From Chitinophagaceae bacterium (GTDB lineage: Bacteria; Bacteroidota; Bacteroidia; Chitinophagales; Chitinophagaceae), in the NCBI GenBank assembly GCA_024508725.1, contig JANINS010000003.1, positions 1,302,001 through 1,366,000 on the forward strand: a DNA stretch of 64,000 nucleotides, read 5' to 3'. Shown here piece by piece: positions 1 through 64,000 of the stretch (positions within the stretch are counted from its first letter, which is position 1; every line of letters begins with the position of its first letter). Made by a program: the position numbers and the translations under genes. The notes below the pieces were generated by a model, which was not told the DNA's origin, made no database searches, and was given only the letters and a program-made list of their open reading frames with translations.

Positions 1-3000
1 ATAAGTACATCCTGCAGTAACATCCCTGTTCACATTGCTTCCGTTAGCAATTACCGTTGTACTGCCAGATGTAAGTGTTGCATTGAAATGAGATGGTGAA
101 ATATCACCACCGCTGTGATAGAAAGTCTGGCCAATGATCTGTCCTTTCAGGATCGTTTGATTGCTTGATTTCGTGATGTCTGCACAAGGAGCGAAAATGG
201 TTCCATGTACATTACCGCTGCCCTGGATATTGAGTGCAGTTGCATTATAGAAATTGTAGATCACATATTTCGCATTCTCGTCGCTCAAACCATTGTGATT
301 ATACGCTTTCCAGTTATATGTACCTATTGCATCAACATTAATAACCAGGATTCTGCTGGCAGAAGGTTGATTGGTAAATGTGATCTCCTGTACATTCACA
401 AGATCAGTGCCTTTTACATTCAGGTAGTTCACTGCATTTGGCAACTCTACTCTTACCTGGGATGGTAAGTTGGTATGTGCCAATATTACATTGCTGTAAT
501 TTTTCAGTATCACATTGTCTGAACCGGTGCTCATGCTTACAGCACTCGCTTTCATCTTAGTGAATGCAGCATCGAAGTCGATCAATCCACTTTCGAACAC
601 CGGATTGTTGGTAGCACTTACGTTGATGTTATTAGCGCTCACCTGCAGGTTGATCCTTGGTGATGCATTATAGTTATTGTTTGGCGTGATGCGGATCGGA
701 GAATATGCGTTATTCTGGTCTTTATACCATGCATAAGCACCATTCGCTGTGCCGATCTTAACATACCCGTTCTGGTTCACATTCATATTACCGCTCTGGA
801 AGTTCACTTTGCCACCTACCACCAGCGTAACAGGCACATTCGATACTTTGAAAGTTCCTTTATAATTATTCGATACTTCGTAATTACCGGCAAGCGTCAT
901 ATCACCACCAATTGCAACGGGGCCCATTGTTTTGCTGCCGATAAGTGTTGCATTCTTTTGTGTGAACACTGTAAAATCAAGTGCAGGCGCAACAGGATTT
1001 TGCGTGATCATAGTACCGGAAACAGGTCCGGCAATCACCGGTGCATTGTTATCTGCTACGGTTACAGTGTATTTGTAAGTAACGGTCTGGCCATTGCTTA
1101 CAGCAGTCCATGTTACCAATGTAACACCTGCATTAAACGTTTTACCTGCAAGGCTTGTACCCGTACCTGTAGTAGCACCCGTTAATACATACGTAGCTGT
1201 TACCGGTGTTCCGTTTACAGTAGCTAAAGCGTTATCATTTGCAGTAGCCACATAAGAACAACCGTTCTTAGTTATGTTTCCGTTGTCTGGCACAGGACCT
1301 GAAACAACAGGAGGATAATTTTCTTTAACGATGATCTGTTGTATGGCAGAAACTGATCTTCCTAAACCATCTTTCACTGTCCATGTGATGGTTGTTGTTC
1401 CAACCTGGTATTGATTGTTTGCCGGTGCATTGTTGGTTAATGTGGCCGGATCAACAGATACCGTATATGTAGCTGTACCAATGTTATTGATCACAGCATA
1501 ATTCTGGCCGGCGATCGCATCAACAGTGATCGTTGCCGGTGCAACAATCGTTGGAGCTGCACTCACTACGGTTACGGTAGTAGTGGTAGTGGTTGAATTA
1601 CCGTGAGCATCTGTCAACGTCCAGGTTACGGTGGTAGTTCCTACAGGGAATTCTGCAGGTGCATCGTTCTTCAATGTATAAGGGCCTACTGCCTGGAATG
1701 CAGGATCAACCAATACCACCTGTGTAGAATATGGCTGACCCGGATCGTTGCTGATGGTAATATCTGCCGGTGAAGTGATCTGAGGAGCAGGCACCGTAAC
1801 GACAACTTTCTGCACATCGCTTGCTTCTCTGCCAATACCATCTTTAACGGTCCATTCAACGAACGTCGTACCGATAGGATACTGAGCCAATGTTCCGGTA
1901 GTTGTTACGGTAGCAGGATCGATAGATACTGTTGTTGTTGGTGTACCCAGGTTTGGTGCTGTTGCAAAGCCGTTGTAGTCTGCCACTATTGTGATAGCCC
2001 CTGGTGCAGTGATCGATGGTGCTGCACTCACTACTGTAACCTTACTGGTTGTAGTGATCGTTTTTCCATAAGCATCGGTCAATGTCCATGTGATCACGGT
2101 TTCGCCTAATGGTAATTGTGCCGGTGCATCATTCGTTAATGTATATGGACCTACTGCAGAGAATACAGGTTCAGGAAACGTTACACCTGTTGCATAAGGA
2201 AAACCTTGTTCATTATTTACTGTTGTATCTGCCGGTGCTGTAATAACAGGTAATGGTGCTTCTACAGTGATCACCTGACTAGCGGTTGCTGTTCTGCCAA
2301 GACCGTCTTTTACAGTCCATGTAATAGTATAAGTTCCCGGTGCATAATCAACTTTACCTGCTTCAGCAGAGTTGGATACCGTTGCATCATTTACAGAGAC
2401 CGTATAGCTGGCATCTCCAAAAGTATTGATGGTTGCAAGTCCGTTGTACCCTGCAGTTACGGTGATGGCAGGAGGTGCAGTGATGGTTGGTAATGCACTA
2501 ATTACTGTTACAACCTGGGTAGCCGATGCTGTTTGCCCCAGTCCATCTTTCACCGTCCAGGTAACTGTAGTGGAACCATCAGGTAATTGAGCAGGAGCAT
2601 TATGACTTAGAACATTCGGCCCCCAATTAGAAATATAGGTTGCCGTATCCGTTAATATCGCAGTGCTGTATGACTTTCCCGGATCATTGGTCAAGGTGAT
2701 GTTTGAGGGTGCCAGAATTGTTGGTGGAGGCACTACAACAACTCTTTGGGTATCTGACACGGTAATACCATTTCCATCAGTTAATGTCCAGGTGATTATT
2801 GTATTTCCATTTGGATATTTTGCGATCGCATTATTTATTACACTTACTGGCTCAGTAGCTGTATAAACCGGGCTTCCGAGGTTTACATTCGATGCATAGT
2901 TCATCAATGAATCAGAGGGCACAACTATCATTGCCGGCACCTGCAATACAGGAAGTGTAATATTCGCACAGCCTTCTAATGGTTCCCTTACTATAATTTC

Positions 3001-4629
3001 TGTTGAACAAGTGGTAGTATTACCATCAGAACAGGTTACACTTAATGTGATGTAATATATACCAGGACCCGAAACTGTTGCAACAGGGTTGGCAATGCTG
3101 GAATCACTGAAGACAACATTTCCCTTATCGCTTGTCCATAAAATCTTTGCAGGTGCAGAACCATCAGAACAAGTAGGAGAGGCATTTAACTTTACACCAA
3201 CTGATTTGTTTCCGCAAGTGAGTGCCTGGTATGGACCGCCTGATATACAACCGGCATTGATCGGCTGCAAGCCACTTCCTCCCATATATCCATACGATGC
3301 TACCGAACCAAAACCAGTAGTTACAAGCCCCATTTTCTTATCCGCAGAAATGTTATGAACGCCTGCACTTGTAGCAATTGTTGCTGCTTTATATAGTACC
3401 CCATTCACCGTTCCAGCCGTTATCCAATTTGGAGAAATGATCACTCCATCAAGATTTAGTTTAGTTCCTGCAGGTGCTACAACATTGATGAAATTACTAG
3501 GGAATGAGCTAGGCACTACATAACTATAGCGATATTGAAACTGGTCTATAACTGGCATGGCCATTAACGCAGGATCTCCAATACCAGCGACTGGCGTTCC
3601 TGAGTTTTGACTTACTATATACTGGAAACCATAAAATGATTTATTTCCACTCACGACATGTGGAGTAGAGGTAGTTATCTCCAGAAAATCTCCTTTCTTC
3701 ACAAGAACGCCACCTCCGACATTAGGAGAGGTAGTAATTACGGTATTGTCTTCTGTAGCAACATAACGAAATACATCCTGGGCACAATTACCATATGCAC
3801 AGTTAAGTGGCCTTGCATTCGTTGGTGATGCTATATATGTTTTTGATAGCGATTCAATAGGAACGATTTGCTCATCAAGATGATCAGAAGCTCCATTGCT
3901 ATTTCCTACTCCTGTAAATTGTGTTCCGGATAAAACTCCTACAGGTTTATCAGCTTCAATAAACCATCCGGTAACGTCTGAAGCCAATGCGTTGCCATTT
4001 AATCTTTGAAAACATTCGCCTTTATTTATCACTACATTGTCGACAAGAGTACCAGCACGGTTATAAGTCTTTACCGTAGTGTTATCCTGAGATGCAACTA
4101 CGTCAAAGTAAGAATTGCCGCTTCCTCCAAGTGGATGTATGTATGAAATTGCCCTGTATTGTTTTCCCAGACCATGGGTAGGCAACACCAGTGCTGCATC
4201 ATTAGTAATAACGTTATAAAATGGATTGAAGCTGTATACAATCACATTTTCATTGGATGTTACGTGGTAGACGTTATTCTTATAAACATTCGTACTTACA
4301 TTACTTGCATTTGGATTTACAGCTGGAATGATATTCGGGTTTTCCGTTGGAAAGAAAAACATTTCCAATGCTCCGGCTGCCAATGTCCTAGTGATAGTTG
4401 GTTTTACGGGATTGGTAATTATTACCGTAGCCGGCTGACTTCCCTGGTTAGAAACGGAAATGGCAAACTGGGCTGTATCCGTTCTTGCGGACTTTCCATT
4501 GGGTGTTTGCACTACCCAAAAATCTTTGCCTGCATTAGTTTGGGAAATTGCCTGAACAGAACAGAAAAGCAAGATAAACATACAAATGGCTCTGCCCATT
4601 TGCACGAAGCATTGAGATGTAGTTTTCAT
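1..4629 (-). CDS. Giant secreted IgGFc-binding/HYR-repeat/choice-of-anchor A protein, C-terminus beyond window
   Basis: The minus-strand frame is open from an ATG at 4629 to base 1 (1543 residues, no stop), so the C-terminus is missing. The first residues form a signal peptide (MKTTSQCFVQ, then a hydrophobic core ending near VQAISQ). Residues about 115-460 resemble the IgGFc-binding N-terminal domain (SFNPFYNVITNDAALVLPTH; later a Cys-rich NCAYGNCAQDVF segment). Residues about 565-1195 hold at least seven HYR-like beta-sandwich repeats of 76-82 residues, each with a T-WT-DG/DA motif such as VTWTVKDGLG. Residues about 1215-1510 match a choice-of-anchor A domain (VAIGGDMTLAGNY, VVGGKVNF, then NVHGTIFAPCADI). 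The protein is probably exported and surface-bound or released. A type IX sorting tag would be expected in the missing part, but this is inference. Function is adhesion or matrix at best guess. Confidence 0.85.
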   Translation of the reverse strand, partial: MKTTSQCFVQMGRAICMFILLFCSVQAISQTNAGKDFWVVQTPNGKSARTDTAQFAISVSNQGSQPATVIITNPVKPTITRTLAAGALEMFFFPTENPNIIPAVNPNASNVSTNVYKNNVYHVTSNENVIVYSFNPFYNVITNDAALVLPTHGLGKQYRAISYIHPLGGSGNSYFDVVASQDNTTVKTYNRAGTLVDNVVINKGECFQRLNGNALASDVTGWFIEADKPVGVLSGTQFTGVGNSNGASDHLDEQIVPIESLSKTYIASPTNARPLNCAYGNCAQDVFRYVATEDNTVITTSPNVGGGVLVKKGDFLEITTSTPHVVSGNKSFYGFQYIVSQNSGTPVAGIGDPALMAMPVIDQFQYRYSYVVPSSFPSNFINVVAPAGTKLNLDGVIISPNWITAGTVNGVLYKAATIATSAGVHNISADKKMGLVTTGFGSVASYGYMGGSGLQPINAGCISGGPYQALTCGNKSVGVKLNASPTCSDGSAPAKILWTSDKGNVVFSDSSIANPVATVSGPGIYYITLSVTCSDGNTTTCSTEIIVREPLEGCANITLPVLQVPAMIVVPSDSLMNYASNVNLGSPVYTATEPVSVINNAIAKYPNGNTIITWTLTDGNGITVSDTQRVVVVPPPTILAPSNITLTNDPGKSYSTAILTDTATYISNWGPNVLSHNAPAQLPDGSTTVTWTVKDGLGQTASATQVVTVISALPTITAPPAITVTAGYNGLATINTFGDASYTVSVNDATVSNSAEAGKVDYAPGTYTITWTVKDGLGRTATASQVITVEAPLPVITAPADTTVNNEQGFPYATGVTFPEPVFSAVGPYTLTNDAPAQLPLGETVITWTLTDAYGKTITTTSKVTVVSAAPSITAPGAITIVADYNGFATAPNLGTPTTTVSIDPATVTTTGTLAQYPIGTTFVEWTVKDGIGREASDVQKVVVTVPAPQITSPADITISNDPGQPYSTQVVLVDPAFQAVGPYTLKNDAPAEFPVGTTTVTWTLTDAHGNSTTTTTTVTVVSAAPTIVAPATITVDAIAGQNYAVINNIGTATYTVSVDPATLTNNAPANNQYQVGTTTITWTVKDGLGRSVSAIQQIIVKENYPPVVSGPVPDNGNITKNGCSYVATANDNALATVNGTPVTATYVLTGATTGTGTSLAGKTFNAGVTLVTWTAVSNGQTVTYKYTVTVADNNAPVIAGPVSGTMITQNPVAPALDFTVFTQKNATLIGSKTMGPVAIGGDMTLAGNYEVSNNYKGTFKVSNVPVTLVVGGKVNFQSGNMNVNQNGYVKIGTANGAYAWYKDQNNAYSPIRITPNNNYNASPRINLQVSANNINVSATNNPVFESGLIDFDAAFTKMKASAVSMSTGSDNVILKNYSNVILAHTNLPSQVRVELPNAVNYLNVKGTDLVNVQEITFTNQPSASRILVINVDAIGTYNWKAYNHNGLSDENAKYVIYNFYNATALNIQGSGNVHGTIFAPCADITKSSNQTILKGQIIGQTFYHSGGDISPSHFNATLTSGSTTVIANGSNVNRDVTAGCTY
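1330..2930 (-). repeat. HYR-like repeats, about 230-245 nt period
   Basis: Within the giant secreted gene a recurring block that encodes T-WT-(V/L)-(K/T)-D-G/A lies near 1368, 1610, 1840, 2072, 2303, 2547 and 2775 on the minus strand. The spacing is 228-244 nt, or 76-81 residues. Two subtypes alternate, one with KDGLGR-like and one with TDAHGN-like turns, so the array may have grown by duplication of a two-domain unit. The copies are clearly diverged at DNA level. Confidence 0.8.
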
Positions 4630-4812
4630 TGACGGTGATTGTTTGTACAACCAATACGAAGGTTGAGCACGGGTGTAATCAGGGTAGGCTAAGGGATATT
4701 CCCTTGACGTTTCACATATAATTCTTATGAAAAGCTGGTTGCAAATAACCCATTAAATCATTGAAGGAAATGTTTCCTTTTCGTCAAAGGATGCGACAAA
4801 AAAAGCAATAAA

Positions 4813-4850
4813 AAAGGGAGATATTATTCACTCGAATAATATCTCCCTTT
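4813..4850 (-). terminator. Strong intrinsic terminator behind the lasso precursor
   Basis: There are two perfect 16-base arms, 4813-4828 and 4835-4850, with a 6-base loop. On the minus strand the stem is followed by a T-rich run. It lies 19 bases after the stop of the lasso precursor gene and separates that locus from the giant secreted gene starting at 4629. The 183 bases between the stem and that start show no gene. Confidence 0.85.
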
Positions 4851-4869
4851 AAAAAAGTAAAAGTATGGA

Positions 4870-5004
4870 CTAGCTTAGACCGAAAGCCAGATCATCATCT
4901 CCGGAGCCTCCTCCTTTTGTATCATTTGAAATCGATAATACTGTAATTTTTGGTTCACTCCAAGTTGCTTTAACTACAGTCTGATTTAGGTTTTCTTGAT
5001 GCAT
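4870..5004 (-). CDS. Lasso peptide precursor (A)
   Basis: This 44-residue ORF is MHQENLNQTV...ending in GGGSGDDDLAFGLS. The leader (residues 1-30) contains W15-x2-P18-x-I20-x2-L23, close to the Y/W-x2-P-x-L recognition motif bound by lasso B1 proteins. Thr29 sits at position -2 from the predicted cut after Lys30, which is the hallmark of lasso leaders. The core would start with Gly and carries Asp at core positions 6, 7 and 8, so a Gly1-Asp7 or Gly1-Asp8 macrolactam with a 6-7 residue tail (LAFGLS) is likely. The gene starts 36 bases after the cyclase stop and is followed by a strong terminator. It is recognised by motif and neighbours; the exact ring residue is inference. Confidence 0.85.
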   Translation of the reverse strand: MHQENLNQTVVKATWSEPKITVLSISNDTKGGGSGDDDLAFGLS

Positions 5005-5022
5005 GACAATTAAATTGAATGT

Positions 5023-5030
5023 CAAAAATA
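5023..5030 (-). promoter_or_regulatory. Possible -7 box (TATTTTTG) for the lasso precursor
   Basis: On the minus strand TATTTTTG matches the Bacteroidota -7 consensus TAnnTTTG and lies 18 bases before the precursor ATG, in the gap behind the cyclase gene. It would let the precursor be made in excess of its enzymes. No clear -33 TTTG was found, so this rests on one box. Confidence 0.35.
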
Positions 5031-5040
5031 TTATTTTAAA

Positions 5041-6891
5041 CTATTCGAAAATATATTTTTTTTCCATCAGGTGTTGGATAACCATCTCTGAGATACCAAC
5101 GAAGCACACTTTATATCCGTTGGGCCTGGGCGTTGAAACCAGGTCTAACTCTTTTAAAATTTTTTTCATCACCCGTCTATTGAAAAATTTATCATATAAA
5201 ATGTTGCTTTGATCAGAACTCAGCTTTTGAACAACTGGTGCAACTTGTTTAGTCATTCTTTCAAAATGATCTACTACATAAGGTGACTTTGTTTTTCTAA
5301 ATTGTAGTGATGAGGGGAGTAATCCTTTAGTAGTATGATGCATTATAGATCGTAAATGCCCCCCTTTAAGAAAAAGCGATAACGGGATATCTGCCATAAC
5401 CTCCATCAATTTGCGGTCAAATAACGGTGTAGCAGCTTCCATGGAATAAAACTGGTTTCTGGTATCAAAAACGGATAGATATGTGTTGATCCTTCCCTTA
5501 TTAATTAAAGAATTTATAACTGGCAGTATTGAATACGTGGGTGAAACTGAGAACTGGTTTATAAAGTTTTTATTCCAGATTGAATCGAGAGAATAAAGAT
5601 CGGGCCGCAGCAAACGATAAACAGGAGTATTGGCAATAAAGTGCCTGTGAGTTGCTCTTGGAAAAGATATATTTTCAACCGCTGAGATTTTTTTTAGTAG
5701 GTGCAAAACCGTTTTCCATCTACCTTGTTTCGCCAAAAGGTTTAAAACGCCACGACCTTTTGCTGATAAGTAGAAATCACCACCGAAACCAGAATACAAA
5801 AGACTTATTCCTTTTTCGGATGCGGCTTCCTGTATGGCAATATCCATATAGTGGAATTTATCAGGAATTATCTCTTCGATCTCAAAAGAGTTGACTACAT
5901 GATCAAATGGACCTTTGTTATTAGCAGATACATTAACTCTAACCAGGTTGTCACAATGTTTATGGATAATGTCAATATAGTTAGACTCATCCTTTAATTT
6001 GCCTGAGTAATTATCTTCCAGAACAGCGGAGAAAGTATATAACTGCTGATTTTTTTTCTTAAGAATTTCTGATAGAATACAGGTTATTGTGCTGGAATCT
6101 AGTCCCCCACTTAACATCACACCTACGTTTTTATTTATTGTTAACCTTGATTCAACAGCTTTGTATAAATAATGCCGAATGCAATCGTACCATTGTTCAG
6201 CTGTTTCGAATCGATATTTGTCCTGATGCTTTAAATTCCAATATTTTTCGATAAGACATTTTCCCGTGTTCAGCCGTAATACTGTAGCGTTAATGATTTT
6301 TTTGATGTCTCTATTGTAAGTTGCTGATTGATCCCCCTGAACATAATAGTGAGTTACGAGGCTGTTTCCATCGAAATAATTTGGCGTGGTTTTTACCGCC
6401 TCTATCCCTTTGATCTCGCTGCAAAAAATAAATTGTTCGGGTGAATCATAATAATATACTGACTTAAACCCGATATGATCATTAGAGATAAATAGTTCAT
6501 TTGACAGCTTATTCCAGATCGCATACACATATTCCCCATCTAAATGGTGTACACTATCAACTCCCCATTTTTTAAATGCCTCCAGTATCAAATAAGAGTC
6601 AGGTGTTTTTGAATACTGCAGTTTATCGAACCCAAGTTTAGTGAGCAGTTCATCTCTGTTATGCAAATGGGCATTGGCTGTAAAAACAAGATCTCCATCC
6701 TGTATAGGTAATTGTTCATGTTCCTGATTGGGATAAACTACAAGGTTGCAAAACCCAAAAGCTGCATTATCGCAGATCAATTCTTTACTGCCGTCTTTTG
6801 CACGGTGCAATAATGCCTGCTTCATCTTTTGCAGCATCTCGGGGTCTAACGGTTTACCATTCTTATTAATTATTCCATATATCGCACTCAT
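5041..6891 (-). CDS. Lasso peptide macrolactam synthetase C (asparagine synthetase B-like)
   Basis: This 616-residue protein has the two-domain layout of class B asparagine synthetases. An N-terminal Ntn glutaminase-like domain covers about residues 2-200, with HRAKDGS at 29-35 in place of HRGPD and HLDGEYVYAIW at 116-126. A synthetase domain follows, with the ATP pyrophosphatase loop SGGLDSS at 261-267 and a GFGGD motif. Residue 2 is Ser (MSAIYG), so the catalytic Cys2 of glutaminases is absent. This fits lasso cyclases, which adenylate the core Asp/Glu and close the ring without glutamine hydrolysis. It lies between the B2 protease gene and the precursor, all on one strand. A stand-alone asparagine synthetase is unlikely given the missing Cys and the neighbours. 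Confidence 0.85.
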   Translation of the reverse strand: MSAIYGIINKNGKPLDPEMLQKMKQALLHRAKDGSKELICDNAAFGFCNLVVYPNQEHEQLPIQDGDLVFTANAHLHNRDELLTKLGFDKLQYSKTPDSYLILEAFKKWGVDSVHHLDGEYVYAIWNKLSNELFISNDHIGFKSVYYYDSPEQFIFCSEIKGIEAVKTTPNYFDGNSLVTHYYVQGDQSATYNRDIKKIINATVLRLNTGKCLIEKYWNLKHQDKYRFETAEQWYDCIRHYLYKAVESRLTINKNVGVMLSGGLDSSTITCILSEILKKKNQQLYTFSAVLEDNYSGKLKDESNYIDIIHKHCDNLVRVNVSANNKGPFDHVVNSFEIEEIIPDKFHYMDIAIQEAASEKGISLLYSGFGGDFYLSAKGRGVLNLLAKQGRWKTVLHLLKKISAVENISFPRATHRHFIANTPVYRLLRPDLYSLDSIWNKNFINQFSVSPTYSILPVINSLINKGRINTYLSVFDTRNQFYSMEAATPLFDRKLMEVMADIPLSLFLKGGHLRSIMHHTTKGLLPSSLQFRKTKSPYVVDHFERMTKQVAPVVQKLSSDQSNILYDKFFNRRVMKKILKELDLVSTPRPNGYKVCFVGISEMVIQHLMEKKYIFE

Positions 6892-7026
6892 CTATAACAG
6901 GCTCTATTATTTTCAGAATGCAAGAGTAAATAATTAAGCTGATAACCCTCCAGTGTATGCATCTATGCAAGTTATAATGAACTTTTTTTGACTCCCTCTT
7001 ATATATACAGAAGGGAAAGAATACTT

Positions 7027-7431
7027 CTAGAACTGAGCGATCACTGTATAGGTACTCACCTGTTGCCAGCCGGTAACAATAAAGTCACCACTTTTTAACC
7101 AGGCATGGGCATCGATGCTACCGGATGTATTTTTTCGTACGCCAAAGTAGGTGGCTCTTTGTATGTTGCGGCGTTGCAACATCAGGCCTGCGGCCAAAGC
7201 CTGCTCAAAACATTGGGTACGCCATGGACTTTTAGTACAAGCTCGTGCAACAGCCAATTGTATTGATTCCAGTTCTTCGATTGAGACGTTCCTGGCATCT
7301 GTGTCTGCTTCAAGTGAGGGCACTATCTCTTTAAACTCACGAAACACGAGCATTAACCTTGCTTTCGCCAGGAAATACCAGGCCTCAGCAAACAACTTAT
7401 ATTCATGTATCCCGGGCCTTTCTTTCTTCAT
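7027..7431 (-). CDS. Lasso peptide leader protease B2 (transglutaminase-like)
   Basis: This 134-residue protein belongs to the transglutaminase-like lasso B2 family, which cuts the leader from the precursor. The catalytic triad is visible: Cys in WRTQCFEQALAAGL, His in DAHAWL, and a following Asp in KSGDF. The helix HEYKLFAEAWYFLAKARLML near the N-terminus is typical of these proteins. The ATG at 7431 is preferred over an in-frame GTG at 7467 because a -7 box TATATTTG ends 5 bases before it. The gene lies 62 bases after the large type IX cargo gene on the same strand, and 135 bases before the cyclase. No B1 (PqqD-like) domain is fused to it or lies next to it. Confidence 0.8.
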   Translation of the reverse strand: MKKERPGIHEYKLFAEAWYFLAKARLMLVFREFKEIVPSLEADTDARNVSIEELESIQLAVARACTKSPWRTQCFEQALAAGLMLQRRNIQRATYFGVRKNTSGSIDAHAWLKSGDFIVTGWQQVSTYTVIAQF

Positions 7432-7436
7432 CGGCT

Positions 7437-7444
7437 CAAATATA
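7437..7444 (-). promoter_or_regulatory. -7 box TATATTTG before the B2 gene
   Basis: A perfect TAnnTTTG on the minus strand ends 5 bases before the ATG at 7431. The same box-to-ATG layout recurs in this window (gldA, the typA gene, nth, the 15.6 kb small gene). It supports a separate promoter and a very short leader for the lasso genes. No -33 element is evident. Confidence 0.45.
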
Positions 7445-7493
7445 ATCCTGCCCTTGCTAATGTGCACTCTTACTCAACAAGTCTTATGATTGC

Positions 7494-10400
7494 TTATTGT
7501 TTCAGGAACTTACCGGTGTACACCGTTCCATCAACCTCCACTACAGTAAAATAATATATTCCTGCAGCTAAGACTGATACATTGATGGTATTAACAGAAC
7601 CACCCAGTTTCTGCTGTAACAGCGTTGCTCCAAAGCTGTTCCTGATCACCAGGGTACTATTAACAGATGAAGACAATTGAATGTTTAATACATCTTTTGC
7701 AGGGTTAGGATACACCTTGATCTCACCTGCATTTTTTATATCAACCTGTGCAATATTGCTGAGCTTTTGCGCTCCATCTTTTTCTACTGATCTTATGCGA
7801 TAGTAGCTGCTGCCAGCAAGTGGCTTAACATCTGTAAAACTATAGTTCACCGGAACATTGCTGTTTCCTTTAGATGCTATCGTTGCAATGCTGCTGAAGT
7901 TTCTGCCATCTGCACTTCTTTCTACCACATATTGCTGTACATCCTGCTCAAATGCAAGATCCCATCTTACCTCTACCGCCTTATCTTTTTTTGTTGCCGC
8001 AACCCCTAAGAAAGATACCGGCATTACAGACGTAGAAGACCTGAACACCAGTTTAAACCTTCCGCCTTGTGTAGCAGCATTGGATGTGATGCTGAAGTCA
8101 TAAACCGGGTTTGCTTTAATATCGGTTTGCGTGCCGCTGTACAGGTCAAGCAAAATGATCTGTGCCGCTTCGGTAAAATTATCATACTCAGAAAAATTGA
8201 GCCTGAAGTTGCCGGTTGCACTGCTTACGATACGAACAAGGACAGTATCATTGTAAAAACTCAGCGGACGTGACTGGATGGCAAAGCTCCTGTTGCCTTT
8301 GATCGCTGCAACAAAATTCCCGGTGTTGAGAGTAGCAGCATCCCAGTCACGGCTTTCTGCAAGTGATACTGCAGGATCGTCAGAGAAGCGAACTACCATG
8401 TTATCGATAAATGTTCCGTCCTGTTGTTCGAATGTTGTACGGATGATCTTGTTCACTGCATTTGTTCTGAACACACCCTGCTGGGCAGAAGACGTTTTAT
8501 GCGATTCGCTGAAAGTTGCTGTGCCGCCATTGATGCTTTCTACAAAAAATGCTTGTCCGCTGGCGATCCTGTTACCATTGGCACTCGTGATGATATTGCT
8601 CGGACGGTTACCTGCTACTACACCCATGCTGTACACGAGGTAATTGGTATTATCACTTCCCGGATCGTAGGTCCAGTATTTATTGCTGATGACTCCGCTG
8701 TTGGCAGTATAAAAACTGCTGAAATCAACTTCACATGCATAAGGATTACCAATAAGGGTATAACCATATGTGCCTGTTGTTTTAGCACTGATGGTAACCG
8801 GTACATTGCCGGTAGTTAATGTACCTTTTACTTTGATCACTGTTGCGACAGGTGCAGATGGATTAGCCGTACTAAGTTGATCGCTGCAGGCATTGGAAAC
8901 ATTGCGGTTACCCCTTATCAGCATACGATATCCTTTGCCTTTTTCTACATTGGTTGATGTAGTGTTTGGTATAGCGATCCATCTTGCGGCATTACTTTGA
9001 TCGTAGGTATATACTGTAGGAGCATTTCCGCTGCTGACATCAAAGCCATTGCTGTTGTATTTGGTACTATCGGTAGCACACGTTGTGCCTCCAGTGCCAG
9101 CACCTGTAATAAAGATATCATCCTGCAAAGCATTCCTGAATGTTTCTCCTGCAACTGCTGAAGCAACAAATGACCATCTCCTGGTAGTTTTTGCACTGAA
9201 ATATCTTTCAACTGCTAACTTACCTACAATAGCAAAATTTGAGGGGTTGATGGCTAGTATTCTTGCTGACCCGCTTGCAGCCGATGTTAGCACCAGTGTA
9301 TCGTTGGTATATAAAGTACCTGCAGTAGGTGTAAGTGTTCCTCTTAACCTGAGCTCATTACCTAAAGTAACCGTACCGCTTAGATTGGTTCTGTTGATCG
9401 TAAGGTTATTGATGTGATTGGTGCTGGTGGTATCTGACTGATCAAAATACAATGTACCCAGGGCACCGCTTCCACCAATAGTGATATTAGCTGTAGCAGA
9501 TCCGGTTAATGACTTTGTTGCATTCATTCCCGAAACCGTTCCATTTAATGTAAGTGTGTTGTTACCGATGGAAAGTTTTCCATTATTGATAACAAGCGAT
9601 CCTGTTACTGTTATTGCTCCATCCAACGATGCACCGGAAGTATTAGAAAGATCGAAGTCGTTGTAAGTGCCGGTAACTGCGGTTTGGGCGTTACTTCCTG
9701 CATATTTAATAGTGCCGCCCCAGGTTCTACCAGAAGGTAGTGGTGTAGCGCTTACAGAAGCTGTGCTGATCGTACCATTGTTGGTGATACTGCTTAAAGT
9801 ACCACTGAGGGTGTAAGTAGAGAGGTTGAATGTACCTGCTGCAATATTCAATGATCCATTCACTATTATATTTCCATTGGCTGTATTGCTTCCGCTGGTA
9901 TTAGAGAGTGTAAGATTATTGTATGTGCCGTTTGCGATGGTTTGTCCTCCTGTGGTCAGCACATACTGTATGGTACCGCCCCAGGTTTTTCCTGTTGCGA
10001 GAGCTGTGCTGCTGGTAGAAGAAGTTTTGATCGTACCGCTATTGCTTACACTACTCATTGTTCCCGTTAGTGTATTGGCACCCAGATCTAAAGTTCCAGC
10101 ACCGTTGGTAAAACCACCATTCACAACAATATTTCCGTTAGCTGTGTTTGTACCACTCGCTGCTGAAAGTGTGAGATTATTATAAGTACCATTTACAATG
10201 GTTTGGCCTCCACTGCTTACCGCATATTGAAATGTTCCGCCCCAGTTTTTTCCTGCAGGAACAGGAGCAGAAGAAGTATTTGATGTGATGATCGTTCCAC
10301 TGTTGCTCACACTACTTAGTGTTCCTGTTAATGTATTAGTAGATAAATTAAATGTTCCTGCACCATTGGAAAGTGTTCCGTTTACCACAATATTTCCGCC

Positions 10401-12740
10401 TGCTGTATTAGTGCCGGTAGCTGCTGAAAGTGTAAGATTGTTATACGTTCCGTTCACTATTGTTTGTGCACCATTTGTTGCAGCATATTGCACTGTTCCA
10501 CCCCAGGTTTTACCTACAGGTATGGGTGTAGAAGAGGTGTTTGAAGTAATGATGGTACCGCTGTTAGTAAGACTTGTTAGTGTTCCGCTTAAAGCATAGG
10601 TACTCATATCAAGTGTAGAACTACTTGCTACAGACAAAGCTGTATTCACAACGATCGCTCCTGAAACTGTTTTAGTACCTGACCCACTCAGTGCTAATGT
10701 GGCATACGTTCCGCTACGAAGTGCTTGTGCAGTACCGTTAAGGTTGATCGTGCTGGTACCGCAGGTAAATGTTCCGGTAGGTGAAAAATCGCCGGATACA
10801 TTTAGAGTTCCTGAAGTTAAAGTCAACGTACCTGCACCTGTAACATTACCATTAATCGTGTATGTGTTGGCAGCTGCATTAAATGTAGCACCAGTATTAA
10901 TTACGAGATTACCAAAGGTTTTATTATTGATAGATGGAGTTGTAGCAGTTGAATGTTTATAATTACTTCCGCTTTGCAAGCTGATCACATTGTTACTGGT
11001 GAAATAATCAAGTCCTACCTGGTCTTCTAATGTAGATCCTGATGCAAAAACAATGGATCCTGCCGTGGTGCTTCCGAAAGGATTTCCTGTTAAACCGGTT
11101 CCACCTGTAAAAGCGCTTCCGTTCTGGAATGTGATCGCACCTGCTGATGCTGCAGTTAATGTATGTCCCTTACCTGAAAAGTTGATCGCTCCTGAAACAG
11201 CACCGGTATTACCGCTGTTGATTGCAATAGCAAGTGTATTGCCTGTGCTGATAACATTCAATACTGATCCTGCTTCTATTTCAAGATCATCACCTGTACC
11301 TCCAGTTAAAGTAAACGTTCTTGAACCATTCGTTAACCCTGCAGTAGTGATATTGACAGTAGTATTGTTCTTAATTACTATTCTTTTGAATGATCCTGCA
11401 GGTATATTTAAAGGAGTAGCCGTTCCTCCTTTAGAGAACATCACTATATCGTTTGCGGTTGGAGGTCCGGCAAAATTTACCCATGCATTAGAGGTTTGCC
11501 AATCGTCGGTAAAATTACCTACTGCTGTAGTGTTATTCCAGATACAAACACGTACGAAGTTGTAATTAGACCCTGTAAAACTGAAGTTATTTACCGTTTC
11601 CGAGTTTTCAGTATACACGTTACTGTTTGAAGCTCCGCAACTACTACAGCTCATAGAAAGCTGAATGCTGCTTGCTCCACCACCTGTTGCAATATCAGTA
11701 ACCAGAAAGTAATTTTTTGTAGTGCCTTTGGCGATATCCTGTTCTATACCCGTGATATTAAAATAAGAACCGTACAGGTTTACGGTAACACCCGAAAGAA
11801 GTGTATTATCACCTGCAGTTGAATAATCATTATCTACAGAGCTATATATTTTAATATTACTAAAGTTGCCACTGCTGTTGCTATTGGTATTGCTGATGTT
11901 TACATTTTTTAATTTGACAGTGCCTCCACTTGCTGTTGCAGCAAATCCGAAAATGGCTTTATTGGTTGCTCCTTCTTCTAAATCTCCTGTTGCCAGGCCA
12001 GCCGTAAGTTGGGAGATGGTTAGGCTCTTTGCAAATAGGCCTGCATTATCCCAATAGAATCTACCAGCATTACCAGATGTTGCATTTGATTGGAAAATCA
12101 TGTAGATATTCTGAGCGCCATTCAGGAAAAGATTTGGCCATTGATTGCCTCGTAGCGTTGTAGCATCTCCTGTTCCCTGATCAACATATAATTCCCAATT
12201 ACCATTAGATTTTGCAATAACCTTAATAGAGTAAATCGTATTTCGACTAATAGTATAGCTGGCCAACTCAAAGCTGTTATTTCCGCTTGGATTGCGGTAT
12301 GTTAGCTTTAATGCGCTTCCTGAATGTTCAAGGCATACACCTGTGGTAGTATTAGGGTTTGTTGAATTTGCTGCAAGATAAAAACGCCAATGTGTTATAC
12401 TATTGCTCGTAAAATCTTCCCATGGATTTAAAGTTGAGGGATCAGAGCTTCCATTATCACGGTATAACAGGGTGAAGTTATAATTGGCAGAACCCAGGTT
12501 TGTATTTGTTCCATACTGAGTAGAGATTGAAGAGATCGATCCAGGGGTTGTATTGGTAAGGCTGTAACTACCTTCCAGAGGAGATGTTGAAGTAACGGAA
12601 TATCCGTTTGTGCCTCCCGTCCATGAAGGATTTGCAGTGATGTTACCATCATTAAAATCATCAGATACAAATGACAGTTGTGCATGGGAACGAGTAAACG
12701 CCAACATCACCAACAGCATTATTAAAATTCTCTTCATCAC
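7494..12740 (-). CDS. Large repeat-rich secreted protein with type IX type A sorting domain
   Basis: This 1748-residue protein starts with a signal peptide (MMKRILIMLLVMLAFTRSHA, cut before Q21). It continues with a beta-rich N-terminal part (FNDGNITANPSW) and then a long Thr/Ser/Gly/Asn-rich beta-strand repeat zone, about residues 420-1150, whose units carry TWGGT, NGTYNNLTLS and NIVVNG. Residues about 1560-1670 look like a fibronectin III-like fold (VEVRWDLAFEQDVQQYVVER). The C-terminus is a type IX secretion type A signal (VYPNPAKDVLNIQ, ending TGKFLKQ). It is therefore carried across the outer membrane and probably anchored on the surface. Its repeats suggest an adhesin or matrix protein, but no binding domain is recognised. 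Confidence 0.9.
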   Translation of the reverse strand: MMKRILIMLLVMLAFTRSHAQLSFVSDDFNDGNITANPSWTGGTNGYSVTSTSPLEGSYSLTNTTPGSISSISTQYGTNTNLGSANYNFTLLYRDNGSSDPSTLNPWEDFTSNSITHWRFYLAANSTNPNTTTGVCLEHSGSALKLTYRNPSGNNSFELASYTISRNTIYSIKVIAKSNGNWELYVDQGTGDATTLRGNQWPNLFLNGAQNIYMIFQSNATSGNAGRFYWDNAGLFAKSLTISQLTAGLATGDLEEGATNKAIFGFAATASGGTVKLKNVNISNTNSNSSGNFSNIKIYSSVDNDYSTAGDNTLLSGVTVNLYGSYFNITGIEQDIAKGTTKNYFLVTDIATGGGASSIQLSMSCSSCGASNSNVYTENSETVNNFSFTGSNYNFVRVCIWNNTTAVGNFTDDWQTSNAWVNFAGPPTANDIVMFSKGGTATPLNIPAGSFKRIVIKNNTTVNITTAGLTNGSRTFTLTGGTGDDLEIEAGSVLNVISTGNTLAIAINSGNTGAVSGAINFSGKGHTLTAASAGAITFQNGSAFTGGTGLTGNPFGSTTAGSIVFASGSTLEDQVGLDYFTSNNVISLQSGSNYKHSTATTPSINNKTFGNLVINTGATFNAAANTYTINGNVTGAGTLTLTSGTLNVSGDFSPTGTFTCGTSTINLNGTAQALRSGTYATLALSGSGTKTVSGAIVVNTALSVASSSTLDMSTYALSGTLTSLTNSGTIITSNTSSTPIPVGKTWGGTVQYAATNGAQTIVNGTYNNLTLSAATGTNTAGGNIVVNGTLSNGAGTFNLSTNTLTGTLSSVSNSGTIITSNTSSAPVPAGKNWGGTFQYAVSSGGQTIVNGTYNNLTLSAASGTNTANGNIVVNGGFTNGAGTLDLGANTLTGTMSSVSNSGTIKTSSTSSTALATGKTWGGTIQYVLTTGGQTIANGTYNNLTLSNTSGSNTANGNIIVNGSLNIAAGTFNLSTYTLSGTLSSITNNGTISTASVSATPLPSGRTWGGTIKYAGSNAQTAVTGTYNDFDLSNTSGASLDGAITVTGSLVINNGKLSIGNNTLTLNGTVSGMNATKSLTGSATANITIGGSGALGTLYFDQSDTTSTNHINNLTINRTNLSGTVTLGNELRLRGTLTPTAGTLYTNDTLVLTSAASGSARILAINPSNFAIVGKLAVERYFSAKTTRRWSFVASAVAGETFRNALQDDIFITGAGTGGTTCATDSTKYNSNGFDVSSGNAPTVYTYDQSNAARWIAIPNTTSTNVEKGKGYRMLIRGNRNVSNACSDQLSTANPSAPVATVIKVKGTLTTGNVPVTISAKTTGTYGYTLIGNPYACEVDFSSFYTANSGVISNKYWTYDPGSDNTNYLVYSMGVVAGNRPSNIITSANGNRIASGQAFFVESINGGTATFSESHKTSSAQQGVFRTNAVNKIIRTTFEQQDGTFIDNMVVRFSDDPAVSLAESRDWDAATLNTGNFVAAIKGNRSFAIQSRPLSFYNDTVLVRIVSSATGNFRLNFSEYDNFTEAAQIILLDLYSGTQTDIKANPVYDFSITSNAATQGGRFKLVFRSSTSVMPVSFLGVAATKKDKAVEVRWDLAFEQDVQQYVVERSADGRNFSSIATIASKGNSNVPVNYSFTDVKPLAGSSYYRIRSVEKDGAQKLSNIAQVDIKNAGEIKVYPNPAKDVLNIQLSSSVNSTLVIRNSFGATLLQQKLGGSVNTINVSVLAAGIYYFTVVEVDGTVYTGKFLKQ
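9640..10600 (-). repeat. 261-nt (87-residue) tandem repeats in the type IX cargo gene
   Basis: The block encoding TWGGT recurs with anchors at 9715, 9976, 10237 and 10498, exactly 261 nt apart each time. The units share WGGT, QTI-NGTYNNLTLS, NIVVNG and TSSTSS-like stretches and are still similar at DNA level, which points to recent duplication or gene conversion. Fainter copies continue on both sides. Confidence 0.85.
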
Positions 12741-12974
12741 TGATTTTTTTAGGTGTTTACTTCCGTCTCATAGGTAAAACATTCATTGGAAGTGAGTGCA
12801 AGGTAGCCTGTGAGGCAGGCAAATCATAATACTATATCAGCATCCTATAGCATGAATTCGGCAGGACCTTGTTACAGTTTAAGCATAGCGGGATGCGGAT
12901 ACTTTAAATCTTTTTGGATCATCTTCAATCACTTAAGCAAACTAAAACATCATAATTAATTAAACAGCGTTAAA
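12741..12974. other. Gene-free gap between the typA terminator and the type IX cargo gene
   Basis: This gap holds no credible ORF. It must contain the promoter of the minus-strand cargo gene starting at 12740. A short inverted repeat GCCTGTGAGGC lies near 12809. Nothing else was recognised. Confidence 0.5.
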
Positions 12975-13008
12975 AAAAGAGTGACCACTTAGAAGTGGTC
13001 ACTCTTTT
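12975..13008 (-). terminator. Intrinsic terminator of typA
   Basis: The arms AAAAGAGTGACCACTT (12975-12990) and AAGTGGTCACTCTTTT (12993-13008) are perfectly complementary. On the minus strand the stem is followed by a run of Ts. It lies 35 bases after the typA stop. Confidence 0.8.
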
Positions 13009-13042
13009 ACTTATATACTTCTTACTTTAAATACCTTTCTAC

Positions 13043-14851
13043 TTAAACAGCTTCTGCTGCCATTCTCTTCTGTTGTTTCTTTCTTTCTTCTTCATCCAAC
13101 ACCACTTTTCTCATCCTGATGTTATTTGGTGTTACTTCGATACACTCATCGAATTGGATGTACTCCATACATTCTTCCAACGTAAGCAAGGTCTTCGGAG
13201 CAATGCTAGTTGCAGCATCACTACCACTTGCACGGTGGTTGGTGAGTTTCTTTCCTTCATTCGTGTTTACAACAAGATCGCCTGGTTTGTTATTCTCACC
13301 TACGATCATACCTGCATAAACATCTTCTCCCGGGTCAACAAAGAAGATACCTCTATCCTGTAACTTATCTAATGAGTAGGCTGTTGTATTACCTTGTTCT
13401 TTGCAGATCAATACACCATTGTTTCTACCTGGAATCTGTCCTTTCCATGGCTTATAATCCAGGAACCTGTGAGCCATCACTGCTTCACCGGCAGTTTGCG
13501 TTAGCATCTGTGTTCTCATACCGATCAATCCTCTTGAAGGTATCTCGAACTCAAGGTGCTGCATCTCACCTTTGGTTTCCATTACATGCATCTCACCTTT
13601 ACGACGAGTAACAAGATCGATCACTTTAGAAGCAAACTCCTGCGGCACATCTACCACCAAAGTCTCGTAAGGCTCACATTTCTTTCCATCGATCTCTTTT
13701 ACGATCACCTGTGGCTGACCAACTGTTAACTCATAGCCTTCTCTTCTCATCGTCTCGATCAAAATACCGAGGTGAAGAATACCACGACCGTACACCATGA
13801 AAGAATCGGCGTTGTCGCTATCCTCCACTTTCAAAGCAAGGTTCTTTTCGGTTTCCTTCATCAAACGATCTCTCAGGTGACGGGATGTAACGAACTTTCC
13901 ATCTTTACCAAAGAATGGAGAGTTGTTGATGCCGAACAACATGTTCATCGTTGGCTCATCAATACTGATCAATGGTAAAGCTTCAGGATTTTCTATATCT
14001 GCAATAGTATCTCCGATATTAAAATCTTCCAGTCCTACAACTGCACAAAGATCACCGGCAACTACTTCGGTTACTTTTCTCTTACCCATTCCTTCAAACA
14101 CATACAACTCTCTTACACGTGTTTTCTTTATACCGTTTGCCTGAACCAAAGAGATAGGCTGGTTTTCTTTTACGGTTCCTCTTGCTACTCTACCAATTGC
14201 GATCCTTCCTAAGAAAGATGAATAATCGAGTGAAGTGATCTGCATTTGCAGTGTACCTTCTTCTGTTTTAGGAGCAGGAACATATTTGATGATGCCATCC
14301 ATCAATGGCAAAATATCCTCTGTAGGAGTAAGACTGTCGTTGAACCAGCCATTCTTTCCACTACCATAATAAGTAGGGAAGTTCAATTGTTCTTCAGTTG
14401 CATCGAGGTTAAAGAACAGTTCGAATACTGCATCATGCACTTCATCAGGACGGCAGTTCTCTTTATCTACTTTGTTGATCACAACGATCGGCTTCAGATT
14501 GAGTTGTAAAGCCTTTTGCAATACGAAACGTGTTTGTGGCATCGGACCTTCAAAGGCGTCAACCAAAAGGATCACACCATCAGCCATTTTCAAAACCCTT
14601 TCAACTTCACCACCAAAGTCAGAGTGACCAGGGGTGTCTATAACGTTGATCTTAACGCCGTTATAAGTAACCGAAGCGTTCTTACTAAAAATGGTGATGC
14701 CACGTTCTCTTTCAAGATCGTTACTGTCCATGATGAGTTCACCGGTCTCCTGGTTATCACGAAACACTTTTGTAGTGTGTAATATCCTGTCAACCAACGT
14801 AGTCTTACCATGGTCAACGTGTGCAATAATTGCGATGTTCCTTATTTCCAT
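13043..14851 (-). CDS. typA: Translational GTPase TypA/BipA
   Basis: This 602-residue ribosome-associated GTPase starts MEIRNIAIIAHVDHGKT. It has the P-loop AHVDHGKT, switch I RERGITI, the DTPGH motif and NKVD, followed by the EF-G-like and TypA C-terminal domains. It acts on 50S assembly and stress or cold adaptation in known homologues. An upstream in-frame ATG at 14872 is rejected because a -7 box TACCTTCG lies between it and the ATG at 14851. The length is normal for the family. The gene is monocistronic by context, with a terminator behind it. Confidence 0.96.
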   Translation of the reverse strand: MEIRNIAIIAHVDHGKTTLVDRILHTTKVFRDNQETGELIMDSNDLERERGITIFSKNASVTYNGVKINVIDTPGHSDFGGEVERVLKMADGVILLVDAFEGPMPQTRFVLQKALQLNLKPIVVINKVDKENCRPDEVHDAVFELFFNLDATEEQLNFPTYYGSGKNGWFNDSLTPTEDILPLMDGIIKYVPAPKTEEGTLQMQITSLDYSSFLGRIAIGRVARGTVKENQPISLVQANGIKKTRVRELYVFEGMGKRKVTEVVAGDLCAVVGLEDFNIGDTIADIENPEALPLISIDEPTMNMLFGINNSPFFGKDGKFVTSRHLRDRLMKETEKNLALKVEDSDNADSFMVYGRGILHLGILIETMRREGYELTVGQPQVIVKEIDGKKCEPYETLVVDVPQEFASKVIDLVTRRKGEMHVMETKGEMQHLEFEIPSRGLIGMRTQMLTQTAGEAVMAHRFLDYKPWKGQIPGRNNGVLICKEQGNTTAYSLDKLQDRGIFFVDPGEDVYAGMIVGENNKPGDLVVNTNEGKKLTNHRASGSDAATSIAPKTLLTLEECMEYIQFDECIEVTPNNIRMRKVVLDEEERKKQQKRMAAEAV

Positions 14852-14858
14852 TGGGCGG

Positions 14859-14866
14859 CGAAGGTA
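14859..14866 (-). promoter_or_regulatory. -7 box TACCTTCG before typA
   Basis: On the minus strand TACCTTCG (TAnnTTYG) ends 7 bases before the typA ATG at 14851. It decides against the 7-residue-longer start. Confidence 0.45.
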
Positions 14867-14990
14867 CGGCATTGCATCGAGGGAACACCTTTAAAAGTCG
14901 TGAAGATTATGTTACGAACTGTAATGCAATTAATTAGTTTATTCTCAGAAAGATAGTTGCGCTTAATCCTGGTTTTGATAAACCTATTTA

Positions 14991-15284
14991 TTAAGCCGGA
15001 TGGTATAACACATCAGCATAGTCGTTAGTTCTCTCAAACACTTTTTTTGCAAAAGGGCAAACGGGGATGATCTTATAGCCTTTTGTTCTTACAAATTCTA
15101 CGGCAGCATTTACCAGTTGTTTGCCAACACCTTTGCCTGCCAGTTTTTCGCTCACTTCTGTGTGATCGATCACAAAAACCTGGTCGTTACGCCAGTGATA
15201 TGTCATCTCGGCCAGGAGTTCTTCATCTTCTTTGATATAAAATGCGCCGGCTTTCGCATCATCTTTTTGTTGAATAAGCATCAT
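14991..15284 (-). CDS. Small GNAT-type N-acetyltransferase (YjdJ-like)
   Basis: This 97-residue protein starts MMLIQQKDDAKAGAFYI. It matches the minimal GNAT family COG2388: a short beta-hairpin with AEMTYHW, HTEVSEKLAGKGVGKQLV as the acetyl-CoA pyrophosphate loop (G-K-G-V-G-K), then a C-terminal PVCPFAKKVFERT. The substrate of this family is unknown. The reading frame stays open upstream to 15458, but that stretch overlaps a structured RNA and terminator and has no GNAT similarity, so the ATG at 15284 is chosen. The leader structure may control this gene. Confidence 0.85.
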   Translation of the reverse strand: MMLIQQKDDAKAGAFYIKEDEELLAEMTYHWRNDQVFVIDHTEVSEKLAGKGVGKQLVNAAVEFVRTKGYKIIPVCPFAKKVFERTNDYADVLYHPA

Positions 15285-15328
15285 GCAATTTAACAATCCT
15301 GTACTGCAATTTGAATATAAAAAACAAA

Positions 15329-15476
15329 GCCCCGTGTAAAAACACAGGGCGTGTGCATTCCTAATGCACATGAGAAAATATATTAATACACTGGTTAGTG
15401 ATCGTATGCTGTAGGATGGTTGTAAACCGTAGTTGGTTACGGCTGCAAGTTGCATCAAGCATATGGAAATCCATAT
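15329..15476 (-). ncRNA. Candidate structured RNA or leader ending in a terminator
   Basis: Read on the minus strand, this region is a chain of stems: 15476-15461 (ATATGGA/TCCATAT), 15442-15427 (CCGTA/TACGG), 15400-15389 (CACT/AGTG), GTGCATT/AATGCAC near 15370-15352, and a 9-bp stem with one mismatch at 15350-15329 (GCCCTGTGT/ACACGGGGC, TTTT loop) followed by TTTGTTTTTT. A long-range pair AGCATA/TATGCT (15463-15458 and 15410-15405) can close the middle part. The T-run ends about 35 bases before the acetyltransferase start. It could be an attenuator or riboswitch leader, or an independent small RNA. No known RNA family was recognised. Confidence 0.4.
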
Positions 15477-15623
15477 TAATTTTTGGCAAACGGCTAAATG
15501 TTGTGTGTGATCGGTAGAAACGTCTTTTCCCTTTCAATTTATTTTAGCAAGCGCTGAGGCTCAATCATATAATAATCATGTTTTCGACTGATGGCTGTCA
15601 ACTTCCAGCCGTAACTGCAGATC

Positions 15624-15631
15624 TACATTTG
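15624..15631 (+). promoter_or_regulatory. -7 box TACATTTG before a small ORF
   Basis: A perfect TAnnTTTG ends 4 bases before the ATG at 15636, the same layout as the gldA promoter. Confidence 0.35.
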
Positions 15632-15635
15632 ATGT

Positions 15636-15818
15636 ATGAAAACGACACTTCAATTCCCAACCTATCTTCACCTTGCAGGGTTTCTTTCTGTAGTGGTGAA
15701 TGCGAATCTACAGATGGACCTGAGGACGAAGTCGTTAACAGCCGACTTCTCAGACAAAGAGATCAGTACAGCTATTAAATCTTTTGCTGCACATGTGATC
15801 ACGGCAATATCAGAATAG
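15636..15818 (+). CDS. Small hypothetical protein (60 residues)
   Basis: This 60-residue protein starts MKTTLQFPTYLH. The C-terminal half (DFSDKEISTAIKSFAAHVI) would form an amphipathic helix. No family is recognised. A -7 box TACATTTG ends 4 bases before the ATG and the stop lies 60 bases before the fabH-type gene, which argues for a real gene. The 350 bases upstream (15285-15635) contain only the structured RNA candidate on the other strand. It could still be a chance ORF. Confidence 0.4.
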   Translation: MKTTLQFPTYLHLAGFLSVVVNANLQMDLRTKSLTADFSDKEISTAIKSFAAHVITAISE

Positions 15819-15878
15819 ACAAACGGTTTTAGTTGCCTAAGTAATTTTACCTATTTTCCCGTCTCTAAAACTTTTGCT

Positions 15879-16925
15879 ATGCCTCGAAGCATTATTGCCG
15901 GCATTGGTATGTATGTACCGGAAAATGTGGTAACCAACAACGACCTCACGAAATACATGGATACTTCTGATGAATGGATCCAGGAACGTACAGGCATCAA
16001 AGAGAGACGTTATGCCCATCGCACCAACGAAACAACTACAACGATGGGTGTTGAGGCAGCAAAGATCGCTATTGAAAGAGCAGGCATCACTGCACATGAT
16101 ATCGACTTTATAGTTTTCGCAACACTATCGCCCGATTATTATTTTCCGGGATGTGGTGTATTGGTTCAGCGAGCCATGCACATGAAAGAGATCGGTGCAT
16201 TGGATGTTCGTAACCAGTGCAGCGGTTTTGTATATGCAATGAGTGTGGCTGATCAGTTCATTCGTTCAGGCATGTATAAGAATATACTGGTGATCGGTGC
16301 TGAGAAACATTCTTTCGGACTTGATTTTACTACAAGAGGACGTAACGTTTCTGTAATATTTGGTGATGGGGCCGGTGCTGTTGTATTACAACCTACAGAA
16401 GAAGACGATCGTGGTATTATGAGTACGCATTTGCATAGTGACGGAGGTGAAGCAGAGATATTGGCCATGTACAATCCCGGAACACATGCCAATCACTGGA
16501 AAGATGGACTGGCAGATTTTGATGAAGCCGAGATAGCGAATATGTTCATGAGTCACCAGATGATCGATAATGCTCAACTATTTCCCAACATGGATGGGCA
16601 GGCAGTATTTAAAAAAGCCGTGGTAAAGTTTCCGGAAGTGATCATGGAAGCATTGGATAAAAATGGTTATCAACCATCTGATATTAAAGTATTGATTCCT
16701 CACCAGGCCAACCTGAGAATTGCCCAGTTTGTACAGCAAAAGCTGAAACTAAGGGATGACCAGGTATTTAATAATATCCAAAAATATGGTAATACCACAG
16801 CTGCCTCAGTACCAATTGCTTTATGCGAAGCATGGCAGGAAGGCAGGATACAAAAAGGTGATCTTGTGTGTCTTGCAGCATTTGGCAGTGGATTTACCTG
16901 GGCCAGTGCATTGATAAAGTGGTAG
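15879..16925 (+). CDS. 3-oxoacyl-ACP synthase III family protein (FabH-like)
   Basis: This 348-residue thiolase-fold enzyme has the FabH catalytic triad: Cys114 (RNQCSGFVYA), His275 (IPHQAN) and Asn305 (YGNTTAASVP). It condenses an acyl-CoA with malonyl-ACP to start a fatty-acid or related chain. The usual AACAGF around the nucleophile reads NQCSGF here, and the insert at residues 190-240 (MYNPGTHANHW) is longer than in E. coli FabH. It may therefore be a paralogue for special acyl chains rather than the housekeeping enzyme. No fab or plsX genes are adjacent. A small secreted-protein gene follows 31 bases downstream. Confidence 0.88.
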   Translation: MPRSIIAGIGMYVPENVVTNNDLTKYMDTSDEWIQERTGIKERRYAHRTNETTTTMGVEAAKIAIERAGITAHDIDFIVFATLSPDYYFPGCGVLVQRAMHMKEIGALDVRNQCSGFVYAMSVADQFIRSGMYKNILVIGAEKHSFGLDFTTRGRNVSVIFGDGAGAVVLQPTEEDDRGIMSTHLHSDGGEAEILAMYNPGTHANHWKDGLADFDEAEIANMFMSHQMIDNAQLFPNMDGQAVFKKAVVKFPEVIMEALDKNGYQPSDIKVLIPHQANLRIAQFVQQKLKLRDDQVFNNIQKYGNTTAASVPIALCEAWQEGRIQKGDLVCLAAFGSGFTWASALIKW

Positions 16926-16956
16926 TGTTTTTGATTGTATAGTTGAAACTCCTTGT

Positions 16957-17388
16957 ATGAAGACTCTTTTTACACTGATGCTCAGCTTTTTACTTTTTGT
17001 ATCGGCAAAAGCACAGACATTTAAATTAAGTGCACAGAAACAAATACTTTCTATACACCTAAACGAAGACAACAGCAACAAGATCTTAAAGATCAGCACA
17101 GCTGAAAGAATTGCCAACGTGCAGCGACTTTCTATTCGTGCCATCAATCCACAGGCAGATGCAGGAAGCGTAAGAACTTTCCAGATCGCAGAAGGTGATG
17201 GTGAAGCTAAGATCAGCTTCAGTGATGATAAAGAAGCCGGTGTTTTCAATTACAGTTTAAAAGAAGTGGTTGACAAACTAGGCAAAGGCACATTCAAAAT
17301 TTACACGATAGTGGTACCAAAAGATGCAGCAAAAGCAGCTGAATTAAAGCCAAAAAGAGTTTTGATTGCTACCTTAGTGGTCGAATGA
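16957..17388 (+). CDS. Secreted hypothetical protein
   Basis: This 143-residue protein has a clear signal peptide (MKTLFTLMLSFLLFVSAKAQ). The mature part is Lys/Ala-rich, with alternating beta-strand-like segments (AERIANVQRLSIRAINPQAD, ISFSDDKEAGVFNY). No domain was recognised. The stop overlaps the start of the lipid kinase gene by 4 bases (ATGA), so the two are translationally coupled and probably one operon with the fabH-like gene. It is likely periplasmic. Confidence 0.75.
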   Translation: MKTLFTLMLSFLLFVSAKAQTFKLSAQKQILSIHLNEDNSNKILKISTAERIANVQRLSIRAINPQADAGSVRTFQIAEGDGEAKISFSDDKEAGVFNYSLKEVVDKLGKGTFKIYTIVVPKDAAKAAELKPKRVLIATLVVE

Positions 17389-18281
17389 AAAAATTCATCT
17401 TTCTCGTAAACCCCATTTCCGGTACCGTTAAGAAAAAAGGCGTTATTGAGCTGATACATGCCGAGGCTGCAGCACGAAGTCTGATATATGAGATCGTGAG
17501 CACAAGAGCCGACGGTAACTACACTGAAGTGAAACAAAAGATCATCGCTGAAGGCATCACTCATGTAGGTATTGTAGGTGGTGATGGAACAGTGAATACG
17601 GTTGTAAATGGATTGAGAGATGTTCCGGTGAAGTTTGGAATTGTGCCGATGGGTTCGGGAAACGGACTTGCTTTAGCAGCAGGCATTTCTAAAGTTCCTG
17701 CGGTAGCGCTAAAGTTGGTGATGGAAGGAAAGAGTAAAGCTGTCGACGGCTTTATGATCAACGGCGAATTTTCGTGCATGCTCAGCGGACTTGGTTTTGA
17801 TGCACAGGTAGCACATGATTTTGCGAATAAAGCATCCCGTGGATTGATGACCTACACTCGTCAAACACTGGTGAATTATTTTACTGCAGGAACATATCCT
17901 TTCGAGATCGCTGTTGACAAATTCACTTTTTCTACTGATGCTTTTTTTATCAGTATCGCTAACAGCAATCAATTTGGGAATAGGGTTACGATTGCACCAC
18001 AGGCAAGTTTGAGTGATGGATTACTGGATGTGGTGATCGTTCAGAAAATGAATAAAGCACTACTTCCTTTTGCTATTTTAAGCCAGCTTAGAGGTGCCAA
18101 TAAAACACAGGTATTGGCTGCAGAAGCTTTGCAGAAAAGTATCGTTTACTTTCAAACATCATCTTTAAAGATCAGGAACTGGAAAAAAGCTCCTTTACAT
18201 ATTGATGGAGAGCCAAAGCAAACCGCAGATGTTTTTGATGTGCAGGTGATCAGGAATTGTTTTAAACTGATACAACCGTAA
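17385..18281 (+). CDS. Diacylglycerol/lipid kinase family protein (YegS/LCB5-like)
   Basis: This 298-residue protein has the DAGK catalytic domain: NPISGT at 9-14, the nucleotide-binding GGDGT at 65-69 and GSGNGLA at 90-96, followed by the beta-sandwich C-terminal domain (APQASLSDGLLDVV, HIDGEP). It transfers phosphate from ATP to a lipid alcohol such as diacylglycerol or a sphingoid base. Bacteroidota make sphingolipids, so a long-chain-base substrate is possible but not shown. It is coupled to the secreted-protein gene upstream (4-base overlap) and faces the patatin-like gene downstream. Confidence 0.9.
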   Translation: MKKFIFLVNPISGTVKKKGVIELIHAEAAARSLIYEIVSTRADGNYTEVKQKIIAEGITHVGIVGGDGTVNTVVNGLRDVPVKFGIVPMGSGNGLALAAGISKVPAVALKLVMEGKSKAVDGFMINGEFSCMLSGLGFDAQVAHDFANKASRGLMTYTRQTLVNYFTAGTYPFEIAVDKFTFSTDAFFISIANSNQFGNRVTIAPQASLSDGLLDVVIVQKMNKALLPFAILSQLRGANKTQVLAAEALQKSIVYFQTSSLKIRNWKKAPLHIDGEPKQTADVFDVQVIRNCFKLIQP

Positions 18282-18342
18282 AAGTTCGCAGTTCAAAAGT
18301 TCACGAGTTCAAAAGTTCACAAGTTCAAAAGTTCACAAGTTC
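18280..18342. repeat. Short tandem repeat, 16-bp unit
   Basis: The unit AAAAGTTCACAAGTTC occurs twice exactly (18311-18326, 18327-18342), preceded by two variants (AAAAGTTCGCAGTTC at 18280-18294 and AAAAGTTCACGAGTTC at 18295-18310). A partial fifth copy follows at 18343. The array fills the gap between two convergent genes and starts within the stop codon of the kinase gene. No terminator stem was seen there. Confidence 0.9.
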
Positions 18343-18354
18343 AAAAAGTTGAGT

Positions 18355-20577
18355 TTACTTGCTCAACTGTAGCAAACGATTGTACTCTTTTGTATTGCCA
18401 ATGTTATCCAGAGAACGACGAATGTCTTTTTTCTCTGCGGCAGTAAGATGATAACTCAATGATGCATGTGCTTCTTCTTTTGAAGGCACATATTGAAAGT
18501 TCACCCGGTGCAGATCTGATCCATAAGCATTATAGATGTACTGCAATTGGTCATCCAAAAAATAATCCTGCAACTTGTAATAGTTATTCTGCAGTAGCCA
18601 CATTGGCCCTGTAAGTTCACCAAAGAAATTGCTGGTGCCATCTTCCGTAGCTTCCCACTCACCCAAACGTCGTCCACGAATCTGAATGATCACAACTTTG
18701 CTTGTGTTAGCTTTTAACCAGTCTTTGAATGTATTGATGAAACGTAGCGAACTTTCTAAACCATAATTGTCTCTCAATCCTGCATCCATTACATCAACCA
18801 CAGGTTTTGTTGGCAGCAAAATATTTGGCAATACATAAGGGAAAGTTGCATTGGCTCTTAAAGCAGATAATACTCTTGTGTTATAAGGATTGTTGTTTTT
18901 AAAGAACGAGACATAATCTATAGCATCGGGATCCGTGGCAAAAAGATTGGCACTGTCAGCAACAGCTCTCATAAAAAATCTCGCAGGCTGAGTGCTCATC
19001 ACTACTTGTCGTCCATCCAATGTAATTACAGAATGAAATAACATCATCGGTATCTGGGCATTCTTCTCTGGTATTACATAATCACCCAATGTTTTATTTA
19101 GAATACCCCCGGTATTGTCATTAAAACGTTCTTCAAAATAATAGCCCCTGTCTTTCACATATTTTTCTCCGTTTATGGTTACCGATTGTGTTGGAGCCAA
19201 AAGATCAGTTGTAACGAAAGAAGAGAATATGGTATTCAGCAGGTCTTTTGAAACATTATCAGAATACTGCTTGTTCTGGAGGTTGATCTGCTTTCCCTGC
19301 TGCTTTAACCAGTATAATTCCCTGTAGTAAGCAGCTCCTAATAATCCACCCGAAGCACCTGTGATCATGAATGTTTGTTTCATGAAGTTGCCTTGTGTAA
19401 GACTATCGAGCCTTTGCATGATATCAACCGTAAATTCAGAACTTCTCAAACCACCACCACTAACATTCACCAGGTACATTACAGGTTTATCTGTACCTTG
19501 TTTTTTCTTCCAGTTCTCCAGTATTTCCAGGTAAGCCTTCTTGTCTGCTTCAACATTTGCAGGTGACCCCAATTCAATCACTGCATTCCTTGTGTACGCT
19601 GCACGTTTATCTCTATCGTACTTTAATCCATACATTTTATTTCGAGGATCGATATAATGTTCCTGGTACATCCAGTTGATCACGAAATATGCAAGGAATA
19701 AGAGCGGAATACTCCAGGATTTCAGGAAAAGTGAAAAAGCTCCTGCAACCGCAATCAATACAGCAAAGAAAATAGCAACACTTGCTGCAGCTGGTATTTG
19801 AAAATACGGACTGTCTGAAAGAAAGCTTACGCCGATCAGAAAAACAAAAGCGATCAATACTGCTATTATCGCAGCGATGTGATGGCGCTTAAAGATCGAA
19901 TCCAGGAATTCTTCACTATAATGGCGAACATCTCTCGGCTTTCGCACTTTCAATCTTGCACTCAAAAACCAATCGCAGCGTATCTCACCTTTAGTTGGAG
20001 GAAGCTGGTTTTTCTTTGATGTAAATGTGTAGATCTTATTGGCTCTTGACAGTTTTCTCCCGATCCTTCTGTAAACTCTTTTATCGATTACATAGAAATA
20101 ATAAAAAGCTGCCGCCACAGCGATCAGTAAGCCCAACACAAATCCTGCGATCAGCTTTACCAGTTCAGCTACAGACAACAGTTGTTGAAAACGGTTGTAT
20201 TCAATGGCCTTATATAAATACAACAACAGAAATAAAGCTGGAAAGATGCCGTTGTTGATGCAGAATTTTAAAAATGGCTGAGCTGTTGTTGCCAGAAAAC
20301 GTATGTGCCTTGTATGGAGGATGAACATGGCTATGTTCCAGCTCATGATAAAGATCCCGATCGCCAGGCCAACGATCATCGTGGCAACAAAGTCAACTTT
20401 ATTCAGGTATTCCGGTGCCAGGAAAAGTGATCTTGCTCCAAACGACTTAAGAAAAAAGCCGGCAACAGTAGCAAAGAATACATACCAGAAGATGAGAAAC
20501 ACCTGGTACCGGCGAAAATGCAGAAAGAAAAGCTGTATTGGTAATGAATAAAAAAAGCCGGTGAGATATTTCTTCAT
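18355..20577 (-). CDS. Membrane-anchored patatin-like phospholipase
   Basis: This 740-residue protein has about seven membrane helices in two groups (near residues 27-45, 64-90, 108-125, 140-163 and 235-305). A patatin-like hydrolase domain follows. It shows the oxyanion-loop GGGLRS at 374-379, the nucleophile motif GASGG with Ser409, and the catalytic Asp598 in DAGLRDN (usual D-G-A/G). Patatin domains cleave acyl esters of membrane lipids, and the anchor would hold the domain at the inner membrane. The position of the catalytic domain (cytoplasm or periplasm) is not clear. It is convergent with the lipid kinase gene, 73 bases apart. Confidence 0.88.
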   Translation of the reverse strand: MKKYLTGFFYSLPIQLFFLHFRRYQVFLIFWYVFFATVAGFFLKSFGARSLFLAPEYLNKVDFVATMIVGLAIGIFIMSWNIAMFILHTRHIRFLATTAQPFLKFCINNGIFPALFLLLYLYKAIEYNRFQQLLSVAELVKLIAGFVLGLLIAVAAAFYYFYVIDKRVYRRIGRKLSRANKIYTFTSKKNQLPPTKGEIRCDWFLSARLKVRKPRDVRHYSEEFLDSIFKRHHIAAIIAVLIAFVFLIGVSFLSDSPYFQIPAAASVAIFFAVLIAVAGAFSLFLKSWSIPLLFLAYFVINWMYQEHYIDPRNKMYGLKYDRDKRAAYTRNAVIELGSPANVEADKKAYLEILENWKKKQGTDKPVMYLVNVSGGGLRSSEFTVDIMQRLDSLTQGNFMKQTFMITGASGGLLGAAYYRELYWLKQQGKQINLQNKQYSDNVSKDLLNTIFSSFVTTDLLAPTQSVTINGEKYVKDRGYYFEERFNDNTGGILNKTLGDYVIPEKNAQIPMMLFHSVITLDGRQVVMSTQPARFFMRAVADSANLFATDPDAIDYVSFFKNNNPYNTRVLSALRANATFPYVLPNILLPTKPVVDVMDAGLRDNYGLESSLRFINTFKDWLKANTSKVVIIQIRGRRLGEWEATEDGTSNFFGELTGPMWLLQNNYYKLQDYFLDDQLQYIYNAYGSDLHRVNFQYVPSKEEAHASLSYHLTAAEKKDIRRSLDNIGNTKEYNRLLQLSK

Positions 20578-20602
20578 ATGCAGGCAAAAGATAACGCAAA
20601 AA

Positions 20603-21664
20603 TCATGACGTATATTTCCCTGACCACCTGAGCAGGTAAAAAGCTGCTACCAGCATCAACAAAAGAAGCATACCTACCAATTGATGAGCCAGTGCGAGCC
20701 ATTCGAATGTGCCGAAATGTCCCGGAACGATCTTTAAACTATTCAATACCGATAGAATACCCAACACCACCTGTACAACCACTAATATCAATACCCAGTT
20801 TCTCGTTTTGTTGAACAAGGCCGAAGCCGTTTGTTTTTTTGCAGAAAACCACCACCACACTAACAGTATCAATAACGAATAGGCTAACATACGATGTATG
20901 AACTGTACTGCAACAGGATTGTTTGTCCAATGTAACTTGCTCATCTCAGGAGCAAAAGTTCCATTAACATCAGGCCATGTTGGTGCTGCTGTGGCAGCTT
21001 TTAAGCCAGCCATAAAAGCGCCGTAAGTAAGTTGAACCAATAAGATCACTAATATGATCAACGTAAAATTCTTTAATGCTGAACTTATTATTCTTTGTTG
21101 TGGCTTTGTCGTTAACATCATCCCGAAGATCAATGCATAACAGATCAATACCATTGCTGCAATAAAGTGAGCAGCCAGCCTGATGTGATTTACATACACA
21201 TCTTCCTGGTTCAATCCGCTTTGCACCATGATCCAACCAATAGCCCCTTGCAATGCACCCAAAAGGAATAAAATGATCAATGGATTGATCATCCATTTTT
21301 TAAAATATCCCTTTGCAAGAAAATAAATGAAAGGAATCATGAACATCACGCCAATGAATCTCGCCCAAACACGGTGAAACCATTCCCAGAAGAAAATGAA
21401 TTTAAAATCTGTTAGTGTAAAGTGATTATTGATGTATTTATACTGAGCGATCTGCTGGTATTTGCCAAAAGCTGATTGCCACTCAGCTTCGCTCATTGGG
21501 GGTAATGCACCCATAATAGGTTTCCACTCTGTGATGGATAACCCGGAACCTGTTAACCTGGTGATTCCACCTAACAGAACCTGGATAATGAGCATTCCAA
21601 CTCCAAGAAAAATCCAGTTCGCAACGATCTTTGTTGATCCTGACTCACTAATACGATTCACCAT
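20603..21664 (-). CDS. ctaA: Heme A synthase (COX15/CtaA)
   Basis: This 353-residue inner-membrane protein has about eight helices. It carries GGITRLTGSGLSITEWKP near the N-terminus, with EWFHRVWARFIG, HIRLAAHF, FIHRMLAY and LAHQLVGM providing conserved heme-ligand histidines. It oxidises heme O to heme A for cytochrome oxidase. The ATG at 21664 is chosen, since an in-frame TTG at 21694 falls inside a -7 box TACCTTTG. The partner heme O synthase (ctaB) is not in the window. The gene lies 25 bases after the patatin-like gene on the same strand. Confidence 0.95.
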   Translation of the reverse strand: MVNRISESGSTKIVANWIFLGVGMLIIQVLLGGITRLTGSGLSITEWKPIMGALPPMSEAEWQSAFGKYQQIAQYKYINNHFTLTDFKFIFFWEWFHRVWARFIGVMFMIPFIYFLAKGYFKKWMINPLIILFLLGALQGAIGWIMVQSGLNQEDVYVNHIRLAAHFIAAMVLICYALIFGMMLTTKPQQRIISSALKNFTLIILVILLVQLTYGAFMAGLKAATAAPTWPDVNGTFAPEMSKLHWTNNPVAVQFIHRMLAYSLLILLVWWWFSAKKQTASALFNKTRNWVLILVVVQVVLGILSVLNSLKIVPGHFGTFEWLALAHQLVGMLLLLMLVAAFYLLRWSGKYTS

Positions 21665-21691
21665 ACATACACATTTACCTGAAAAACAACG

Positions 21692-21699
21692 CAAAGGTA
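21692..21699 (-). promoter_or_regulatory. -7 box TACCTTTG before ctaA
   Basis: A perfect TAnnTTTG on the minus strand lies 27 bases before the ATG at 21664. It rules out the TTG start that overlaps it. Confidence 0.45.
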
Positions 21700-21774
21700 T
21701 TTACCGTTGGCTGTGTAAAAATTTTTTCGGCAGAAACATGTGCAGAAATCTTTCTGAATGGGATATTCGTAGCC

Positions 21775-22425
21775 ATGCTGAAGCCTTTTTACCAGGATCT
21801 TGTTCTCGAAGCCGGATGTGATGAAGCCGGAAGAGGATGTTATGCAGGTCCTGTTTTTGCCGCAGCAGTGATCTTACCGCCGGATTTTGCTCATCCCGAT
21901 CTCAACGACAGCAAACAAGTTACTGCCGAAAAAAGAGAAGAACTCAAGAAATTCATTAAAGAACATGCACTCAGTTATGCCATTGCTTCGGTAGATAACG
22001 ACGAGATCGACCAGATCAATATTTTACAGGCATCGTATAAAGCGGTTCACCTGGCTTTGGATAAGCTGAAAAAACGTCCGAAGTTTATCTTAATGGATGG
22101 CAATCGTTTTAAGCAATACCGCAAGATCAAACACGAATGCATTATCAAAGGTGATGGTATTTATGCCAGTATTGCAGCAGCCAGTATTCTTGCAAAAACG
22201 GCAAGAGATGCTTACATGAAAAAGCTGCACAAAGAATTCCCGCATTACAACTGGAAAAGCAATAAAGGTTACGGTACAGCCGAACACAGGGCTGCCATTG
22301 ACCAACATGGATTATGCAGATACCATCGTCACAGTTTCAACATCATGAACATGCAGATGAGTATGTTTGATGAAGATGCTTTTACTGAAGGGATTGTGGG
22401 TGATACGGAGTTGCCGGTGAAATAG
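21775..22425 (+). CDS. rnhB: Ribonuclease HII
   Basis: This 216-residue RNase HII removes ribonucleotides and RNA primers from DNA. The metal-binding acidic residues are visible: Asp16 and Glu17 in GCDEAGRG, Asp108 in LMDGNRF and Asp127 in IKGDG. The motif AAASILAKTARD at about 135-146 is family-typical, and HRHSFN closes the conserved core. The length is normal. The gene is divergent from ctaA. Confidence 0.96.
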   Translation: MLKPFYQDLVLEAGCDEAGRGCYAGPVFAAAVILPPDFAHPDLNDSKQVTAEKREELKKFIKEHALSYAIASVDNDEIDQINILQASYKAVHLALDKLKKRPKFILMDGNRFKQYRKIKHECIIKGDGIYASIAAASILAKTARDAYMKKLHKEFPHYNWKSNKGYGTAEHRAAIDQHGLCRYHRHSFNIMNMQMSMFDEDAFTEGIVGDTELPVK

Positions 22426-22465
22426 ATTCGCCACATAGGTACACTAGAAGCATTGTAAAAATCGT

Positions 22466-22912
22466 TCACTCCGCCGCTGTTTTATTCTTCCTGTTATTAA
22501 ACCGATCGACCAATGTTCCGATAGCAATGATAGCTGTCATAAAGAATATCATTCTCCATGATTGTGTTAATGCAAAATAAACAGGTATGCAATACATCAT
22601 TACAGGAATACTGATGACTAAAGATTTAAATAGAAAATCAACGATTTTATTTGATGATTTATGATCTTCCTTTGCTTCCCACCATTCTTCTTTTTTATTC
22701 TTCCAAACGAGAGATAATATCAACAGCAAGATAAAATGTGAAGCACATATACCGAGCGTTATCCAGAAAGCCATTTTTACAACCGGTATTCCGAGTGATA
22801 GAGTTTGCGGAATGCCATATTGGTCAAATAAAAACTTCAGAAAAAAACACAGGCAACAAAATATCAATAAAAAATATTTGTTGTTCATCATGATGTTTAA
22901 GGCTTTCTTCAT
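22466..22912 (-). CDS. Hypothetical membrane protein
   Basis: This 148-residue protein has four predicted membrane helices (starting near residues 10, 42, 92 and 114) and a short cytoplasmic loop rich in Lys/Glu/Trp (WKNKKEEWWEAKEDHKSS). No family was recognised. It is convergent with rnhB. Confidence 0.7.
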   Translation of the reverse strand: MKKALNIMMNNKYFLLIFCCLCFFLKFLFDQYGIPQTLSLGIPVVKMAFWITLGICASHFILLLILSLVWKNKKEEWWEAKEDHKSSNKIVDFLFKSLVISIPVMMYCIPVYFALTQSWRMIFFMTAIIAIGTLVDRFNNRKNKTAAE

Positions 22913-23246
22913 ATCGTCATGACTTTAAATCGAATTTACAAAGTGTTTCGATAAAATCAGTCAAGAATTCAACGTGCATCTATGTGGTAACATCACTCCA
23001 CCACAAACTCTCCTGCACCTTCTCTAACGGGCATCAACAAAGTCTCGCTACAGTTGGGGTGTTTCATCATATTCGTTTATGGTATCTTCAGAACTGTTAA
23101 GCTTAATTAGTATTACTATAGTGATAAATACCTGGGTTAACAGGGCCATGATTCATACTGGAAGTACAAAAAGGATTTTTCAGAGATTTTTTTTGACTTC
23201 GCTTAACGACTAAAGGGGTTTATCAATTTCTTGCATGTTGATAAGC
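22913..23246. other. Intergenic region upstream of gldA with a possible coding remnant
   Basis: This 334-base gap lies between divergent genes. On the minus strand, near 22994-23075, a short frame reads MMKHPNCSETLLMPVREGAGEFVVE before a stop. It looks protein-like but has an in-frame stop just upstream and no start signal, so it may be a decayed 3' end of an old gene. The rest holds only promoter sequence. Confidence 0.3.
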
Positions 23247-23254
23247 TATCTTTG
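23247..23254 (+). promoter_or_regulatory. -7 box TATCTTTG before gldA
   Basis: A perfect TAnnTTTG ends 4 bases before the gldA ATG (23259), so transcription would start at or very near the start codon. Upstream TTG motifs are spaced shorter than usual (13 bases). Confidence 0.5.
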
Positions 23255-23258
23255 AGCA

Positions 23259-24173
23259 ATGTCGATAGAAGTTCACAACCTCACTAAGATATACGGCGAA
23301 CAAAAAGCGGTAAATGATATTTCTTTCTCACTCAATAAAGGTGAGATCGTAGGTTTTCTTGGTCCGAATGGAGCAGGAAAAAGTACCACAATGAAGATCA
23401 TTACCGGATACCTGAAGGCTGATGGTGGCTCTGCAAAAGTTGCCGGTGTAGATGTTAGCGCAGACCCGATCGCTGTAAAGAAAAAGATCGGCTATTTGCC
23501 TGAAGCCAATCCGCTGTATTATGAAATGTACGTGAAGGAATATCTGGAGTTTATTGGTGGTGTTCATAAAATATCTAATCTCAGATCTCAAATTTCAAAT
23601 ATTATTGAACTTACCGGTTTGCAGGTTGAGCAAAAGAAAAAGCTTGGTCAGCTTTCTAAAGGATATAAACAAAGAGTTGGCTTGGCTGCTGCTTTAATTC
23701 ATGATCCGGAGGTGTTGATATTAGATGAGCCAACCAGCGGACTTGATCCAAACCAGATCATAGAGATCAGGAATGTGATCAAACAACAGGGTCAGAATAA
23801 AACGGTGTTGTTCTCTTCTCATATTCTGCAGGAAGTAGAAGCTATCTGTGATCGTGTTGTGATCATCAACAAAGGTCAACTGGTGGCTGATGATAATCTT
23901 CAGAATTTACGCAGGAAGGGAAATTCTTCTAACGTAGTACGGGTTTCATTCAAAGAAGCATTGGAGCAGGAATGGCTTAGCCGGCTTTCTGCAGCTAAGG
24001 CAACTAATAAACTCGATGCTTTTACCTGGACGATCACTACAGATAACCCTGAATTGATGCGTAAACAATTGCTGGAGCTGGCTTTGCAACATAACCTCAA
24101 TATCGTTTCTTTGCAAACCGATAGTCAGAGCCTGGAAGATATTTTCAGGCAGTTGACGAAAGTCAGCAAATAA
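23259..24173 (+). CDS. gldA: Gliding motility-associated ABC transporter ATP-binding protein GldA
   Basis: This 304-residue ABC ATPase has Walker A GPNGAGKST, signature LSKGYKQR (variant of LSGGQ), Walker B VLILDEPTSGLDP and the H-loop SSHIL. The C-terminal 85 residues form a DUF4162-like regulatory part ending EDIFRQLTK. It is closest to the GldA subunit, which works with GldF and GldG permeases in gliding and type IX-dependent systems. gldF and gldG are not adjacent, as is common outside Flavobacteriia. The next gene is eno after 170 bases that include a dispersed repeat. Confidence 0.82.
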   Translation: MSIEVHNLTKIYGEQKAVNDISFSLNKGEIVGFLGPNGAGKSTTMKIITGYLKADGGSAKVAGVDVSADPIAVKKKIGYLPEANPLYYEMYVKEYLEFIGGVHKISNLRSQISNIIELTGLQVEQKKKLGQLSKGYKQRVGLAAALIHDPEVLILDEPTSGLDPNQIIEIRNVIKQQGQNKTVLFSSHILQEVEAICDRVVIINKGQLVADDNLQNLRRKGNSSNVVRVSFKEALEQEWLSRLSAAKATNKLDAFTWTITTDNPELMRKQLLELALQHNLNIVSLQTDSQSLEDIFRQLTKVSK

Positions 24174-24268
24174 CAAAGCATATTTCAGCAAACTTTGCCG
24201 GTCTTGCCGTATGAAGTTTCAAAGCTGAAGCTTCAATTTAGCTGCTAATTGTTGCTACATATCCTGTT

Positions 24269-24288
24269 GTACAAGTGTGCGACGCAAC
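24269..24288 (+). repeat. Dispersed intergenic repeat, copy 1
   Basis: The sequence GTACAAGTGTGCGACGCAAC differs by one base from copies at 42122, 47686 and 51526. The similarity goes on downstream (ACCGAAGCTGGTTTCA near 24308, compared with TCCGGAGCTTGTTTCA at copy 3), giving an element of about 60 bp. Confidence 0.75.
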
Positions 24289-24340
24289 CACAGATCAATT
24301 GAAAGACCGAAGCTGGTTTCATAATTACAAAACAAAATAA

Positions 24341-25627
<1,287 letters not shown>

Positions 25628-25663
25628 TCTTTCCACTTATTAATAGGAATGAATCTTTACGCA

Positions 25664-25696
25664 GCAGATGTTCTAATTTAGAGCATCTGCTTTTTT
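25664..25696 (+). terminator. Intrinsic terminator between eno and the ftsB-like gene
   Basis: The arms GCAGATG (25664-25670) and CATCTGC (25684-25690), extended inward by partly paired bases, are followed directly by TTTTTT. The T-run ends at the base before the ATG of the next gene (25697), so expression of that gene depends on read-through or on a start inside this zone. Confidence 0.7.
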
Positions 25697-25993
25697 ATGA
25701 AGGTTCTGAAAACCATAATCAAGGTTTTACGCAACAAATACCTGGTTGCATTGGCTGTGTTTTTAGCCTGGATCATTTTTTTTGATAGCCGGGATATTTT
25801 CACCCAAATGGATAAGCGAGCTGAGCTTAACAGTTTATTAGAAAGTAAGCGATTCTATGAAAACGAGATAGCAACAGCAAAAAAACAACTCTCTGATATC
25901 CAGAACAATGCGGCAGCGTTGGAAAAAATTGCCCGGGAGCAATACAAGATGAAAAAGCCAAACGAAGACTTGTTTTTGGTGGAAGAACCTTAA
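25697..25993 (+). CDS. Septum formation initiator family protein (FtsB/DivIC-like)
   Basis: This 98-residue bitopic protein has a short cytoplasmic N-terminus, one membrane helix (about residues 15-27, YLVALAVFLAWIIFF) and then a periplasmic coiled coil (about 36-75) with the C-terminal motif REQYKMKKPNEDLFLV. FtsB/DivIC proteins join FtsL and FtsQ in the divisome. Position behind eno is typical. The start codon abuts the eno terminator's T-run with no visible ribosome site, which is odd. Confidence 0.88.
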   Translation: MKVLKTIIKVLRNKYLVALAVFLAWIIFFDSRDIFTQMDKRAELNSLLESKRFYENEIATAKKQLSDIQNNAAALEKIAREQYKMKKPNEDLFLVEEP

Positions 25994-26084
25994 AAAATGA
26001 GACCTTACAGCCGCTTCGGACAATAAGCTACCCCATAAAGCGTTTTTATTTCGGACATTGGATTATGGATTTTAAACGTTTTGT

Positions 26085-26318
26085 ATGTCAATTTTTACTC
26101 CCGAGGAGCTGATTCAGTATTTGTATGGAGAGGTTTCTCAAGAACAAGCGATGGAAATTGAAAAAGCTTTGCAGAATGACTGGAGTTTGCAACAAAAGCT
26201 TGCTGTTTTAAAAGAATCACGGCAATTCCTGGATGGTATTTCATTACACCAACCCAGAAAACAGGCTATCTCTGCCATTTTAGATTACGCTAAACAAACA
26301 GCCGAGATAGAGCAGTAG
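26085..26318 (+). CDS. Small hypothetical protein, anti-sigma-factor-like N-terminal fold
   Basis: This 77-residue helical protein (MSIFTPEELIQYLYGE) resembles the N-terminal helical domain of anti-sigma factors (ELI-YLYGE followed by EIEKALQNDWSLQQKL), but it has no zinc-binding His/Cys set and no membrane helix. No sigma factor gene is near. It could be a free-standing regulator; function is unknown. Confidence 0.65.
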   Translation: MSIFTPEELIQYLYGEVSQEQAMEIEKALQNDWSLQQKLAVLKESRQFLDGISLHQPRKQAISAILDYAKQTAEIEQ

Positions 26319-26342
26319 ATTCTGCAAATGATTTTCAACCGG

Positions 26343-26350
26343 TATCTTCG
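26343..26350 (+). promoter_or_regulatory. -7 box TATCTTCG before nth
   Basis: A TAnnTTCG box ends 8 bases before the ATG at 26359, in the same layout as the typA promoter. Confidence 0.4.
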
Positions 26351-26358
26351 ATTCTTGT

Positions 26359-27024
26359 ATGACAAGGAAAGACAGGTACCGGTTTTCTATTGAATATTTC
26401 GAACAGAAATACCCCGATGCTGAGACCGAACTTATTTACGACAGCCCATATCAATTATTGGTAGCTGTTATTTTATCTGCCCAGTGCACTGATAAAAGAG
26501 TGAACTTAACCACTCCTGCCATTTTCGAAAAATATCCTTCACCCGTTGAAATGGCTACAGCTACTTTCGATGAACTCTTTCCGCTCATTAAGAGCATTTC
26601 TTATCCAAATAATAAAACCAAACACCTGATCGGCATGGCAAATATGCTGATGGAAAAATTTGACGGTGAAGTGCCTATGACGGTTGATGAACTTGTTCAA
26701 TTGCCGGGTGTTGGAAGAAAAACGGCAAATGTGATAACCTCAGTGATAGATCAGCAACCCAATATGGCTGTTGACACTCATGTTTTCAGGGTTTCGGCAA
26801 GAATTGGACTTACGGTTGGCGCAAAAACCCCGCTTGCAACGGAGAAACAGCTTCTTCAAAATGTGCCGAAAGAGCTGGTTCATAAGTTTCATCACTGGCT
26901 CATTCTTCATGGTAGATATATATGTGTTGCGAGAAATCCGAAATGCGAAATTTGCGGACTAACAAGTGTTTGTAAATATTACTACAAGATTAAAAAACCA
27001 CTACAGCAGCGATCAATCCAATAA
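26359..27024 (+). CDS. nth: Endonuclease III
   Basis: This 221-residue base-excision repair glycosylase/AP lyase has the helix-hairpin-helix LPGVGRKTA with catalytic Lys121, catalytic Asp139 (AVDTHVFRV), and a 4Fe-4S cluster motif C189-x6-C196-x2-C199-x5-C205. It removes oxidised pyrimidines. The length is normal. Its paralogue mutY lies 14 kb downstream. Confidence 0.96.
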   Translation: MTRKDRYRFSIEYFEQKYPDAETELIYDSPYQLLVAVILSAQCTDKRVNLTTPAIFEKYPSPVEMATATFDELFPLIKSISYPNNKTKHLIGMANMLMEKFDGEVPMTVDELVQLPGVGRKTANVITSVIDQQPNMAVDTHVFRVSARIGLTVGAKTPLATEKQLLQNVPKELVHKFHHWLILHGRYICVARNPKCEICGLTSVCKYYYKIKKPLQQRSIQ

Positions 27025-27080
27025 TTGAATCTATTTTTCCGTTACTTCGAACACTTTATACTATAACCAGGACGTATTTT

Positions 27081-27974
27081 ATGAGACGGATATTTACCCT
27101 CATTGGCTTTGCTTCAATAGCAATGTTGGCTTCACTTTCATCTAAAGCACAGTATTATTATTATGACGACCGTTATTATGATAGCGATGTGCTGTTTGAA
27201 TTTGGAACTTCTGTAGGATTGATGAACGGCATTACAGATATTGGTTCCAAGAAAGGCTTCATGCCCAACTTCAAGAATTTTAATATGAATGCGAGTTTCT
27301 ATGTTGGAGCACTGTATCAAAATGTGGCAGGTGCAAGACTGGAACTAACTTATGGAAGAATTTCCGGTGCTGATAGTAATGGTGCAAGTCCCAAGCGCAA
27401 TTTGAGTTTTAGAACACCAATACGAGAGATCGCATTGATCGGAGAGTTTCACCCGTTAATGCTCAGGTATCATGATGAGTTACCAAGATTTTCTCCTTAT
27501 GTTGCTTTAGGATTAGGCTGGTTCTCTTTCAATCCGCAGGCAAATCTTAATGGCAGATGGATCGATCTGCAGCCATTGAGAACAGAAGGCCAGGGTTTTC
27601 CTCAAACGGCGCAATACAAGAAAGATACTTATCCTTACAAGTTATCTCAATCTAATATGATCTTTGGTGGAGGTATCAAGTTCGAAGCATCACAATTGGT
27701 TACTTTCAGAGCAGAACTACTCTTTAGAAAAACATATACTGATTACCTGGATGATGCAAGTAGTCTTTACGTAGATCCTACGTGGTTTGATGCAAATTTA
27801 TCCCCGGCCTTTGCTTCTTTAGCCAAGCAGTTATATGATCGTTCTGCAGAGAAAGACCCAACATATGTGAATGGTGTTGGTAGCACGATCAGGGGTAATG
27901 ATAAATCAAAAGATCATTATTTCACCATCAACTTAAAAGTGGGTATCACATTAGGAAGACAACGATCAAACTGA
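27081..27974 (+). CDS. DUF6089 family outer-membrane beta-barrel protein
   Basis: This 297-residue protein has a signal peptide (MRRIFTLIGFASIAMLASLSSKA) and a Tyr-rich start of the mature chain (QYYYYDDRYYDSD). It continues with repeated amphipathic strands and a C-terminal strand ending in a basic tail (FTINLKVGITLGRQRSN). FEFGTSVGLMNGITDIG is typical of the DUF6089 family, a predicted outer-membrane barrel of Bacteroidota with unknown role. A bidirectional terminator separates it from korA. Confidence 0.83.
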   Translation: MRRIFTLIGFASIAMLASLSSKAQYYYYDDRYYDSDVLFEFGTSVGLMNGITDIGSKKGFMPNFKNFNMNASFYVGALYQNVAGARLELTYGRISGADSNGASPKRNLSFRTPIREIALIGEFHPLMLRYHDELPRFSPYVALGLGWFSFNPQANLNGRWIDLQPLRTEGQGFPQTAQYKKDTYPYKLSQSNMIFGGGIKFEASQLVTFRAELLFRKTYTDYLDDASSLYVDPTWFDANLSPAFASLAKQLYDRSAEKDPTYVNGVGSTIRGNDKSKDHYFTINLKVGITLGRQRSN

Positions 27975-27986
27975 TATACAAAATTT

Positions 27987-28012
27987 AAAATCCCGCCAAT
28001 TGGCGGGATTTT
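27987..28012. terminator. Bidirectional terminator (TCCCGCC stem)
   Basis: A perfect palindrome TCCCGCCAA/TTGGCGGGA with flanking A and T runs lies between the convergent DUF6089 and korA genes and serves both. The TCCCGC stem recurs in the terminators at 31723, 32164 and 37711. Confidence 0.9.
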
Positions 28013-28013
28013 T

Positions 28014-29858
28014 TTATAAGAACGTTTTGATGAACTCGATCAACTCAGATTTTGTGATCGGTACACCCTGAATTTTATTATACGGTTTCGCATCAACCAA
28101 AAACTCATCACGTATGATCTTAACCAGCTGTCCGTTGTTGATCTCAGGAACGATCACCTGGTCAAAATTCTTAAGAATAGCTCCCAGGTTTTTAGGGAAA
28201 GGCCTCAGATATCTTAGGTGTGCATGGCCAACCTCATAACCTTGTGCAGTTAATTCCAGTACAGCACTCTTGATCGCTCCGAAAGTTGAACCCCATCCTA
28301 ATACAAGTACTTTTCCTTTTTCTGCACCTGTATCTATTTTCTGTTCAGGAATATAATCAGCAATGCGATCTACTTTTTCCTGTCTCAGCTTCACCATCAA
28401 TTCGTGGTTCTCTGCATCATAGCTTACATTACCTGTGATGTTTTGCTTTTCTAAACCACCAATCCTGTGTTCGAGTCCGGCAGTTCCCGGAACAGCCCAG
28501 GGCCTTGCAAGTTTTTCATCTCTTGCATAAGGCTGGTATCTTTCTTCACCTTCAGCCAATTCTTTTTTGAACTTTACTTCTATCGGTTGCAGATCGTCGG
28601 CTTTAGGAAACTTCCATGGTTCAGCTCCATTGGCAATATATCCATCGCTTAAAAGAATAACAGGCGTCATGTGTTGAACCGCAATTCTTGCCGCTTCGTA
28701 TGCCACACCAAAACAATCGCTTGGAGTAGAAGAAGCGATCACCGGCATGGGGCATTCACCATTTCTTCCGTAGTAAGCCTGAAGCAGATCACTTTGTTCG
28801 GTTTTTGTTGGAAGACCTGTTGATGGACCGCCTCTCTGAATATTTACGATCACTAAAGGAATTTCCAGCATCACCGCCAAACCCATTGCCTCACCTTTCA
28901 AAGCCATGCCCGGACCTGATGTTGTTGTAACACCAAGAGAGCCACCATACGCGGCACCAATTGCTGAAGTGATACCTGCGATCTCATCTTCTGCCTGGAA
29001 CGTTCTTATACCAAAGTTTTTATACTTACTAAGGTCGTGAAGAATATCTGATGCAGGTGTGATTGGGTACGTTCCAAGAAATAATGGCAACCCGCTTTTT
29101 TCACTTGCAGCGATCAATCCCATAGCCAAAGCCTGGTTACCCATGATGCTCCGGTATTGACCGGCAGGAAGCTTTGCTTTCTCTACTTTATATCTTGTGG
29201 TGAAGGTTTCTGTAGTATCACCATAATTATAACCTGCCTGCAACACTTTAATATTGCTTTGCAGGATCATATCTTTCTTGCCAAATTTTTCTTTCAGGAA
29301 GTTGATCGTGTTCTCAAGAGAACGATTGTACATCCAGTAAATGAAACCGAGAACGAACATGTTTTTTGCACGGTCTCTTTCTTTCACACCCAGTTCAGGA
29401 AAATCTTTCAGTGATTCACGGGTGAGTTTAGTAACATCTATTTTGATCAGCTCATAAGAGCCGAGGCTATTGTCTTCTAAAGGATTAATGCCATCAGGAT
29501 AGTTGGCAAGGCGAAGATTTTTTGAGTCAAAACCATCAGTATTGGCAATGATCTTTCCGCCAGGTTTTAAACTCTTCAGGTTCGATTTTAAAGCAGCAGC
29601 ATTCATTGCCACCAACACATCACACAAATCGCCAGGAGTAAAAACCCTGTCACTGCTGAATCTTATCTGGAAACCACTTACACCAGGAAGTGTTCCTTGT
29701 GGTGCCCTGATCTCAGCCGGGAAATCCGGGAAAGTGGCAAGGTCAATCCCAAGTAAGGCGGTATTATTGGTGAATTGCTGACCGGTAAGTTGCATTCCAT
29801 CTCCACTATCTCCTGCAAATTTTATTACCACATCCTGCAAGACGGCTTCTTTTCTCAT
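28014..29858 (-). CDS. korA: 2-oxoacid:acceptor oxidoreductase alpha chain (KorA type, fused gamma domain)
   Basis: This 614-residue protein starts MRKEAVLQDVVIKFAGDSGDG. The N-terminal 200 residues are the gamma domain (GDSGDGMQLTGQQF). The rest is the alpha domain with YPITPASDILHDL, TTTSGPGMALKGEAMG and RGGPSTGLPTKTEQSDL. With a beta chain it oxidises 2-oxoglutarate or another 2-oxoacid to the acyl-CoA, reducing ferredoxin. The frame is open for 35 more codons upstream, but these show no family similarity. The thiamine-binding beta gene (korB), normally next to it, is absent here: upstream is a divergent deacetylase and downstream a convergent barrel gene. Confidence 0.92.
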   Translation of the reverse strand: MRKEAVLQDVVIKFAGDSGDGMQLTGQQFTNNTALLGIDLATFPDFPAEIRAPQGTLPGVSGFQIRFSSDRVFTPGDLCDVLVAMNAAALKSNLKSLKPGGKIIANTDGFDSKNLRLANYPDGINPLEDNSLGSYELIKIDVTKLTRESLKDFPELGVKERDRAKNMFVLGFIYWMYNRSLENTINFLKEKFGKKDMILQSNIKVLQAGYNYGDTTETFTTRYKVEKAKLPAGQYRSIMGNQALAMGLIAASEKSGLPLFLGTYPITPASDILHDLSKYKNFGIRTFQAEDEIAGITSAIGAAYGGSLGVTTTSGPGMALKGEAMGLAVMLEIPLVIVNIQRGGPSTGLPTKTEQSDLLQAYYGRNGECPMPVIASSTPSDCFGVAYEAARIAVQHMTPVILLSDGYIANGAEPWKFPKADDLQPIEVKFKKELAEGEERYQPYARDEKLARPWAVPGTAGLEHRIGGLEKQNITGNVSYDAENHELMVKLRQEKVDRIADYIPEQKIDTGAEKGKVLVLGWGSTFGAIKSAVLELTAQGYEVGHAHLRYLRPFPKNLGAILKNFDQVIVPEINNGQLVKIIRDEFLVDAKPYNKIQGVPITKSELIEFIKTFL

Positions 29859-30017
29859 CTTAATACGTTTGTTTGCTAAGTTAAAAGTAAATAATTCTGT
29901 TTTGGTGATCTTGGTCAGCCTGAAATCTCCGTTAAATCTCTGCAAATTGAAACGTGTTATCATAGAATTATCAGCTACTATCTTATTTTAGATTACGGTT
30001 TCAGAATCCCCGTTAGT

Positions 30018-30890
30018 ATGTACAAGAAAATCTTTGGCTTTGCAGTTATTTCTATAATTGGCTTTGCCGCATGTCACAACGTTTTTAATAAAGACAAATC
30101 CACAGTTGCAGATGCTTTGGTTACTGATCATATAAATAAAAACTCAGTTGACAGTTCGATTATGGTTGCTCCTGCACCACCTCAGGAACCGAAAGACAGT
30201 AATTTAAAATATGTATATCTCACTTTTGATGATGGTCCACAGCTTGGAACCCTCAACTGTTATGATGTTTGTAAAAAAGCAGGAGTAAAAGCAACTTTTT
30301 TCCTTGTTGGCGAACATGCTGAAAACAAGTGGGGCAAGAGTATTTTGGATACGATGCGTAAAGACATGAGGCATTTTCTTTTTGCGAATCATAGTTATAC
30401 GCATGCCAATAACAGGTATGAATCTTTCTACAAACATTATCAAACCGCATTCGAAGATTTTATTAAAACACAGGATAGCCTGCAATTCCAGGTGGCGATC
30501 GCCAGATTCCCTGGAAATCCTGCCTGGGTAATGGATAGCAAATTCAGAAGTTCTAAGCTCACTAAAAAACTCGCTAAGATGATGGATTCTGTGGGCTATA
30601 ATGTAATGGGTTGGGATGTAGAATGGAGATTCAACAAAAAATCAGAGCCTGTTCAAACAGCAGAGCAAATGGCAAAAGAAGTAGAAGCTGCTTTTGCATC
30701 AAAGAGTTCGTTTGTAAAAAATCATGTTGTGCTTTTAACGCATGATCGTTTGTTCAGAGAACCGAACTACAGGGATTCGCTTACTAAAATGATCACTATA
30801 CTCCAATCGAAAAAATATGTTTTCGAAACTGCAGATCAGTATCCGATCCTGAAAAAAGCAGATAAAAATCTGCTGGCGGTTAGAAAGTAA
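30018..30890 (+). CDS. Polysaccharide deacetylase family lipoprotein
   Basis: This 290-residue protein has a lipoprotein signal with Cys19 (IGFAACH). A NodB-type deacetylase domain follows, with TFDDGP and the metal-binding Asp72, NHSYTH with His125 and His129, the RFPGNPAW motif, and LLTHDR near the C-terminus. It would remove acetyl groups from a cell-envelope glycan. The region between the lipid anchor and the domain (residues 20-60) is a flexible linker. The sugar substrate cannot be told from sequence. Confidence 0.9.
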   Translation: MYKKIFGFAVISIIGFAACHNVFNKDKSTVADALVTDHINKNSVDSSIMVAPAPPQEPKDSNLKYVYLTFDDGPQLGTLNCYDVCKKAGVKATFFLVGEHAENKWGKSILDTMRKDMRHFLFANHSYTHANNRYESFYKHYQTAFEDFIKTQDSLQFQVAIARFPGNPAWVMDSKFRSSKLTKKLAKMMDSVGYNVMGWDVEWRFNKKSEPVQTAEQMAKEVEAAFASKSSFVKNHVVLLTHDRLFREPNYRDSLTKMITILQSKKYVFETADQYPILKKADKNLLAVRK

Positions 30891-30928
30891 TTTACTGTAA
30901 TTTCAGCGCAATAAAAATTGCTATATCT

Positions 30929-31702
30929 ATGTTTAAATCTGGTAATCCAACACTTTCAGAAAAGATATTCAATAGGTCTATACAGCAAGAACAAGAGCTG
31001 AATGGAACTATGACTGTGAGAGGAGCGATCAACAAATTTGGCTTCTTGTTGCTGATGGTGGTGGCCGGAGCTGCTTACACATGGAACCTCTTTGAAAGAA
31101 AATTCGAAGATCCTTCAGTCATCATGCCTTATATGTGGACAGGGTTGATTGGTGGTTTTATCCTTGGATTGGTGATCTCATTCAAGCCTAACTGGTCAGG
31201 CTTCCTGGCACCTGCTTATGGTATTTTGCAAGGCTTGTTTTTAGGTGCACTTTCAGTGGTGATCAATGCAGCTTTTAGAGAAACGTATCCCGGTATTGTG
31301 ATGCAAGCCGTGGGCTTAACTTTCTCAGTGGCATTTGTAATGTTCCTGCTGTATAATTTCAGGATCATCAGGCCAACTCAGAAGTTCAAGGCTGTTTTAA
31401 TTTCCGCAACAATGGGAATAGCGCTGTTTTACCTTGTAATATTGGTAATGGGTGCTTTTGGAGCTTATCCTGAATTTATGAGGCTTGGAAATAATAGCAT
31501 GTTGGGTATTGGTATTTCACTTTTTATTGTTGCTATTGCTGCATTGAACCTTATACTTGATTTCGAAAGAATAGAACAAGGTGCTGAGATGGGTGCTCCG
31601 AAATTTATGGAATGGTATGGAGCTTTTGGCTTGATGGTTACAATTATTTGGCTGTACATTGAGATACTTAGATTGCTAAGCCGATTTGCAAGTAGAGATT
31701 AA
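30929..31702 (+). CDS. Bax inhibitor-1/YccA family membrane protein
   Basis: This 257-residue protein has seven hydrophobic helices and the family's late motif LNLILDFERIEQGAEMGAP, with the two conserved acidic residues that act in pH-gated ion leak in BI-1 homologues, followed by WYGAFGLMVTIIWLYIEILRLL. It acts in the inner membrane; its role in bacteria is not settled. It is followed by a terminator. Confidence 0.9.
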   Translation: MFKSGNPTLSEKIFNRSIQQEQELNGTMTVRGAINKFGFLLLMVVAGAAYTWNLFERKFEDPSVIMPYMWTGLIGGFILGLVISFKPNWSGFLAPAYGILQGLFLGALSVVINAAFRETYPGIVMQAVGLTFSVAFVMFLLYNFRIIRPTQKFKAVLISATMGIALFYLVILVMGAFGAYPEFMRLGNNSMLGIGISLFIVAIAALNLILDFERIEQGAEMGAPKFMEWYGAFGLMVTIIWLYIEILRLLSRFASRD

Positions 31703-31722
31703 TCTTCGTTTGTTTAATATTG

Positions 31723-31748
31723 TCCCGCTTCGGCGGGATTTTTTTTGT
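31723..31748 (+). terminator. Terminator with TTCG tetraloop
   Basis: The stem TCCCGC/GCGGGA around a TTCG loop (31723-31738) is followed by ten T-rich bases. It ends the Bax-inhibitor gene. Confidence 0.9.
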
Positions 31749-31801
31749 TTCTTATGCAACGTGTTGGGAAGCTGTTGAGTCAGACTTTTAAAATACCACA
31801 C

Positions 31802-32164
31802 ATGAAAGGAATTCTTATCGCAGTAATAGCAATGAACTTTATGTTCTTCTCTTGCGAAAAGCAAAGTGATGTACTAAAGATCAAAGGCAAAGTGATTCAC
31901 AGTAGCTGTGCAACGAAAGTCGTCCAGATATTAGATCCTAATTATTATAATCTTGGACAGGCAACATGGCAACAATCTGCCAATATGCCCGTTTACAATA
32001 ATGTTTTTGAAATTGCAAACAGGTGCAGTTTTGATACTATGGGAGTAAAAGATGGAGATGAATTCTATTTCATTATAACATCGAATGGCGAAAACGGATG
32101 TGCGATATGTGCTTTATGGGATAATCCACCAAGTGTGAAGCAAAAGATAGAAGTTGTAAAATAA
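31802..32164 (+). CDS. Small lipoprotein, unknown
   Basis: This 120-residue protein starts MKGILIAVIAMNFMFFSC, with a lipobox Cys at 18. The mature part holds further cysteines (HSSCATK, NRCSFD, NGCAICALW) and looks like a small beta domain. No family was recognised. The frame is open upstream to 31745, but that part overlaps the preceding terminator's T-run and lacks signal-peptide character, so the ATG at 31802 is chosen. Confidence 0.75.
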   Translation: MKGILIAVIAMNFMFFSCEKQSDVLKIKGKVIHSSCATKVVQILDPNYYNLGQATWQQSANMPVYNNVFEIANRCSFDTMGVKDGDEFYFIITSNGENGCAICALWDNPPSVKQKIEVVK

Positions 32165-32190
32165 AAAATCCCGCCACTGGCGGGATTTTT
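32164..32190. terminator. Bidirectional terminator (TCCCGCC stem)
   Basis: The arms AAAAATCCCGCC and GGCGGGATTTTT around ACT lie between the convergent lipoprotein and glutathione peroxidase genes, with A and T runs on both sides. The 32-residue-spaced convergent stops share it. Confidence 0.9.
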
Positions 32191-32191
32191 C

Positions 32192-32725
32192 TTATTTGAT
32201 ATATTTCAAAACTTCTTCGCTCATCGGTTTCGTTTTGTGATGGATCACCGTAAGCAGGTTTCCATTTTCATCAAGGATAAACTTGGTAAAATTCCATTTG
32301 ATCGGATCTTCCATTCCTTTCTTTTTTGCTTCGGCAATTAAGTATTGGAAGATCGGAGCGATATCATCTCCTTTTACAGATACTTTCTCAGCCATTGGAA
32401 AAGTTACTCCATAATTTTTCTTGCAGAATTCACCGATCTCTTCATTCGTTCCTGGTTCTTGTCCGCCAAAATTGTTTGCAGGAAATCCAACGATCACCAG
32501 CTTGTCTTTATATTGTTCATACAACTTCTCGAGCTCTTCGTATTGAGGTGTGTTGCCACATTTAGAAGCAGTATTCACGATCATTATTTTTTTACCCTTA
32601 TAATCTTTAAAGTTGATCGTACCTCCATCAAGTGATTTCACTTTGAAGCTGTAAATATTTTGAACTTCGTCTTTGAATGCAACAAGCCCGGCGAATAAAG
32701 CAACACAAAGCAATAGCGTTCTCAT
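32192..32725 (-). CDS. Glutathione peroxidase family protein (periplasmic)
   Basis: This 177-residue thiol peroxidase has a hydrophobic N-terminal export signal (MRTLLLCVALFAGLVAF). The peroxidatic Cys56 is in NTASKCGNTP. Gln89 (NNFGGQEPG) and Trp144-Asn145 (IKWNFTKF) complete the GPx catalytic tetrad. It has Cys rather than selenocysteine, so the electron donor is probably thioredoxin-like. Cys101 could be the resolving residue. Confidence 0.92.
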   Translation of the reverse strand: MRTLLLCVALFAGLVAFKDEVQNIYSFKVKSLDGGTINFKDYKGKKIMIVNTASKCGNTPQYEELEKLYEQYKDKLVIVGFPANNFGGQEPGTNEEIGEFCKKNYGVTFPMAEKVSVKGDDIAPIFQYLIAEAKKKGMEDPIKWNFTKFILDENGNLLTVIHHKTKPMSEEVLKYIK

Positions 32726-32755
32726 ATAAAAGGTTTAATGTAAAGGTAGTAAAGC

Positions 32756-34141
32756 TTATTGCTTTTCGTATGCTCCAAGATCTGGTGCAAGACCAAATGT
32801 TCTTGGCTTTCCATCAAGGTCAAATGGTGGAACAGCAGTATTGCCAGCCTTATCAATTGCGGGAGAGCCTGGTTTTAACCTGAAATTGTAAAAAGGTTTA
32901 TTGTTATTGATGCTGTCGAATAATGGAGATTGATTTTTGATCTTGTTGCCTGTGAATGTGATCGTTGAAGGGTCAGCACTCTTCATCTTATAGAAAACAT
33001 TATCAAACGTAATGCTGAAAGGAGCTGCAGTTGTTTTACGATTCACAAGCACTTCATCATCTACAATTCCTCCTTCTCCGTAGATAATAGAATTTCTAAA
33101 TGTTGCTGTTAAAGAAAGTGGTGTTGTTCCGCTAATATCACTCAACACCAGTACCGGATTTTTGTGTTGAAGGTACGAGCTGCCATAAGATGCAATAGTG
33201 CAGTGGTTGAAATTGTAATCACCTCCCACAAAAAAAACATTGTAACCAGCCTGTGTGATCTGGCAATTTGTTGCTGAGATTTTACTGTTTACACCACCAA
33301 CGGCTACATCATAAATATTATCGAAAATGCATTCTCTTAAAGTGAGTTTTGGATTGCTGTTCGATGGATAATTCTGAGCTACTACACCCTGGTAAGCATT
33401 TCGAATATTTACAAACTGCAGATCATTGTCTTTGCTGGAAGTTCGAAAAAGTATTCCTGGCCATGCACCCGGAAAATCTTTGTAAGGTTCATCGAGCCTG
33501 TCTCCCAGGAATTCTATTCTTTCGTTCGCTGTTCCTGTTGCTTTGATGGTTCCATCAACAATTACCGGTGCATCAGCATGTACATATACTTTTACACCTT
33601 TATTTATGGTGAGTGTTTTTCCGGCATCGATAGTTAGTCCTTCAAGAATTACAAAAGGCAGATCGTTGTTCCATGTAGTGTCTGTAGTAACTCTTCTGTT
33701 ACGGTAAAAGTTTGCATTTCTGCCATAAGCATCTAATTGCACATACTTCACATTGCCGTTATAAGAGATACGGATGCTGTCGGTAACAACAAAAGGCAAT
33801 AAAGCAGTACTTGGGTTTATGCTCACTGTTACAAATGCATAAATACTGTCGTTGGCGTTAATTTCTATATCGTTGAAAGATGTTCCGGGAGTTCCATCAA
33901 CATTCAGTTTAAAAGGTGAAGTGCTTCCACCCATCAGTTGCACGTTACTCAATCTCAGCTTCTGATCGTTTGGATTGAATATCTTAAAGTATTGAGTAGT
34001 TGACCCGGTTGTTGTGAATACAGTATCGAAATGTAAAGTATCTTCTGAAGTTCTTAGAAAGGCATCAGGAGTAGTGATAAAGCCAGTCTTTTTACAACTG
34101 AATAAAACAATAACTACAGTAAAAGCAAGTAACCATCTCAT
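32756..34141 (-). CDS. Lipoprotein with right-handed beta-helix and choice-of-anchor Q motif
   Basis: This 461-residue protein has a lipobox Cys16 (VLFSCKKTG). The N-terminal half is an Ig-like domain (FDTVFTTTGSTTQYFKIFNPN), followed by a parallel beta-helix region (GLTIDAGKTLTINKGVKVYVHADAPVIV is typical of such coils). It ends with the choice-of-anchor Q signature PGSPAIDKAG...DLGAYE. It is presumably on the outer membrane. No catalytic site was recognised. The ComF gene starts the same minus-strand group upstream, 46 bases away. Confidence 0.8.
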   Translation of the reverse strand: MRWLLAFTVVIVLFSCKKTGFITTPDAFLRTSEDTLHFDTVFTTTGSTTQYFKIFNPNDQKLRLSNVQLMGGSTSPFKLNVDGTPGTSFNDIEINANDSIYAFVTVSINPSTALLPFVVTDSIRISYNGNVKYVQLDAYGRNANFYRNRRVTTDTTWNNDLPFVILEGLTIDAGKTLTINKGVKVYVHADAPVIVDGTIKATGTANERIEFLGDRLDEPYKDFPGAWPGILFRTSSKDNDLQFVNIRNAYQGVVAQNYPSNSNPKLTLRECIFDNIYDVAVGGVNSKISATNCQITQAGYNVFFVGGDYNFNHCTIASYGSSYLQHKNPVLVLSDISGTTPLSLTATFRNSIIYGEGGIVDDEVLVNRKTTAAPFSITFDNVFYKMKSADPSTITFTGNKIKNQSPLFDSINNNKPFYNFRLKPGSPAIDKAGNTAVPPFDLDGKPRTFGLAPDLGAYEKQ

Positions 34142-34187
34142 TATGCCAAACCTACAGGAAAAACGTGGAATGCAGAAGAGGAACAGG

Positions 34188-34889
34188 TTAAATAGTCCAG
34201 CAAACTGTTGCGATGCTGAGTTTTAAGCCTGGCACTTTCAACATTTCAGCACCACAGGCTTCGAGTGTTGCTCCGGTAGTAACAATATCATCTACCAGTA
34301 ATACATGCTTATTTTCCAGTACGGATGGATCTTTAACAGCAAACACTTCCTGCATGGTTTGCCAGCGATGTACACGATCTTTTTTTGTTTGAGTTTCAGT
34401 GAATAGCTTTCTTTCAACAGCAGTATTTATTACAGGTTTTTCAATGATCGTTGAAATGCCTTCGGCAATCGCTGCAGCCTGGTTATAACCTCTCTTTTGT
34501 TGCTTTTTTGGATTGAGCGGAAGCGGAACAATACAATCAACACAGTCAAATCTATCTGCTTGTTTTAAATGCTGACCAGTCATTCTGCCTAAATATTCTC
34601 CGATCTCTTTCTTGCTGTGATATTTTAATTCGGTTATCAGATGAGACATCAAAGAATCTTTAGTAAAATAGTAAGCAGCTCCACCAGCTTCTATGTGCAT
34701 TCTTCCATAGAAATCTTTCTCAACAGGATTACCTGGTAGTTTGAAGAAACCTGTTTCAGGGAGTTTAGCATGGCATTGCAGGCACAACAACTGGCTATCT
34801 TCAACTACATCACTTCCACAACCTTCGCAATGATGCGGAAAGAAAAGATGGAGCACATCTTTGGTATAACTACTGAGGGTTTTGATCAC
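34188..34889 (-). CDS. comF: ComF family phosphoribosyltransferase-like protein
   Basis: This 233-residue protein has an N-terminal zinc site of four cysteines (21, 24, 36, 39; CEGCG and CLQCH). A type I phosphoribosyltransferase fold follows, with the PRPP motif VLLVDDIVTTGAT at 196-208 and KRGYNQA. ComF homologues act in DNA uptake at the cytoplasmic side. comEC is also present in this window, 18 kb away, which fits a natural competence set. Confidence 0.92.
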   Translation of the reverse strand: MIKTLSSYTKDVLHLFFPHHCEGCGSDVVEDSQLLCLQCHAKLPETGFFKLPGNPVEKDFYGRMHIEAGGAAYYFTKDSLMSHLITELKYHSKKEIGEYLGRMTGQHLKQADRFDCVDCIVPLPLNPKKQQKRGYNQAAAIAEGISTIIEKPVINTAVERKLFTETQTKKDRVHRWQTMQEVFAVKDPSVLENKHVLLVDDIVTTGATLEACGAEMLKVPGLKLSIATVCWTI

Positions 34890-35006
34890 AGTTCAATTTA
34901 CAAAAAATACGCTGATGGCTAAGAGACAAAAAGAGAGAAGGAGGAAAAGAGAAGATCGTAAACACCTCTTTATCTCTTTTACTCCTTCAGGCTCTTAGCT
35001 TAAATC

Positions 35007-36377
35007 TTAAAACAGATGTTTGTACACTTCTTCCACTTTATTTAAAGCCAGGATTTGAATGTTGAAACTTTTGGGATTGTAGCTTTTCTTATTAAAGCCT
35101 GAGATGATGATCTTTTCAAAACCCAGCTTCTCGGCTTCAGCGATTCTTTGTTCAACTTTGTTTACTGCCCTGATCTCACCATTCAACCCGATCTCACCAG
35201 CAAAACAAATCTGATGGGGTAGCGGAATATCCTCAAACGAAGAAAGCAATGCACAGATCACAGCCAGATCAATCGATGGATCTTCGATCTTCAATCCACC
35301 GGCGATATTTAAAAAAACATCTTTGATCCCGAATTGAAAGCCACCACGTTTTTCCAACACGGCTAAAAGTAATTGTAATCGTCTAAGATCAAACCCGCTT
35401 ACTGTTCTTTGTGGTGTACCATAAACACTTTGAGTAACCAAAGCTTGAACCTCGATCAGCAAAGGTCTCATCCCTTCAACAGTTGCAGCAATTGCAGTTC
35501 CGCTGAGTTGATCATCTCTTTGCGTAAGCAATATCTCCGATGGATTAGCAACAGCTCTCATTCCTTCTCCCGTCATCTCGTAAATTCCTAACTCGGCTGT
35601 ACTGCCAAAACGATTCTTGAGTGTTCGCAAAATTCTATAAGCATAATGCCTGTCGCCTTCAAACTGAAGTACGGTATCAACCATGTGCTCAAGGATCTTT
35701 GGTCCTGCTATCGTTCCATCTTTTGTTATATGACCGATCAAAAAAACCGGCGTGTCTGTTTCTTTTGCAAACCGCTGAAGTTCTGCTGCACATTCTCTTA
35801 TCTGTGCAACACTTCCTGCAGATGAATCAATATTGTTTGATTGTAATGTTTGGATCGAATCAACGATAATAAGATCTGGCTTCAACTTTTTGATCTCCTG
35901 GAAAATCGCCTGCGTAGATGTTTCGGTAAGTAGATAAAAATTTTCATTCGCAACTTTCAGCCGGTTGGCCCGCATCTTTATCTGCGATTCACTTTCTTCT
36001 CCACTCACATACAACACAGTTGCTTTTTGAAGTTGAACACCGTTCTGCAAAAACAAAGTGCTCTTACCAATTCCTGGTTCACCTGCAACAAGTACAATGC
36101 TTCCAGGAACAATTCCCCCACCAAGAACTCTGTTCAGTTCAGCATCATTCGTTACAATTCTTTTTTCTTCATTGATCACTACTTCATCCAAACGAACTGC
36201 ATGCACCGATCTTTTTTCTGAATGATATGTTTTCCAGCTATCATCTTTTTGATTGTTCTTGTTCACTACTTCTTCAACGAATGTGTTCCATTGATTACAC
36301 GACGGACATTTTCCTAACCACTTGGTACTTTCGTAACCACAATTATTGCAGAAAAAACTTGTTTTGATCTTACTCAT
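35007..36377 (-). CDS. radA: DNA repair protein RadA
   Basis: This 456-residue protein has a zinc finger (CNNCGYESTKWLGKCPSC), a RecA-like core with Walker A GEPGIGKST, the RadA-specific KNRFG motif (LKNRFGSTAEL) and a C-terminal Lon-protease-like domain (GLKIEDPSIDLAV). It drives branch migration in recombination. The ATG at 36377 is preferred over an in-frame TTG at 36386. Confidence 0.96.
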   Translation of the reverse strand: MSKIKTSFFCNNCGYESTKWLGKCPSCNQWNTFVEEVVNKNNQKDDSWKTYHSEKRSVHAVRLDEVVINEEKRIVTNDAELNRVLGGGIVPGSIVLVAGEPGIGKSTLFLQNGVQLQKATVLYVSGEESESQIKMRANRLKVANENFYLLTETSTQAIFQEIKKLKPDLIIVDSIQTLQSNNIDSSAGSVAQIRECAAELQRFAKETDTPVFLIGHITKDGTIAGPKILEHMVDTVLQFEGDRHYAYRILRTLKNRFGSTAELGIYEMTGEGMRAVANPSEILLTQRDDQLSGTAIAATVEGMRPLLIEVQALVTQSVYGTPQRTVSGFDLRRLQLLLAVLEKRGGFQFGIKDVFLNIAGGLKIEDPSIDLAVICALLSSFEDIPLPHQICFAGEIGLNGEIRAVNKVEQRIAEAEKLGFEKIIISGFNKKSYNPKSFNIQILALNKVEEVYKHLF

Positions 36378-36695
36378 CAATTGCAAGAATAATGAATGTT
36401 AGTCGAGGATGCAAAGAAGTGAATCGATGAACAAAGAAGTATCAAAATCAATCGTTTATTAATGTAAAAGGGCTGACATTGCTGTCAACCCTGTTTACTT
36501 ACTAACCCATTAAATTCTGCCACTAAATTACAATAATGGGTCACATTGCAAAATTATTTTTGGGCTTTGTGAAAAACTTCTCTCACCTACGATTTGTATC
36601 GTAGAAGCTTAATTTTATGATTGTCTTTTTGGCATAATCTAATATCTTGGAAGCTCGTTTGATATACGTAACCCATTAAATAACAAGGAGTTTTT
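36378..36695. other. Divergent promoter region between radA and the zinc peptidase
   Basis: These 318 bases hold no ORF. A 9-bp stem GGGCTGACA/TGTCAACCC with a TTGC loop lies at 36470-36491, and the decamer ACCCATTAAA occurs twice (near 36505 and 36670), the second just before the peptidase gene. An AAGGAG ribosome site stands at about 36683. Confidence 0.5.
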
Positions 36696-37370
36696 ATGAG
36701 TATCTGGTTTTTGCTTATTGGGATCATGGTTATTAGCATGTTGGTTTCCAACACGTTGAGAAGTAGGTTAGAACGTTATAGTCAAATGCCTTTGAGTAGT
36801 GGTTATACCGGTAAAGAGGTAGCTGAAAAAATGCTTCGAGATAATGGTATTTACGATGTTCAGATCGTTTCGGTAGAGGGTAGCCTTACAGACCACTATA
36901 ATCCCGAAAAGAAGACAGTGAACCTTAGCCCTGAGATTTATCACGGCCAAAGTATTGCTGCTGCGGCAGTTGCGGCTCACGAATGTGGCCATGCGGTGCA
37001 ACATGCTACTGCCTATAGCTGGCTGAAAATGAGAAGCACTTTGGTGCCGATCGTTCAGTTTGGAAGCACCATCGTTCCCTGGGTTTTGATTGGTGGAGTG
37101 TTGATGCTCAAAGCTTTTCCCATGCTTTTACTCGGTGGTATCATCCTTTTTGCAATAACAACATTGTTCTCTTTCATCACTCTTCCGGTTGAGTTTGACG
37201 CAAGCCGAAGAGCTTTGGCCTGGTTGGAAAGAACGAATATTACCAACGCCAACGAGCAGCCAAAAGCCAAAGACGGACTAAAATGGGCTGCCATGACTTA
37301 TGTTGTAGCTGCAATTTCGTCACTCGCAACGCTATTGTATTATGTTTCGGTTTATAATAACAGGAGATAA
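36696..37370 (+). CDS. Neutral zinc metallopeptidase (Zn_peptidase_2/YugP-like)
   Basis: This 224-residue membrane protein has one N-terminal helix, the zinc-binding motif H95-E-C-G-H99 (AAHECGHAVQH), and two or three C-terminal helices. The later FDASRRAL segment supplies the third conserved acidic region of the family. It belongs to the YugP-type peptidases of unknown substrate. A clear ribosome site AAGGAG precedes the ATG. Confidence 0.92.
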   Translation: MSIWFLLIGIMVISMLVSNTLRSRLERYSQMPLSSGYTGKEVAEKMLRDNGIYDVQIVSVEGSLTDHYNPEKKTVNLSPEIYHGQSIAAAAVAAHECGHAVQHATAYSWLKMRSTLVPIVQFGSTIVPWVLIGGVLMLKAFPMLLLGGIILFAITTLFSFITLPVEFDASRRALAWLERTNITNANEQPKAKDGLKWAAMTYVVAAISSLATLLYYVSVYNNRR

Positions 37371-37406
37371 TTAGTTAGCCAGCTGAAGCACTCTGTGGCA
37401 TCGTTT

Positions 37407-37426
37407 GTTGTGTCACTCACTTGTAC
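37407..37426 (-). repeat. Dispersed intergenic repeat, copy 2 (variant)
   Basis: On the minus strand the sequence is GTACAAGTGAGTGACACAAC, a variant of the 20-base core with GTGAGTGACACAAC in place of GTGTGCGACGCAAC. It lies just behind the zinc peptidase gene and next to a CGCAAAG-rich inverted repeat. Confidence 0.65.
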
Positions 37427-37452
37427 GTTCAGAACTTTCCTGGGCCTTATAG

Positions 37453-37552
37453 TAACGCAAAGAACGTAAAGGTTTTCGCAGAGAACGCAAAGTAGCTATT
37501 CATGTAAAGCCTGCTTTGCGATCTTTGCGGTTTTCTTCGGGTTCTTTGCGAT
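37453..37552. repeat. CGCAAAG-rich inverted-repeat element, copy 1
   Basis: Motifs CGCAAAGAACG, CGCAGAGAACGCAAAG on one side and CTTTGCGATCTTTGCGG, GTTCTTTGCGAT on the other form a large imperfect inverted repeat with a loop around 37495-37510. A second copy is at 47731-47814. No ORF is inside. Confidence 0.75.
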
Positions 37553-37565
37553 ACTTAAATCTTTA

Positions 37566-37667
37566 TTATCGATTAAGCAATCTTTTTACTGTTTTGATTA
37601 TTGCCCAGGCTGCCAGTATTCCAATAACGGCAACTATTATTAATTCAGGAAATGAAAAAGAACCCAT
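37566..37667 (-). CDS. Tiny membrane protein (33 residues)
   Basis: This ORF reads MGSFSFPELIIVAVIGILAA, then a basic tail TVKRLLNR. It would be one membrane helix with a positive cytoplasmic end. The start resembles TatA (MGSFS-PELI-I), but the amphipathic helix and hinge FG of TatA are missing. It ends close to an inverted-repeat element and is preceded by the rng terminator. No family was recognised; a chance ORF is possible. Confidence 0.45.
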   Translation of the reverse strand: MGSFSFPELIIVAVIGILAAWAIIKTVKRLLNR

Positions 37668-37710
37668 AGCATCATTTTTCTAAAACTAAACATTTTATCG
37701 AATAAAAAAA

Positions 37711-37740
37711 CAAGTCCCGCAACATGCGGGACTTGTTTTT
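37711..37740. terminator. Bidirectional terminator of rng
   Basis: The arms CAAGTCCCGC (37711-37720) and GCGGGACTTG (37726-37735) have A-rich and T-rich flanks on both sides. The T-run reads into the rng stop codon region. It shares the TCCCGC stem with three other terminators here. Confidence 0.85.
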
Positions 37741-39290
37741 TAAAACTTGATCTCTTCTTCCTGTTGGTCGAAGAAGTGATATTCGGTTAGTTGATAATTC
37801 GTATTCGGTTGCACTTTAAACCTGATACCATATTTCTTTCTCCATTTTGCCTGGATGCTGTTCCAGAACCAACCTTTGGTAAGGTGTGAGTGAAGAATAG
37901 GATGTGTCAGCAACGTTAAGTTCTTATGCTGATGCGTTACCAGGTAAGATAAACGCTTTTCAATCTCATCTTCCAATAACAAAGTAGAAGTGATCTTTCC
38001 TGTGCCATGACATGATGGACAAATCTCAGCCGTGTTGATGTTCACCTCTGGTCTCATTCTTTGACGGGTGATCTGCATCAAACCAAACTTAGAGATAGGC
38101 AGCACAGCATGTTTCGCCCTGTCAGGTTTCATAAGCTCTTCCATAGCATCCTGCAATTTGCGACGATTCTCGGGAAGCTTCATATCAATGAAATCAACAA
38201 CGATAATTCCACCAATATCTCTCAATCTTAGTTGGCGAGCAATTTCTTCTGCAGCTTCAAGGTTAGTTTGCAAAGCATTTTCTTCCTGGCTGGCACTTAC
38301 ACTTTTGTACCCACTGTTCACATCGATCACATGCAATGCTTCAGTGTGTTCGATGATGAGGTAAGCACCACTGTCAAGGTTCACTGTTTTACCAAATGCA
38401 CCTTTTACCTGTTTGGTGATACCGTAATGATCGAAGATGGGTAAACCGTTCTGGTATTGCGAAACGATCTCTGCTTTATCAGGAAATATCTTTTGTATGT
38501 AGTTCTTCGTGTCGTTGTAAATGTTCTTGTCATTTACGATGACTTTATTGAAGTCTTCGTTCAACAGATCACGAAGTATGCTGGTGGTTTTATCCTGCTC
38601 ACTCATGATCTTAGCCGGGGCAACTGCATTCTTCAGATTCTTTTGAATCGCATTCCATGTCTCCACTAAAGTAGAAAGGTCTTCATGCAGTTCTGCAGTC
38701 TTCTTTCCTTCAGCTGCCGTTCTTACGATCACACCAAAATTCTTCGGACGAATAGCTTCAACGATCTTATGCAATCTTTTTCGCTCTTCAGAAGAATGTA
38801 TCTTCTTAGAAACAGCAACAATCTCATTGAATGGCGTAACAACTACAAATCTTCCTGGTAAAGATATCTCGCAACTTAATCTCGGCCCTTTAGCTGCGAT
38901 CGGTTCTTTAAGAATCTGAACCAATACATTCGGTTTGCCATTTAATACTTCGTTGATCTTTCCTGTTTTTACGATCTCAGGTTCAATCTGGAATTTCGCA
39001 AAGTCAAATTCACCATTCTTATCGCTCATGGCAAGGTTGGTGAACTTGAGAATCGATCTTGCAAAAGGACTTAGATCTGTATAATGAAGGAAGGCATCTT
39101 TTTCAAAGCCTACATCCACGAAGGCTGCATTTAAACCTGGGATAAGCTTTTTTACTTTACCCAGGTAAAGATCACCTACGGCAAAACTTGCATCTGTTTT
39201 TTCATGATGCAGCTCAACCAGCTTTTTATCTTCTAATAATGCGATCTCTACACCTGTAGGAGCGGCATTAATAATTAGTTCTTTGTTCAC
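37740..39290 (-). CDS. rng: Ribonuclease E/G family protein (RNase G)
   Basis: This 516-residue endoribonuclease has the S1-like N-terminal domain (FAVGDLYLGKVKKLIPGLNAAFVDVGFEKDAFL in part), the 5'-sensor region, and the catalytic DVNSG and IVVDFIDM motifs with metal-binding aspartates. A zinc-link CPSCHGTGK follows near residue 425. It processes 16S rRNA and mRNA. The length matches RNase G, without the long RNase E tail. Confidence 0.95.
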   Translation of the reverse strand: MNKELIINAAPTGVEIALLEDKKLVELHHEKTDASFAVGDLYLGKVKKLIPGLNAAFVDVGFEKDAFLHYTDLSPFARSILKFTNLAMSDKNGEFDFAKFQIEPEIVKTGKINEVLNGKPNVLVQILKEPIAAKGPRLSCEISLPGRFVVVTPFNEIVAVSKKIHSSEERKRLHKIVEAIRPKNFGVIVRTAAEGKKTAELHEDLSTLVETWNAIQKNLKNAVAPAKIMSEQDKTTSILRDLLNEDFNKVIVNDKNIYNDTKNYIQKIFPDKAEIVSQYQNGLPIFDHYGITKQVKGAFGKTVNLDSGAYLIIEHTEALHVIDVNSGYKSVSASQEENALQTNLEAAEEIARQLRLRDIGGIIVVDFIDMKLPENRRKLQDAMEELMKPDRAKHAVLPISKFGLMQITRQRMRPEVNINTAEICPSCHGTGKITSTLLLEDEIEKRLSYLVTHQHKNLTLLTHPILHSHLTKGWFWNSIQAKWRKKYGIRFKVQPNTNYQLTEYHFFDQQEEEIKF

Positions 39291-39430
39291 TTAGTCGCAA
39301 CTTTAATCTGCAATCGTTATTGAGTATAACAATCCATAGCCATATAGCTGGTTACTATCAAATCCTGCCACTGATAAGGTTAAAGGAGGGAAAAGGTAAA
39401 GTTGCAGCGATGAAAGTGTGGCTGAAAGTT

Positions 39431-39464
39431 TCAAATGCCGGAACGATAACGATCCGGCATTTGA
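39431..39464 (-). terminator. Hairpin behind the COX24-like small protein gene
   Basis: The 12-bp perfect arms TCAAATGCCGGA (39431-39442) and TCCGGCATTTGA (39453-39464) are separated by ten bases. The hairpin lies downstream of the 31-residue gene on the minus strand and upstream of rng. The following T-run is weak, so it may act as a processing or partial termination site. Confidence 0.5.
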
Positions 39465-39485
39465 ATGACAGTATCAGTAGAACAA

Positions 39486-39581
39486 TTACTTGTTCTTCTT
39501 CTTATGACGATTCTTTCTTAGTCTCTTTTTACGTTTGTGAGTAGCAATTTTATGACGCTTTCTCTTTTTACCGCAAGGCAT
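39486..39581 (-). CDS. AURKAIP1/COX24 domain protein, mS38-like (31 residues)
   Basis: This 31-residue, very basic protein starts MPCGKKRKRHKIATHKRKKR and continues with Arg/Lys-rich sequence to NK. It matches the small AURKAIP1/COX24 domain proteins of Bacteroidota, related to the mitochondrial ribosomal protein mS38, so it is probably a small ribosomal subunit component (inference). It lies upstream of rng and downstream of the TPR gene on the same strand. Confidence 0.85.
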   Translation of the reverse strand: MPCGKKRKRHKIATHKRKKRLRKNRHKKKNK

Positions 39582-39616
39582 ACTCAATAAAAATTTTGTC
39601 TGTTATTAATTAGTTT

Positions 39617-40471
39617 CTATTTCCTTAACTCCTCTATGCGATGCTGGATATCCTGCTTCGCTTCGGGAATGTCAATTAGTTTTTGTAGCAATTCATACTG
39701 GGCAATGGCATTTACCTTATCACCTTTTCTTTCGTAAGCATCTGCCAGCATTGCTATCATTTCCATGTTCTTTGGCTCTTTTACCAAGATGATTTTTATC
39801 CGTTCAATTGCTTTATCAAATTGCCCCGACTTCATACCTCCATAAGCCAATATCTTCTGAGCATATATATTGTTCGGATCTTTCTCAGCCACTGTTCTCA
39901 CCTTCATAATGCCTTCCATTGGATTGTCTGAGATATTGCCAAACATATAGCAGGCACCCAAACCAACAACGGCAGAATCATTATTCGGATTCAGCTCCAA
40001 AGCCTTTTCAAAAAGAACTTTCGCATTCTCGGCGAGCCAGTGTTGCATAGAAGGATTATCTACACCGATCAGGCGGCTCTCCATTAAATGGGCTGCAAAT
40101 GTGAGGCTTTTCTCGGAATTTTCCAATTTAGCGGCTTCCGCAGTATACCAGGCATACGGTAAAAAAGCGTTAATGCTGTCTCGCCAAAAGGCAGCAAGCT
40201 GGTGATTTACGTGGATCTGTTGTTCATTTACGTTACCACGACTTACAGAATTTTCCAGTTTGGCCAGGTAATCTAACTGGTAAGGTTTCAGATCTTTTTT
40301 TAAGTCTGATAAGATATCGCCAAAAGAGGTATGACCCGCAGCATCATGTTGATTTTGTGCAGGTTGTTGCTCCTTCTGCTTAGCAGTTTTGCCGAAGATG
40401 AATAAAAGAGAAAAAAGAATGATTCCGCCGGAAATTACCAGCAACTGAGGTTTAATCTTCGTCGTCTTCAC
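39617..40471 (-). CDS. Tetratricopeptide repeat protein, membrane-anchored
   Basis: This 284-residue protein has one N-terminal membrane helix (about residues 10-27) and a C-terminal TPR array (ALELNPNNDSAVVGLGACY, DPNNIYAQKILAYGG, EPKNMEMIAMLADAYERKG). It overlaps the IHF-like gene by 20 bases, so the two are co-transcribed. A protein-protein scaffold role is likely; no partner is known. Confidence 0.85.
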   Translation of the reverse strand: MKTTKIKPQLLVISGGIILFSLLFIFGKTAKQKEQQPAQNQHDAAGHTSFGDILSDLKKDLKPYQLDYLAKLENSVSRGNVNEQQIHVNHQLAAFWRDSINAFLPYAWYTAEAAKLENSEKSLTFAAHLMESRLIGVDNPSMQHWLAENAKVLFEKALELNPNNDSAVVGLGACYMFGNISDNPMEGIMKVRTVAEKDPNNIYAQKILAYGGMKSGQFDKAIERIKIILVKEPKNMEMIAMLADAYERKGDKVNAIAQYELLQKLIDIPEAKQDIQHRIEELRK

Positions 40472-40781
40472 TTAACGGTTTTGGCACAAAAGTACCGGGT
40501 TGAATCTTCTCTTTCACCTCATTTACAAATTCTTTTGAAGGTTTGAAAGCCGGTATATAGTGCTCAGGGATCTCTACTGCTATATTCTTCTTGATGTTAC
40601 GTCCGATCTTAGCGGCTCTTTTCTTGGTAATGAAGCTTCCAAAGCCCCTGATGTAAATATTTTCTCCTTTAGAAAGATTGTCTTTCACCTCTTTGAAGAA
40701 AGATTCCAACGATACCAGGACATCGACTTTAGGGATGCCGGTCTTTTCAGAAATATTGTTGATCAGATCGGACTTTCTCAT
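40452..40781 (-). CDS. HU/IHF family DNA-binding protein
   Basis: This 109-residue protein has the HU/IHF fold: MRKSDLINNISEKTGIPKVDV helices, GENIYIRGFGSF, RNIKKN and the IPEHYIPAFKPS arm. An acidic/Pro tail (PLSEDDED) extends it by about 12 residues beyond typical HU. It bends DNA and organises the nucleoid. The overlap with the TPR gene suggests an operon. Confidence 0.92.
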   Translation of the reverse strand: MRKSDLINNISEKTGIPKVDVLVSLESFFKEVKDNLSKGENIYIRGFGSFITKKRAAKIGRNIKKNIAVEIPEHYIPAFKPSKEFVNEVKEKIQPGTFVPKPLSEDDED

Positions 40782-40973
40782 ATTATCAATTGATTTTTAA
40801 TTGAATATTAGAAACTCTAAATTACAACAAAGATGCCAGCCGGATAAAAAATGTGAATTTTTTTTAAGCCGTTTGCCGCTGAGCCATAGTTTTTTCAGCA
40901 ATTCAAATTTTTTGTAACTGTTTCTCCCTGCGATTTATATGGCTACAATGCCTGCTATTAGTTTATTTGTTGC

Positions 40974-42029
40974 ATGAAAACAGGCTTCACAAGGCTATTG
41001 TTACAGTGGAACAGGGAAAAAAATGATCGAAAGATGCCCTGGAAGGGAGAAAAAGATCCTTATAAGATATGGCTGAGTGAGGTGATACTTCAACAAACAC
41101 GTGTAGAACAAGGACTTGGATATTACCAGCGGTTTGTTCATCAGTATCCTACAATAAAGCATTTAGCAACTGCTAAAGATGAAGAAGTGTATAAGCTTTG
41201 GGAAGGATTGGGTTATTACAGCCGTTGCAGAAACCTGTTGGCTACAGCAAGAATAATTGTAAATGAAAAGGCCGGAAAATTCCCTAAAACTTATGAAGAT
41301 ATATTGGAATTGAAAGGTGTGGGACCCTACATAGCTTCTGCTGTTGCTTCGTTTGCTTACAATTTGCCTTACGCTGTTTTAGATGGAAATGTTTTCAGGG
41401 TGCTCTCCAGATTATATGGGATTGAAACACCTATTGATTCCACTTTTGGTAAAAAGCAATTTGCCACGATAGCTCACGAAAATCTGGATCAAAAAAATGC
41501 AGCCGAATACAACCAGGCCATTATGGATTTTGGTGCTACTGTTTGCAAACCCATGGTGCCGAGTTGCAGTAGCTGCCCCATGAAAAAGATATGCATTGCT
41601 TTTCAAAATGGCCTGGTCAATCATCTTCCTGTTAAAGAAAAAATACTGCAGAAAAAACTTCGCTGGTTCTATTACTTTTTATTTGAGGTTGGTGGAAAGT
41701 ATTTGGTGCATCAACGTACAGGAAAAGATATCTGGCAAAACCTTTACGAGTTTTATCCTTTCGAAAGTCCTGAACAAATTGCCTGGGATGAGGAGAAATT
41801 GAAAGCCTGGCTGCAGGATCAATTCGGTATAAAAAGCTATAAGCTCAAACACATTTCTGAAGTAAAAAGTCAGCAGTTAACGCACCAAACAATCAAAGGG
41901 CAGTTCTTTAGAATTGAGCTTAATAAAGTTCCGAAAGCATTAGAACATTATCAATGGTTGGCGAGTAAAGAGATGCAAAAACTGGCTTTCCCGAAGTTCA
42001 TCAATTCATTTTTAGAAAGCGGACTATAG
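40974..42029 (+). CDS. mutY: A/G-specific adenine glycosylase
   Basis: This 351-residue repair enzyme removes adenine opposite 8-oxoguanine. It has catalytic Glu36 (LSEVILQQTRV), the helix-hairpin-helix LKGVGPYIASA, catalytic Asp137 (VLDGNVFRV), the 4Fe-4S motif C191-x6-C198-x2-C201-x5-C207, and a C-terminal NUDIX-like domain. It heads the order mutY-ssb-gldE-gldD, well known in Bacteroidota. Confidence 0.96.
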   Translation: MKTGFTRLLLQWNREKNDRKMPWKGEKDPYKIWLSEVILQQTRVEQGLGYYQRFVHQYPTIKHLATAKDEEVYKLWEGLGYYSRCRNLLATARIIVNEKAGKFPKTYEDILELKGVGPYIASAVASFAYNLPYAVLDGNVFRVLSRLYGIETPIDSTFGKKQFATIAHENLDQKNAAEYNQAIMDFGATVCKPMVPSCSSCPMKKICIAFQNGLVNHLPVKEKILQKKLRWFYYFLFEVGGKYLVHQRTGKDIWQNLYEFYPFESPEQIAWDEEKLKAWLQDQFGIKSYKLKHISEVKSQQLTHQTIKGQFFRIELNKVPKALEHYQWLASKEMQKLAFPKFINSFLESGL

Positions 42030-42121
42030 TGGGATGGAGGAAGGGAGTTGCCGGAATTTCTCATTGTTTCTCTATGTCGTTATGGCTACGTGGTTCAGAA
42101 AAGCTCAATGATGTGCTGAAA

Positions 42122-42141
42122 GTACAAGAGTGCGACGCAAC
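42122..42141 (+). repeat. Dispersed intergenic repeat, copy 3
   Basis: The exact core GTACAAGAGTGCGACGCAAC lies between mutY and ssb, followed by CTTCAATAGACAATCCGGAG and TTGTTTCA, which match the downstream part of copies 1 and 4. Confidence 0.8.
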
Positions 42142-42261
42142 GAAACTTCAATAGACAATCCGGAGCTTGTTTCACAAAAAAATCCCTAAGAATTCTTTTA
42201 TTTTCCGAAAAAGGCTAATTTTAAAAGTAAACTACACTTCAGAAGAACTAAAAACTAACGT

Positions 42262-42693
42262 ATGAGAGGGGTTAACAGAGTTATGTTGATCGGCAACCTG
42301 GGCAAAGATCCAGACGTTCAACACCTGGAAGGAAATATTGGTGTAGCCAAATTTCCGCTTGCTACTACAGAGACTTACAAAGACAGATCTGGTAAACTGG
42401 TTTCGCAAACTGAATGGCATACTGTTGTGCTATGGAGAGGCCTTGCAGAACTGGCCCAGAAATACTTACACAAAGGCAGCCTTATTTATGTTGAAGGCCG
42501 TTTACGTACCAGGAGCTGGGAAGATAAAGAAGGCAATAAGAAATTCGCAACTGAAGTGGTTGGCGATAACCTGATCATGCTGGATAAAAGAGGTGAAGGT
42601 CATGTACACCTTACCGCAGATGGCATTGAAGGTTATAACGAAGATGTTCCACCACCTACAATGGGAGAATCTTCTGAAACGCTTCCGTTTTGA
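42262..42693 (+). CDS. ssb: Single-stranded DNA-binding protein
   Basis: This 143-residue OB-fold protein starts MRGVNRVMLIGNLGKDPDV. It has the ssDNA-binding WHTVVLWRGLAE and GSLIYVEGRLRTRSW segments and a short linker to the acidic C-terminal tail ending TLPF (partner-binding). It coats ssDNA in replication and repair. Confidence 0.97.
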   Translation: MRGVNRVMLIGNLGKDPDVQHLEGNIGVAKFPLATTETYKDRSGKLVSQTEWHTVVLWRGLAELAQKYLHKGSLIYVEGRLRTRSWEDKEGNKKFATEVVGDNLIMLDKRGEGHVHLTADGIEGYNEDVPPPTMGESSETLPF

Positions 42694-42741
42694 TCGGATG
42701 ATACATCAGCACTATGCTGATATTGTTCATTAAAATCTTGT

Positions 42742-44055
42742 GTGTTGGACTATCACTCGGTCGTTGATCATCTGTTATTTTTTTCGGTAAATCCACAGGG
42801 CACTACTGTTTTGGTAGTGCTGCTTTTGTTTCTGCTGATGTTCTCGTTCGTAATTGCAGGAGCTGAGGTGGCTTTTTTTTCACTTACTTATAAAGACATC
42901 AATCATCTTAAAACAAAACAGTTGCCTGTTTATGATAAGATCGTTGATCTGTTGGACCAGCCAAAGGCTTTGCTGGGCTCATTACTTATTGGTAACAGCC
43001 TGGTGAATATTTCGATCATCATTATTTCAAACCTGTTGATCGATGATCTTTTCTCATTAAAGTATGAATGGCTCGAGTTTGTTGTAAAAGTGGTAGCAGT
43101 AACATTTACACTGGTATTGTTTGGTGAGATCATGCCTAAAGTAATGGCTACGCAGAACAATATTCGCTTTGCGAAAGATGTGGCGCCATTTATTGAAGTG
43201 ATTTTTTATCTGTTCAAAGGTTTGAGTAACTGGATGAGTCAGTTCTCAGATGTGATTGAAAGAAGGCTCGCCAACAAAAAAAAGAAGAATGGCGCTTTTA
43301 GTCAGGAAGAAATGAATGATGCTATTGATCTTACTGACAGCAAAGAGAAGAACATTCTTAAAGGCATTGTGAAGTTTGGCGATACTACCGTGAAGCAGAT
43401 AATGAAAGCCAGGCTGGATGTTCATGGAATTGATTACGATACTTCATTAGAAGAGTTGGTAAAGAAGGTAGAAGACCTGCATTATAGCCGTGTGCCTGTG
43501 TACAATGAAACGTTGGATCAGATAGCTGGCGTTCTGTATACAAAAGATTTGCTTCCATATTTAGATGGTCAGCAGGATTTTGACTGGCACAGGTTACTTC
43601 GTCCGCCATATTTTGTACATGAACAAAAGTTGATTGAAGACCTGTTAAAAGAATTTCAATCGAAGCGAATTCACTTTGCCATTGTAGTAGATGAATTTGG
43701 TGGAACAAGTGGAATTGTAACGTTAGAAGACATACTTGAAGAGATCATCGGCGAAATAAAAGATGAGTTTGATGAGGAAGACCTTAATTACAAAAAGCTG
43801 GATGATCATAATTATCTCTTCGAAGGCAAAACACCGATCACTGATGTTTGCAGGGTGATGGGATTAGCCTTAGATACTTTTGATGAAGTGAAAGGAGAAA
43901 GTGATTCACTTGCAGGATTGGTACTGGAATTAGCAGGTGATTTTCCAGCCGTAAACAGAGTTATTCCTTGTGGTGATTTTGATTTCACTGTAATAGAAGT
44001 AGAGAAGAACAGGCTTAACAAAATAAAAGCTACCATTAAACTGGAGTTGAAGTAG
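42742..44055 (+). CDS. gldE: Gliding motility-associated protein GldE (CNNM/CorC-type)
   Basis: This 437-residue membrane protein has a DUF21/CNNM transmembrane domain (about residues 20-190), a CBS-domain pair (about 210-335, with MKARLDVHGID and SRVPVYNETL) and a C-terminal CorC/HlyC domain (about 345-437). Placement between ssb and gldD identifies it as GldE, which assists gliding and type IX function. The start is a GTG, with a TTG one codon later as alternative. gldD follows after 10 bases. Confidence 0.9.
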   Translation: MLDYHSVVDHLLFFSVNPQGTTVLVVLLLFLLMFSFVIAGAEVAFFSLTYKDINHLKTKQLPVYDKIVDLLDQPKALLGSLLIGNSLVNISIIIISNLLIDDLFSLKYEWLEFVVKVVAVTFTLVLFGEIMPKVMATQNNIRFAKDVAPFIEVIFYLFKGLSNWMSQFSDVIERRLANKKKKNGAFSQEEMNDAIDLTDSKEKNILKGIVKFGDTTVKQIMKARLDVHGIDYDTSLEELVKKVEDLHYSRVPVYNETLDQIAGVLYTKDLLPYLDGQQDFDWHRLLRPPYFVHEQKLIEDLLKEFQSKRIHFAIVVDEFGGTSGIVTLEDILEEIIGEIKDEFDEEDLNYKKLDDHNYLFEGKTPITDVCRVMGLALDTFDEVKGESDSLAGLVLELAGDFPAVNRVIPCGDFDFTVIEVEKNRLNKIKATIKLELK

Positions 44056-44065
44056 TTTTGACGAG

Positions 44066-44671
44066 ATGAAAACCGTTGATCGTTGGTCGTTGTTGATTGT
44101 TGGATTAAGTCTTCTTACCGGAGTTTTCCTTAGTTCCTGCAATTCAACTTTTACACCAAAACCAAGAGGTTATTTTCAAATTGATTTTCCTAAAAAAGAA
44201 TACAGGGTTTTTGCTCAGGCAGGTTATCCATATTCATTCGAGTATCCTGTTTATAGCACAGTAATAAAAGACAGCACTTTTTTTGGAGAGGCAACCGAAA
44301 ATCCCTGGTGGGTGAATATCGATTTTCCACAGTTCCAGGGAAAGATGTATCTCAGTTATAAATCGATTGGGGCGAATAAGTTTGATAAGTTACTGAATGA
44401 TGCTTTCAATCTTACCAATAAGCATAGTCAGAAGGCGTATTCAATAGACGATTCCTTGATGATTACGCCGAACAATGTTCGTGGAATGTTCTTTAAAGTA
44501 GGAGGTGATGTAGCAACATCGTATCAATTCTTTCTTACAGACTCCACTAAACATTTTTTACGTGGAGCTTTGTATTTTGAAGCAACGCCCAACCAGGATT
44601 CGCTTAACCCGGTAAATAATTTTGTATCAGAGGACATGAGGCATCTCATCAATACTTTTCGCTGGAAATAA
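44066..44671 (+). CDS. gldD: Gliding motility lipoprotein GldD
   Basis: This 201-residue lipoprotein has lipobox Cys25 (FLSSCNS). The mature part has the GldD signatures YFQIDFPKKEYR, NPWWVNIDFP and GALYFEA, and ends RHLINTFRWK. It is needed for gliding and type IX secretion in Flavobacterium. It is coupled to gldE (10-base gap). A short imperfect hairpin (AGCCATCCAGG/CCTGAATGGCT, 44673-44699) follows without a T-run. Confidence 0.92.
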   Translation: MKTVDRWSLLIVGLSLLTGVFLSSCNSTFTPKPRGYFQIDFPKKEYRVFAQAGYPYSFEYPVYSTVIKDSTFFGEATENPWWVNIDFPQFQGKMYLSYKSIGANKFDKLLNDAFNLTNKHSQKAYSIDDSLMITPNNVRGMFFKVGGDVATSYQFFLTDSTKHFLRGALYFEATPNQDSLNPVNNFVSEDMRHLINTFRWK

Positions 44672-44761
44672 AAGCCATCCAGGAAAAACCTGAATGGCTG
44701 GCAAACACTGATACTCCCAACTTTGTATCAGAATACCTATAACGGCTACGAAGAAAAATAG

Positions 44762-45310
44762 TTACGAACGCTTCTTCTTTTTCACTGCATTTACTTTAGG
44801 AGGCAAGGGAGCCCTGGAAAATATTCGTGGTGTTATTCGGGTTGATTTAACTTCTTCTGTTGCAGGAGTTGGCGGTTCTTCTGCTTTCACTTCAACAACA
44901 GGTGCTGGTGGCTCTGATGGAGTAGGAGCAACTTTTTCAACTATCACTTCTGGTTCTGCAGGTGGAGCAACCGGAACATCTTCTACCACTTCCACTGTTA
45001 CAGTTTTCTTTTGTTTTGGCGGAGGAGGAGGTGGCGGAACAGTTTTCTTTGGCTTTTTAGGCTTGGGTTTTTCTGCGATCGTTTCTTCCTGCTGATCATT
45101 CACCATTTGTTCTTCCAATGCTGCACGACTATAATCTTCAAGATCGATCTCTTTTTCTGAGATCAATGTACTCCCGGTTGTAGGAAGTTCTTCTTTGTAC
45201 AAATTGGATAACGTTCCTGCATTACTTGCCTGTGTGTAATCAACAAATCCGGTGATGGCGGCTGCTCCCATCAGGCCAATGCACGTGTACAAAACTGCTG
45301 CATGTTTCAT
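44762..45310 (-). CDS. Pro/Lys/Glu-rich membrane-anchored protein, TonB-like linker
   Basis: This 182-residue protein has an N-terminal helix (VLYTCIGLMGAAAITGF) and then a long periplasmic Pro-rich region (EKPKPKKPKKTVPPPPPPPK, later EPPAPVVEVKAEEPPTP). It ends with a basic tail (PKVNAVKKKKRS). The linker resembles that of TonB, but the TonB C-terminal domain is missing. It is only 10 bases behind the DUF2306 gene, so the two likely form an operon. Function is unknown. Confidence 0.65.
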   Translation of the reverse strand: MKHAAVLYTCIGLMGAAAITGFVDYTQASNAGTLSNLYKEELPTTGSTLISEKEIDLEDYSRAALEEQMVNDQQEETIAEKPKPKKPKKTVPPPPPPPKQKKTVTVEVVEDVPVAPPAEPEVIVEKVAPTPSEPPAPVVEVKAEEPPTPATEEVKSTRITPRIFSRAPLPPKVNAVKKKKRS

Positions 45311-45320
45311 GTTCTTTGAT

Positions 45321-45998
45321 TTATGTGGTGAAGGTGGTTAAGTAAGCTTTACTTTTTCTATAGATCAGGTATTCTGCTACCATCAGGTTTCCAACAACAC
45401 TCATCCATAAACTCATTTCATAATTCAGCGTAAGCGGAACATCATACAAATAAAGAATAATGTAGTACACACGAAATGTTACAGCAGTAAGTGCCATGGC
45501 ATAACTTCTCATCATCCATATCTTATGGGCTAAAACATGCTTGTTGAGAATAGTAGTAAATCCTTTAAGTGTAAAGAAGAACCAGCTAATTGCCATGAAC
45601 ATGAATAAGCCTCTTTCTGCAAAACCTCCTTTGGCAAAAAAGCTCATATATAAACCCGTAGGTGCTCCAAGTAATAACACCACCATCACATACACTCTTC
45701 CACTCCACACATGTATTTTCTTTCTTTTCTTTAGAAGGTAAGATGAGAACTGCAGGAGTGCGGTGCCAATACAAAACATTCCTGCAAAAATGTGGATGTA
45801 GAAACTCCAGTTGTAGATCGGTTGTAAAAACAAAACTGCCCGTTCCTGGATAAAGCTGAAGTCCTTACTAAAATTGAAATAAGGAATGGTGTTCCATATT
45901 AACAGTAAACTAAAAAAAGAAATGGGAAGCCAGAAAAAAGTAACTGTAAACACCTGTTTTGTTCTTCGTAACGTAAGCAGCCTGATGTTCATAAACAA
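45321..45998 (-). CDS. DUF2306 family membrane protein
   Basis: This 225-residue protein has six or seven membrane helices. HIFAGMFCIGTALLQF, KKIHVWSGRVYVM and LAHKIWMMRSYAMALTAVTFRVYY give the conserved histidines and Arg of the DUF2306/COG5395 family, whose function is unknown. The residue-3 ATG is an alternative start. It is the first gene of a two-gene unit with the Pro-rich protein. Confidence 0.85.
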   Translation of the reverse strand: MFMNIRLLTLRRTKQVFTVTFFWLPISFFSLLLIWNTIPYFNFSKDFSFIQERAVLFLQPIYNWSFYIHIFAGMFCIGTALLQFSSYLLKKRKKIHVWSGRVYVMVVLLLGAPTGLYMSFFAKGGFAERGLFMFMAISWFFFTLKGFTTILNKHVLAHKIWMMRSYAMALTAVTFRVYYIILYLYDVPLTLNYEMSLWMSVVGNLMVAEYLIYRKSKAYLTTFTT

Positions 45999-46109
45999 CC
46001 GTTTAGTCTTGTAAGATGCTTTGCATATGAAAGTTCATAAGATGTTTTGTTACACGTTTGTTAAAGGGATGTAACGAAATGGTAAAAGCCTACAACTTAT
46101 CTTCGCTGC

Positions 46110-46697
46110 ATGATAGCGATCGATAATAAGCTGGTGAGTGATGATGTTGTGGAGGCTCAGTTTGTATGCGACCTGAATAAGTGCAAAGGTGGATGTTGTG
46201 AAGATGGTGATGCCGGAGCTCCGCTGGAAGATGACGAGAAAAATAAAATGCTCGAGGTGTACGAAACCGTGAAGCCTTACATGACCCTTGAAGGCGTGAA
46301 AGAAGTTGAACGGCAGGGCAAATTCATCTATGACCATGAGTTTGGCTGGGTAACTCCAACAATAGATGGGCAAATTTGTGCTTATGGTTTCAGAGATGAG
46401 TTTGGTATTATTAAATGTGCGATAGAAAAAGCTTACCTCGATGGTAAGATCGACTGGAAAAAGCCGATCAGCTGTCATTTATTCCCGATACGCATTACCA
46501 AAAGCAAAGAAGATCCGGACCTGGAATATGTAAACTATGAACCAAGGGAAGATCTTTGCAAGGCTGCCTGTTCATTGGGAAAGAAACTAAAAGTTCCAAC
46601 CTATGTTTTTCTGAAAGAAGCATTGATTCGTAAATATGGAGAAGAATTTTACGAAGCTTTGGAAGCTACCGCCGAACATTGGAAAGCAGTGAAATAA
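46110..46697 (+). CDS. DUF3109 family cysteine-rich protein
   Basis: This 195-residue cytoplasmic protein has the Cys clusters of the DUF3109/YkgJ-like family: DLNKCKGGCCEDGD, GQICAYGF, IIKCAI, ISCHLFPIRI and LCKAACSLG. These probably bind a metal or Fe-S cluster. The fold is small and the function unknown. The yeiH gene begins 14 bases after the stop. Confidence 0.88.
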   Translation: MIAIDNKLVSDDVVEAQFVCDLNKCKGGCCEDGDAGAPLEDDEKNKMLEVYETVKPYMTLEGVKEVERQGKFIYDHEFGWVTPTIDGQICAYGFRDEFGIIKCAIEKAYLDGKIDWKKPISCHLFPIRITKSKEDPDLEYVNYEPREDLCKAACSLGKKLKVPTYVFLKEALIRKYGEEFYEALEATAEHWKAVK

Positions 46698-46711
46698 ACT
46701 GCTACTGCTAT

Positions 46712-47656
46712 ATGAAGAAATACTTTGCCGAACACCCTACTTTATCACAGGTGTTGTTCTTTATCATGGTGATCATCTGCCTCGTTGGCTGGATATCACC
46801 ACCCATTGCATTGCTTTCAGGATTTTTATTTGCAGAACTAATCGGCCATCCTTTTCTGCAACTTAACAGTAAAGCCACTGCCCAGCTTTTAAAAATATGC
46901 GTGGTGTGCCTGGGATTTGGAATTGATCTTACTACTGCGATCCAAGCTGGTAAAGATGGATTTCTTTTTACAATAGCTACGATACTCATCACTATCGCTC
47001 TGGGTTTGTTCTTTGGTAAGTTGCTAAAAGTGAACAGGCAAACCACTCATCTTATTTCTTCCGGAACAGCAATTTGCGGTGGAAGTGCTATTGCAGCTGT
47101 TGCTCCAGTTATCAATGCATCGGATAGAGATATCTCTGTTTCTCTCGGAATTGTTTTCATGCTCAATTCTGTTGGCTTGTTACTCTTCCCGATTCTCGGG
47201 CATGCTTTCCATCTTACGCAACACGAATTTGGCCTGTGGAGTGCCATTGCCATTCACGACACCAGCAGTGTTGTGGGTGCTGCCACCACTTTCGGTGAAG
47301 AAGCTTTGCAAACCGCCACTGTTGTAAAACTTGCCAGAGCACTTTGGATCATTCCATTAGCGGTTGTTACGGCTTTTGTTTTCAGGTCGAAGGGAAAATC
47401 AGTGAAGATCCCGTGGTTTATTTTATGGTTTGTGCTGGCAATTGTGATCAATAGTTATGTAACTCAAATTTCAGAGATCACACCTCATGTAGTTGCGGCA
47501 GCAAGAAAAGGACTGGTGCTCACATTGTTCCTCATCGGTGCCGGACTTTCCATCAAACGCATCAAAGAAGTTGGCTGGAAACCTTTATTGCTGGGAATTA
47601 TACTTTGGTTCGTAATTTCGACCGTGTCTTTGATAGTGATCAAAAATTTTATGTAG
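46712..47656 (+). CDS. YeiH family putative sulfate exporter
   Basis: This 314-residue inner-membrane protein has about ten helices. It starts MKKYFAEHPTLSQVL and carries the family motif CGGSAIAAVAPVINA and the helix SAIAIHDTSSVVGAATTFG. The UPF0324/YeiH family is annotated as a putative sulfate exporter on weak grounds. An upstream in-frame ATG at 46679 overlaps the DUF3109 gene and is less likely. Repeats follow downstream. Confidence 0.88.
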   Translation: MKKYFAEHPTLSQVLFFIMVIICLVGWISPPIALLSGFLFAELIGHPFLQLNSKATAQLLKICVVCLGFGIDLTTAIQAGKDGFLFTIATILITIALGLFFGKLLKVNRQTTHLISSGTAICGGSAIAAVAPVINASDRDISVSLGIVFMLNSVGLLLFPILGHAFHLTQHEFGLWSAIAIHDTSSVVGAATTFGEEALQTATVVKLARALWIIPLAVVTAFVFRSKGKSVKIPWFILWFVLAIVINSYVTQISEITPHVVAAARKGLVLTLFLIGAGLSIKRIKEVGWKPLLLGIILWFVISTVSLIVIKNFM

Positions 47657-47685
47657 CAGAAGTTCGGTTCTTCGATTAAACTTTC

Positions 47686-47705
47686 GTTGCGTCGCACTCT
47701 TGTAC
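47686..47705 (-). repeat. Dispersed intergenic repeat, copy 4
   Basis: On the minus strand this is GTACAAGAGTGCGACGCAAC exactly, followed by GAAAGTTTAATCGAAGAACC. It lies just behind yeiH in opposite orientation to the gene, and begins a composite with the CGCAAAG element and copy 5. Confidence 0.8.
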
Positions 47706-47730
47706 TTCTTATACATTACTGAACCAGGAA

Positions 47731-47814
47731 GTATCGCAAAGTGCACAAAGAATACGCAAAGTTTGCTAAGATTCTTTGCGACCCTTTGCGAAATACTTAG
47801 CGTTCTTTGCGTTA
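47731..47814. repeat. CGCAAAG-rich inverted-repeat element, copy 2
   Basis: The segments TATCGCAAAGTGCACAAAG and ATACGCAAAG on one side and CTTTGCGACCCTTTGCGAA and GCGTTCTTTGCG on the other form an imperfect inverted repeat. It is related to 37453-37552 and is flanked by copies 4 and 5 of the dispersed core. Confidence 0.75.
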
Positions 47815-47845
47815 CTGAAGAAGATCAACAACGTTCTGGACGATG

Positions 47846-47861
47846 AAGTGAGTGACACAAC
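47846..47861 (+). repeat. Dispersed intergenic repeat, copy 5 (variant)
   Basis: AAGTGAGTGACACAAC matches the 3' part of the variant core seen at copy 2. It is flanked on both sides by GACGATGA (47840-47847 overlapping its start, and directly behind it), which might be a short direct repeat. Confidence 0.6.
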
Positions 47862-47928
47862 AGACGATGAGGAAAGAACGGAACGCCAGCTAAATAAAAT
47901 CGCTATTAACAATTGACCATTCACAACC

Positions 47929-49308
47929 ATGTCAGAATCCGCATCTTCATTTATAGTTAAAAGCCAGCTCAAGGCAAGAGATCTTGAGCATCGCAAAAAG
48001 ATCAACTTCAATATTGGCAAGTACAATGCAACAGTGCCTGTTGGTAAAGAACAGTTCAGTGATGTATTGCTTGCTCGTGAGAAAGCCAAGCAGGTAAAAT
48101 GGAAAGCTATTGAACACCTGGATAAATACCTGGAGCAATTCGATATTGAAACAAGTAAACGTGGTACAAAAGTGCTGTGGGCAGAAACTGCTGAACAGGC
48201 ATTGGAGCATGTTGGCCGAATTTGTAAAGAGAAGAATTGTCGTACGCTGGTGAAGAGTAAGAGTATGGTTACGGAAGAAATTCACCTGAATAAGTTCCTG
48301 GAGAAAGAAGGAATTGAAAGTGTTGAGACAGATCTTGGAGAATACATTCAGCAGTTAGATGATGAACCACCTTATCATATCGTTACTCCTGCAATGCACA
48401 AGAGCAAAGAAGATGTGGCGAAGTTGTTTGCTGAAAAATTAGGAACAGATCCTGCTGCAACACCTGAGCAACTTACATTGGTTGCAAGAGAAAAATTGCG
48501 GCAGAAATATGTACAGGCAGAAGTAGGTGTTACCGGTGCAAACTTCATCATCTCTGACATCGGTGGAATTGCTGTTACAGAAAATGAAGGAAATGCAAGA
48601 TTGAGTTGTGCCTGGCCGAAAACGCATATCGTAATTGCAGGGATAGAAAAAGTACTTCCTTCCATTTCTGATCTTGCTTTGTTCTGGCCTTTGCTCTCTA
48701 CGTTTGGAACAGGGCAAAAAGTAACGGTTTATAATTCCATTATCACTGGTCCAAAGCAAGCCAATGAAACGGATGGCCCGGAAGAGATGTATGTGATATT
48801 GCTCGACAATGGCAGAACCAACTTACTTGCCAATGCTGCAGCGAGAGAAGCGTTGTATTGCATTCGATGTGGTGCTTGTTTAAATGCATGTCCTGTTTAT
48901 AAGAACATTGGTGGACATACTTACGAAACAACGTACAGCGGTCCGATCGGTAGTGTGATCACGCCACACCTGAAAGACATGGATGAGTATAAGCACTTAA
49001 GTTATGCTTCATCCTTGTGTGGAAACTGTACAGAGGTTTGTGCTGTTCGTATCAATCTGCATGAATTGCTTTTAGAGAACAGGAGAGAGTCTGTATTAGT
49101 TGGCAGTGCCGGAATTGCAGAACGAATTGCATGGAAGGCCTGGAAGAAAGCAAGCCTTAGCCGTAGTATGATGAACATGAGTAATGGTAAGGTGAAGAAT
49201 TGGGTGGTGAATAAAATGTTCAAGAGCTGGACAAGAAGCAGGAGTGATCTTAACTTCAGCCAGAAGACGTTCAATCAAATGTGGGAAGAATTCAGAAGTG
49301 ATCTATAG
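47929..49308 (+). CDS. lutB: LutB/LldF-type lactate utilization iron-sulfur protein
   Basis: This 459-residue protein has an N-terminal LUD domain (residues about 60-300, VGVTGANFIISDIGGIAVTE) and a C-terminal ferredoxin-like part with two 4Fe-4S motifs (CIRCGACLNACPVY and CGNCTEVC). LutB works with LutA and LutC to oxidise L-lactate to pyruvate. Neither lutA nor lutC is adjacent, so the partners must lie elsewhere. It is followed after 2 bases by the DUF7033 deacetylase gene. Confidence 0.88.
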   Translation: MSESASSFIVKSQLKARDLEHRKKINFNIGKYNATVPVGKEQFSDVLLAREKAKQVKWKAIEHLDKYLEQFDIETSKRGTKVLWAETAEQALEHVGRICKEKNCRTLVKSKSMVTEEIHLNKFLEKEGIESVETDLGEYIQQLDDEPPYHIVTPAMHKSKEDVAKLFAEKLGTDPAATPEQLTLVAREKLRQKYVQAEVGVTGANFIISDIGGIAVTENEGNARLSCAWPKTHIVIAGIEKVLPSISDLALFWPLLSTFGTGQKVTVYNSIITGPKQANETDGPEEMYVILLDNGRTNLLANAAAREALYCIRCGACLNACPVYKNIGGHTYETTYSGPIGSVITPHLKDMDEYKHLSYASSLCGNCTEVCAVRINLHELLLENRRESVLVGSAGIAERIAWKAWKKASLSRSMMNMSNGKVKNWVVNKMFKSWTRSRSDLNFSQKTFNQMWEEFRSDL

Positions 49309-49310
49309 CA

Positions 49311-50600
49311 ATGCTCATCTACTCAGAAAAGATAACTCCCCGGCTACAGTATATTGTAAACACATTGTTTGCAGGAAATGAAGTACAGGTTACAGATTCT
49401 TCTGCTGATTTTTTTAATTATACCGGAGCAAAGATCAACTACTCAAAAAAGCGATTTTCAGAAAATGAATTGCTTATCTGTTCTTCGGGTTTATTGTTTG
49501 AAACAGGCATTAAAGCTCAAAAAATACAATGTTCCGAATGGAATAATTTGAAAATATTTTTTCAAACGCATGGCGATATTCCTTTCGATATTTTTTCTGC
49601 TGCATTTTATCTCCTCGGCCGTTACGAAGAATATCTTCCCCATAAAAAAGACAGCTACGGGAGATATGCTCATGAAGAATCGTTGGCTTTTAAAGAAGGG
49701 TTTTTTCATCAGCCTTTGGTAAATCTGTGGAAACAGAAATTCTTTGAAATTCTAAGGCATAAATTTCCACAGTTACAGTTAAATGAATCAACGTTCTCTT
49801 TTCAACCAACTTACGATATTGATATTGCCTTCGCCTACAAAGGAAAGAGCTGGTATCGTAAGTTGGTGTCTAAGCTAAAAAAAGAATCTGCTATCATTAA
49901 CGGCAAAGATGTTTTTGATGTGTATGATTGGCTGGATGAACTACATCAGCAACATCATCTTTCGCCAACTTATTTCTTTCTGGTTGCAGATCGTAGAAGT
50001 AAATACGATAAGAATCTTTCTCCGAAATCTAAAGAATTACAACATCTCATTCGAAGAACAGCACAACAATATAAAGTAGGTATACATCCATCGTGGCAGA
50101 GTTTTCATGATGAGAACCTTTTGAAAAAAGAAATAACAAGACTTACATCAACCAGTCAAAAGAAGATTTCCGATTCAAGGCAACACTATATCCAGTTTGT
50201 TTTACCTCATACTTACAGAAAGCTGATCGAAAGCGGAATAACCGATGATTATTCAATGGGCTATGGAAGTATTAATGGATTCCGGGCTTCTTATTGCTCC
50301 TCTTTTTATTGGTATGATCTTATGAAGGAACAAGAAACATCTTTGCAACTCCATCCTTTCTGTTACATGGAAGCAAATTCTTTTTTTGAACAAAAACTTT
50401 CGTCTGAGGAAGCAGCCAAAGAGTTGCAACAGTATCACGATTCAGTAAAACAAGTTAACGGTACATTGATCACCATTTTTCACAATCATTTTCTTACTGA
50501 ACAGGAACAATGGAAGCCATGGAGAGAGATGTACAAGGCTTTTCTACAGAAAAATTTTCCGCAACAGCTCACATCTCCTTCTCTGCAGCAACCGTTGTAG
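49311..50600 (+). CDS. DUF7033 / polysaccharide deacetylase-like protein
   Basis: This 429-residue protein has an N-terminal DUF7033 region (PFDIFSAAFYLLGRYEEY, YAHEESLAFKEGFFHQPLVN). A deacetylase-like barrel follows, with a TYDIDIAFAYK motif in place of TFDDGP, IHPSW, and HYIQFVLPHTYRKL. It is not predicted to be exported. The family is common in Bacteroidota and is thought to act on envelope or surface glycans. The 2-base gap after lutB suggests one transcript. Its end overlaps the convergent EamA gene by 32 bases. Confidence 0.82.
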   Translation: MLIYSEKITPRLQYIVNTLFAGNEVQVTDSSADFFNYTGAKINYSKKRFSENELLICSSGLLFETGIKAQKIQCSEWNNLKIFFQTHGDIPFDIFSAAFYLLGRYEEYLPHKKDSYGRYAHEESLAFKEGFFHQPLVNLWKQKFFEILRHKFPQLQLNESTFSFQPTYDIDIAFAYKGKSWYRKLVSKLKKESAIINGKDVFDVYDWLDELHQQHHLSPTYFFLVADRRSKYDKNLSPKSKELQHLIRRTAQQYKVGIHPSWQSFHDENLLKKEITRLTSTSQKKISDSRQHYIQFVLPHTYRKLIESGITDDYSMGYGSINGFRASYCSSFYWYDLMKEQETSLQLHPFCYMEANSFFEQKLSSEEAAKELQQYHDSVKQVNGTLITIFHNHFLTEQEQWKPWREMYKAFLQKNFPQQLTSPSLQQPL

Positions 50601-51483
50601 ATTTTTCTTTCATGCTGTGATTTACCAGGTAAACTCCTGCAATAGTGATCACTGTTCCAATCAACAAGTCTATTGTTAATGGCTCCGTCAACAAAACCGA
50701 ACCGATGAGCATTGCTACGATTGGATTAATATAAGCATAAAGCGAAGCAATGCCAGCCGGCAGATATTTCATCGAATAAATAAAACAAACAAAAGCAACA
50801 CAAGAACCTGCCAGCACCAGGTAAACCAATCCACCCCAGGCCTGCAATGGCATTTCAGCTACAGGAATATGTTGTCCGGTTAAAAAAGAAATACCTGCAA
50901 TGAACGGGGCACTCATTACCATTTGCCAGCCCATTCCGTAGTAAGGATTCATGTTCATCTTCTTTCTTGCCACCATAATAGTTCCGATGCTCCATGAAAG
51001 TGTAGCAATTAAACCAAGCACTACTCCGAAAATGTAATCATCTGTTTGGTGATGAAATGCACTGTCATAAAATACAAATGCAATTCCGCCGATGCCAAGA
51101 AATAATCCGAGAAAAGTGAGCAGCTTCACTTTCGTTCTAAAAAATATCATTTCAATGATCACAACAAATAGTGGAAACAATGCTCCGATCAAGGCACCTA
51201 AACCGCTTGAAACATATTTGATGCTCCATGTACTTAAACCATTAGCGAAGATCAACAGGAAAAATGCAACCAATAGCAGTGAACGTAATTGGTGCAGTTT
51301 GGGCCAAGGCTCGCCTTTTAGCTTGAAGAAGATGATGAACACCAATCCGGCAAGTAATTGTCTTATGGCAGAGATCTGTAATCCCGGAACTTTCGTAACG
51401 GCGATCTTGCTGGCTACCCAGGTGCTTCCCCAGATAAAACTGGTGGCACACAATGCTAAATATGCTTTTTGTTTATTGGTCAA
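50569..51483 (-). CDS. EamA/DMT family transporter
   Basis: This 304-residue inner-membrane protein has ten helices in two EamA halves (LCATSFIWGSTWVASKIA in the first, LIATLSWSIGTIMVARKKM in the second; PAGIASLYAYINPIVAMLIG at the end). It is a drug/metabolite efflux-type transporter of unknown substrate. It lies downstream of purH on the same strand with a dispersed repeat between them. Confidence 0.88.
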   Translation of the reverse strand: MTNKQKAYLALCATSFIWGSTWVASKIAVTKVPGLQISAIRQLLAGLVFIIFFKLKGEPWPKLHQLRSLLLVAFFLLIFANGLSTWSIKYVSSGLGALIGALFPLFVVIIEMIFFRTKVKLLTFLGLFLGIGGIAFVFYDSAFHHQTDDYIFGVVLGLIATLSWSIGTIMVARKKMNMNPYYGMGWQMVMSAPFIAGISFLTGQHIPVAEMPLQAWGGLVYLVLAGSCVAFVCFIYSMKYLPAGIASLYAYINPIVAMLIGSVLLTEPLTIDLLIGTVITIAGVYLVNHSMKEKSTTVAAEKEM

Positions 51484-51525
51484 TTTTTATCAGGTGGTCA
51501 GCTGTTATACTACTATGATGCTTCT

Positions 51526-51545
51526 GTTGCGTCGCACTCTTGTAC
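51526..51545 (-). repeat. Dispersed intergenic repeat, copy 6
   Basis: On the minus strand this is GTACAAGAGTGCGACGCAAC exactly, followed by AGAAGCATCATAGTAGTATA and CAGCTG. It lies in the 81-base gap between purH and the EamA gene, in gene orientation. Confidence 0.8.
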
Positions 51546-51564
51546 TGCAACAAACATTTCAGCA

Positions 51565-53076
51565 TTAATGCCTGAAGTGTCTCATTCCTGTTAACACCAT
51601 TGCAAGATTATTCTGCACACAATAATCAATGCTGTCTTTATCTCTGATCGATCCGCCGGGTTGAATAAATGCTGTAATTCCTTCTGCATGTGCCATCTTC
51701 ACACAATCATCAAATGGAAAGAATGCATCGCTGGCCAATACAGCACCTTTCAGATCAAAATTGAACTGCTTCGATTTTTCTATCGAGTGACGTAAAGCAT
51801 CAACCCTGCTCGTTTGTCCACAACCTTTACCGATCAGTTGCTTGTTCTTTACTAAAGCAATGGCATTACTTTTAAGATGTTTACAAACAAGATTGGCAAA
51901 CTCAAGATCTGCTTTTTCATCTGCATTACATTTTCTTCCACCGGCCTCATTCCACTCGTTATAACTGCCTTCGTCTTTATTTTGATACAATGTTCCGTTA
52001 AGTAAAGATTTGTGCTGTTGATATTGTTGCTCAGTTGTTTGATTTAGCTGGAGTAAAATCCTGTTCTTTTTACTTTGAAGGATCTGTAATGCATCAGCAT
52101 CATAAGCTTTTGCGATCAATACTTCGAAGAATATCTCGTTAATGGCTTGTGCTGTTACTGCATCGATCGATCCATTGCAAACCAATACTCCGCCAAAAGC
52201 ACTTTCAGGATCTCCGGCTAAAGCGGCATCCCAACTTTCTTTAACTGTATTTCTTGATGCGATGCCACAAACATTCGTGTGTTTAATGATCGCAAAAGTG
52301 GTGTCGTTGAATTCTTCGATCAGTTGAATGGCTGCATCAACATCAACAAGATTATTATAAGAAAGTTCCTTGCCATGCAATTGTTTGAAAACATTATCCA
52401 GGTTGCCGTAGAATTTTGCTTCCTGGTGTGGATTTTCACCATAGCGCAATACTTTCTGATCTTTAGCTGATAGCTTTTGCAATGGGGTAACCGGATTGAA
52501 ATAATTATTGATGGCAATATCGTAATACATTACCACTTCAAATGCTCTGGCAGCAAAACTTCTTCTTTGATCTAAAGTTGTATTTCCTTTTTGATCGTCC
52601 AGTAACCTGTTCAGTTCTTCATATTGAGCTTTATCAGCAACAACCAAAACATCTTTATGGTTTTTTGCAGCAGCTCTGATCATCGATGGTCCGCCAATAT
52701 CTATTTTCTCGATGATCGCTGATTCTTCTTTGGTATTTCTCAACGTTTCTTCGAACGGATACAGATCAACTATCACAAGATCGATCTCTGGAATATTATA
52801 CTGATCCATTTCTTTCACGTCCTGCGATTCTGCTCTTCTCCCTAAAATTCCGCCAAAAACAACAGGGTGTAAGGTCTTCACTCTTCCTCCTAAAATAGAA
52901 GGATAGGTAGTAAGACTTTCTACCGCTATGCAAGGAATATTATTCTTTTGCAGAAACTCCTGTGTGCCGCCTGTTGAATAAATGGTGATGCCAAGGTCGT
53001 GAAGCTTTTTGCCGATCACATCAATTCCATCTTTATAGAAAACAGAAATGAGTGCCGACTGAATTTTCTTTTGCAT
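51565..53076 (-). CDS. purH: Bifunctional AICAR transformylase/IMP cyclohydrolase
   Basis: This 503-residue enzyme carries out the last two steps of purine synthesis. The N-terminal MGS-like IMP cyclohydrolase part has YSTGGTQ and GRVKTLHP. The C-terminal AICAR transformylase has AIIKHTNVCGIA, ESAFGGVLVCNG and SDAFFPFDDCV and ends with MVLTGMRHFRH. The length is normal. Other pur genes are not adjacent. Confidence 0.96.
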   Translation of the reverse strand: MQKKIQSALISVFYKDGIDVIGKKLHDLGITIYSTGGTQEFLQKNNIPCIAVESLTTYPSILGGRVKTLHPVVFGGILGRRAESQDVKEMDQYNIPEIDLVIVDLYPFEETLRNTKEESAIIEKIDIGGPSMIRAAAKNHKDVLVVADKAQYEELNRLLDDQKGNTTLDQRRSFAARAFEVVMYYDIAINNYFNPVTPLQKLSAKDQKVLRYGENPHQEAKFYGNLDNVFKQLHGKELSYNNLVDVDAAIQLIEEFNDTTFAIIKHTNVCGIASRNTVKESWDAALAGDPESAFGGVLVCNGSIDAVTAQAINEIFFEVLIAKAYDADALQILQSKKNRILLQLNQTTEQQYQQHKSLLNGTLYQNKDEGSYNEWNEAGGRKCNADEKADLEFANLVCKHLKSNAIALVKNKQLIGKGCGQTSRVDALRHSIEKSKQFNFDLKGAVLASDAFFPFDDCVKMAHAEGITAFIQPGGSIRDKDSIDYCVQNNLAMVLTGMRHFRH

Positions 53077-53102
53077 TGCCCGAATTTGAAAGAAGTGAGA
53101 TG

Positions 53103-55190
53103 TTATAGATCCAATTCGAAAGCACCTTGTTCAGGTACTGAATAATGCCGCAAATGTAGGCTGTCGCAATCTTTTTTCCAGAGACGAATTTTCCAGAGAG
53201 GATTTGTTGCATCGAATATCACTAGTTTACAATCGTACTGTTGTAATAACTGGTTGATATAAAGCCTTGGATTTTTGGTAATGATGATCGCATCCGCTTT
53301 AACCTTGCTGATATTTTTTTGAGCTGAAAGTGGCTGATCGATGATGAGGATCTTTTTATTTTCGCTGGATATCGATCCGTTATCAATTGATAAAGATGAA
53401 AGTATTCCTTCGTCCATTCTGTTGAGTATCCTGGACGGCCTGAGATGAAAGTTTCTCAAAAAGCCATCTTCAAGAAGGATACTGTCACCAATAAAATTGA
53501 ACTTATCTCCTTCAACAACATCTATTGCAGTATGCTGCGGTACATTGTAAACGATGAGCTTTTGTTGCTGGTTAACTTTTATAATATCCAGACTTCGTAA
53601 ACCAAAGAATACTACGAGAAAAGCGCCTGCAGCAAACATCATCTGTTTGTTCTTTCGTAAAAGCCATATTGATGCTGAAATGATGGCAACGTAGAGAATA
53701 AAAGATTGTATAATGCTGATCTGTATTCCATCTGTTAATGCAAATGGAATGCGGTTGGTTCTTTCGATCAGCCAGTTCATCGTCCAAACCAATCCCTCTA
53801 CTACTTTACCCGTATATTCAGACAGGAGTGGAATGAATGAAACGATCAGTAATAAGAGTTCAGCAAACAAAATGATTCCCGAAAGCGGAACGATAAGAAT
53901 ATTAGTGAAAAGAAACAGGTTAGGGAATTGATGGAAATGATACAGGATTATTGGAATGGTAAGCACCTGTGCCGAAAGTGTAACGGCACACATGTTCCAG
54001 ATGTATCTCAAAGATTTGTTTTCGAAATAAAACCAATTGGTAACGTGTTTCGAAAATGCAACGATGCTTAATACGGCAGCAAAAGAAAGTTGAAATCCTA
54101 CATCCCACAAGTAAAACGGACTTATCAGCAGCATAATAAACGCCGATGCAGCAAGTGTGTTATAAATGTTTGTTCTTCTGCCAATCGTATCACCTATTAC
54201 AATACAAGTAAACATGATTGCGGATCGTAAGATCGATGGAACGCCACCTGCTATAAAAGTGAACATCCACAACACAAATAATATCACCAATGGTTGAATA
54301 AACCTGTTCCACTTTCTTCTTTTAAACAAACCGAATAATTGCTTTAAAGCCCAATAGATCATTCCAAGATGCAATCCACTAATGGCGATTATGTGAACTA
54401 CCCCGGTATTGCTGTATGATTGAACCAATTCCCTGTCAAGATCATCCCTGTAGCCGATCAGTAAAGCTTCTGCAACGGCAACTTCATCTTTGCCGCTGAT
54501 ATTCTTTCGTAAAACAGATAAAACCCATTCTCGTGTATTTATCAATATCTGTCTGAACCAATTCGCATTGGTTGTTTGCAGGATTTTATAATCCCCATTT
54601 TTAAGAAACACCTGGTGATGAATATCCTGGAATGCACAATAACGTTTGTAATCAAAACCTCCGGGATTTCCGGAATTGGTGATTGCTTGCAGCGGCTTGA
54701 TGATTAGAATTTGAGAACCGTATTTCAGGTTTGGTTTTGTACCGTCTTTTTGAAAATAGATCAGTATGTCACCTGAAACTTCAGATACATTAGTTTTCTT
54801 TATTACCTGATTAATCCTTGCTACAGCCTTATAAGATTTTGCTTTTGTAACCAGTGGCTCCTGGATGGTAACAATCACTGCATCGTTTTCTTTATAGCTT
54901 TTGCCGACCCAATCTTCCGCTTTTGAAATGTCTTTATAATTGGTGAGCAAACATCCTGCAGCAAAGAAAACGAGGTTTAAACCCAACCCATTGATCCAAC
55001 TAAAACGATACAACCTGGCCGAACTTTGATATCGCATTAATAACACCAATCCCAATCCTGTAAAAGCACAAACCCATATCATTCTATTATCCAGTTGTAA
55101 ATGAAACTGGATAATAATTCCGGCTATCAAAGGCACGAGAATCCGTAAAAAAGGGATGGATCTCCAGAAGTTTGCTTGGTAGGGCTGCAT
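53103..55190 (-). CDS. comEC: ComEC/Rec2 family DNA-uptake membrane protein
   Basis: This 695-residue inner-membrane channel protein has an N-terminal DUF4131 region and a Competence domain (VVHIIAISGLHLGMIYWALKQ; about ten helices). The C-terminal 170 residues are soluble and resemble a decayed metallo-beta-lactamase domain without the HxHxDH zinc motif. ComEC imports single-stranded DNA. With comF it points to natural competence capacity. It is 26 bases upstream of purH on the same strand. Confidence 0.92.
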   Translation of the reverse strand: MQPYQANFWRSIPFLRILVPLIAGIIIQFHLQLDNRMIWVCAFTGLGLVLLMRYQSSARLYRFSWINGLGLNLVFFAAGCLLTNYKDISKAEDWVGKSYKENDAVIVTIQEPLVTKAKSYKAVARINQVIKKTNVSEVSGDILIYFQKDGTKPNLKYGSQILIIKPLQAITNSGNPGGFDYKRYCAFQDIHHQVFLKNGDYKILQTTNANWFRQILINTREWVLSVLRKNISGKDEVAVAEALLIGYRDDLDRELVQSYSNTGVVHIIAISGLHLGMIYWALKQLFGLFKRRKWNRFIQPLVILFVLWMFTFIAGGVPSILRSAIMFTCIVIGDTIGRRTNIYNTLAASAFIMLLISPFYLWDVGFQLSFAAVLSIVAFSKHVTNWFYFENKSLRYIWNMCAVTLSAQVLTIPIILYHFHQFPNLFLFTNILIVPLSGIILFAELLLLIVSFIPLLSEYTGKVVEGLVWTMNWLIERTNRIPFALTDGIQISIIQSFILYVAIISASIWLLRKNKQMMFAAGAFLVVFFGLRSLDIIKVNQQQKLIVYNVPQHTAIDVVEGDKFNFIGDSILLEDGFLRNFHLRPSRILNRMDEGILSSLSIDNGSISSENKKILIIDQPLSAQKNISKVKADAIIITKNPRLYINQLLQQYDCKLVIFDATNPLWKIRLWKKDCDSLHLRHYSVPEQGAFELDL

Positions 55191-55265
55191 CTCTAAATTT
55201 AGTTTTTGCCTTTGAGCTTTACAATACGTGTGGGAAAATTGGTTTTTCCTTTATTCATTTTCTTG

Positions 55266-55273
55266 TACGTTTG
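55266..55273 (+). promoter_or_regulatory. -7 box TACGTTTG before the CarB-half gene
   Basis: A perfect TAnnTTTG lies 17 bases before the ATG at 55291 and inside the longer frame that begins with a GTG at 55228. It decides in favour of the ATG. Confidence 0.45.
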
Positions 55274-55290
55274 CGAAATCTTTCAAATTA

Positions 55291-56484
55291 ATGAGCCAAA
55301 CGCTATCTTCCAACGAGTCAATACCATCCAATAAGAAGAAAATCATTGTTTTAGGTAGTGGTCCTAACAGGATCGGACAGGGAATTGAGTTCGATTACTG
55401 CTGTGTTCACGGCTTACTTGCCATCAAAGAATGTGGTTACGAGGCGATAATGGTGAACTGTAATCCCGAAACTGTGAGTACCGATTTTGATATGGCCGAT
55501 AAACTCTATTTCGAACCGGTATTCTGGGAACATTTGTGGGAGATCGTAGAGCTGGAGCAACCAGAAGGTGTGATCGTTCAATTAGGTGGACAAACTGCTT
55601 TGAAGCTTGCAAAAAAACTTCATGCAAAAGGCATTAAGATCATTGGTACCAGCTTCGATAACATGGATATTGCTGAAGATCGTGGAAGATTCAGTGATCT
55701 GTTGAAAGACCTTGACATTCCTTATCCTCAATACGGAACAGCGTATACTGCTGATGAAGCGATAGAAGTTGCCAATAAAGTTGGATATCCGGTGCTGGTT
55801 CGTCCAAGTTATGTGTTAGGTGGACAGCGAATGAGGATTGTGATCAATGATGAGGAAGTAGAAAAAGCTGTGATCAGCTTATTGAAACACATTCCCGGCA
55901 ATAAGATACTGATCGATCATTTTCTTGACCGTTGCCAGGAAGCTGAAATTGATGCGATCTACGATGGCGAAACTTTCCATGTGATGGGAGTGATGGAACA
56001 TATTGAGCCGGCAGGAATTCACAGTGGTGATAGTAATGCCGTGCTTCCAGCTTTCAACCTTACGCCGTTAGTTGTAGAAACAATGGAGAAGTATGCTGAA
56101 AAGATCGCAAGGGCTTTAGATATTCGTGGACTGATCAATATTCAATTCGCCATTAAAGACGGGAAAGTTTATGTGATCGAGGCCAATCCAAGAGCTTCGA
56201 GAACAACTCCATTCATTGCAAAAGCGTATGGAATTCCATACCTGAATGTTGCTACTAAAGTGATGCTGGGTGCAGCAAAACTGAAAGATTTTACGTTTGA
56301 AAAGAAACTGAACGGCTATGCAATTAAAGAGCCCGTTTTCAGCTTTGAAAAGTTTCCTGGTGTAAACAAAGAGTTGGGTCCTGAGATGAAAAGCACAGGC
56401 GAAGCGATCAGGTTCATCAAAGACTTACACGATCCTTATTTCAGACAATTGTACAAGGAAAGAAGCATGCACCTGAGTAAGTAA
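55291..56484 (+). CDS. Carbamoyl-phosphate synthase large subunit, C-terminal half only
   Basis: This 397-residue protein starts MSQTLSSNESIPSNKKKII. It matches the second (carbamate-phosphorylating) half of CarB: VLGSGPNRIGQGIEFDYCCVH, RGRFSDLLKDLDIP, VLVRPSYVLGGQRM, ATP-grasp EIDAIYDG and IEANPRASRT. It ends LGPEMKSTGEAIRF followed by about 25 residues, so the oligomerisation region and the first half (and the MGS-like allosteric domain at the C-terminus) are absent. Full CarB is about 1070 residues. It may be a split CarB subunit whose partner lies elsewhere, or a paralogue. The divergent neighbour is comEC; the next gene is convergent by one base. Confidence 0.82.
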   Translation: MSQTLSSNESIPSNKKKIIVLGSGPNRIGQGIEFDYCCVHGLLAIKECGYEAIMVNCNPETVSTDFDMADKLYFEPVFWEHLWEIVELEQPEGVIVQLGGQTALKLAKKLHAKGIKIIGTSFDNMDIAEDRGRFSDLLKDLDIPYPQYGTAYTADEAIEVANKVGYPVLVRPSYVLGGQRMRIVINDEEVEKAVISLLKHIPGNKILIDHFLDRCQEAEIDAIYDGETFHVMGVMEHIEPAGIHSGDSNAVLPAFNLTPLVVETMEKYAEKIARALDIRGLINIQFAIKDGKVYVIEANPRASRTTPFIAKAYGIPYLNVATKVMLGAAKLKDFTFEKKLNGYAIKEPVFSFEKFPGVNKELGPEMKSTGEAIRFIKDLHDPYFRQLYKERSMHLSK

Positions 56485-58650
56485 TTACCTCAACAAAGTG
56501 ATACTTCCGGTTCGGCGATAGAATTCTTTATCGTAGTTGTTTTCCAGTTCCATGATCCAGTAATAAGTACCTGCAGGCAACGGATTTCCATTATTGTCTC
56601 CGTACCAATACTTCAATGGATCTTTTGTTTCGAAAACCACCTGTCCCCAACGATTGTATACTTTGAAGGTTTTAAAAGTTACATCACCTGCAATGTCAAT
56701 TCTAAAGCCATCGTTCACACCATCACCATTGGGCGAAAATGCATTTGGGTAACGGATATCAGGTTTCGGTGGAATTAAAATCGTGATGGCAACAGATCGG
56801 ATAGAAGAGCATCCTGAAGTATCAAGTGCTTTAACATAATAGGTGCCTGTTTTAGAAACAGCATTAGGTTTTGATAGTGCTTGGGTTGCAGCAGAATCCA
56901 GCCAAAAAGAAAAAGCATATCTTCTTGCAGAAGAAAGTAGTGCTTCGAGGTTGATCGTTAACGGAGCTGTTACTATAGCCGGAGGTAATATAGTGAAGCC
57001 CGGTTCTGGTTTAATGGTAACGTTTACCGGTTTAATGAACGAGCAACCGGAAACTGTAGTTCCTTTAACGTAATAAACACCGCTTGTAGTTATATTTTTT
57101 GGATCGGGAACAGGGATTGTTCCTGCATTATCCAGCCAATGTGTGAATTTAAATGAAGGCGAACTGCCACCGGTTGTTGCAGCATTGGTAAGATCAATTT
57201 TCGAGCAGTTGATCAGTGGGTTTGTCACCAGTTGGTCTGCCGTTAATATCTGAACATTTACTCTTGAAACAATCTTACAATTATCTCTTTGTGCCTGAAT
57301 GTAGTAATAACCGGTTTGATTGATGGCAGTGGGATTTGTTAAGAGTGTTCTTGCCTCGCTATCCCGCCAGTATGAATATGTAAAACGAGGATCGCTGCCT
57401 GCAGTAATTGCAGGAGATGTAATGTCAACGGTATTTGGAAAACAAGTTTCAGGTGGATCTTTAAGAATTAAACTGATATCCTTGAAACTGAGCACTGTTT
57501 TCTTTACCTCTGAACAGCCAACACTGTTCTCTGCTTTAATAAAGTAAACACCTTCACTCACAACATAATTAGGACTGGGAACATACTCAAGTGACGTGGA
57601 GTCGAGAAAATACGAGTATTGTAATCCTGGACTGCTTCCTGACGTTACAGAAGATGTAGTGAGATCTGCAGCATACCCGGTACAACCGATCACAGTATCT
57701 TTTAATTTAAAATCAAAGGCTTCATTAGATTTTTCAATCGTCGTATAAAGTGTATCCTGGCAACCTAATCCTGGATAAGGAACAATTTCAAGAGCGAACT
57801 TAGTACCTACCGGTGGTATGGGATCAAGTTTTAAAATATTACTGGTGCCTAACAATGTAGAGAAATCTGCCGAATACCATTTGTACTCTTTAAATCCGTA
57901 TGGAGCTGAAAGCGTAACTGCAGTAGCTCCATTGCAGTATACATTTCCGGTAATGGGTGATGAGCAATTTTCATTAACATCCAGATAAGCATAGCCAAAG
58001 TGTCCTCCTACCGAACAATCATTCACAGCAAATTCAATAGTGATCTGTTTGCCTGCACAATTCATGAGTTTTACTGTAACCGGAGACCATGGTTTGTACC
58101 ACACACCTTGCCCTGAAGTTGAGATCTGGAAGCCTGGCAAAGCTGAGGAAGCAACAAACTCAAATGAGCCGCATCCAAGATATTGGCCTTCTGTTTCATC
58201 AAATACCCTTGAAGTAAATCTGGGTTGTTCTGAAGCCGTATGTCCTGGGTTTTGAAAAACGATCGCATAGTTATAAATGATGCTATATTCGTTTTTGTTT
58301 GCTGGTACTGTAAAAGTATAACTTACTTTTTCGGCTTGTGCACCTGTTTGGTCATTACCTAGCCTGATCGAAAATCCGCTCCCATTTGGACAACTTATCG
58401 GGAATTTACCGTAAGGATCTAATGCAGGAGGATTAGAATTGTTTTGAATAATTGTGTGTCTTCCGTCTATCGGATTTCCCAGACCCACATTGATAGTGCC
58501 CCCCGATGTAATTTGACCTGCATAACATCTCCATTTGGCAAAACTGCCTGTTTCAAAACCAATATTTACAGGGCATGTACCCTGACCCTGGGTTGAAAAA
58601 GCCCAGCTGCATAAAATGCATCCTAATATGGTTCTGAAAAATCTTCTCAT
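56485..58650 (-). CDS. Secreted protein with gliding-associated (type IX type B) C-terminal domain
   Basis: This 721-residue protein has a signal peptide (MRRFFRTILGCILCSWAFSTQG). An N-terminal carbohydrate-binding-like jelly roll (GFETGSFAKWRCYAGQI) is followed by four or five Ig-like repeats with a C-x-K...Y-W-D-S pattern (each about 85 residues, ending GTYYVKA or GVYYVK). The C-terminus is a type IX type B tag (YPNAFSPNGDGVNDGF, YNRWGQVVFE). It is thus secreted by the type IX system and likely surface-exposed. The ligand is unknown. Confidence 0.9.
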   Translation of the reverse strand: MRRFFRTILGCILCSWAFSTQGQGTCPVNIGFETGSFAKWRCYAGQITSGGTINVGLGNPIDGRHTIIQNNSNPPALDPYGKFPISCPNGSGFSIRLGNDQTGAQAEKVSYTFTVPANKNEYSIIYNYAIVFQNPGHTASEQPRFTSRVFDETEGQYLGCGSFEFVASSALPGFQISTSGQGVWYKPWSPVTVKLMNCAGKQITIEFAVNDCSVGGHFGYAYLDVNENCSSPITGNVYCNGATAVTLSAPYGFKEYKWYSADFSTLLGTSNILKLDPIPPVGTKFALEIVPYPGLGCQDTLYTTIEKSNEAFDFKLKDTVIGCTGYAADLTTSSVTSGSSPGLQYSYFLDSTSLEYVPSPNYVVSEGVYFIKAENSVGCSEVKKTVLSFKDISLILKDPPETCFPNTVDITSPAITAGSDPRFTYSYWRDSEARTLLTNPTAINQTGYYYIQAQRDNCKIVSRVNVQILTADQLVTNPLINCSKIDLTNAATTGGSSPSFKFTHWLDNAGTIPVPDPKNITTSGVYYVKGTTVSGCSFIKPVNVTIKPEPGFTILPPAIVTAPLTINLEALLSSARRYAFSFWLDSAATQALSKPNAVSKTGTYYVKALDTSGCSSIRSVAITILIPPKPDIRYPNAFSPNGDGVNDGFRIDIAGDVTFKTFKVYNRWGQVVFETKDPLKYWYGDNNGNPLPAGTYYWIMELENNYDKEFYRRTGSITLLR

Positions 58651-58733
58651 CGGTTGGTTCGTGAATATAGACCCGTAGCCTGATACTTATGTTGCATGCT
58701 TGCTAAGCTGTCAAAAAAATGACAAGGAAAAAA

Positions 58734-59072
58734 TTATTCAGTCAAGCCACCATCTCTCCATTGTTTGAAAATATTGATGGTGCTATCACTCAGCCTTTCT
58801 CGTTTCATTGGCATGAAACCTCTGTCTCCAGGATGTTTTTCTATACGGCTGATAATATCATTAATATTTGATTTGACTGCGTCGTATGTATTCAAAGCCC
58901 TTGCCCTTCCTTTATCAGGAAAATGGCAGGGTGAGCAATTGCTTGAAATAATTGGTTGAATATTAGTAGCGTAGGTTATTGTTTGTGCTTTGGCTGCTTT
59001 TTTTGAAGAACTGCATTGCGTTAGAACAACTGCAAAAATTGCCAGGCAGCTAAGTAGGAGTACCTTTTTCAT
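58734..59072 (-). CDS. Cytochrome c-type lipoprotein
   Basis: This 112-residue lipoprotein has lipobox Cys20 (LTQCSSS) and one c-type heme site C46-x2-C49-H50 (NCSPCH) with Met87 or Met89 (GFMPMKRE) as the likely distal ligand. It is a small outer-face or periplasmic electron carrier. No terminal-oxidase genes are adjacent. Confidence 0.85.
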   Translation of the reverse strand: MKKVLLLSCLAIFAVVLTQCSSSKKAAKAQTITYATNIQPIISSNCSPCHFPDKGRARALNTYDAVKSNINDIISRIEKHPGDRGFMPMKRERLSDSTINIFKQWRDGGLTE

Positions 59073-59144
59073 TGAGTTGGTTTTAAGCTGATAAATATAG
59101 CTGAAACAAGCCCAACGAACAATCCGATTATGTGAATGGATAAA

Positions 59145-59570
59145 CTAACCTCTTTTCCAAACTTCTGTTCTTCCAAATAATGAAATACCAATATAGCCCC
59201 TCACTTTCAATGTGTTCTTATCGGGCATGGTTATTTTGCAGCTGTATTCTTTTCCGCTACTGGGGTCGTAAATTTCTCCATCGATCCATTCTCCATCATC
59301 GTAAGTAAAATCTTTTAATACAACAAGCCCTACAACAGGAACTTGTCTTTTTGCAGGATCCGGGTTATGCTTATCAGTTTTTGGTTTGCCATCTTTATTA
59401 GGCTCCTTCAACCAAATGATCTTGCCATAATACTTATTGCCGGATTTATATATCTGCACCTTTGCTTTATTCTCATTGGCAACCCAGGTACCTACAATAT
59501 CATCCGGATGGACTTTAGAAGCTATTGGGCTAAACAAAGCCGTTGCAAGTATCAGTGTAAAAATATTCAT
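59145..59570 (-). CDS. DUF2147 family secreted protein
   Basis: This 141-residue protein starts MNIFTLILATALFSPIAS (signal peptide). The mature domain has the DUF2147 pattern: IVGTWVANENKAKVQIYKSG, KIIWLKEPN, VPVVGLVVLKDF, DGEIYDPSSGKEYS and LKVRGYIGISLFGRTEVW. The function is unknown; it is a small beta-barrel, lipocalin-like. A longer frame from 59615 is less likely because it lacks signal character before this Met. Confidence 0.85.
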   Translation of the reverse strand: MNIFTLILATALFSPIASKVHPDDIVGTWVANENKAKVQIYKSGNKYYGKIIWLKEPNKDGKPKTDKHNPDPAKRQVPVVGLVVLKDFTYDDGEWIDGEIYDPSSGKEYSCKITMPDKNTLKVRGYIGISLFGRTEVWKRG

Positions 59571-59699
59571 GTAGCTTATTCTAAGGTATAAAAGCATAAA
59601 CAAATAAAGCACCAAAAGCAGCTGAAGATCGCAATTATCAGTTAATTAAATCTTTGAGGGAACGATCTTTGTGCATTCTCAAATTCTTAAATATCAGCT

Positions 59700-60707
59700 A
59701 TGGAAAAAAGACAACTTGGAACTTCATCCGTTATGGTAACACCTATGGCATTTGGAGCATGGGCAATTGGTGGATGGATGTGGGGTGGTGCAGAAGAAAC
59801 TGATGCGATCAAAGCAATACAGTCAGCATATGATTCAGGGATCACCACAATAGATACTGCACCGGTTTATGGTTTTGGTAGAAGTGAAGAACTGGTAGGA
59901 AAAGCAATGCAGGGAATATCACGTGATAAATATGAATTGTTAACCAAATTCGGGATGAACTGGGTAAGCGAAGAAGGTGAATTCTTTTTTGATTCAGTTG
60001 ATAATGATGGAAAGCCATTTAAGATGTACAAACTGGCCTCGAAAAAAAGAATCATTACTGAATGTGAAGACAGCTTACGTCGATTAAAGACAGATTATAT
60101 AGACCTATACCAGATACATTGGCCAGATGCAACAACTCCTTTACACGAAACATTTGAAGCCTTGCAACAATTGATCAAAGATGGAAAGATCAGGGCTGCC
60201 GGTGTATGCAATTATAATGTAGACCTTGTTGAGGAAGCTTCTAAAAGCATTCAATTGGCATCGAACCAGGTTCCTTATTCTATGGTGTTGCGAGACATTG
60301 AGAAAAATGTAATTCCGCAAGCGGTAGAGAAAAAGATGAGCATCATTGCTTACAGTCCGTTGCAGAGAGGATTGCTTACGGGAAAAATAAAACCCGGCCA
60401 TAAATTTGGTGAAGGTGATACACGAGAAGGCAATCGTTTTTATACTGATGAGAATATTCGCAGAACAAATGAATTACTCGACAAAATAAAACCAATTGCA
60501 GATAGTTACAATGCAACTTTAGCACAACTGGTGATCAATTGGACGATCAACAGACCGGGAATTACCTGTGCTTTGGTTGGTGCCAGGAATGCAGAACAGG
60601 TTTCAGATAACGTAAAAGCATTAAGCTTTACCTTAAGTGTAGATGAATTAAACGCCATTACCGCAGCTGCCGATGAGTTTGTGCCTGCAGAAAAATCTTC
60701 ACTTTAA
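59700..60707 (+). CDS. Aldo/keto reductase
   Basis: This 335-residue NADPH-dependent oxidoreductase has the (beta/alpha)8 layout and AKR tetrad: Asp (DTAPVYGFGRSE), Tyr in VYGFG, Lys (LTKFG) and His (YQIHWPD). NADPH-binding motifs GARNAEQVSDN appear at the C-terminus. It resembles AKR subfamilies acting on small aldehydes or sugars. It stands alone and is followed by a terminator. Confidence 0.92.
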   Translation: MEKRQLGTSSVMVTPMAFGAWAIGGWMWGGAEETDAIKAIQSAYDSGITTIDTAPVYGFGRSEELVGKAMQGISRDKYELLTKFGMNWVSEEGEFFFDSVDNDGKPFKMYKLASKKRIITECEDSLRRLKTDYIDLYQIHWPDATTPLHETFEALQQLIKDGKIRAAGVCNYNVDLVEEASKSIQLASNQVPYSMVLRDIEKNVIPQAVEKKMSIIAYSPLQRGLLTGKIKPGHKFGEGDTREGNRFYTDENIRRTNELLDKIKPIADSYNATLAQLVINWTINRPGITCALVGARNAEQVSDNVKALSFTLSVDELNAITAAADEFVPAEKSSL

Positions 60708-60729
60708 TTAAAGCATTTGTTTGCAATAG

Positions 60730-60762
60730 AAAAGCCGTCTTGATATAAGAGACGGCTTTTTT
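60730..60762 (+). terminator. Intrinsic terminator of the aldo/keto reductase gene
   Basis: The arms AAAAGCCGTCT (60730-60740) and AGACGGCTTTT (60750-60760) are perfect and are followed by TT. The A-run on the other side makes it usable in both directions. Confidence 0.9.
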
Positions 60763-60785
60763 GTTGAATAGCGATCTGAAACCTG

Positions 60786-60801
60786 AAGTGAGTGACACAA
60801 C
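60786..60801 (+). repeat. Dispersed intergenic repeat, copy 7 (variant)
   Basis: AAGTGAGTGACACAAC is the same variant core as copies 2 and 5, flanked here by ACCTG and CAGGT as an inverted pair. It lies between the aldo/keto reductase terminator and the acidic-protein gene. Confidence 0.6.
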
Positions 60802-60850
60802 AGGTGCTCAATAGCATGATGCAGCTTGCACAATATTTATTACAAGTTTA

Positions 60851-61444
60851 TTAAGGTGTTCCTTCAACGATATTATCATTCTCACCACCACCTAAACTAA
60901 AATATTGGTTCTCTTCATCTCCTTGTCCCATGGCATCACTTGCGGTATCATTTGGGTTTACATCCATATCTAAGTCAGAGCCACTTTCTGCCTGTCCGGC
61001 TCCAAAGCTTTCTTCATTTAAAGGTTCACCGTCCATGTCAGTATCATCAAGGCGAGCCTGTCTTAGTCTATCCTCATCTTGTGTAGGATAATACATATCA
61101 TCTTCCAGCATTTTTCGTTCTTCCGGTGTAACATCTGCTTCTGTACCCATTTCAATTCCAAGATCAGTGTCCATATCTGCATCTGTTGGTGTACTTGTTT
61201 CGCCTCTGTTGTTTTCTAATCCCGGATTTAAACGATGTGGTGTAGTTGCATTATGGAAATTAGGCAAGCTCTCGACATTTACATTTACTCTTTCCGCTTC
61301 ACTTCTGCCATCCATGATGTCTTCTGTTTTAGGATAATGCGGATATCCTGGAAAATCGTTGTCATTACGAGTCTCATCCATTCTTTTCGCAGGATTATTT
61401 TGAGATATTTTTTCCTGCTCAAGATTATTCATTCTATTTGCCAT
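60851..61444 (-). CDS. Acidic low-complexity hypothetical protein
   Basis: This 197-residue protein is rich in Asp, Glu, Asn and Gly (TDADMDTDLGIEMGTEADV, then DLDMDVNPNDTASD) and has no cysteine, signal peptide or membrane helix. The N-terminus has a basic/Asn-rich stretch (MANRMNNLEQEKISQNN). No domain was recognised; it is probably disordered. It could bind a basic partner. Confidence 0.6.
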   Translation of the reverse strand: MANRMNNLEQEKISQNNPAKRMDETRNDNDFPGYPHYPKTEDIMDGRSEAERVNVNVESLPNFHNATTPHRLNPGLENNRGETSTPTDADMDTDLGIEMGTEADVTPEERKMLEDDMYYPTQDEDRLRQARLDDTDMDGEPLNEESFGAGQAESGSDLDMDVNPNDTASDAMGQGDEENQYFSLGGGENDNIVEGTP

Positions 61445-61561
61445 GATTCTTTTTCTATAACAGCATTAAATCTTGTGCCGTAAAAAAGAAGATTTGTTAA
61501 ATGATCTTTGAGAAGGGCTCTTTAATGATGAGTGTATAAGCAGCAGTATAATCGCAAAAAC

Positions 61562-61569
61562 TATATTTG
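61562..61569 (+). promoter_or_regulatory. -7 box TATATTTG before the PqqD-like gene
   Basis: A perfect TAnnTTTG ends 17 bases before the ATG at 61587. No good -33 partner was seen. Confidence 0.4.
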
Positions 61570-61586
61570 CGACAAATCATTTTTGG

Positions 61587-61874
61587 ATGAGTAATATAAC
61601 AATTGAAACAATCGTAAGCAGGAGAAACGAAGGATTGCTTGTGAGTGAATTGAGTAATGAAATGGTGATGATGGATATTGAAAGCGGCAATTATATCGGG
61701 TTAAACGAAACCGGCCGTGTGATATGGGAAATGATCGAAGTGCCTGTAAAAGTCGATGAACTTGTACAACAGCTTATTTGTAAATACGACATTAGTTATG
61801 AAGTCTGCTGTAAAGACACATTAGAATGTCTCAATAAAATGAATGAGCAGAAGATCATCAGGCATTCAATTTAA
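61587..61874 (+). CDS. PqqD-like RiPP recognition protein (lasso B1 type)
   Basis: This 95-residue protein matches the PqqD fold found as the lasso B1 protein: a beta-hairpin VSELSNEMVMMDIESGNYIGLNETGRVIWEM in pieces, followed by a helix bundle (VDELVQQLICKYDISYEVC, CKDTLECLNKMNEQKII). B1 proteins bind the leader peptide and hand it to the B2 protease and the cyclase. The lasso locus at 4.9-7.4 kb lacks a B1, so this gene is the only candidate in the window. It overlaps the end of the convergent ABC transporter gene by 17 bases. Confidence 0.88.
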   Translation: MSNITIETIVSRRNEGLLVSELSNEMVMMDIESGNYIGLNETGRVIWEMIEVPVKVDELVQQLICKYDISYEVCCKDTLECLNKMNEQKIIRHSI

Positions 61875-63651
61875 AAAATCCTTTTTCTAACTCTTGGCGC
61901 TCGTACATCTGTTTAAATAAAGGATTATTTGCAAGGAGCTCATTCACTGTACCTTCTCCATGAATCTTTCCGTTATCCATCAGGTAGATATGATCAGCAA
62001 ATTTCAGGTTATGTAAACGATGGGTGATCAGGATGATGATCTTATCTTTCTTTTTCTCAGTTATCTTTTGAAGTATCTCGTACTCAGCCAGCGGATCGAT
62101 ATTACTTGTAGGCTCATCCAATATCATTACTGCTGCATTGCGATACAACATCCTGGCAAGTGCAATTTTTTGCCATTGTCCACCACTTAGCTGCATATCA
62201 TTTCCAAACATTTTTCCTAAAGCAGTTTTATAGCCTTCAGGCATTTTTGAGACCAGTGTTTTCAGGTCTGCTTCAGTTTCTGCTGTATTCATCTTTTCAA
62301 TATCTGGTGAATGACCTAGCAAAATATTTTCTTCTACAGAGAAATGATATTGATTGAAGTCCTGGAAAATAACAGCAACATTTTTATAATAAGACTGGCT
62401 GTTAATATTAGTAATACATATGTCTTCCACCGAAATATTGCCTGAAGCTGGTGTGTACAAATTAGCGAGCAGTTTTACAAGTGTGCTTTTCCCAGATCCG
62501 TTTTCACCAATGATGGCAGTAACTTTTCCGGGTTGAAACTGCATGTTCAAATTGGTGAGTGTTTCCTCGGTAGACTCAGGGTAAGTAAATGATATGTTTT
62601 GTAACCGGATACCCTGCTGCAGTTTGTCTGGAAAGAGTGAAGAAAAGTTCTGCTCATTCTTTTTTTGAAATGATGGCAATTCAAGGAAATTCTTGATGTT
62701 GATCAGGAAAAAACGTTGTTTAAAAAGCAGTATGAAAGAATTTAAGAACGTTTTGAATACCGATTGAATTCTTTGCAATGCCTGTAGATAAAAAATAAAA
62801 CTTCCTGCAGTGATAAGTCCATCTAATGTGCTTAAACCCAGGTGCAAAATTATTGCAGCAAGGATGATGATCTCAATTGCCTGGATGATTGTTTCTGACC
62901 ATGCCTGGTTCGCCGACAAACGTTTTTTGGCCCAGAATATTTTTTCACGCAGATCCCTGAACTTATCAATAAAAAAATTGCCATAAGAAAATGTTCTTAC
63001 TTCTTTGGCATGCGTTGCATCAGTTAATATCCTGCTCAGATAATGGGCCTTGCGTTCATTAACAATGTTATCTTTTTCGAGTTGCTGAATGGCTTTTGCA
63101 TGCTTGTATTTGATCAGAAGAACAGGAACACTTGCTACAAGAACCAACAACCCGTAAACAATATTGAACTGAATAAAAATGATGCACAAAGCCAGCATAG
63201 AAAAACCACTTTGAATGATCTGGTTGTAACTTGTAGTAAGTACGCCGGCATGATACATTACCTGTTGCTGCGCTAAATGAAGTGAATTAAAATACTCTGA
63301 CTTCTCGTAATAAGGATAATCGACTGATACGGCTTTTGTAAGAACCTGCGATGAAAGATAATCGATCACCAATTGCTGTTGCACAGTTTGAATATCTGTA
63401 AGTACCTGCTGAATACCAGCCTGCAATAGTTGAATAATGACCAATGTGATCAATGCATAAATAAAATCTGTTCTTCCTGCCTGTTGATACTGCGTAACAA
63501 TATCAATGATCTCTTTTATATACCACAAGCTCAGCAAAGGCAACAGGGAAAGAACAAGCGAAAGTGCCAGGTTGTAGATGGCATATTGTTTACTGGCTTT
63601 CCAGGTGATCCTGAAGCCATTTGAAATATCGTAAAAAAGAGATTTGATCAT
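61858..63651 (-). CDS. ABC exporter, lasso D type (fused membrane and ATPase domains)
   Basis: This 597-residue half-transporter has six membrane helices (about residues 20-300). An ATPase domain (about 340-580) follows, with Walker A GENGSGKSTLV, signature LSGGQ, Walker B VMILDEPTS and the H-loop ITHR. There is no C39 peptidase domain. Such proteins export and give immunity to lasso peptides. The ATG at 63651 (MIKSLFYDISNGFRI) is preferred over an in-frame TTG at 63693. It is convergent with and overlaps the PqqD-like gene by 17 bases. A general multidrug exporter is possible, but the PqqD neighbour favours a RiPP role. Confidence 0.8.
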   Translation of the reverse strand: MIKSLFYDISNGFRITWKASKQYAIYNLALSLVLSLLPLLSLWYIKEIIDIVTQYQQAGRTDFIYALITLVIIQLLQAGIQQVLTDIQTVQQQLVIDYLSSQVLTKAVSVDYPYYEKSEYFNSLHLAQQQVMYHAGVLTTSYNQIIQSGFSMLALCIIFIQFNIVYGLLVLVASVPVLLIKYKHAKAIQQLEKDNIVNERKAHYLSRILTDATHAKEVRTFSYGNFFIDKFRDLREKIFWAKKRLSANQAWSETIIQAIEIIILAAIILHLGLSTLDGLITAGSFIFYLQALQRIQSVFKTFLNSFILLFKQRFFLINIKNFLELPSFQKKNEQNFSSLFPDKLQQGIRLQNISFTYPESTEETLTNLNMQFQPGKVTAIIGENGSGKSTLVKLLANLYTPASGNISVEDICITNINSQSYYKNVAVIFQDFNQYHFSVEENILLGHSPDIEKMNTAETEADLKTLVSKMPEGYKTALGKMFGNDMQLSGGQWQKIALARMLYRNAAVMILDEPTSNIDPLAEYEILQKITEKKKDKIIILITHRLHNLKFADHIYLMDNGKIHGEGTVNELLANNPLFKQMYERQELEKGFFKLNA

Positions 63652-63711
63652 GAGGTACGTCTGAAAACTACAAATAAACGATAGAAGCTGCAAGCAATGA
63701 AATAAGATTCA

Positions 63712-64000
63712 TCAAGACTGCTTCCTGCCGGAGATCGCTTTAGCGAAAACTCGAAAAGGCCTTGCGATGCTGAGAAGCGATATGGGTAGTTTTATTGAAG
63801 CTGCATTATTCAGATCGTTATCCGTAGGTAAGAGGGAATAAAAAGCTGAACGGAGAAGAAAATTTATTTTACCTCGCAAGTTGTCCTGTGCTGCTGTAGA
63901 ACGTTTTAAAAATTTTATGTCAGAAGGTAGAAAACTAATGATGTCAAGCGGAATAGACAATACAGCATTTATTTGCTGATCATTTAATTTATACCTGATA
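63712..64000 (-). CDS. C-terminal fragment, possible nucleotidyltransferase of RiPP clusters
   Basis: The frame is open from the window edge (64000) to a stop at 63712, giving at least 95 residues. The end reads FYSLLPTDNDLNN, then LPISLLSIARPFRVFAKAIS. This layout (LLPT-x-D, then a hydrophobic ARPFR segment) resembles the C-terminus of NTP_transf_5-type nucleotidyltransferases found next to lasso genes. The catalytic part is beyond the edge, so this is a weak call. It precedes the ABC exporter gene on the same strand by 60 bases. Confidence 0.4.
   Translation of the reverse strand, partial: IRYKLNDQQINAVLSIPLDIISFLPSDIKFLKRSTAAQDNLRGKINFLLRSAFYSLLPTDNDLNNAASIKLPISLLSIARPFRVFAKAISGRKQS

Follow-up and report, generated by a model that had tools for sequence, protein, structure and literature searches.

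A predicted lasso peptide precursor in a Chitinophagaceae bacterium, with candidate pathway genes dispersed over about 69 kb

Described and related lasso systems

Paeninodin from Paenibacillus dendritiformis is produced by a Firmicute gene set, PadeA/B1/B2/C/K, in which all genes are adjacent, B1 and B2 are split, an HPr-type kinase is encoded and the peptide ends in a Ser residue (PMC9266682, PMC5067487). The PadeB2 protein requires B1 in order to cut (PMC5067487), and HPr-type lasso kinases, of which PadeK is an example, act on the linear precursor and place a phosphate on its C-terminal Ser (PMC9266682). In pseudomycoidin from Bacillus pseudomycoides the kinase PsmK and the nucleotidyltransferase homologue PsmN both act on the C-terminal Ser, with PsmN adding a hexose to the phosphate (PMC9266682). 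The Bradymonas bsf cluster (BsfA/B1/B2/C/K/N) has a leader with Ile at -2 and a kinase, BsfK, that acts on Ser3 of the core (PMC10368454). Some lasso clusters of Firmicutes also contain a sulfotransferase gene to which no function has been assigned (PMC8498205). The literature searched, which left many subscription papers outside its coverage, contained no experimental work on Bacteroidota lasso peptides, and the search found no published dispersed lasso cluster.

The locus considered here lies within a 64,000-nucleotide stretch (the window) of a Chitinophagaceae contig, C3. The species has the same gene set as the bsf cluster, but the leader carries Thr at -2 and there is no conserved Ser at core position 3. 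As with paeninodin, B1 and B2 are split, an HPr-type kinase is found and the predicted phosphorylation site is a C-terminal Ser, although the predicted pathway is scattered. In contrast to pseudomycoidin, the predicted nucleotidyltransferase is found 54 kb from a core operon that is itself kinase-free.

The B2-C-A order (leader peptidase, cyclase, precursor) recurs in four Chitinophaga genomes and in named Bacteroidota genomes from two families; a scan of the named genomes with a single cyclase gave no matches, and the named relatives were found with an alignment of eight cyclases as query. The Chitinophaga clusters (C. filiformis, C. ginsengisoli, C. pinensis and others), which are uncharacterised, share with the window the gene order, a WxxP leader, Thr at -2, Gly1 and Asp8, together with a set comprising an HPr-type kinase, a PqqD-type B1 and a nucleotidyltransferase. 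In Chitinophaga, however, the last three lie within about 2-6 kb of B2-C whereas they are scattered in the window species, and the cores, of 14-18 residues, have Phe9 and Glu12 and often no terminal Ser. There are up to three precursors per Chitinophaga cluster as opposed to the one found in the window genome; at four loci of the Chitinophaga type (L065, L073, L058 and L060) C is followed by a tandem of two or three distinct precursors, among them GYWYFGGDVFGELS, which Chitinophaga sp. YR627 and C. pinensis have in identical form.

The cyclase closest to that of the window (41% identity) belongs to clusters of Mucilaginibacter sp. E4BP6 and an uncultured Mucilaginibacter (L053, L055), whose B2 and B1 are 46-49% and 47-49% identical to those of the window. 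Their cores, GVGDVQSDSGITGS and GSGTNGSDSMNGS, have Asp8, a tail of five to six residues and a terminal Ser, as in the window, and the clusters carry the kinase, with L053 also having a sulfotransferase like the window species. Unlike the window, the Mucilaginibacter genes are clustered and the cores have a single acid at positions 6-8. Elsewhere, three tandem genes resembling phage tail-collar (Mdp-type) genes, recognised by eye, lie between B2 and C in one related locus (L010:10369-12137). Cyclase homologues of 37-38% identity are also present in Chitinophaga oryziterrae and Chitinophaga sp. YR573 (L056, L057), where the fetched flanks contain no B2, B1 or precursor-like ORF; these could belong to further scattered clusters or be cyclases that stand alone.

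The precursor gene and its enzymes

The putative precursor gene A occupies positions 4870..5004 on the minus strand, with an ATG at 5004 and a stop at 4870, and its 44-residue translation is MHQENLNQTVVKATWSEPKITVLSISNDTK|GGGSGDDDLAFGLS (leader|core). It begins 36 nt after the C gene, with C and B2 directly upstream on the same strand. Neither Pfam nor NCBIfam models match the ORF. The assignment was made with a profile HMM constructed from 29 precursors beside related cyclases, the window sequence being left out. Its rows are small ORFs adjoining related cyclases in genomes of the same order and in the named genomes, one of them (a third C. pinensis precursor) entered with an assumed start. 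Against the 1828 stop-to-stop ORFs of the window this profile recovers the 4870-5004 ORF at E = 1.5e-9 and 34.0 bits, with the runner-up at E = 4.8, and the top score in 30 resampled windows was 9.2 bits. The 44-residue precursor proposed in the first-pass annotation is upheld by this search.

The cyclase C (5041..6891, minus strand, 616 aa) is an asparagine synthetase homologue whose best NCBIfam model is the lasso cyclase NF033535, at 336.8 bits against a curated cut-off of 525; a score below the cut-off is as expected for a distant Bacteroidota member but is not proof. The protein keeps an SGGLDSS motif, is 33-41% identical to cyclases from clusters with B2, B1 and a precursor, and begins MSAI, without the catalytic Cys after the Met. 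Glutamine-hydrolysing asparagine synthetases have a Cys at that place, and its absence is as expected of a lasso cyclase. The B2 leader peptidase (7027..7467, minus strand) scores 77.5 bits with NF033537, above the cut-off of 33, matches PF13471 and has the motif residues Cys86 and His121. It probably starts at the ATG at 7431, giving 134 aa, rather than at the GTG at 7467; its relatives are of 136-137 aa. The earlier placing of a lasso cyclase and a B2 protease next to the ORF was thus correct, whilst neither B1 nor an exporter lies near the trio.

It might be argued that the ORF is a chance reading frame with coincidental motifs and that the real substrate is encoded elsewhere, given its short length and the lack of a Pfam or NCBIfam family. 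Against this stand the homology to the 29 precursors and a profile search of the 3.9 Mb genome, with the window sequence included in the profile, that returned only A and no second precursor gene, so that this explanation is extremely improbable. A, B1 and B2 are each single-copy in the genome. A different conserved small ORF beside B2/C homologues would have spoken against A, but the ORF immediately 3' of C was found to belong to the A family in Bacteroidota that include Chitinophaga, Mucilaginibacter, Sediminibacterium and Flavipsychrobacter. On this comparison the 4870-5004 ORF is taken to be a genuine lasso precursor.

Downstream of A an intrinsic terminator-like hairpin (4813..4850, minus strand) has 17 pairs followed by a T run, with a folding energy of -23.4 kcal/mol (z = -7.5) that none of 200 shuffles equalled. 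Between B2 and C there is no significant hairpin (z = -0.72), Rfam elements were not found and a sigma-70 style promoter scan gave fewer sites than in shuffles. The trio sits between two very long minus-strand ORFs, 1-4650 and 7494-12740. The latter, upstream of the trio, encodes a type IX secretion sorting tail, and no more than 64 nt separate its end from the place where B2 probably starts; the continuation of the former, left of the window (L051), ends in a similar-looking tail.

Leader, core and ring size

The leader, residues 1-30 (4915..5004, minus strand), contains the motif WSEPKI, in which W15, P18 and I20 stand at -16, -13 and -11. The canonical RRE leader motif is Tyr(-17), Pro(-14) and Leu(-12) (PMC10368454), as compared to which Trp and Ile replace Tyr and Leu and the whole is shifted by one. 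Thr29 is at -2 and Gly31 is the first residue of the core GGGSGDDDLAFGLS (4873..4914, minus strand), with D36-D38 as core residues 6-8. A 17-row alignment shows no variation at W15, P18 and D38 and very little at T29 and G31, with Thr at 90% or more. The W-x2-P-x-I leader, the Thr at -2 and the Gly-first core with three consecutive Asp, all noted previously, are therefore as described, with W and P invariant across the precursor family. The nearest leader is found in a Flavipsychrobacter MAG (SWSDPKITVLSINENTL vs TWSEPKITVLSISNDTK).

The three Asp had been read as giving three possible ring sizes of 6, 7 or 8, a view that does not survive comparison with the family. Of the relatives that can be split at T-x|core, 22 of 26 have Asp at core position 8, a proportion that overstates the independent evidence as Chitinophaga sequences that hardly differ from one another make up much of the set, although Asp8 is also seen in Mucilaginibacter, Flavipsychrobacter and two Bacteroidetes MAGs. 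The four exceptions have Glu8, Asp9 or Asp5/Glu7, or are improperly split. An acid at positions 6 and 7 is not conserved, and relatives with a single acid in the ring region have it at 8 (GSLATSAD, GSGTNGSD, GAGAPGSD, GGGAAGTD). Because Asp8 is conserved and Asp6 and Asp7 are not, the comparison largely settles the expected ring as one of eight residues, Gly1-Asp8. Closure at Asp7, or Asp6, would be conceivable since Asp is present at 6, 7 and 8, one relative (L063) also has Asp7 beside Asp8, lasso rings range from 7 to 9 residues and seven-residue rings exist, as in the xanthomonins (cited in PMC7549694). Yet each close relative with a single acid has it at position 8, the cyclases are homologous throughout and one-residue changes in ring size are poorly tolerated (PMC13352647), which makes a genuine precursor with such a ring quite improbable.

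The tail predicted to follow the Gly1-Asp8 ring is LAFGLS, once regarded as unusually short. Relatives have tails of 5-10 residues after core residue 8, hence six residues is normal for this precursor family. The short tail, with at most one bulky residue (Phe11), does raise the prospect that C cyclises the peptide without threading, to give a branched cyclic product, and five- to six-residue tails containing small residues (GGLLS, SMNGS) are found repeatedly among the relatives. However, characterised B2/C products are threaded as a rule, and huascopeptin is of a size similar to that of this peptide. By description huascopeptin is the shortest known lasso (PMC7549694). An unthreaded product is accordingly considered rather unlikely, and a threaded tail is preferred.

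The core contains no Cys, and hence no disulfide, which is why class II is assigned; the small N-terminal residue (Gly1) and the Asp at 7 and 8 also agree with a class II precursor. That the ORF encodes the precursor of a class II lasso peptide whose pathway genes became separated on the chromosome is held with good confidence. The predicted product is of ordinary type; it is the precursor that falls outside the Pfam and NCBIfam models and the gene layout, being dispersed, that is unusual.

Three islands and a proposed pathway

The first-pass annotation overlooked a B1 and an exporter some 54-57 kb away and a kinase and sulfotransferase outside the window. B1 is not encoded in the B2-C-A cluster but exists elsewhere, as a PqqD-type leader-binding protein (61587..61874, plus strand, 95 aa) that matches PF05402 at 62 bits and NF033536 (lasso_PqqD_Bac) at 72.5 bits, just under the cut-off of 80; as with C, this is expected for a distant Bacteroidota member but is not proof. 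It is the only PqqD over cut-off in the genome, lies 54 kb from B2-C-A and shares 49% identity with the B1 encoded in a lasso cluster from Mucilaginibacter. Convergent with B1 is the gene for an ABC exporter, D (61858..63693, minus strand, 611 aa), next to that for a PF14907 nucleotidyltransferase, N (63712..64911, minus strand, E = 5.7e-40), of which 63712..64000 is inside the window; this island, 61587-64911, is about 54-57 kb from the trio. In three of five related genomes the top exporter match is inside the lasso cluster, at 429-469 bits as against 272 or less for other ABC proteins, and in a fourth, Pedobacter BAL39, the best match lies near a sulfotransferase match elsewhere in the genome. 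From these matches the exporter is judged orthologous to lasso-cluster exporters. The Pedobacter sp. BAL39 matches (L080; G559:C43 near 228-235 kb) suggest a second lasso cluster there, outside the fetched lasso locus.

The third island lies 3.7-2.8 kb left of the window, where an HPr-type kinase is encoded at L051:10264-11187 (C3:1298263-1299186). A Chitinophaga lasso kinase used as query matches at contig position 1298272 with 38% identity (E = 1.2e-57), and the protein is 46-47% identical to Pedobacter and Mucilaginibacter kinases. Its residues H114-G129-G132-G134-K135-S136-D152-D153 make up the H-GxxGxGKS-DD pattern, the same residues with the same spacing as H148...D187 of BsfK (PMC10368454). 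A sulfotransferase gene (PF00685) follows, both being 2-4 kb beyond the left end of the window; of the three related genomes that have a sulfotransferase, two have its best match inside a lasso cluster. Upstream of the kinase are sulfate-assimilation genes including an APS kinase, a run that would supply PAPS for sulfation. The stretch L051:5171-11944 contains PAPS reductase family genes, a TauE-type permease, a CysN-like GTPase and the APS kinase, and then the kinase and sulfotransferase.

Together the three islands span about 69 kb of the contig, whereas in relatives most pathway genes are within about 10 kb. Among 37 stretches of related genomes that encode C as well as B2, 34 have B1 and 34 a kinase, 29 have a nucleotidyltransferase, 13 the exporter and five the sulfotransferase; some stretches represent the same genome twice and, at 5-19 kb each, absences mean little. 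C, B2 and B1 are 41%, 49% and 49% identical to Mucilaginibacter counterparts, and for these three, as for the kinase, similarity is greatest to a single group of clusters (Mucilaginibacter, Pedobacter). This co-occurrence, the common closest clusters, the exporter and sulfotransferase matches and the kinase spacing are good evidence, at the level of gene comparison, that the islands represent one lasso pathway in three pieces.

An octamer, TATATTTG, is found at 7437-7444 (minus strand), at 61562-61569 (plus strand) and about 3.75 kb left of the window (plus strand). In each case a likely start codon comes 5-17 nt further on, that of B2, B1 or the kinase respectively, and these are the lead genes of the three islands. 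There are only five copies in 91.5 kb, one other being before a 111-aa ORF, although the total number within the window is no more than chance. We take it to fit the Bacteroidota -7 element TAnnTTTG. Shared control of the islands through this octamer is possible; the observation is post hoc and suggestive, and is not main evidence.

Genes so far apart may not be expressed together, and it is possible that the pathway is in decay. The separation of the islands, unlike the arrangement in relatives, would fit a relic broken up by rearrangement whose product is no longer made, and a sister genome of the genus (76% complete) shows weak cyclase matches only. On the other hand all reading frames are intact with catalytic motifs kept, the precursor retains every constrained position, the terminator is intact and a TAnnTTTG element stands near the start of the lead gene of each island, so a relic is thought unlikely.

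For a working pathway, the steps can be proposed by analogy with characterised homologues, from which the catalysis, threading and Ser14 modification are all inferred. B1 would bind the WxxPxI leader and present the precursor to B2, which would cleave after Lys30, the core beginning two residues past the conserved Thr. C would then activate the Asp8 side chain with ATP and join it to Gly1, to give an eight-residue ring threaded by the tail LAFGLS. Phosphorylation of the C-terminal Ser14 by the HPr-type kinase probably precedes folding, after which phosphorylation the nucleotidyltransferase may add a sugar to the Ser14 phosphate, and the ABC protein would export the product.

The only core Ser residues are 4 and 14, with Tyr and Thr absent. 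Ser14 is the likely kinase target because it ends the core, just as a Ser does in most relatives outside Chitinophaga. From the kinase, and from a C-terminal Ser that many relatives also have, the product is predicted to be C-terminally phosphorylated, with a calculated [M+H]+ of 1329.4995, and possibly glycosylated, with 1491.5523 calculated for a further hexose. The corresponding values are 1267.544 for the linear core and 1249.533 for the ring-closed form, one water lighter, while a phosphate and a sulfate would differ by 0.0095 Da. The target is less certain than the ring, as many cores of Chitinophaga relatives with a kinase have no terminal Ser and BsfK acts on core position 3. A more speculative proposal, put forward tentatively and as an outside chance, is that of a working pathway of three separately transcribed islands over ~69 kb making a short-tailed lasso that is held threaded by the decoration of its C-terminal Ser and not by a bulky residue. 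An equally tentative extension is that the decoration consists of a phosphate, then a sugar, and perhaps a sulfate added by the sulfotransferase beside the PAPS-making genes. A role for the product as an anionic secreted peptide, directed against competitors or used in signalling, is no more than conjecture.

The comparison defines a precursor family with a WxxP leader, Asp8, a short tail and often a terminal Ser, for which concrete ring and mass predictions are now available. When a search is limited to the B2/C neighbourhood, B1, the exporter and the tailoring enzymes can go unnoticed and, with these genes found at a distance here, lasso clusters judged to be incomplete may instead be scattered. 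Moreover, the set of kinase, nucleotidyltransferase and sulfotransferase makes it testable why short-tailed lasso peptides carry C-terminal decorations.
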